From a virus: a DNA stretch of 22,959 bases. The DNA lies in the IMG/VR virus record IMGVR_UViG_3300009470_000010, positions 1-22,959 of that record. One strand, given 5' to 3'. How positions within the stretch are numbered: the first letter of the stretch is position 1; each line of letters opens with the position of its first letter. The translations under genes were made by a program, and so were the position numbers. Shown here piece by piece: positions 1-22,959 of the stretch. The notes under the pieces are model-generated. The model searched no databases. It had not been told where the DNA came from and saw only the letters and a program-made list of their open reading frames with translations.

Positions 1-269
1 GAAATAGTGATGCAGTCACCCCTCATTATCGCGTCGTCTAGTGCTGCCAGCGCCTGCTCCTTCAAGCTCGGCGGCTTGGGGCGGCGATGACGGCGCAGAT
101 CGTCGCCGCTCCACGGGGGTAGCTTGGGGAGCCACTTACAGCACGCCTCCAGCTCCTGGTCGGCGCCTGCCTGAAAAGCAGCGGCTATTGCTATCGCTGG
201 GGAGAATTCCAACCACTGCTGCACCAGCTCAGGCGGCGGCGCAATGGGCTTGTCGTATTCTTGGCTCAT
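1..269 (-). CDS. Small cyanobacterial-type hypothetical protein (3' end off the window)
   Basis: Reading leftwards from an ATG at 269, the frame stays open for 89 codons to the window edge. A near-ideal ribosome binding site (GGAGGA, 276-281) sits 6 bases upstream of the ATG. The protein begins MSQEYDKPIAPPPELVQQWL and contains GADQELEACCKWL and RRPKPPSLKEQALAALDD. This combination (PPPELVQQW, GADQELEACC, RPKPPSLKEQAL) is a pattern I associate with small, function-unknown proteins common in Synechococcus/Cyanobium genomes and their phages. No enzymatic motif is seen. The gene lies downstream of the fibre genes on the same strand, separated by 132 bases, so it may be the first gene of an accessory block. 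The start is secure; the C-terminus is missing. The function is unknown; the host inference comes from recall of the family. Confidence 0.8.
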   Translation of the reverse strand, partial: MSQEYDKPIAPPPELVQQWLEFSPAIAIAAAFQAGADQELEACCKWLPKLPPWSGDDLRRHRRPKPPSLKEQALAALDDAIMRGDCITI

Positions 270-401
270 CGTCGATCCTCCAATCGGCGGTCATGGGGCG
301 GGGCGTTGGTGCGCCGCTGCCCCACCACACTACCACACAGCGTCAAGCCCAGCCACCCAAGGGAGTTTGGATAGTTGAGCCAGACCTCGATGTGAGTAGG
401 A
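270..401. other. Intergenic gap after the distal fibre gene
   Basis: This 132-base gap is the longest gene-free stretch in the window. Apart from the ribosome binding site at 276-281, it holds only weak inverted repeats (for example a GGCG...CGCC stem near 304-316) with no following U-run. A TTGACG-like hexamer is present on the minus strand near 340, but I see no partner -10 box. I cannot support a terminator or promoter here. Confidence 0.4.
276..281 (-). promoter_or_regulatory. Strong Shine-Dalgarno site for the left-edge gene
   Basis: On the minus strand the sequence reads GGAGGA, six bases before the ATG at 269. It decides that start and supports real translation of the partial gene. 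Confidence 0.75.
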
Positions 402-3356
402 CTACGACGCCTCAAGTGCTGCGATACGAGCTTCAAGCCCGGCGATAGTCTCCTGTTGCTGCTGGATAGCTTTGATTAACACGGGGCACAACTGAGACTG
501 ATCCAGTAGCCAGCGCTCCTCGCTTTCATAGTCGATTGAGCCATCTTCCTCCTTGCGTGGTGCATTGACTACAAAGGGAAGAACCTCCACAAGCTCCTGA
601 GCGATCAAGCCAGTCCATTTACCCCTTGCATTGCGGTTGTTAAAGCTAGTATCACTTGGGTCGTTCCAAGTAAAGTCTTTGACCTTGATTTTGCTAATTG
701 CATCAAGAGCGTCTAGGGCTGTGTCTTCTATGTTGTCTTTCAAGCGAACATCGGAACTCACCTGAATAGCGGCGTTGCCGATATACAGAGTTGTACTCGA
801 TGCCGCATAGGACGCTGGACCGATGGATGCTGCACCCGCTCCTGTGAAATAGACCCTTTCGGAGCCTCCTGCTTGACGCAGGAATACGTCACCAGACTGA
901 CTAATCCTCATCCGCTCCGTCGGGCTGCTCGCTCCGTCGGCGGTAGTGGAGAACACTAACCTGCCCGGCATGTCATCAGCGCCTGGGGTGCCGTCTACTT
1001 CGGCTTTAATGCCTGCACCATAGGAACTAAAGTCGGAACCATCGTATCCTGAAAAGAATAAATAACCAAGAACATCATTATTGCTAACAATAGTTGGCGA
1101 AGCCTTGGTTCCCCTAGCCTTTCCCAGCGTCAACGCAGGAGCGGCGACGCCTACAATTGCGCCACTTCCGCTAAAGCGGCACGCAGACAACGCAGGATCA
1201 TTTTCTTCTCCTTCTATCTGAACTAATGCACTATCAGTTCCACCAACTTGACGCGCAGTAGACGTGCCAACTAACAGCCTTTTACTGCTATCAATTCTTG
1301 CTGCCTCTCCGCTTGTCGTGAACACTATTGCTTGACTTGCATTCGCAAACGTAATGTCTGCATTGGGACCAGCGAGTGCAAGTGTGTTTGCGCTGCGGTT
1401 ATAGGTCAGCGATGCAGTGCCTTGACCGTCATTCTGAAGAGTAATTCCAGTGTTATTGCCGGATGTATTCTGTAGGAATAGAGTTGCTGCGCCACTTGAG
1501 GATCCATGTATTAACTGACTGGGACTCGTAGTGCCAATCCCTAAGCGGCCTGAGGTGTCAATAGTGGCGCGGGTGACAGCCCCTGTTTTCAGATTAAAAG
1601 GATGTGCCGTCGTCGTGCCAATCCCCATTGAACCGGCACCGTCATAGTCAATCGAAAGATTGACGGCTTGATCGGAACGGCCAAACTGAGCGACTTCACT
1701 GCTAGATGTAGAACCAGTTAGGAATCGAGCGACGCTTATTGCACCAGTTTCTTTGCAATCAAGCAAAAAGCCGGGGCTGCTAGTCCCCAGACCTAAGCGG
1801 CCACTGGAGTCAATACGAAGGCGCTCACTGCTGCCTGTTGATGCGGCAATGGTATCTGCCGTGGGGCTCCAGAAACCCGTATTGAGGTCACCAGTAAACG
1901 TGATGGACGGAGTGCCGACTGCGCCAAGTGGGTGATCAATCGCCAGAGTAGAACTAACTGCCGTGGTGCTTGCTGTTAGCCTCGCAACTCCATTAGTTGA
2001 GATGGCTACTTGGTCGGCGCCAGGGCTGTAGATGCCGGTGTTGGTGTCGCCGGTGAAGGTGATCGTCGGGGCACCAGCGGTGCCGGTGCCGGTGCTGACA
2101 AGCCCGGTGGTAGCCACAGTTTGGCTGCCGAAGTCGGGGCTGATCTTGGTGCCGGCGATGGCGGCTGAGGCGTTGACATCAGCGTTGACGATCACGCCGC
2201 TGCTGATGGCGGCAGTGCCAGTACTGCCGATGGTGATGTCACCGCTGACCTTGCCGAAGGCGTAGTCAGTGATGCGGGTGGCGGCTGCTTTGCGATTGGT
2301 GCCAGCGCCGCCGTCGTCAACGATGAACAGATCAGCATCAGCCAGGGCACCACCGATGTCAGTGCCGCCGTCGATGTTCAGCGCCGACAGCGAGACCTTG
2401 TCGGCTGTCGAGATGGTGTCCAGTTTGGTGTCTGCGATAGCAGCGCTGGCATTGATGTCGGCATCGACAATGACGCCGCTGCTGATAGCCGTAACGCCGC
2501 TGCTATTGACGGTGACGTCGCCGCTTAGTGCAGTTGCGGTCGGGACGTTGGTGGCGTTGCCCAGCAGCACCGATCCAGCGGTGATGTTGGCCAGCTTGCT
2601 GTGGGCAATGGCAGCAGACGCGTTGATGTCGCCATCGACGATGGTGCCATCCAGCAGCATGGTGCTGGTAACGGTGCCGGTGTCGCCGGTGGTAACGACA
2701 GTGCCGGTGACGTCCGGCAGCGTGATGGTGCGGTCAGCGGTTGGATCCGTGACCGCAATTGTGGTCTCGAAGGCGTCGGCAGTGCTGCCTTCAAAGCTCA
2801 GGCTGCCGGTATTGCCAATCTCAAGGTTACCGGTAACGATGCCACCAGACAGAGGCAATGCCGCATTGGCCAGGTCGTAGGCGCTCTTGACCGCCGTGCT
2901 GCTGGCAATCGTGGTTGAGCTGGTGGTGCTGGTGCTATCGCTGACTTTGGACTGCAGGCTGGCAGGTGTGACTGCACGGGCAGTGTCGCTGCCGGTCTGG
3001 GTTTCGGCGTCAGTGGCAAGTTCCAGCAGACCTTGCACAGTAGTGCTGCCGGCCGGGGTGGCATTGACCCAGGCGCTGCCGTCCCAGATCTTGACGCCGA
3101 CCGGGGTCAGAGAGTTATCGAGCCACACCTCGCCAGTGCTGTTGCCGCTGCTGCCGCCGGCGGCAGGGCTGACGTTAGGAGCGGTTGCGCCGACGTGGAC
3201 GGGGCCGACTTTGATGATGTCTGCGCCAGTGCTGTCCTTGAAGAACAGGCCAGGGCTGGTGGCATTGGTGTTCAGCGCAATCTGGCCATCCGCGATCGCC
3301 GTTGTCGGGCGCTTGTCGGCGGTGCTGCTGCGGATGTGCTTGTGCGTGGAAGCCAT
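402..3356 (-). CDS. Distal tail fibre with C-terminal Peptidase_S74 intramolecular chaperone
   Basis: This 984-residue protein is a modular trimeric fibre. Residues 1-100 form an N-terminal segment with a tryptophan-containing motif (GEVWLDN...KIWDGSAWVNA, about 58-100). Residues 105-170 are Ser/Thr-rich. Repeats of the INASAAIA.TKL type and two copies of TITFTGDxNTG-type repeats follow. Further repeats have the form RIDSSGRLGIGTTSP, a signature of phage fibres. The last 117 residues are an S74 domain: SDVRLKDNI carries the expected Ser868/Lys873 dyad, and the end (IKAIQQQQETIAGLEARI) is a coiled coil. In this family the domain assists trimer folding and then cleaves itself off just before the Ser. 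It is the last gene of the fibre module and probably the receptor-binding tip. The ATG at 3356 has GGAG nine bases upstream. Receptor specificity cannot be read from the sequence. Confidence 0.92.
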   Translation of the reverse strand: MASTHKHIRSSTADKRPTTAIADGQIALNTNATSPGLFFKDSTGADIIKVGPVHVGATAPNVSPAAGGSSGNSTGEVWLDNSLTPVGVKIWDGSAWVNATPAGSTTVQGLLELATDAETQTGSDTARAVTPASLQSKVSDSTSTTSSTTIASSTAVKSAYDLANAALPLSGGIVTGNLEIGNTGSLSFEGSTADAFETTIAVTDPTADRTITLPDVTGTVVTTGDTGTVTSTMLLDGTIVDGDINASAAIAHSKLANITAGSVLLGNATNVPTATALSGDVTVNSSGVTAISSGVIVDADINASAAIADTKLDTISTADKVSLSALNIDGGTDIGGALADADLFIVDDGGAGTNRKAAATRITDYAFGKVSGDITIGSTGTAAISSGVIVNADVNASAAIAGTKISPDFGSQTVATTGLVSTGTGTAGAPTITFTGDTNTGIYSPGADQVAISTNGVARLTASTTAVSSTLAIDHPLGAVGTPSITFTGDLNTGFWSPTADTIAASTGSSERLRIDSSGRLGLGTSSPGFLLDCKETGAISVARFLTGSTSSSEVAQFGRSDQAVNLSIDYDGAGSMGIGTTTAHPFNLKTGAVTRATIDTSGRLGIGTTSPSQLIHGSSSGAATLFLQNTSGNNTGITLQNDGQGTASLTYNRSANTLALAGPNADITFANASQAIVFTTSGEAARIDSSKRLLVGTSTARQVGGTDSALVQIEGEENDPALSACRFSGSGAIVGVAAPALTLGKARGTKASPTIVSNNDVLGYLFFSGYDGSDFSSYGAGIKAEVDGTPGADDMPGRLVFSTTADGASSPTERMRISQSGDVFLRQAGGSERVYFTGAGAASIGPASYAASSTTLYIGNAAIQVSSDVRLKDNIEDTALDALDAISKIKVKDFTWNDPSDTSFNNRNARGKWTGLIAQELVEVLPFVVNAPRKEEDGSIDYESEERWLLDQSQLCPVLIKAIQQQQETIAGLEARIAALEAS

Positions 3357-3389
3357 TCCCTTAACTCCAGGTGGACGGGATTACTGGCA

Positions 3390-3396
3390 CAGTCTA
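3390..3396 (-). promoter_or_regulatory. TAGACTG motif at stop/gap upstream of distal fibre
   Basis: TAGACTG on the minus strand begins with the TAG stop of the 56-residue gene and lies 33 bases before the ATG of the distal fibre. The same heptamer occurs at two other gaps (7940-7946, 16203-16209). TAGACT fits a -10 box at four of six positions. No consistent -35 is seen, so this is a candidate only. Confidence 0.35.
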
Positions 3397-3564
3397 GTAT
3401 TCCCCGTCATCAAGTACTACGTCATAAATGTCAAAGACGTAAGTCAGGTCACGCCATGCTGTGTAGTAGTTGGCATTTTGCACCTTGAGCAGCACCTCTC
3501 CGGGCTGTCCGCCGATCGGGACGTTCTCGGCGCTATAAACGAAGCGGGTTGTGCTTTGCGTCAT
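3394..3564 (-). CDS. 56-residue fibre-associated small protein
   Basis: A short frame runs from an ATG at 3564 to a TAG at 3394, filling the space between the two fibre genes. The ATG shares a base with the TAA of the upstream fibre (TAATG), which indicates translational coupling. The product starts MTQSTTRFVYSAENVPIGGQ and contains PGEVLLKVQNANYYTAWRDL. This resembles the G..GQVL.K.s..dYd..W motif found within tail-fibre proteins of marine and freshwater phages. It ends with an acidic tail (DVVLDDGEY). By position it could be a linker, collar or assembly protein joining two fibre segments, or a piece of fibre split off as its own gene. The function is inferred; the reading frame itself is well supported. 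Confidence 0.75.
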   Translation of the reverse strand: MTQSTTRFVYSAENVPIGGQPGEVLLKVQNANYYTAWRDLTYVFDIYDVVLDDGEY

Positions 3565-6518
3565 TAGTAGGTTCCATCGTCCACCACGCCGATGGTCATC
3601 TCGCCAGTGCTGTTGTCAACCAACACCTCTGTGGACTCCAGTACCACGCCGATTTGAGAGGTCGTAGCGATTTGCGCTCGTCCCCATAGCAGTGTCAAAG
3701 CATCACGGACGTCAGTCACGCCCGTCATGTCAGGCGTAAAGTAGGTGCCGTCGCAAAGGATGTCGTAGTCGTTGAACGTGCCGGTGGCACCAGACACGAC
3801 GGCGACTTTGGTCCAGTTGGCACCAGTGCCCTGACTGAGGACCCAGTCACCAGCGGCCAAAGACGCGACAGGAGCTGGCGTTGTACCCGTGCCAGCAGTC
3901 GTGACGATCAGGTAGACGCCGTTGTTTTGTGGGTTAGGAGCGGTCAGCGCTTGGCCGACAACGAGACCACCTTCGACGCCGTACTGGTTCAGCGTGACGA
4001 CTGTGTTGGTGCTGGCGTTGTAGGTGCCACCAAAGCGGAGGTTGAGCTGGGTTGGACTGCCGTAACCAACTAGCAGCCAGTAGCCGTTGGGTGTTGGTGC
4101 GACGGTGCCAACCCAGATGTAGGCCGAGCGGTCGGATGGGTTGATCCACCACTGGCCGGCAAACTCAGGTGTTGGGGCGCTTTCGCTGACTTGCGCGATG
4201 CCGTAATCGGCAAGTTGCTGGGCGGTGACGCTGTTTTCGGCAAGAAGATTGGAGCCAAAGACGCCGGTAGTGATCTTGCTGGCATCGAGGTTTGGGATGT
4301 CAGCGGCATTAAGCGTTGCGCCGGTGGTGACGTGCCCCTGGGCGTCGATGGTGACCTTGGTGAAGGTGCCCGTGGCGGCGCTGTTGCTGTGGTTCAGTAC
4401 GCCAGCGCCAGTGACGGTCAGGCCAGTACCCGGCTGGACGGCACCGTTAGTGCCGCTGACGGCGATCGGCAGATCGGTTGCGACCAGTGCGCGGAATGTG
4501 GGCGCTGCTGCAGCACCAGTAGCCGGGGCAGCAAAAACCGTGCCAGCTGTTTGGTTGTCGAGGCTGGTGGTGATCGTGGCGCTGAAGTTGTCGGGTTTGG
4601 TAACCGTGAACGCCAGCGGGGTGGTGTCGCTGAAGGTGATGGTCTGCAGGGCAGCCACCTGCTGCCAAGTTGCACCAGTCCAGACGTAGGTCAAGCCGGT
4701 ATTGGTATTGATCCAGCCCTGACCCTCGAAGTCGCCGCTGCCGCTGGGGGCGTTGCCGCTGACGACTGTGCTCGAGTCGGCTGCCAGCTTGAGGCCGGTT
4801 ACAGCACCAGCAGCCAGCTTGCCGGTGGTGACATTGGCATCAAGGATCTTGGCGGTGGTGACTGCATCGGCGGCAATGGTTGCCGCAAAGGTGCCCGTGC
4901 CCGTGCCGGTGACATCACCGGTCAGCGCAATCGTCTGGTCACCGGTGTTAGTACCGCTGGTGGTGCCGGAGTGGGTACCGCTGAACGTGCCGCTTTGAGT
5001 GGCCAGAGTCCCAAGCCCCAGCGTGGTGCGTTGGTCGCCGGCACTGGCACCAGCGATCAGTGCGCGGCCGGCACTGGTGCAAGTGATCTCTTCAACATCA
5101 CCAGCGCCAGCACTGGATCGACCCAGCAGCTTGTCTGTAGCACTAACGTTCTGGATCTTGGCGTAAGTGACCGCATCGTCTGCAATTTTGGCCGTTGCTA
5201 CAGCCAAGTCGGCCAGTGCAGTGGTATCGACAGCACCAGCACCCAGCTTGTCAACTGTGACGGCATCATCAGCAATCTTGGCTGTGGTGACAGCGCTGTT
5301 GATGATCTGGCTGGTGGCGATTGCGTCGGCGGCAATCTGCGTCGTGGTTACCGATGCACCAGTCAGCTTGGCACCAGGGACACTGGCATCAGCCAAGTTC
5401 AGCTTGGCGTAAGTGATCTGGGTGTCGGCAATCTTGCCAACCGTGACCGCGCTGTCAGCGATCTTGGCGTTGGTGACGGCAGCAGCAGCCAGTTTTGCCT
5501 CAGTGACGGCGCTGTCAACAATGGCAGCCGTATCGACAGCATCATTAGCTAGTTCGCCGGCTCCAACTGCATTGTCTGCGATAGCATCAGCCGTGACGGA
5601 ACCAGTGGCTAACTGGTCAGCGGTAACGGCGTCGTCTGCGATCTTGGCCGTGGTGACGGCATCATCAACCAGCTCGACAGTGCCGACCGAGCCAGCGCCC
5701 ATCTGGGCAGTCGTGATCGAGTCGGCCGCGATCTTGGCGCCTGGAACACTGCCGTCGGCTAGGTCGAGTTTGCCGTAAGCAATCGTGGTGTCGGCAATCT
5801 TGACGTTGGTGACCGCACCAGTGCCAAGCTTGTCGTTGGTGACGGCGCCAGTGGCGATCTTGGCCTCGGTGACGGCGGCGTTGACGATGGCAGCGGTATC
5901 TACCGCATTGTCGGCCAGTTCTGCTGCACCAACGGCATTGTCCGCAATGGCGGCTGCATCAACAGCACCAGCCTGGAACTTGGCGGATGTGATGTTGCCG
6001 TCAGCGATCTTGGCGGTTGTGACTGCGCTGTTGGCGATAGCAGCCGTACCAAGGCCGGCGGCGTCGATTTTGGCGGTGGTGACTGCGTTGTCAGCAATCT
6101 TGCCGGTCGTAACGGCCAGATTTTCAATGCCGGCAGTCGGGGCAATGACTTGCTGGAAGGCGCTGCCGTCCCAGACGCTTAGGTATTTGGTGCTGCTATC
6201 GACGTGGCCGCGACCCTCGAAGTTGTCGGAGACAGGTGCAGTCGGGCCGTAGTTGATGCTGGAATCGTTGGCCAGCTTGGCTGCGGTAATCGCATCGTCT
6301 GCCAGCGCCGTGGTGCCAAGCTTGGTGGTGCTGCTCTGATTGAGCTTGACGAGGTCGATGCTGGAGCTGTCCGCCAGCGTTGCGCCAGCCTCGAACAGGT
6401 CTTTGGCGGTGACCTTCTTGGTTTCGCTGGCCGAGATGTCTACGATGGGCAGGACGTCGATACTGGCGACGTCAGCCTCGGAGAGCTGGGTTAGCTGCGT
6501 AATTCTCTGGTCAGCCAT
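3564..6518 (-). CDS. Repeat-rich proximal tail fibre / virion structural protein
   Basis: This 984-residue protein starts with MADQRITQLTQLSEADVAS, an adaptor-like segment. Residues 135-457 consist of about thirty decapeptide repeats with the consensus AVTtAKIADd, expected to form a long trimeric beta-structured shaft. Three tryptophan-rich motifs (about 92-124, 590-622, 780-817; for example GLTYVWTGATWQQV) punctuate the chain. The C-terminus (DVRDALTLLWGRA, IGVVLESTEVLVDNSTGEM, ending GVVDDGTY) is a conserved-looking tail I associate with cyanophage structural proteins. The ATG has a GGAG site upstream (CCGGAGCTGGCGC before ATG). It sits between two tail-tube-like proteins and the distal fibre, so it probably links the tail tip to the S74 fibre. 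No enzymatic residues are seen. Confidence 0.85.
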   Translation of the reverse strand: MADQRITQLTQLSEADVASIDVLPIVDISASETKKVTAKDLFEAGATLADSSSIDLVKLNQSSTTKLGTTALADDAITAAKLANDSSINYGPTAPVSDNFEGRGHVDSSTKYLSVWDGSAFQQVIAPTAGIENLAVTTGKIADNAVTTAKIDAAGLGTAAIANSAVTTAKIADGNITSAKFQAGAVDAAAIADNAVGAAELADNAVDTAAIVNAAVTEAKIATGAVTNDKLGTGAVTNVKIADTTIAYGKLDLADGSVPGAKIAADSITTAQMGAGSVGTVELVDDAVTTAKIADDAVTADQLATGSVTADAIADNAVGAGELANDAVDTAAIVDSAVTEAKLAAAAVTNAKIADSAVTVGKIADTQITYAKLNLADASVPGAKLTGASVTTTQIAADAIATSQIINSAVTTAKIADDAVTVDKLGAGAVDTTALADLAVATAKIADDAVTYAKIQNVSATDKLLGRSSAGAGDVEEITCTSAGRALIAGASAGDQRTTLGLGTLATQSGTFSGTHSGTTSGTNTGDQTIALTGDVTGTGTGTFAATIAADAVTTAKILDANVTTGKLAAGAVTGLKLAADSSTVVSGNAPSGSGDFEGQGWINTNTGLTYVWTGATWQQVAALQTITFSDTTPLAFTVTKPDNFSATITTSLDNQTAGTVFAAPATGAAAAPTFRALVATDLPIAVSGTNGAVQPGTGLTVTGAGVLNHSNSAATGTFTKVTIDAQGHVTTGATLNAADIPNLDASKITTGVFGSNLLAENSVTAQQLADYGIAQVSESAPTPEFAGQWWINPSDRSAYIWVGTVAPTPNGYWLLVGYGSPTQLNLRFGGTYNASTNTVVTLNQYGVEGGLVVGQALTAPNPQNNGVYLIVTTAGTGTTPAPVASLAAGDWVLSQGTGANWTKVAVVSGATGTFNDYDILCDGTYFTPDMTGVTDVRDALTLLWGRAQIATTSQIGVVLESTEVLVDNSTGEMTIGVVDDGTY
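5337..5585 (-). repeat. Super-repeat copy 2 (fibre residues 312-394)
   Basis: The encoded segment starts AIADNAVGAGELANDAVDTA and runs through YAKLNLADASVPGAK. It is the partner of the copy at 5703-5951, with identical repeat phasing but diverged codons. Confidence 0.75.
5703..5951 (-). repeat. Super-repeat copy 1 (fibre residues 190-272)
   Basis: The encoded segment starts AIADNAVGAAELADNAVDTA and runs through YGKLDLADGSVPGAK. It aligns without gaps over 83 residues with the segment 122 residues further on (5337-5585), indicating an internal segmental duplication. Confidence 0.75.
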
Positions 6519-6552
6519 GCGCCAGCTCCGGCTACAGCAAAAAGTCTTCTAG

Positions 6553-6559
6553 CAGTTTA
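6553..6559 (-). promoter_or_regulatory. TAAACTG variant of the gap motif upstream of the proximal fibre
   Basis: TAAACTG starts with the TAA stop of the preceding gene and lies 34 bases before the fibre ATG at 6518. It differs at one base from the TAGACTG seen at three other gaps. Confidence 0.25.
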
Positions 6560-7429
6560 GTCGGTGACTTCAGTCAGGAGGAAGTCAAGATTTTGTTGCA
6601 GGCGCAGGCGGTCGGTGTCCTCCTTGAGGATGTAGCCCGAGGGCTCACCGATCAGCAACTTGATCTCGCCAGTAGTGACGAAGTCGATGGCGCAGTTAAT
6701 GGTTTGATCTGGCGCTACCTCGATTCCAGTGCGCGTGATCATCGCCTGGAACTCGTAGTAGATGTCTTGGGCGTTGGAGTAGGCGTCGTCTTCGGTCAGT
6801 TGCAGGTAACAGTCGAACTCGCTGCCGATGTCGGTACGGTTAATGAGTTGCAGCATCAGCAGCGGATTCTCCACCAAGCCGCTGTTGCTGGTGTTGAAGA
6901 TGCAGTCGATCGAGCCAGAGCCGCTGATTAGACCAGCCGAGTACATCCGCTTGAAGCGGTCGGACATGGTCGTGGTTTCCAGGGACTCGCGGTCAGTGTT
7001 AAAGCTGAAGCTCCTGACGTCACCAAGAACGCGCTCGACTGACCCGTAAATCTGGACTGGAATATCAATGGCGCTACCAGTAAAAGCCTCTACCGGATAT
7101 TCAGAGCTGCGGTCATTGTTGATGGCGGCGCTAAATGTTTCAAATAAGCGGATGCCACCAATGGCGTTGATATTGGAGTAGGCAACAACTTCGTTAAGAG
7201 TCGCGCCACCGCCGTCAGGCCAGGTGGAAGTTGGCAAAAAGTCCAGGCCGCGTGGATCGTCGGTGCTGATGACTAGCTGGTCACCTGTAAGCAGGTTCTC
7301 GACCGAGCCATCGAAGCTGAAGCGGTTGAGGATAGTGTTGACGTCTGCAGGCAGAACTGAGCTGACAAATGTGCCAGCCGCTTTACGGCGCAGTTTGACC
7401 TTGCCGTACTGCCCTAGGAAGTACGTCAT
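6557..7429 (-). CDS. Tail-tube-like protein B (290 aa), with inserted domain
   Basis: The protein begins MTYFLGQYGKVKLRRKA, a first strand resembling the N-termini of the major tail protein and of the next gene upstream. Residues 20-135 form an extra domain. Residues 137-275 contain DVRSFSFNTDRESLETTT followed by MYSAGLISGSGSIDC, matching the W/F-S-x-x...E..E-T-T-T core of tail-tube proteins. The C-terminal segment (about 255-290) is LIGEPSGYILKEDTDRLRLQ followed by QNLDFLLTEVTD. The ATG overlaps the previous stop (ATGA), so it is coupled to tube-like protein A. Its location after the J-like tip protein suggests a distal tail or fibre-anchoring ring rather than the main tube. The tail-tube assignment is by motif similarity within this window and is not proven. 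Confidence 0.7.
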   Translation of the reverse strand: MTYFLGQYGKVKLRRKAAGTFVSSVLPADVNTILNRFSFDGSVENLLTGDQLVISTDDPRGLDFLPTSTWPDGGGATLNEVVAYSNINAIGGIRLFETFSAAINNDRSSEYPVEAFTGSAIDIPVQIYGSVERVLGDVRSFSFNTDRESLETTTMSDRFKRMYSAGLISGSGSIDCIFNTSNSGLVENPLLMLQLINRTDIGSEFDCYLQLTEDDAYSNAQDIYYEFQAMITRTGIEVAPDQTINCAIDFVTTGEIKLLIGEPSGYILKEDTDRLRLQQNLDFLLTEVTD

Positions 7430-7917
7430 GCGTCAATCAGTTCGCGGAAGGGTCCGTCTACGGTGAATTGGATGGCAACAGACGACAGCTCGCCAGTAGA
7501 CACCTGCATCGAAGCGCTGGTGATGTATGCGTTGAAGGCGATGTCGTCTTTGATGTCAGCAAAGCCAGCGGTTTGACCGACGCGCAGAACAATGCCGACG
7601 CGGTCAGACTCGGTAACGCCAGCAGTGCTGGTCTTCATGATGCGGTTCAGAAACTGATCGAACTGCACGCCGGGTTCGGTGCTGGTCGTGCCTTCGCGGC
7701 GGTAATACAGCACGGTGGCGCTACCGGTCGAGCTGACGGCACCAGGGGTATAGCTCTTGACGGCTGTGTCAACGGTGGTGGTCTCAAGCAACTCGAGGCT
7801 GGTTTCCAGTGACCAGTCACGCAGCTTAAGTGCTTGCTCAGTGCTGCTAGGGCTAACGCCGCCGCTGCCGACAGAGGTCAAAAACAGCGCGCCAGTGCGC
7901 CCGGTAAAGAAGGCCAT
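7426..7917 (-). CDS. Tail-tube-like protein A (163 aa), compact
   Basis: The protein begins MAFFTGRTGALFLTSVGSGG. Its core, LRDWSLETSLELLETTTVDT (Trp at residue 35) followed by YTPGAVSSTGSATVLYY, parallels QSWSFEISRAEIDVTTIGQT and the GSGTATVYV stretch of the major tail protein in this same window. The C-terminal part (AFNAYITSASMQVSTGELSS, then VAIQFTVDGPF) matches the final strands of that fold. At 163 residues it is about the size of a minimal tail-tube domain with no insertion. It follows the J-like gene after a 26-base gap holding a TAGACTG motif and overlaps protein B by four bases. The probable role is an extra ring or hub at the tail tip; it could also be an alternative tube subunit. 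Confidence 0.75.
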   Translation of the reverse strand: MAFFTGRTGALFLTSVGSGGVSPSSTEQALKLRDWSLETSLELLETTTVDTAVKSYTPGAVSSTGSATVLYYRREGTTSTEPGVQFDQFLNRIMKTSTAGVTESDRVGIVLRVGQTAGFADIKDDIAFNAYITSASMQVSTGELSSVAIQFTVDGPFRELIDA

Positions 7918-7939
7918 GGTAGGCGTAGCTTGATGGTGT

Positions 7940-7946
7940 CAGTCTA
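7940..7946 (-). promoter_or_regulatory. TAGACTG motif at stop/gap upstream of tube-like protein A
   Basis: TAGACTG begins with the TAG stop of the J-like gene and ends 22 bases before the ATG at 7917. No Shine-Dalgarno sequence is obvious in this short gap, which makes an independent signal plausible but unproven. Confidence 0.35.
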
Positions 7947-10900
7947 GCGCTGGATAGTAAACAGGTTGTCGCTGAAGTCTGCAATTAAGGAGTTGTCGGC
8001 CGCATCACACGGGAAGATGGTGCCGCGGACGGTGACTTCGCCCTCTTCGTCCATCTGGACTTCGTTGACCCGGTAGACACGGCGGGACTTGACCTTGGTG
8101 CCAAGGACATAGAGGTAACCTTCGCGGGAAGCGAGGCTTGCCGCGATACCGTCACTGACTGTGGCGGTGGTCTGGATGACGCCGCCACCGCTTTGATACA
8201 GCAGGAACGAGTAGCTGCCGTTGCGGACCACGTTGTCCACCGGGGCGTTCAGCTTGCCGCCGGGGCCGATGACGCCAGTCGTTATGCCGTCCCAGGTGTT
8301 GTGGCCGATGTCCACATAGATGTACGCGCCAGGGGAGATGGGGCTTGTGGTCGGGAAGGTCTTGAACTCGATGGCCGAACGGACGTAACGGCGCGTGTTG
8401 CACATCAGCTTGCCGAACAGGATGGCCTGCGCTTCGTTCGTGACGAAAGCTGAGGCATCAAAGGACTGCAGGATGGCATTGGCGGCGTTGGTGTCGCGGC
8501 GTTGCACCGTGATCGACCGGTTGACGGCAAAGGTGCCATTGCTGTCAAGGGCGCGGTAGATGACAGTGGCGATGATGTCCTGAACGTTCGAGTCGTAGTC
8601 CAGAAACTCTTCCTTGTAGCTGTCTTCAAGGATGTTGCCTTGGTTGAACAGGGCGCTGACTTGGATTTGCCGCTGGATCGCGCCAGTGGATGGGTTATAC
8701 GGGACGCTAGGGATCAGGGTTTCGCGGCCGCCGATGCGGGCAAACTCCAGCAAGCTGAAGGGTGCATTGGCTGCCCAGAAGCTGCGCCAGTTCTGGCGGT
8801 CAGCAATCAAGGCGTCCATGTACAGGCCGTTGGTGCGGCAGAAGCGCTTGCTGATTGCCAGTTGGCGGATGTCGATGCCGCTGATCTGGGCGTAGTTGCC
8901 AATGCCATCCAATGCATCGAGAACTGTGTCCAGGAAAATGTCAGGCGCAAAGCTAGTCGGACCATCCGGCGAACTCGGGTAGTAACGATAAGCTGCGCTT
9001 CCCCAGGGATTCCCAAATTCGTCGTTGCCGGATGTACGCAGGCGGCGGACTGGCTTGCCGCCGGTGACAAAGGCCGAGAACGAGCGCATGTCCTGCAGGC
9101 TTTTGCCGCTGAACACGTTGAAGCCGATCAGCGCTAGGCCGGAGTACAGGCGGGATGTGAAGGTTTGTGTCAGTTGCTCGCTAACGGCGGTGATGCCCAT
9201 CTCGGGGCCGCGCTCGAACGAGGTTTGTAATTGAGTATCGGCATCCAGACTGAACCAGTCCCACTCGTTGGTGCCGTTGGGTGAGTCGTTCAGTGGTGGC
9301 AAACCGCTGGGCTGGCTGTTTTGCGTGAAGCCGGTGAAGTACAGCGCCCGACCAGAGCCGAGGTCTAGGGTGCCCGCATTGCCTGAGTTCTGCAGGTAGA
9401 AGTACCGCACCAAGCCATTGGACTGGCGCATGAAGCTGTGTTTGGCAATCTCGGCCAGTGGATCGACAACGGGCTCCAACCGAAACTGCCAGTTCTGGGC
9501 GGTGGCGCCGCCGTTGAACTTGATATAGATGAAGTTGTCCTGCTCGGCTGCGCGGCGAATGGCAAAGATGCCGGGGGCTGTGCTCCATGCGCCACCGGCG
9601 ATGCGGTAATGCAGCAGGAACATCGACACGCGTTGCTGGGTGCCGTTGTCGCTGATGGCATAGCCGGCACGGCGTTCGCTGCCGTAGGTTTGCTGCCTGC
9701 CTGAGATGCGGCGATAGACCTGTGCCTTGAGGGCGATGTCAGCAATGTTGCAAGGCGAGACAGTCGTGTACGACGCCTCCTCAACGCGAGCAATTGCTTT
9801 TAGGTAAAACAGGTCGTCGCTGCCGACAGTTGCCAGTGATTGCGCGTTTGTGTATTGAATTAGTGCCGATTTTTCGGCTTCGGTTAAGTTGCGCTTGAAC
9901 GTATAGTATTGTGTAGTGATTCCATGAGGGGCAAAGCGCGAATAATTGCCAGTAGTCTGGCTAGCTAGGGTCCAGATCTGCCCAGAACGCAGCAAGTCCT
10001 CGGCTGTATTGACAGAAAACCGTTGCTCTGCTGGCAGGGATACGGCCGATTGGCCAAAGGCTCCTCCTTCGATCACGCTGCGTACATTATCCCTGCCATC
10101 TTCTTGCAGCAGGTTATTAACAATTTTCTGGCTATTGGTGTATTCAGGCTGGGATTTGTAATCTGCTGCTGTGTCTGAAACTTCGTCGTAGCCGTACGGC
10201 AGGGATGGAGCGCGGCCGGCTTCGATGCAGACCAGATCAACAAAAAATTCTCCTTCGTCGGTGGTCGTGCCAGTAATCCGATTGGTACGGAAACGAGCGG
10301 AGCCGAGTTTGAAAATGCCAGCGTCATCGAACACACTGGCCAGTGTGCGGCGTGTGTCCATGGAAGTACGCACCAGGTCATCGTCGAATGAGGTGCCGTC
10401 AGGAGGATTTGCGGTGGATGCGAAGCGGACTTGGAGGGTCTGATTTAGCGGGATTACGGAGAGGGCGCCGTTGTTCCAGGCTTGGGAGTTAGCCGTGATT
10501 CCAATATCGGTGCTGCCTTTGTCGCCGGCTTCATTGCGTAGGTATGTTTTGACGTTGATTGGAACAGGACTGTAACCGCCGAGAATGTTCGAGCTGCTTG
10601 GGGAATAAGCCTGGCTGAAGCCGTCCACGCGAACATTATTGACGGCAGGCTGCAGCCGATAAGGGTTATCGTTCGTGCCGCCATATTTGGTTGGGTCCGT
10701 GTCGCCGGAAGCGTTTAGCTCATCGGCCCAGCGCAGGACGCCAGTGGCGTTGTCATTGAAGTAGATCCACTTGTTCTGGGCGATCAGGTCAGTGATGACC
10801 GTTTGACCGAAGGCAGATTTAAGCGGGTCGATCCGGGTGATGGCGCCACCAGCAAGCAACAGCAGCATTTGCAAGAACTGGTTGCTGCCATAGCTACGGA

Positions 10901-11306
10901 CAGCGCTCCACAGCAGGGCACCAGCAACACGGACGCCGCCGTTAGGGTTGCCGCTGCTGGACCGGTCGGTGTAAACCAGCGAAACGGTGTCGCCGTACTT
11001 GCCGAGTTCTTGGACGCTGTTGAAGCCGAATCGCGGCGAAAACCGCTGCTCACGAGTCTGGCGTTCACCGCCGGCTGTAATTGATGGAATCTCTGGACGT
11101 GGGGTTAGCAGTACAGAGACGACCTGAAAAATAATGCCAATAATAGCAAGGACGATGGAGACAGGGACGTTACGGACATCAAAAATCGTGCCCTCTTTGG
11201 GGTCGGTATAGCTTTGCTGGATCGCCAAGAAGTCGAGATATTCTTCTTTGGTGATGCCGAGGGTGGCGATGAGGTCGTGCTCGTAGGGCAGCAGCTTGCG
11301 GGTCAT
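7944..11306 (-). CDS. J-like tail tip attachment / host-specificity protein
   Basis: At 1120 residues, this is the central tip protein that in lambda-like phages forms the tail-tip hub and contacts the host. A hydrophobic stretch lies at residues 47-68 (VSIVLAIIGIIFQVVSVLLT), followed by PRPEIPSI. The next part (FGFNSVQELGKYGDTVSLVY) resembles the N-terminal hub domains of this group. The C-terminal region has the KSRRVYRVNEVQMDEEGEV pattern typical of the end of J-type tip domains. The gene follows the NlpC/P60-like K protein with a four-base ATGA overlap, as expected for the K-(I)-J order. No separate I gene is present. Codon use is AT-richer around 9800-10160. The family call is by length, position and motif; receptor specificity is unknown. 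Confidence 0.85.
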   Translation of the reverse strand: MTRKLLPYEHDLIATLGITKEEYLDFLAIQQSYTDPKEGTIFDVRNVPVSIVLAIIGIIFQVVSVLLTPRPEIPSITAGGERQTREQRFSPRFGFNSVQELGKYGDTVSLVYTDRSSSGNPNGGVRVAGALLWSAVRSYGSNQFLQMLLLLAGGAITRIDPLKSAFGQTVITDLIAQNKWIYFNDNATGVLRWADELNASGDTDPTKYGGTNDNPYRLQPAVNNVRVDGFSQAYSPSSSNILGGYSPVPINVKTYLRNEAGDKGSTDIGITANSQAWNNGALSVIPLNQTLQVRFASTANPPDGTSFDDDLVRTSMDTRRTLASVFDDAGIFKLGSARFRTNRITGTTTDEGEFFVDLVCIEAGRAPSLPYGYDEVSDTAADYKSQPEYTNSQKIVNNLLQEDGRDNVRSVIEGGAFGQSAVSLPAEQRFSVNTAEDLLRSGQIWTLASQTTGNYSRFAPHGITTQYYTFKRNLTEAEKSALIQYTNAQSLATVGSDDLFYLKAIARVEEASYTTVSPCNIADIALKAQVYRRISGRQQTYGSERRAGYAISDNGTQQRVSMFLLHYRIAGGAWSTAPGIFAIRRAAEQDNFIYIKFNGGATAQNWQFRLEPVVDPLAEIAKHSFMRQSNGLVRYFYLQNSGNAGTLDLGSGRALYFTGFTQNSQPSGLPPLNDSPNGTNEWDWFSLDADTQLQTSFERGPEMGITAVSEQLTQTFTSRLYSGLALIGFNVFSGKSLQDMRSFSAFVTGGKPVRRLRTSGNDEFGNPWGSAAYRYYPSSPDGPTSFAPDIFLDTVLDALDGIGNYAQISGIDIRQLAISKRFCRTNGLYMDALIADRQNWRSFWAANAPFSLLEFARIGGRETLIPSVPYNPSTGAIQRQIQVSALFNQGNILEDSYKEEFLDYDSNVQDIIATVIYRALDSNGTFAVNRSITVQRRDTNAANAILQSFDASAFVTNEAQAILFGKLMCNTRRYVRSAIEFKTFPTTSPISPGAYIYVDIGHNTWDGITTGVIGPGGKLNAPVDNVVRNGSYSFLLYQSGGGVIQTTATVSDGIAASLASREGYLYVLGTKVKSRRVYRVNEVQMDEEGEVTVRGTIFPCDAADNSLIADFSDNLFTIQR

Positions 11307-11692
11307 CGCTCCATCCAGAAGAATTGGCCGGTGCCTTCTGGCAATTGGGCCCTTACTACATTATGAGACGGACCAATGAAAACAGTGGTGCCGTCCCCCA
11401 TGTAGGTGCCAAGTGCCGCGCCAACGTTAGACGGCAGCAGAGCCACTGCTGCTGGCTTGGGGATGGCTAGGCGGATGCCGTTTTCTAAAAGCCAACGGGC
11501 CATGCGGACTCGCGGAAAGGTATCGTCGTCGAACTCGTTATAGACCCAGGCAAATGCTGGCGTGTAGTCCGCAAAGCCAAAACGGCGGTGGATCTCACAG
11601 GCCAGTTGGAAGCAGTCCGTTAGCCCAGTGCCGTCGTCTGGCCGATAGCCCCAGCCGTAGGTCAACCCGATCAGGTCATTGACGTTGATCAC
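11303..11692 (-). CDS. NlpC/P60-like tail tip protein (lambda K-like)
   Basis: This 129-residue protein starts at a GTG (11692) that overlaps the previous TGA (GTGA). LTDCFQLACEIHRRFGF places a Cys at residue 27 in the usual D-C-x-x-L context of NlpC/P60 peptidases, where the Cys is the nucleophile used to cut peptidoglycan stem peptides. GAALGTYMGDGTTVFIG corresponds to the usual HvGiYlGDG..lH region, but an Ala stands where the catalytic His is expected. The only nearby His is His110 in PSHNVV. The fold is probably conserved while activity is doubtful. It lies between the L-like and J-like genes, matching lambda order M-L-K-J. The role is tail-tip assembly, with possible cell-wall cutting if the alternative His can serve. 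Confidence 0.75.
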   Translation of the reverse strand: MINVNDLIGLTYGWGYRPDDGTGLTDCFQLACEIHRRFGFADYTPAFAWVYNEFDDDTFPRVRMARWLLENGIRLAIPKPAAVALLPSNVGAALGTYMGDGTTVFIGPSHNVVRAQLPEGTGQFFWMER

Positions 11693-12153
11693 TGCAGAAC
11701 CAGTTGCGCGTCGAGTGGTAGCGGGCCGACCAGCTCACGGGTCAGGGTGCGGTTGGGGAAGTTGCTGGTGACGCTGTCGATGGCAGAACGGAACCGGAGT
11801 TCCAGCGTGGTGTCGCTGATGCTGCTGCCGACACCGACGTAGTACTCGACCTGCACGTTGTTGGTGTAGCTGCCGTCAGCGGTTAGCCAGACGGTGGTCA
11901 GCTCCAGCGTGCTCAAGCGGTTGCCGTCGCCGGCATAGAGCATGGCAACGGAGATGTCGAGATTGGGAAACAGGATTTGAAGGATGTTGTTCTCGCCGTT
12001 GAGGCTGGCGATAGCACCCTCGGCACGGAATGGCGCGAAGCTGTAGGTGCGGCCGCCGTAGACCTTGTTTTGGTTGGCGAAGTAGTTCTGAAACAAATGG
12101 CGGTTGCCGTTGCTGGTGGTCAGATTGAAGAACTGACAGATGCGGATGTCCAT
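11689..12153 (-). CDS. Minor tail protein, L-like by position
   Basis: This 154-residue beta-rich protein begins MDIRICQFFNLTTSNGNRHL and ends with SNFPNRTLTRELVGPLPLDA. The ending resembles the FP.RtlTrdlvG.lPl pattern of small tip proteins lying between the M- and K-like genes (DUF1833-type or lambda L-type). Unlike lambda L it has only one cysteine, so it cannot hold an iron-sulfur cluster of that type by itself. It overlaps both neighbours (TGATG with the upstream gene, GTGA with K), which implies coupled translation. The probable role is joining the tube end to the tip hub. The family name is tentative. Confidence 0.6.
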   Translation of the reverse strand: MDIRICQFFNLTTSNGNRHLFQNYFANQNKVYGGRTYSFAPFRAEGAIASLNGENNILQILFPNLDISVAMLYAGDGNRLSTLELTTVWLTADGSYTNNVQVEYYVGVGSSISDTTLELRFRSAIDSVTSNFPNRTLTRELVGPLPLDAQLVLQ

Positions 12154-12557
12154 CAGTCGTCAAGGCGTGGGTTGCGGATCTCGCCAACCAGGCTGACGCG
12201 GACGTTATTGAGGCCAGGTCGAATACTCTGCACCTCTGGTGGGTTGGCGTATTCCCAGCGCAGGCCGTCGATGCTGGCATTGGCACGAGTCGCCAGTGTG
12301 CTGGACATACCAGCAGTGACATTGCTGCTCAGGTTGAAGCGGCGATTGGCTGCGGTCTGGTTGCGGTAGTGATCCAGCAGAGCGACGACTGTTGCGTCTG
12401 AGATGCTGTCGAACTCAAGGTCAAGCTGGGCGCCGTACGGCGAATTGCCGTATGTCCGCTTGACGACTGCACCACTGAGGGCACGGTACGCCTTTTGTGG
12501 GTACACGCCGGGGCGGAAGCTGCGGCCGGTTGGTGTGATCGCGGGGAACGTGGCCAT
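12153..12557 (-). CDS. Minor tail protein, M-like / distal tail protein
   Basis: This 134-residue protein directly follows the tape measure, sharing a TGATG junction. It begins MATFPAITPTGRSFRPGVYP and contains GNSPYGAQLDLEFDSISD and LLDHYRNQTAANRRFNL. These match the pattern of small phage tail proteins that start FP...PSgR.f.pG.yp and contain a strand-helix core folding over the tube end. In lambda-like gene order this is the M position; the equivalent in other siphophages is the distal tail protein. No enzyme motif is present. Confidence in a tail-tip role is high; confidence in the exact family is moderate. Confidence 0.65.
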   Translation of the reverse strand: MATFPAITPTGRSFRPGVYPQKAYRALSGAVVKRTYGNSPYGAQLDLEFDSISDATVVALLDHYRNQTAANRRFNLSSNVTAGMSSTLATRANASIDGLRWEYANPPEVQSIRPGLNNVRVSLVGEIRNPRLDD

Positions 12558-14887
12558 CAGCGGATACCGATGCGGCTACGGGTTTGCGGGGATTGCTTGA
12601 TGCGATCCAGGGTCATGGTCATGCCGCGATTGGCGCCGTCGCGGGTGGCTTGGCGGCGGGTTTCGGTCATGGCCGCCTCCAGTTGATCTCTACTGACGTA
12701 CTCTACGCCGCCGATGCTGGTTGTCTGGAAGCTCATGTTGAGCACCGGCGACCCACCGCTGCCTGGTGCAGCGCCCATTGCATCGCGCAAGCCAGAGTTA
12801 GACACCACACTGCCGCTGGCGCCTGGCACGAATAGTTCGGGACCGTGCTCACCGACGACGTAAGGCGAACCAGCAGAGACGGGACCGCCGTTGGCGCGGC
12901 CTGGCATTAAATTCAATCCAGGAGTAAAGCCGCTTAATCCAGTTGCTGGGCCACCGCTGAATGCACTGCTGAAATTAGGCGCACCACCGGAGCCAAAAAT
13001 GCTACCACCGCCAATGCCCAATGCTTTGAGGATGGTGCCAAGGATGACCATAGTCACCTGTTGAGCGATGATTTGGGCGGCCATGTTGACGAAGTTTTCG
13101 CCGATGCTGTTCATCATTTTGGCCAAGGCTTCTTGAGCGCTCGACGAGCCGTTGATGATGTCTTGGAATGCATCACCAAATGCGGCGCCTATCATGTCGG
13201 CAGAAGCTACGGCAACATTTTCAAGATTGGTCACGTCTGCAATGCTATTTCTCAATTCCTCAAGTCGCGCTTGGGCAGGGCTTTTAATGTCAGCCGCAGC
13301 AATAGCTTTTTGTCTGTATTGCTCAATTTCTGCATCGCCAATTAGCAAACCCTGCTTGCGCAAATCTAAAATTTCAAATTCGATTTGACGCAATTTTTTG
13401 GCGGCTTCATCCCTTAAACCATTGAGTTCAATTTCGCGCTCAAAATCAGTTATTAGTTCTTGGTAACGTTCTTGGCGTTCTTCCTCATTTTTTGACAGCT
13501 CAAGCGCTGTACCGAGACGAATGCGTTCGGCTTCGGCAGTTGCATTTGCCAATGCTGCATCACGCTGCGATTGCGTTTCCGCCCTAGCTAATTCATCTGC
13601 AAGTTGATAACGAAGCTGCAATAGCTTCTCTTCGCCTTGCAACCTAATGACAAGCTGCTGGTCTTGCTGAGCTTGCGCATTGGCAATTTGCTCGTCAAGG
13701 AATGTAAGCTGTTTGGTCAGCTCTGTTTGTCGCTGCAACCCTTGCACTTGCGCTTGAATTGCGGCGGCGCGATCAGCGGCCTTGTCGGCATCGGACTTGC
13801 CTTTTTTCTTTTTGCCGCCGCCAGTTTCGCCAAGCAGTGCTGGCGTGACACCGGCTGGGGCTGTTGGCACCATCGCCGCTGGCTTTACTTGACCGGTTTG
13901 AATGCCATAAGCTTCAATTAAATCACGTTCACGTTGCGCAGCGAGTTGTTGAAATTGGCGATTGCGTTCAAACGGATCACGTACGCGACGCAAATTAACA
14001 ATTTTTTCCGCTTCAGATTGCGCTTGATTGAGTATGCCTCTACGCTGTTCTTGACCAAGACCAAAGCTTCTAGCTCTTGCCCCAGTTGCGATTAACTGAT
14101 TGATTGTATTGATTGCAAATATGGCTTCATTTAGAACAGCTTTAATTGCTGGGGAAAGCGCTGAACCTATTCCTCTGGCCAGGCTTTCAATGCCATCCTG
14201 CAAAGTTGATAATCGTCCGTTCAACGTATCACTCTGCGCAATAGCGCCATTGGCGTATTTGCCGCCAGCGCTGGTTAAACGCTGAATCGCTACTTCAACA
14301 GCCTTGGCACCGATGCGGCCTTTTTCCAGCGCTTTCTGGAATTCATCTCCAGACAGGCCGTACATTTTGCGCAGCTCTGCCTGCAGTGCAACGCCACGCT
14401 CTTGGAACTGCAGCAGCTCTTCGCCTTGCAACCTGCCTTTGGCCTGCACTTGGCCGTAGGCAGTGACCAAGCCTTGCAGCTCGGCACCGGTGGCACCGCT
14501 TACGTCGGCCAGCCGCTTGGTGGTCTCTACGACGTTGTTCGCCTCAACGCCAAATGCCTGCAGTCGTTTTGCTGCATCAACAAGTTCTGTGCTTGTAAAC
14601 GGTGTTACCGCACCCAACTGCTGCAGTTCCTGAATAATCTGCTTTGCTTTTTCTGCGCTGCCCGTCAGCACTTGGAGGCTGCGGGTTTGGCTTTCTAGTT
14701 CTGCCGTTTTGGCAAATATAAATTTAACCGCTTGAATGCCAGCAAATGCAGCAGCTAGCTTTCCAACAGCAGCACCCAGGCCGTCAAATGCCCGTTGCGT
14801 TGCGCCAGCCTGTGACTGCACGTCACGCAACTTGCTGACGGCCCCGCGGCTGTCAACGTTAATAGCAACGTTTGCTACGACAGACAC
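12557..14887 (-). CDS. Tape measure protein
   Basis: This 776-residue, mostly helical protein sets tail length and is extruded during infection. By the usual rule of about 0.15 nm per residue it predicts a tail near 115 nm. The N-terminal tape-measure domain has the VTPFTSTELVDAAKRLQAFG signature around residues 94-113. A basic, low-complexity KKKKGKSDADKA stretch lies near residue 355, followed by long charged coiled coil. A hydrophobic segment spans residues 601-625 (NMAAQIIAQQVTMVILGTIL). A glycine-rich C-terminus follows, with GEHGPELFVPG near 679-689. The start is GTG at 14887, three bases after the stop of the chaperone-downstream frame. The middle third (about 13200-14150) is visibly AT-richer than its ends. 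No peptidase domain is seen. Confidence 0.93.
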   Translation of the reverse strand: MSVVANVAINVDSRGAVSKLRDVQSQAGATQRAFDGLGAAVGKLAAAFAGIQAVKFIFAKTAELESQTRSLQVLTGSAEKAKQIIQELQQLGAVTPFTSTELVDAAKRLQAFGVEANNVVETTKRLADVSGATGAELQGLVTAYGQVQAKGRLQGEELLQFQERGVALQAELRKMYGLSGDEFQKALEKGRIGAKAVEVAIQRLTSAGGKYANGAIAQSDTLNGRLSTLQDGIESLARGIGSALSPAIKAVLNEAIFAINTINQLIATGARARSFGLGQEQRRGILNQAQSEAEKIVNLRRVRDPFERNRQFQQLAAQRERDLIEAYGIQTGQVKPAAMVPTAPAGVTPALLGETGGGKKKKGKSDADKAADRAAAIQAQVQGLQRQTELTKQLTFLDEQIANAQAQQDQQLVIRLQGEEKLLQLRYQLADELARAETQSQRDAALANATAEAERIRLGTALELSKNEEERQERYQELITDFEREIELNGLRDEAAKKLRQIEFEILDLRKQGLLIGDAEIEQYRQKAIAAADIKSPAQARLEELRNSIADVTNLENVAVASADMIGAAFGDAFQDIINGSSSAQEALAKMMNSIGENFVNMAAQIIAQQVTMVILGTILKALGIGGGSIFGSGGAPNFSSAFSGGPATGLSGFTPGLNLMPGRANGGPVSAGSPYVVGEHGPELFVPGASGSVVSNSGLRDAMGAAPGSGGSPVLNMSFQTTSIGGVEYVSRDQLEAAMTETRRQATRDGANRGMTMTLDRIKQSPQTRSRIGIR

Positions 14888-14890
14888 GGC

Positions 14891-15040
14891 CTACCTATGG
14901 CGTTGCTTCATTCTACGTTCTTGCTCTTCATTGAGCACATCAAAATAAGCTGACCACAGAAGCAGCTCTTCCATGGTCAGCTCTGCTTTTAAGCGCGTAA
15001 GGGTATAGCCCAGTTCTTTGGCCACACTCAGTTGCAGCAT
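14891..15040 (-). CDS. Second frame of tail assembly chaperone (GT-like extension, 49 aa as a stand-alone)
   Basis: The ATG at 15040 starts 7 bases after the stop of the chaperone gene and the frame ends at a TAG at 14891, three bases before the tape-measure GTG. The product is MLQLSVAKELGYTLTRLKAE, then LTMEELLLWSAYFDVLNEEQ, then a basic end. That matches the short C-terminal domains found between the chaperone and tape measure in siphophages, which are usually made only as frameshift fusions (lambda G/GT). The frame is open upstream to 15079 (KALKAELKRDNLL), overlapping the end of the chaperone gene. A fusion would need a +1 or -2 shift between 15048 and 15079. Independent initiation at the ATG, with GCGGGA upstream, is the alternative. 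The coding potential looks real either way. Confidence 0.7.
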   Translation of the reverse strand: MLQLSVAKELGYTLTRLKAELTMEELLLWSAYFDVLNEEQERRMKQRHR

Positions 15041-15047
15041 CAGCAGA

Positions 15048-15410
15048 TTATCCCGCTTTAGTTCTGCCTTTAACGCTTTTCATGTCCACCTCTTCGGTGT
15101 CCTCCGGGCTGGTAATAATCGCAAGCATCATGGCCTGCAGGTCACTATCCAGCACTTCGTTCTTCAGTTCAGCAATCTCGCCAGCTTGGAACAACCGCTG
15201 GCCTGCGTCGTCCGTTGCTTTGGTAATAAGCAGGTTCAACGCAAAGCCGTTGGCTTCATCACCGCCAGGCATCTTCTGCGCCCGCTCACGCTCGGCCATG
15301 GTTAATGGCGTCGCGTAAAACTCAAACACGCTGCCATCGTTAAGGGTAACAGTGCGCTTTGATGGCGTCAGGTTGGCTGCTTTTTTGAGGCGTGCAAGTG
15401 CGGTTGACAT
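15048..15410 (-). CDS. Tail assembly chaperone (G-like)
   Basis: This 120-residue acidic/helical protein lies between the major tail protein and the tape measure, the fixed position of the tail assembly chaperone. This protein coats the tape measure and recruits tube subunits. It contains TLNDGSVFEFYATPLTMAER, GFALNLLITKATDDAGQRLF and a C-terminal DLQAMMLAIITSPEDTEEVD, typical of this class. Its ATG overlaps the major tail protein's TAA (TAATG). The last codons (MKSVKGRTKAG) overlap an open +1 frame that continues as the GT-like extension. No lambda-type GGGAAAG slippery heptamer is visible. Confidence 0.82.
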   Translation of the reverse strand: MSTALARLKKAANLTPSKRTVTLNDGSVFEFYATPLTMAERERAQKMPGGDEANGFALNLLITKATDDAGQRLFQAGEIAELKNEVLDSDLQAMMLAIITSPEDTEEVDMKSVKGRTKAG

Positions 15411-16177
15411 TAGGCGCTCGTGCTGAAGTCAAAGGACGGAGTGCCGGTTGGGCGGAAAGTGATCTCCACCTGCTGTGCATCATCCGGGTTGATGTTGAGG
15501 CTAGCACTAATCAGCACAGCGTCCATAGCAATGCTGCGGCTAAGAGCCTCGGTGCTTTGCTTGTCGGTGTACAGCTTGAACGCGCAGCCGACTTGCTGAC
15601 GCTGCAGCACGTCTTCAACCATGCGGTTAGACAGTGCGGCATCTTCATCGGTAACGTAAACGGTGGCAGTACCACTGCCATCTGCGAAGCCGGGGATGTA
15701 AGCACGGAACGGCGCATACTGACCAGCAGTTTGGCCGATCGTGGTCACGTCGATTTCAGCACGGCTGATTTCAAACGACCATGACTGCACCTGCCCAACA
15801 GCGGCGTAATCGGCATAAGCGACCTGAAATTCGTTGGGGGCAGCAAGAGTGCCATCGTCAGTGATGTCAACGGATGCACCGCCAGCGGTGGCCGAGACTT
15901 TCAGCACGCCGGTGCTAGCGGTGTAGGCGATGACGTAGTAAGTCGTTGTCGAAGGGTTGGTATCGAGTGGAGCGGGCAGCGTGCCAGTGCCGGAACCGCC
16001 TGTTTGGCTGTTGACCACGCTGAACTTGACGGGATCGCCTACCTTCAGGTTCAGGTAAGGCTGGACGACAATCTCGTCGCTACCTGCGGTGACGTTGGAC
16101 TCACCAAACGTGCCGGTAGTGCCAGCGGGTTTGTAGTAGAGGGCGCCGGACGTACCGGACAGAACTGTAACAGCCAT
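15410..16177 (-). CDS. Major tail (tube) protein with inserted beta domain
   Basis: This 255-residue protein forms the tail tube. An N-terminal strand (GTSGALYYKPAGTTGTF) is followed by an inserted beta-rich domain at about residues 27-112, with NLKVGDPVKFSVVNSQTG and YYVIAYTASTGVLKVSATAG. The tube core resumes around 117-255 with QSWSFEISRAEIDVTTIGQT (Trp133), GFADGSGTATVYVTDEDA and a final QVEITFRPTGTPSFDF. Inserted domains of this sort project from the tube surface in other siphophages. It lies between the tail terminator and the chaperone. The ATG at 16177 has no clear Shine-Dalgarno sequence; the 24-base gap before it holds a TAGACTG motif. The assignment is by position and fold pattern. 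Confidence 0.88.
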   Translation of the reverse strand: MAVTVLSGTSGALYYKPAGTTGTFGESNVTAGSDEIVVQPYLNLKVGDPVKFSVVNSQTGGSGTGTLPAPLDTNPSTTTYYVIAYTASTGVLKVSATAGGASVDITDDGTLAAPNEFQVAYADYAAVGQVQSWSFEISRAEIDVTTIGQTAGQYAPFRAYIPGFADGSGTATVYVTDEDAALSNRMVEDVLQRQQVGCAFKLYTDKQSTEALSRSIAMDAVLISASLNINPDDAQQVEITFRPTGTPSFDFSTSA

Positions 16178-16201
16178 GTTTTGAACGGTAGTTGGCTAAC
16201 G

Positions 16202-16609
16202 TCAGTCTACATATGCTTCAAACGTAATCGTTAATTGCGTTTGGAAGTACGGTTCAGGTGCTGCCGGCGTGACCACATTGGGTCCTGATGCTGCATCAAA
16301 GATGATGCCGCTTACAATCTGCCGGTCAAACAAGTCCTTGACGCGCTCAGCAATGGTGTAGTTAGCTGCGGCGCCATTGCCGATGGGCGTAAACACATTC
16401 ACCACAAGCACGCCGTTTTGGCGGTTGAAGCTGGCCAGCGTTGCATAGGCATTGTCGCCAAAACGGACAAACACCTGTAGCCAAGGCGTATTGTTCGGCG
16501 GGCTAAACGGTACGTTCTGATAGCTGACCGGATATGCCGGCGCAATGGCCATCTGCGTAGCGATGCGCCCTTCAATAGCAGCGCGAACGTCGTTGTAGGT
16601 GCTGCTCAT
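16202..16609 (-). CDS. Tail terminator protein (DUF4128-like)
   Basis: This 135-residue protein starts MSSTYNDVRAAIEGRIATQM and contains YPVSYQNVPFSPPNNTPWLQ followed by VFVRFGD. This is the hallmark of phage tail terminators of the DUF4128 type, which cap the tube and stop its growth. The C-terminus is LTITFEAYVD. It overlaps the gp10-like gene by four bases (ATGA), placing it between the neck and the tube protein as in HK97/lambda-type modules. No odd residues were noticed. Confidence 0.82.
   Translation of the reverse strand: MSSTYNDVRAAIEGRIATQMAIAPAYPVSYQNVPFSPPNNTPWLQVFVRFGDNAYATLASFNRQNGVLVVNVFTPIGNGAAANYTIAERVKDLFDRQIVSGIIFDAASGPNVVTPAAPEPYFQTQLTITFEAYVD
16203..16209 (-). promoter_or_regulatory. 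TAGACTG motif upstream of major tail protein
   Basis: TAGACTG spans the last codons of the tail terminator (TA-GAC-TG of GTA GAC TGA), 25 bases before the major tail protein ATG. Here the motif is in a different frame relation to the stop codon than at 3390-3396 and 7940-7946, which argues for selection on DNA or RNA rather than on codons. Confidence 0.35.
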
Positions 16610-17052
16610 GACTCTCTGCCAATTCGGGCTGCTGCTGTTCTCACCCTACCTTGCACGTCCTTGGCGGCGCCTTGCACCCAGCCGGCTGGCGCTTGCTTGC
16701 TGCTGCCATTAGCTAACGGCTCCGCATATGGCAGGTTGTTATGGACTGAGTAGACGTTGCCGATGCGTTCTTGGCCTGCTTGGTAGCCAATGGTAATGCG
16801 GCGTTCAAGGCTTGGATCTTTAGGAGGATTTGTAGCGTCTCGGTATTGGCCGGTTGCTGGCTGCTGCTCGCCGCCGTCATAATTGCCAGTCGTGTTCTCG
16901 CCTGTTGCCCAGCTTGCGCGAAAGCGTCCAGTGTCAACAGGGCTGGCCTGTTTAAGCAGCACCTCAGTTTCTAATACTGCAGAACGCAGCAGCTTTTCCA
17001 TCTGCTGCTCGGCGTAGTTGCCAATCTGGTCAATGCGGATAGTGCGTGCCAT
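16606..17052 (-). CDS. HK97 gp10-like tail completion / neck protein
   Basis: The protein has 148 residues. VLLKQASPVDTGRFRASWAT is the P-V-D-T-G-x-L/F-R-x-S signature of HK97 gp10-like (SPP1 gp17/lambda Z-type) proteins that act at the head-tail joint. VYSVHNNLPYAEPLANGSSK matches the second conserved stretch (N...Ya..ln.G.s.q). The start overlaps the head-closure stop (TGATG) and its own stop overlaps the terminator start (ATGA). The role is tail completion before or during joining to the head. Confidence 0.85.
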   Translation of the reverse strand: MARTIRIDQIGNYAEQQMEKLLRSAVLETEVLLKQASPVDTGRFRASWATGENTTGNYDGGEQQPATGQYRDATNPPKDPSLERRITIGYQAGQERIGNVYSVHNNLPYAEPLANGSSKQAPAGWVQGAAKDVQGRVRTAAARIGRES

Positions 17053-17408
17053 CAGTCCCTCAGAATCAGTTCGTAGGTGATTGCCGTGTTGTCCTGTTCA
17101 ATGGTGACCACTTGAATGACCTGCAGCGTGCGGCCTGAAATGATGACCCGATCAGCGGTTGTTGGTGCGCTTGCTAGGTCAGCAGCAGCAATCAGCAGCC
17201 TCTTGTCGCCAGCTTGCACAAGCTCGTTGACCTCACGCAGATTCACATTTTGCAACACACCACGCACAATGGTGTCGGTGACAGTCTCGCTGGCTGTTCC
17301 GGTAGTGGTGTTGTAAGCGCCGGCCACTACACGCCGAATGGTTGCCGTGCCGCCAAACTTGGCCATTAGCTTGCTGGCAACCTTGCGTAACGGGCTTGAT
17401 AGCGTCAT
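17052..17408 (-). CDS. Head closure / head-tail joining protein
   Basis: This 118-residue protein begins MTLSSPLRKVASKLMAKFGG, an amphipathic helix, followed by beta strands (TATIRRVVAGAYNTTTGTAS, ADRVIISGRTLQVIQVVTIE). That helix-plus-barrel layout and the position before the gp10-like gene fit the SPP1 gp16/HK97-type stopper that seals the portal after packaging. It overlaps the preceding accessory gene by four bases (ATGA). The family assignment rests on pattern and position. Confidence 0.72.
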   Translation of the reverse strand: MTLSSPLRKVASKLMAKFGGTATIRRVVAGAYNTTTGTASETVTDTIVRGVLQNVNLREVNELVQAGDKRLLIAAADLASAPTTADRVIISGRTLQVIQVVTIEQDNTAITYELILRD

Positions 17409-17911
17409 GCAAATACCTCGCTTGCGACAAGGCGACCACGCCTAAAGTCAATGTCAACATCACTGCTGTGATTTGCCATAAACAGAGACACTTCGTCGTC
17501 TTCGTCCATTTCAATCATCCAACTGGTGACCAGCTTGGCCTCTTCGTTTGAGCTGCCGGTATAGGCGCGGCACTCGGTTGCGTCAATGGGCACACCATTC
17601 AAAGCCAACTTGACGCCAAGGATTTTGTTGTTACCTGTGGCGGTGCGGGCATCAATGCTGCCGTAAAACCGCAGCAGTTTTGTATTGGCATTGGCGCTCT
17701 TCAACCCAAAGGCATCAGTGGTGCCAAGCACCAAGCCGTTGGCAGTTGTGGCGTCAAGTGTTGCCGTCAAGCCTGTGGTGACGTAAGCCCCCTCGGTGGC
17801 GATGGCAACTGTGCCGCTGGTCATCCTGCTGATTTGCCCGCAAATCATCGCGGTTGTGTAATTGCCTACATCGTCCAAGCTGCGTGAAAAGGGATTGAAC
17901 TTGTATCCCAT
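17405..17911 (-). CDS. Putative head/neck surface protein with C1q/TNF-like C-terminal domain
   Basis: This 168-residue protein starts MGYKFNPFSRSLDDVGNY, a short anchoring peptide of the kind (F-NPFtg.LD) seen at the N-terminus of phage virion and fibre proteins. The C-terminal two thirds is beta-sandwich-like: LLRFYGSIDARTATGNNKIL, GVKLALNGVPIDATECRAYT, SWMIEMDEDDEVSLFMANHS. This strand pattern, with a charged turn and the final V..ARLVASE-type strand, suggests a C1q/TNF-like trimeric jelly roll used for display. It is inserted between the connector and head-closure genes together with two smaller proteins. The probable role is head fibre, neck whisker or capsid decoration with host-surface contact. 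The fold call is an inference; no enzyme motif is seen. Confidence 0.6.
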   Translation of the reverse strand: MGYKFNPFSRSLDDVGNYTTAMICGQISRMTSGTVAIATEGAYVTTGLTATLDATTANGLVLGTTDAFGLKSANANTKLLRFYGSIDARTATGNNKILGVKLALNGVPIDATECRAYTGSSNEEAKLVTSWMIEMDEDDEVSLFMANHSSDVDIDFRRGRLVASEVFA

Positions 17912-17914
17912 GAT

Positions 17915-18121
17915 TCAGCTCCGGGTGACCGTCAGCAGGTTGTTATTGGCGTCATAGGTCATGGTCAGGACTGCCACGGTCCGGCCACTAGCTCCGCCAC
18001 GCTTGAACGTTGAGGTCAGCATGTTATTGGCACCGTCGTAGGTATTGACGATGTAGTCATGCGTAGGGATCTCAAACCCTTCGCGGCTTACCGCGTCACC
18101 ACCGCCAAGGAAAACAGCCAT
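17915..18121 (-). CDS. Small neck-region protein (68 aa)
   Basis: The protein begins MAVFLGGGDAVSREGFEIPT and ends MTYDANNNLLTVTRS, with alternating polar/hydrophobic strands (TYDGANNMLTSTFKRGG). It starts 2 bases after the stop of the 75-residue gene, and its stop is 3 bases before the next ATG. The tight spacing supports a real gene. I do not recognise a characterised family. The repeated D-x-x-N-N-x-L-T pattern (GANNMLTST and ANNNLLTVT) suggests two similar beta hairpins. Size and location point to a virion surface or fibre-attachment peptide. Confidence 0.6.
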   Translation of the reverse strand: MAVFLGGGDAVSREGFEIPTHDYIVNTYDGANNMLTSTFKRGGASGRTVAVLTMTYDANNNLLTVTRS

Positions 18122-18123
18122 GA

Positions 18124-18351
18124 TCAGAGCTTGTAAGCAACGACAGAACCGGAAGCTAGGTCGATACTGGTAAACACGCCCTCAAGCTCGCAGCTCGCAT
18201 CGAGCACCACGCTCGTCAGCGCATTGCCGGTGTAATCAAGCGCAGTCAGCGCAGCAATCACGGTATCCTCAAGCGCCACGATTTTACCGAAGCGGCCAGT
18301 ATGGGCAACCGTATCGCTGATGTACTCAGCACCTGGATACTTGTAACCCAT
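18124..18351 (-). CDS. Small neck-region/decoration protein (75 aa)
   Basis: The protein begins MGYKYPGAEYISDTVAHTGR and contains FGKIVALEDTVIAALTALDY and CELEGVFTSIDLASGSVVAY. I associate this G-x-Y-P-G-A-E-Y-I-S-D-T...TGR pattern with short cyanophage structural proteins, where it resembles a small beta-barrel spike or decoration. A ribosome binding site (CCGGAGC) overlaps the connector's stop, and the ATG is 2 bases beyond it. Its N-terminal MGYK is shared with the 168-residue protein two genes downstream, hinting at a common anchoring point. The molecular function is unproven. Confidence 0.65.
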   Translation of the reverse strand: MGYKYPGAEYISDTVAHTGRFGKIVALEDTVIAALTALDYTGNALTSVVLDASCELEGVFTSIDLASGSVVAYKL

Positions 18352-18353
18352 GG

Positions 18354-18917
18354 TCAGCTCCGGCGGATGGAAAAGTTACCTGGTCCACTAATTCTAAGCC
18401 CTGTCAAGTAACGCTCCATGATGGGCGGCACCTTGTCAGCACCGACAGCGCCATAACCGAGGTTGGGTGTGACATCAATGCTGCCGATCTTGACGTTCTT
18501 GTAATCCTCAAGCCCGCTAAGGCCGATGCCGTCTGGGTTGTTATGCAGATACACCGCCAACACGACCTGCGCGTATTTGATTTGCTGCGGAATCTCGGTA
18601 TCAGTGAAGTAGTCCGTCGTGATACGGAACGGGAACCCAACTGCATAGGTGTTGATGTAGGTATCAGGCTTGCGTACGCCGGTCCGCGGCCACTGCAGCG
18701 CCTGCGTATCGGTTGCCCTTGCGCCTAGATACCGCTCACGGTCTAGTCGTTGCGTTGCGGTAAACAACGCACGATTTTTCTGATCAGTCGTAGCTGATGC
18801 CCATGCGGTTACATCAGCATCCTCGACGAAGCCATCAACGATGGCCTGCGCGTCAGCCAGCGTCAGGTAGCTGTTGGCGCTTGCGCCGCCCACTGTTGCG
18901 TCGATTGCTATTGCCAT
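18354..18917 (-). CDS. Head-tail connector / adaptor protein (DnaT-like annotated family)
   Basis: This 187-residue helical protein begins MAIAIDATVGGASANSYLTL followed by ADAQAIVDGF, the V-GGASANSY.tlaeAday start of a large phage connector family (often auto-annotated as DnaT-like). The core has ATTDQKNRALFTATQRLDRE, then LQWPRTGV, then IPQQIKYAQVVLAVYLHNN. These match the helices that ring the portal in SPP1 gp15/HK97 gp6-type adaptors. A perfect GGAGGT site lies 8 bases before the ATG. The first 65 bases are overprinted on the 3' end of the upstream 57-residue gene. It sits two genes after the capsid, as expected. Confidence 0.83.
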   Translation of the reverse strand: MAIAIDATVGGASANSYLTLADAQAIVDGFVEDADVTAWASATTDQKNRALFTATQRLDRERYLGARATDTQALQWPRTGVRKPDTYINTYAVGFPFRITTDYFTDTEIPQQIKYAQVVLAVYLHNNPDGIGLSGLEDYKNVKIGSIDVTPNLGYGAVGADKVPPIMERYLTGLRISGPGNFSIRRS

Positions 18918-19026
18918 CCGTGGGCACCTCCGGTATGTCTAGTTTAGGCTCTGGCATAGAAAGAGAGGCCACCTCCGAAGAGGCAGCCTCAGCTTCACGC
19001 AGTCGCCGGAAAGCGAACAGACCCAT
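18853..19026 (-). CDS. 57-residue small protein overprinting the connector start
   Basis: The frame runs from an ATG at 19026, which shares a base with the TGA of the decoration gene (TGATG), to a TGA at 18853. The product is MGLFAFRRLREAEAASSEVA, then a Pro/Glu-rich linker (MPEPKLDIPEVPTDGN), then a basic tail (RRNSGRRKRQQLPDAG). Its last 65 bases overlap the connector gene in another frame, so the basic tail is encoded over the conserved connector N-terminus. Similar short MGLFAFrr..E-type proteins occur, as I recall, next to capsid genes of cyanophage-like siphophages. The function is unknown; the basic tail could bind DNA or an acidic capsid surface. Confidence 0.7.
   Translation of the reverse strand: MGLFAFRRLREAEAASSEVASLSMPEPKLDIPEVPTDGNSNRRNSGRRKRQQLPDAG
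18926..18931 (-). promoter_or_regulatory. Strong Shine-Dalgarno site of the connector gene
   Basis: GGAGGT on the minus strand lies 8 bases before the ATG at 18917, inside the overlapping upstream small gene. It fixes the connector start and shows that the overlap is real. Confidence 0.8.
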
Positions 19027-19424
19027 CAGACGCGCTTCAGCAGCACGGTCAGGATCACACCAGCCAGAGCGGTGGTGGTGCCGGTGACATCCAGCGACAG
19101 GCGGTTGCCGGCCTCAAGAGTCAGGTTGGCAGTGGTGGCAGTCAACGCAGGGGTCTGCTGGGTCAGAGCAGTGCCCTTGAAGTCGATTGCTGCGCTCAGC
19201 AGGTCATCGCCAGCGGTAGCGGCTTCGGTGCCTTGGCAACGACGAATCGTGCCGGTGACATCGGAGCCATCGGTGCCGGCGGTGACGTGGATTTCACGCA
19301 CGCCGACCACTTCGCACTTGACGGGAGCGGTCCAGAACTGCACGTCGGCAACAGTGCCGGCGATGTAGTGGGTAGCAACGAGATACTGCTCGGTGCTCAG
19401 TTCAAACTGGGAGGGTTGTGCCAT
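19026..19424 (-). CDS. Putative capsid decoration protein
   Basis: This 132-residue beta-rich, cysteine-poor protein lies immediately after the major capsid gene. It begins MAQPSQFELSTEQYLVATHY and contains VADVQFWTAPVKCEVVGVRE and NLTLEAGNRLSLDVTGTTTA. Position, size and beta content fit a head decoration or stabilising protein. A GAGGT ribosome site overlaps the stop of the capsid gene, 8 bases before its ATG, which suggests high, coupled translation. No specific family is certain; a minor capsid-surface protein is the alternative. Confidence 0.6.
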   Translation of the reverse strand: MAQPSQFELSTEQYLVATHYIAGTVADVQFWTAPVKCEVVGVREIHVTAGTDGSDVTGTIRRCQGTEAATAGDDLLSAAIDFKGTALTQQTPALTATTANLTLEAGNRLSLDVTGTTTALAGVILTVLLKRV

Positions 19425-19432
19425 GGTTAGTT

Positions 19433-19437
19433 ACCTC
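19433..19437 (-). promoter_or_regulatory. Shine-Dalgarno site overlapping the capsid stop codon
   Basis: GAGGT on the minus strand overlaps the TGA of the major capsid gene and lies 8 bases before the ATG of the decoration-like gene. It links translation of the two. Confidence 0.65.
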
Positions 19438-20464
19438 AATCCATGTTGGATGTGTTGGTGGCGCGCACGATGCCGAGGTTTTTCAGCTCGTACACCTTGG
19501 ACCAGTTAGCAACCGTTTCGAGCTGAGCACGAGTCGGGTTAGCCGTGGTCACTGCCCACTTTGCGCCAACAGGGTGGTAGCAGTAGTGCAGGTCGATCGA
19601 CATGGCATCGCTCTTGGCGAGGATGTCACGGTCGGTTTCAGTCTGCATTCCCATTTGCTCACCGCTGGCGACAGCACCTTGGGTGAAGAAGTAGGTGGCA
19701 TACTCGCTGCTGTCAACTTGCACATCATCGGAAACGATGACACGCAGGCCGCAGTAGGTAGGCACGCTCAGGCTGCCAGCGTAAGCACCGGCAATGCTGC
19801 CAGCGAACACGTCAGGAGTCTGGTTGTCGGTGGTAGTGCGCGCTTCAGCGGCGGTCACATAGTCGATCGCCTTGCGCTCAACGAGGTCGTAGTAGACCTT
19901 GCTGTGCATACAAACGGCGGCCAGCTTGTCGCCTTGATCACCCAGCAGTGACTTGGCCTCAGCAACGTGGCGGGGGCTAAGTGTAGTGGGGGTGTCGCCG
20001 GACTCACCGTCAATGGTCAGACCGAAGAAGGCGGCGCTGCTGCTGGTGCCGCCCAGTGCGCCGAAAACACCAGCCAGGCAAGCCAGCAGGTCTTTTTGGC
20101 GTTGGTTGGCAACATAGTCAGCGATCTTAGCGCCGATGGCAGCCATGGGATCGGCACCGGCAGCCAGAGCTGCCAGGTCACGAGCCTCAAAAGCACGGCC
20201 ACGGTGCAGGATCACGCCGACTTGCTTGTCAGCAGTGATCTTGCCGGGGGTCAGCGAGCTGCTGTCAGTCAGCACCTCGAAATCACCAGACAGGTTGGCT
20301 TTCCAAAAAGGGACGCTGATAAAGTCACCACCCTCTGAGGCATTCAGCTCCGCCATGGGCTGGACCACACCGGAAGCCAAGAAGGCATCACGCTGCGTGG
20401 TTTGCTCAATGACGTAAGGCGTAAAAACCTCTGGGATGATGATGTCAGAGCGAAGAGTCGCCAT
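19436..20464 (-). CDS. Major capsid protein (HK97 fold, Gp13-like)
   Basis: This 342-residue protein begins MATLRSDIIIPEVFTPYVIE and continues TTQRDAFLASGVVQP. It has the FISVPFWKANLSGDFEVLTD segment, then ITADKQVGVILHRGRAFEAR (E-loop/backbone helix region) and KLAAVCMHSKVYYDLVERKA (A-domain helix). Later strands include PTYCGLRVIVSDDVQV and YATYFFTQGAV. This order is characteristic of the Gp13-like branch of HK97-fold coat proteins. It follows the scaffold gene after a 71-base gap and precedes the decoration and connector genes. No N-terminal delta domain or prohead protease is seen, in line with a separate scaffold protein. The upstream ribosome site is weak (GAGATGAATC before ATG). Confidence 0.92.
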   Translation of the reverse strand: MATLRSDIIIPEVFTPYVIEQTTQRDAFLASGVVQPMAELNASEGGDFISVPFWKANLSGDFEVLTDSSSLTPGKITADKQVGVILHRGRAFEARDLAALAAGADPMAAIGAKIADYVANQRQKDLLACLAGVFGALGGTSSSAAFFGLTIDGESGDTPTTLSPRHVAEAKSLLGDQGDKLAAVCMHSKVYYDLVERKAIDYVTAAEARTTTDNQTPDVFAGSIAGAYAGSLSVPTYCGLRVIVSDDVQVDSSEYATYFFTQGAVASGEQMGMQTETDRDILAKSDAMSIDLHYCYHPVGAKWAVTTANPTRAQLETVANWSKVYELKNLGIVRATNTSNMD

Positions 20465-20535
20465 GATTCATCTCGGGGGAATGGTTTACGGTGTGGGCGC
20501 AGCCCAATGCACCAGCGCAGCCGGTTGCAAATATC

Positions 20536-21222
20536 TTAGCGGTTAGCGTTTGCTTTCATGCGTTCATACAGATCACGGTCTGTACGAAATAACCGCGCCT
20601 GCTCAGTCAGGTTGAATGTTTCCCTGTTGAACGGATTGGCCATGCCCGGCGGGATGCTGTTGGTTGTCACACCAGCAGCGGGCGCACCGCCACCTTGTGG
20701 CTTGGGTTGCTTTTGCATCCAAGCTGGTAGCGTCTTGGCCCATTCGCTGACGGGCGTGCGCTGGTAGCCGTCAACAACGACCACTGTGCCATCTGGTTCG
20801 CGTTCAATTTTGTCAGGGCTTAGTTTGGTCTTTAGTACCATGTCAGGGTCATGCACGATGTCGGCCAATGCCGTCACTGCAGGCGTGACCAGTTCAAGCT
20901 CGCGGACACGCATTTCAAGGTCTGCGATACGCTGGTCCTTTTCAGCCGTCGCCTCACGGAACTGCTGCTCCAGAGCTTGCCTTGCTTCGCTGTACTTCCC
21001 TTGCGATTCAAGCTGTTGCTGTTCGTAGTTGCGCTTGAACTCAAGCAGCTCTTGAACGTTGACGCCATCGGGCACCGCCTTAGCTTGCTCAACTGCTTTT
21101 TTGTATTCATCGAGAAGCTCTGCATTTTTGCGGTCCATTGCCGCTAGTCGTTTCTGCAGTGTTTCGACTTCCCTGGAAGCATCAGTAGCCGCAGGCTCCT
21201 GGGTTTGTGTTTCATCAGACAT
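20536..21222 (-). CDS. Capsid scaffold protein
   Basis: The protein has 228 residues. Residues 15-115 are a highly charged coiled coil (VETLQKRLAAMDRKNAELLD, then EQQFREATAEKDQRIADLEM). A globular segment follows (PDGTVVVVDGYQRTPVSEWA), then a Pro/Gly-rich linker. The C-terminal helix (NPFNRETFNLTEQARLFRTD, then RDLYERMKANANR) is of the kind that binds the coat protein inside the procapsid. Length, layout and position directly before the capsid gene fit a GP20-like/SPP1 gp11-type scaffold. A 5-bp hairpin (AAGCC/GGCTT, 21227-21239) sits just before the ATG and may affect translation. No Ser protease motif is seen. Confidence 0.82.
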   Translation of the reverse strand: MSDETQTQEPAATDASREVETLQKRLAAMDRKNAELLDEYKKAVEQAKAVPDGVNVQELLEFKRNYEQQQLESQGKYSEARQALEQQFREATAEKDQRIADLEMRVRELELVTPAVTALADIVHDPDMVLKTKLSPDKIEREPDGTVVVVDGYQRTPVSEWAKTLPAWMQKQPKPQGGGAPAAGVTTNSIPPGMANPFNRETFNLTEQARLFRTDRDLYERMKANANR

Positions 21223-21270
21223 GGATAAGCCGCAGGCTTAATTACGCTGCCATCGTAATGGCGCGTGGCG

Positions 21271-21465
21271 ATGATGTCAAAGCGTGAATGGGATACGCCA
21301 ATCCGTGAGCCGTGGAATCCATTGATCAAAGCGTGCCTTGATGCGGTCGATCGTCACGAGCATCTATACCGCACCACTGGCAATGGTTGGCACGCCGCTA
21401 AAGCGCAAGACTTGCGGTGGTACGTGACAGAGCTGAAAGACTGGATTTACGCGCAGGAGCGTTAG
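21271..21465 (+). CDS. Small plus-strand accessory protein (about 64 aa)
   Basis: This is the only convincing gene on the plus strand. The product, MMSKREWDTPIREPWNPLIK, then ACLDAVDRHEHLYRTTGNGW, then HAAKAQDLRWYVTELKDWIY, reads as a genuine compact helical protein with conserved-looking W, H and charged positions. I recall similar short proteins in cyanophage and picocyanobacterial genomes, but no function is known. The start is uncertain: GTG at 21265, ATG at 21271 or ATG at 21274, all with poor ribosome sites. Its TAG overlaps the TAA of the converging 46-residue gene. It interrupts the head operon between minor head protein and scaffold, like a moron. No promoter could be identified with confidence. 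Confidence 0.7.
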   Translation: MMSKREWDTPIREPWNPLIKACLDAVDRHEHLYRTTGNGWHAAKAQDLRWYVTELKDWIYAQER

Positions 21466-21602
21466 CTCTTCTTACGTTTCCGGCTTTTGCCGGCTTTTGC
21501 GTACGCGATTGCCGCTGCTTGCTTTGGCGATTTGCCTGCCTTGACCTCGCGGCGGATGTTCTCCGAGATCACTTCCTGTGACTTACCTTTCTTTAGGGGC
21601 AC
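21462..21602 (-). CDS. Small basic protein (46 aa) of the KKGkSqkvIS.NIr family
   Basis: The start is a GTG at 21602, inside the last 20 bases of the minor head gene in another frame; the stop is TAA at 21464-21462. The product is MPLKKGKSQEVISENIRREV, then KAGKSPKQAAAIAYAKAGKS, then RKRKKS. This pattern (PLkkGkSqk.IS.NI...~aGkp.kQAvAIA..kAGks) recurs as a tiny standalone protein across phages and bacteria, often beside head genes. Its role is unknown; the strong positive charge suggests nucleic-acid or procapsid-interior binding. The start is chosen from the family pattern, as no clear ribosome site is visible and translation may be coupled to the upstream gene. Confidence 0.75.
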   Translation of the reverse strand: MPLKKGKSQEVISENIRREVKAGKSPKQAAAIAYAKAGKSRKRKKS

Positions 21603-22824
21603 CGTACCGAGCACGCAACTGATCCAAGGTTAACTCTGACCCGTCTTTGCTGACCAATTTGGCAATGGCTGCGCTGGGTCCATACTTTTCTGACAGCGTG
21701 CGGAAGTAGGAAACCTTTCTGGCTCCTAGCGCTTGAGCTTGCCGCTGCAACAGATCGGCATCGGTCTCGCCTTTTTGCTTCTTGGCAAGCCATTGACCAT
21801 ATGACTCGTTGACCGGCACTTGTCCCGCTGCGCTAGCGCGTGTTGCCGTTGTAGATGGCGGCAGGATGTCCGGGTCGATTACCGGCACTGTGGTCGAGCG
21901 GCAGTTGAAATGCTGCGGCGGTGTTGGCCCTTTGCCATATTCAAACTCTTGACCATCCAATGCACGGCAAATGCTGCTGGTGCGGGTATCCAGTGTGGCC
22001 ACATAGCGATAGCGCTTAGTAATGTCTTGATTTGCTTCATATACCTGCTGGCTGGCGGTATTTGCTACTTGATTTACGCTAGTCCGCACCAGCGTTAGCA
22101 CCTGATTATCAGCCACTGCTGTTGCTTGGCCGCCTGCTGCAATCAGTTGCGGCACTGTGCGTGCTTCTTCGCCGAACTGCAATCTGCCAATCAAACGCCT
22201 AGCGATCTCTGGCGTTGGTTCACCGGTCAGCAACCCTTGTCGCACCACTTGACTGAACCGCTCGGCCTGGTCCACTGCAATACCCCTGAATGCCTTTGCG
22301 ACTACCTCACCATTGGGCAATGTGATGGTGGCACCTTGAGCGGCAGTGAGATTAAACGCACCGGTTCCCGCCTGCCGCGCCAGTGCTTCTGCGCCATAGA
22401 CCGCCTCGAACAAGTCATCACTCAATGCGACCACGTTGATCTGCGTCGGATCGGTCGTGACCACCGATTGCGCAAACTGTGGGCTGATCTCAACGGTGCG
22501 CACCGCATTACGAGCGCCAGCAGGTAGCGCGCGTGCTAACTGATCTGCCACAAACTCCGACTGCAACTGCGCAATGCCTTGCAGCTCCAGTGCTGTCAGC
22601 TCAGTTGCATCACCAGCCCATGTAGCAAGGCTGTCCTTTAATTGCGCAAGAATCGCACGCAACCGCGCAGCCTTGACAGGTGCTGCCAGCTCGTCAATGG
22701 TGCGTAGCTGGTTGACGCTATCAATGATGATGTCGTTGTACGCATTAATGATGCGTCGCGCAACGCTATTGCTGTAGCGGTTCAGATCAATGGCGTTACG
22801 GTATAGCGCCTCTGGTGTACTCAT
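21583..22824 (-). CDS. Minor head protein (Mu F / SPP1 gp7-like)
   Basis: The protein is 413 residues from the ATG at 22824, whose ATGA overlaps the stop of the preceding gene. A longer TTG start at 22851 is possible but lacks support. The long helical N-terminal part (MSTPEALYRNAIDLNRYSNS, then VARRIINAYNDIIIDSVNQL) binds near the portal in this family. The C-terminal domain at about 276-310 has ATLDTRTSSICRALDGQEF and PTPPQHFNCRS. This is the diagnostic D-x-R-T...C..ldGq...P..H..CR signature of the Mu F/SPP1 gp7 head-morphogenesis family, with Cys/His residues likely to bind metal. A further 100 residues follow the motif. The protein is packaged in small numbers and helps DNA delivery or capsid assembly. 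Confidence 0.9.
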   Translation of the reverse strand: MSTPEALYRNAIDLNRYSNSVARRIINAYNDIIIDSVNQLRTIDELAAPVKAARLRAILAQLKDSLATWAGDATELTALELQGIAQLQSEFVADQLARALPAGARNAVRTVEISPQFAQSVVTTDPTQINVVALSDDLFEAVYGAEALARQAGTGAFNLTAAQGATITLPNGEVVAKAFRGIAVDQAERFSQVVRQGLLTGEPTPEIARRLIGRLQFGEEARTVPQLIAAGGQATAVADNQVLTLVRTSVNQVANTASQQVYEANQDITKRYRYVATLDTRTSSICRALDGQEFEYGKGPTPPQHFNCRSTTVPVIDPDILPPSTTATRASAAGQVPVNESYGQWLAKKQKGETDADLLQRQAQALGARKVSYFRTLSEKYGPSAAIAKLVSKDGSELTLDQLRARYGAPKER

Positions 22825-22959
22825 GAGATAATGCCAAGCTGATCGGGGCAATACTGCGACCTGATGCTCACATCAGCGCCACGGGCTAAGGCACCACGTA
22901 CCGCAGCAGCGAAAGCGTCGAAACCATTCTGGCCGTCTTCCATGATGACCATCTCGTCT
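22821..22959 (-). CDS. C-terminal end of upstream gene (portal by position, unproven)
   Basis: The frame enters from the right edge and ends at the TGA (22823-22821) that overlaps the minor head ATG. The 45 visible residues are DEMVIMEDGQNGFDAFAAAV, then RGALARGADVSIRSQYCPDQ, then LGIIS. Portal genes normally precede the Mu F-type protein and overlap it like this, but the fragment carries no portal signature that I recognise. It could also be a small gene with its own ATG here (MVIMEDG...). Confidence 0.5.
   Translation of the reverse strand, partial: DEMVIMEDGQNGFDAFAAAVRGALARGADVSIRSQYCPDQLGIIS

Follow-up and report, generated by a model that had tools for sequence, protein, structure and literature searches.

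The window, by which we mean the whole stretch of 22,959 nucleotides that was analysed, carries the tail genes of an uncultured long-tailed phage that probably infects a cyanobacterium. An earlier note on this DNA had proposed that two extra tail-tube-like proteins, here called A and B, lie in its adhesion module and give, together with the major tail protein (MTP), three tube-fold paralogues. The three open reading frames were found at the positions given there, all on the minus strand and with the motifs quoted for them (Table 1). The gene order in the clade of the window is M-L-K-J-A-B-F1-F2, and the place between the tail terminator and the tail assembly chaperone and tape measure is held by the MTP gene, not by A or B, which follow J. 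Judging from its gene position and family name, M is probably the counterpart of the distal tail protein (gpM). The ATGA overlap of A and B suggests coupled translation; of 127 junctions, 114 had the same 4-base offset and 13 an offset of 0 (some contigs were counted more than once). After the tail assembly chaperone gene (15048-15410), an overlapping frame (+1 or -2) at positions 14880-15140 encodes ...LTRLKAELTMEELLLWSAYFDVLNEEQERRM..., a sequence that resembles the second portion of a frameshift product of the gpG-T kind.

Table 1. Genes and features of the tail region (nucleotide positions in the window; residue ranges refer to the proteins).
Feature	Position	Strand	Description
Protein A, 163 aa	7426..7917	-	Compact predicted tail-tube-fold protein without decoration domain; based on profile homology to MTP and B and on an AF2 model with tube-protein matches in the PDB
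Protein B, 290 aa	6557..7429	-	Predicted tube-fold core, residues ~1-13 plus 132-262
Protein B, other parts			~118-residue insertion (14-131) after strand 1; conserved C-terminal tail (264-290)
A-B junction	7426..7429	-	4-base overlap ATGA, B start codon on A stop codon
MTP, major tail (tube) protein, 255 aa	15410..16177	-	PHROG major tail protein, E 2.4e-9
MTP insertion			Own ~105 residues after strand 1 (~16-126)
J', tip/hub protein, 1120 aa	7944..11306	-	Cassette type with A-B (or M-A-B) behind
M, distal-tail-protein-like minor tail protein	12153..12557	-	phrog_15525 minor tail protein, E 8.5e-17
F1, tail fibre, 984 aa	3564..6518	-	First gene after B; conserved fibre N-terminus
F2, second fibre, 984 aa	402..3356	-	C-terminal Peptidase_S74 intramolecular chaperone domain

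The kinship of the three proteins was evident from several types of comparison. A phmmer search with A against 12 proteins of the window retrieved B (E 5e-7) and MTP (E 6e-4), all others giving E values of at least 0.3, and A also matched B in a genome search (E 7.3e-6). Family profiles were built from 69 A, 78 B and 81 MTP sequences, each without the other two families. Applied to the window, the A profile scored 38.9 bits against B and 37.3 against MTP, the B profile 34.0 against MTP and 22.7 against A, and the MTP profile 27.6 against B and 14.3 against A, all above the top scores reached with shuffled sequences (n=600; 6.8, 4.7 and 8.6 bits for the A, B and MTP profiles, respectively). The HMM-HMM alignment suggested in the earlier note linked both A and B to the tube protein, with hhalign probabilities of 96-97% for all three pairs when wider alignments were used (A-B 95.7%, A-MTP 96.9%, B-MTP 96.0%); A-B had been the one weak pair in earlier, narrower alignments (14%). 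The cores alone gave 96.4-97.3%, with no match between inserts and cores, and the M family, taken as a control, remained below 1% against all three families (M-A 0.5%, M-B 0.1%). Matches to PHROG major tail proteins were weak for A (E 0.0045) and B (E 0.011) themselves and firm for divergent relatives of A (down to 1.5e-12). Judged by sequence, A and B are homologues of MTP and members of the tail tube superfamily. The proposed count of three paralogues holds at this level and is incomplete by fold, as M and the hub-like protein L probably have tube-type folds too.

Structure prediction pointed the same way for A, the monomer model of which matches tail-tube proteins. The AF2 model, computed from 31 relatives (pLDDT 71), displays the tube beta-sandwich with its long hairpin and helix, and its leading Foldseek (E from 5.5e-6) and VIA matches in the PDB were all phage tube or tube-like proteins, among them the tube proteins of lambda, 80alpha, monocin, Sf11, GTA, R4C and SPP1. 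VIA Z scores ranged from 8.2 to 9.8, the best being obtained over 132 residues at an rmsd of 4.3. For B, modelled from 37 relatives, the insertion was mostly predicted at a pLDDT of 80-92 and the core at about 55; the best VIA match of this core was a tube protein (Z 7.5) and the leading matches were mostly tube or Hcp proteins, while no Foldseek match of the model had an E value below 0.001. Since the core model is weak, the tube assignment of B rests on the sequence comparisons above. The core motif that had been pointed out in A sits on the long hairpin (E31-47/E54-70). In tube proteins, a loop on this long hairpin extends to the adjacent ring, and the hairpin modelled for A may likewise take part in stacking.

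An insertion of about 100 residues at the same point of B and MTP had also been described. Its location was corroborated: both insertions follow the first strand and precede the long hairpin, at a point that is a short loop in A. Homology between the two insertions was, however, undetectable, with an hhalign value of 0.4% (E 0.16) and profile searches that gave no cross-match. Well downstream of A-B, three other loci encode small proteins (L198:9983-10423, L099:6656-7200 and L063:9724-10308) that weakly match the MTP insertion or the MTP profile; these matches may point to a decoration domain that is mobile as a module. The C-terminal tail of B (window positions 6557-6640) and of its relatives shows a conserved repeat-like pattern, xLLQExxDxIxLEQxxxxLLxE.

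The origin of A and B was addressed with a tree of the cores, in which A and B each formed a supported group of its own, distinct from MTP, and A joined compact tube proteins from other phages with weak support (87/69). In an AU test, constraining A, B and MTP to a single group gave p 0.21, a value that neither rejects nor supports duplication of the phage's own gene, and placing A with B alone gave a borderline p of 0.065. The tree and the AU tests therefore neither support nor reject the suggestion that A and B arose by duplication of this phage's tube gene. Elsewhere, two A/tube-like genes lie in tandem at the MTP locus of Synechococcus phage S-H1 (L193:11513-12354), where the A profile scores them at 45 and 58 bits. 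MED4-117, considered as a second case with two "major tail proteins", was set aside as a probable overlap of the ends of a linear record, because both copies lie at the record ends, each beside a neighbour gene of similar size.

At least 170 relatives of A were returned initially, and 420 when a divergent clade was used for the search; both families occur in hundreds of uncultured virus contigs while being barely recognised by the libraries searched. No relative of A was found in 84,980 bacterial and archaeal genomes, and tblastn returned no close relative of A or B from isolated phages, main tube proteins aside. MTP itself is 33.5% identical to the annotated major tail protein of S-2L and 86% identical to a protein of the Synechococcus phage Cyanophage KBS-S-2A, and the latter value makes a cyanobacterial host likely.

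The position of A and B after J and before the fibres was borne out across loci, and their linkage proved to be to the tip and adhesion cassette, not to the tube. For the linkage count, loci were recruited by MTP alone, which avoids selecting for A or B, and at least 1.5 kb of sequence behind J' was required. J' was followed by A and then B in 17 of the 18 loci thus recruited, and the contig of the remaining one (L115) has compact A and B plus an A domain fused to a spike. The order J-M-A-B was found in 65 of 80 further loci, most of the rest showing a truncated part of that order. In the divergent large clade the order is L-J-M-A-B-fibre, and this relocation of M beside A suggests that M, A and B act together. 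KBS-S-2A (L083), on the other hand, has a lambda-type J with fibre genes directly behind it and lacks A and B, an arrangement shared by S-2L; L120 and L176 also combine a lambda-type J with the absence of A and B, but their contigs end shortly after J. Because a near-identical MTP combined with a lambda-type J goes without A and B, the pair belongs to the tip cassette and not to the tube. KBS-S-2A, L120 and L176 have lambda-type K/I/J genes as against the short M/L/K/J' set of the window. Tail tips appear to be exchanged as whole cassettes on related heads and a nearly unchanged tube protein. At L097:8273-8753, A is split into two open reading frames, perhaps through a frameshift or a sequencing error.

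A fusion of A to a spike was encountered at locus L190, where an open reading frame of 885 aa (6001-8658) has an A domain (residues 1-143) as the N-terminus of a pectate-lyase-like tailspike. The A region matches the major tail protein family phrog_1407 (E 3.9e-8), and the spike matches phrog_2234 (E 1.4e-19) and Pfam Pect-lyase_RHGA_epim (E 2.9e-16). A compact A (8664-9089) and then B (9089-9979) follow the fusion; as the two A domains of this locus differ in sequence, the fusion is not a simple assembly repeat. The arrangement was seen on one contig only, no further A-spike fusion being found in the 80 further loci, out of about 420 A relatives, or by direct search with the fused domain.

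The fact that A and B travel with one tip type and its fibres points to extra tube rings that probably help to carry these fibres. In line with the earlier note, and by analogy with p140 of phage T5, we propose that A and B add one or two rings of tube fold to the distal end of the tube and that these bear the side fibres, a reading to which we give about an even chance. Lacking a decoration, A would serve simply as a spacer or collar, whereas the insertion of B would point outward as a platform on which F1 and F2 are seated, and the rings would stack via the long beta-hairpin with its conserved 'LETTT' motif. This proposal agrees with the homology of the three proteins, the predicted tube fold of A, the strict linkage to one tip and fibre cassette, the L190 fusion, the conserved A-B overlap, the presence of M beside A and the T5 precedent. 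The restriction of the fusion to a single contig and the weak core model of B count against it, as does JBD30, in which fibres are anchored via distal tail and upper baseplate proteins and for which the available part of the report describes no extra rings (PMC11445458). We identified no equivalent of the p132 collar of T5 in this phage. Moreover, the fibre after B has an N-terminal motif that resembles that of the fibres of KBS-S-2A, a phage without A and B; A and B are therefore not generally needed for such fibres, and anchoring by A and B in the present phage is what we infer from the points above. More tentatively, and with doubt prevailing, A and B could make up a heteromeric collar of lambda-type cyanosiphophage tails, a new type of fibre-bearing ring with subunits that can be fused to spikes, the tube fold serving as an interchangeable adhesin socket.

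A possible, though less probable, explanation is that A and B have an architectural role only, as rings inserted where the MTP tube meets the M/L/J' hub, with the fibres binding J', M or L. Such rings would be symmetry or length adaptors, comparable to T4 gp54 or to a spacer, required by this type of J'. The linkage to the J' type, the move of M beside A and the fibres with a similar N-terminus on tips without A and B would all be accommodated, and gp54 is an extra ring of that sort (PMC10038345). A purely architectural role does not, however, account easily for genes that lie beyond J and abut a fibre gene, for the A domain joined to a tailspike at L190, or for B, which retains an insertion superfluous for a plain spacer. 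We consider it improbable that A and B are minor alternative subunits along the tube, which would then be mixed or decorated: their fold and conserved hairpin are common to the tube protein, and the tandem genes of S-H1 make more than one type of tube subunit conceivable, but a near-identical MTP with another tip goes without A and B, so that the tube does not require them, and the pair was never at the MTP locus in the loci surveyed. Similarly improbable in our view is that A and B are non-virion assembly factors (for tip nucleation or fibre chaperoning) or remnants keeping the tube fold, since, despite the precedent of lambda gpK, which is encoded in the same gene region, is undetected in virions and is thought to be non-structural (PMC10721106), the solved tube-fold proteins matched are structural parts of virions or injection machines, and the strong conservation of A and B as a pair and the fusion to a spike speak against remnants.

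Little is known of how lambda-type siphophages anchor their side fibres, and the T5 authors state that p140 and p132 are restricted to T5-like phages and that anchoring would differ elsewhere (PMC10038345). With their wide occurrence, their tie to one tip cassette and a fusion to a tailspike found in nature, the two tube paralogues are an anchoring candidate that can be tested. A role in fibre-bearing rings would give a function to two barely recognised families, and the cassette pattern suggests that tail tips are swapped as units while the tube stays almost unchanged.

Known systems offer several points of comparison. The main tube proteins of a number of isolated phages are compact like A: those of Synechococcus phage S-H1, Prochlorococcus phage P-HS2, Roseobacter phages CRP-406 and CRP-811 and phage DSL-LC06 match the A profile at 30-58 bits, and tblastn with a divergent A sequence retrieved S-H1, P-HS2, CRP-406 and DSL-LC06 at E 9e-6 to 4e-5. 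These proteins differ from A and B in being main tube proteins by position, encoded shortly before the tape measure, whereas A and B come after J. Lambda gpM and gpL, the distal ring and a hub domain, are likewise tube-fold rings of a siphophage tip (PMC10721106); the window phage, however, already has separate M- and L-like genes, and its M is unrelated to A and B by profile. The T5 study also covers gp54 of T4, a phage with a contractile tail: it adds a tube-fold ring distally, where the tube meets the gp48 ring, and no fibre function is claimed for it in the accessible part of that study (PMC10038345).

The closest precedent is T5; no other phage with a comparable second tube-like gene at a siphophage tip emerged from a search of the literature. 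There, p140 is a tube-protein paralogue that lacks a decoration domain; its ring follows the last ring of the tube and lies inside the p132 collar, which bears the side fibres. It shares 9% identity with T5's own tube protein, and its origin is ascribed to a tube gene duplication (PMC10038345). Both phages have a tube-protein paralogue encoded in the tip or baseplate region together with side fibres, and A resembles p140 in being a tip-module tube paralogue without decoration, whereas B has its insertion. Profiles of divergent A and B relatives gave chance-level rows only against PDB sequences, with no match to p140. T5 differs in having a single such protein, which as a trimer builds a pseudo-hexameric ring, while its collar is formed by another protein, the Ig-fold p132; the window phage has two single-domain paralogues, one of them with an insertion, within a lambda-type gene order.
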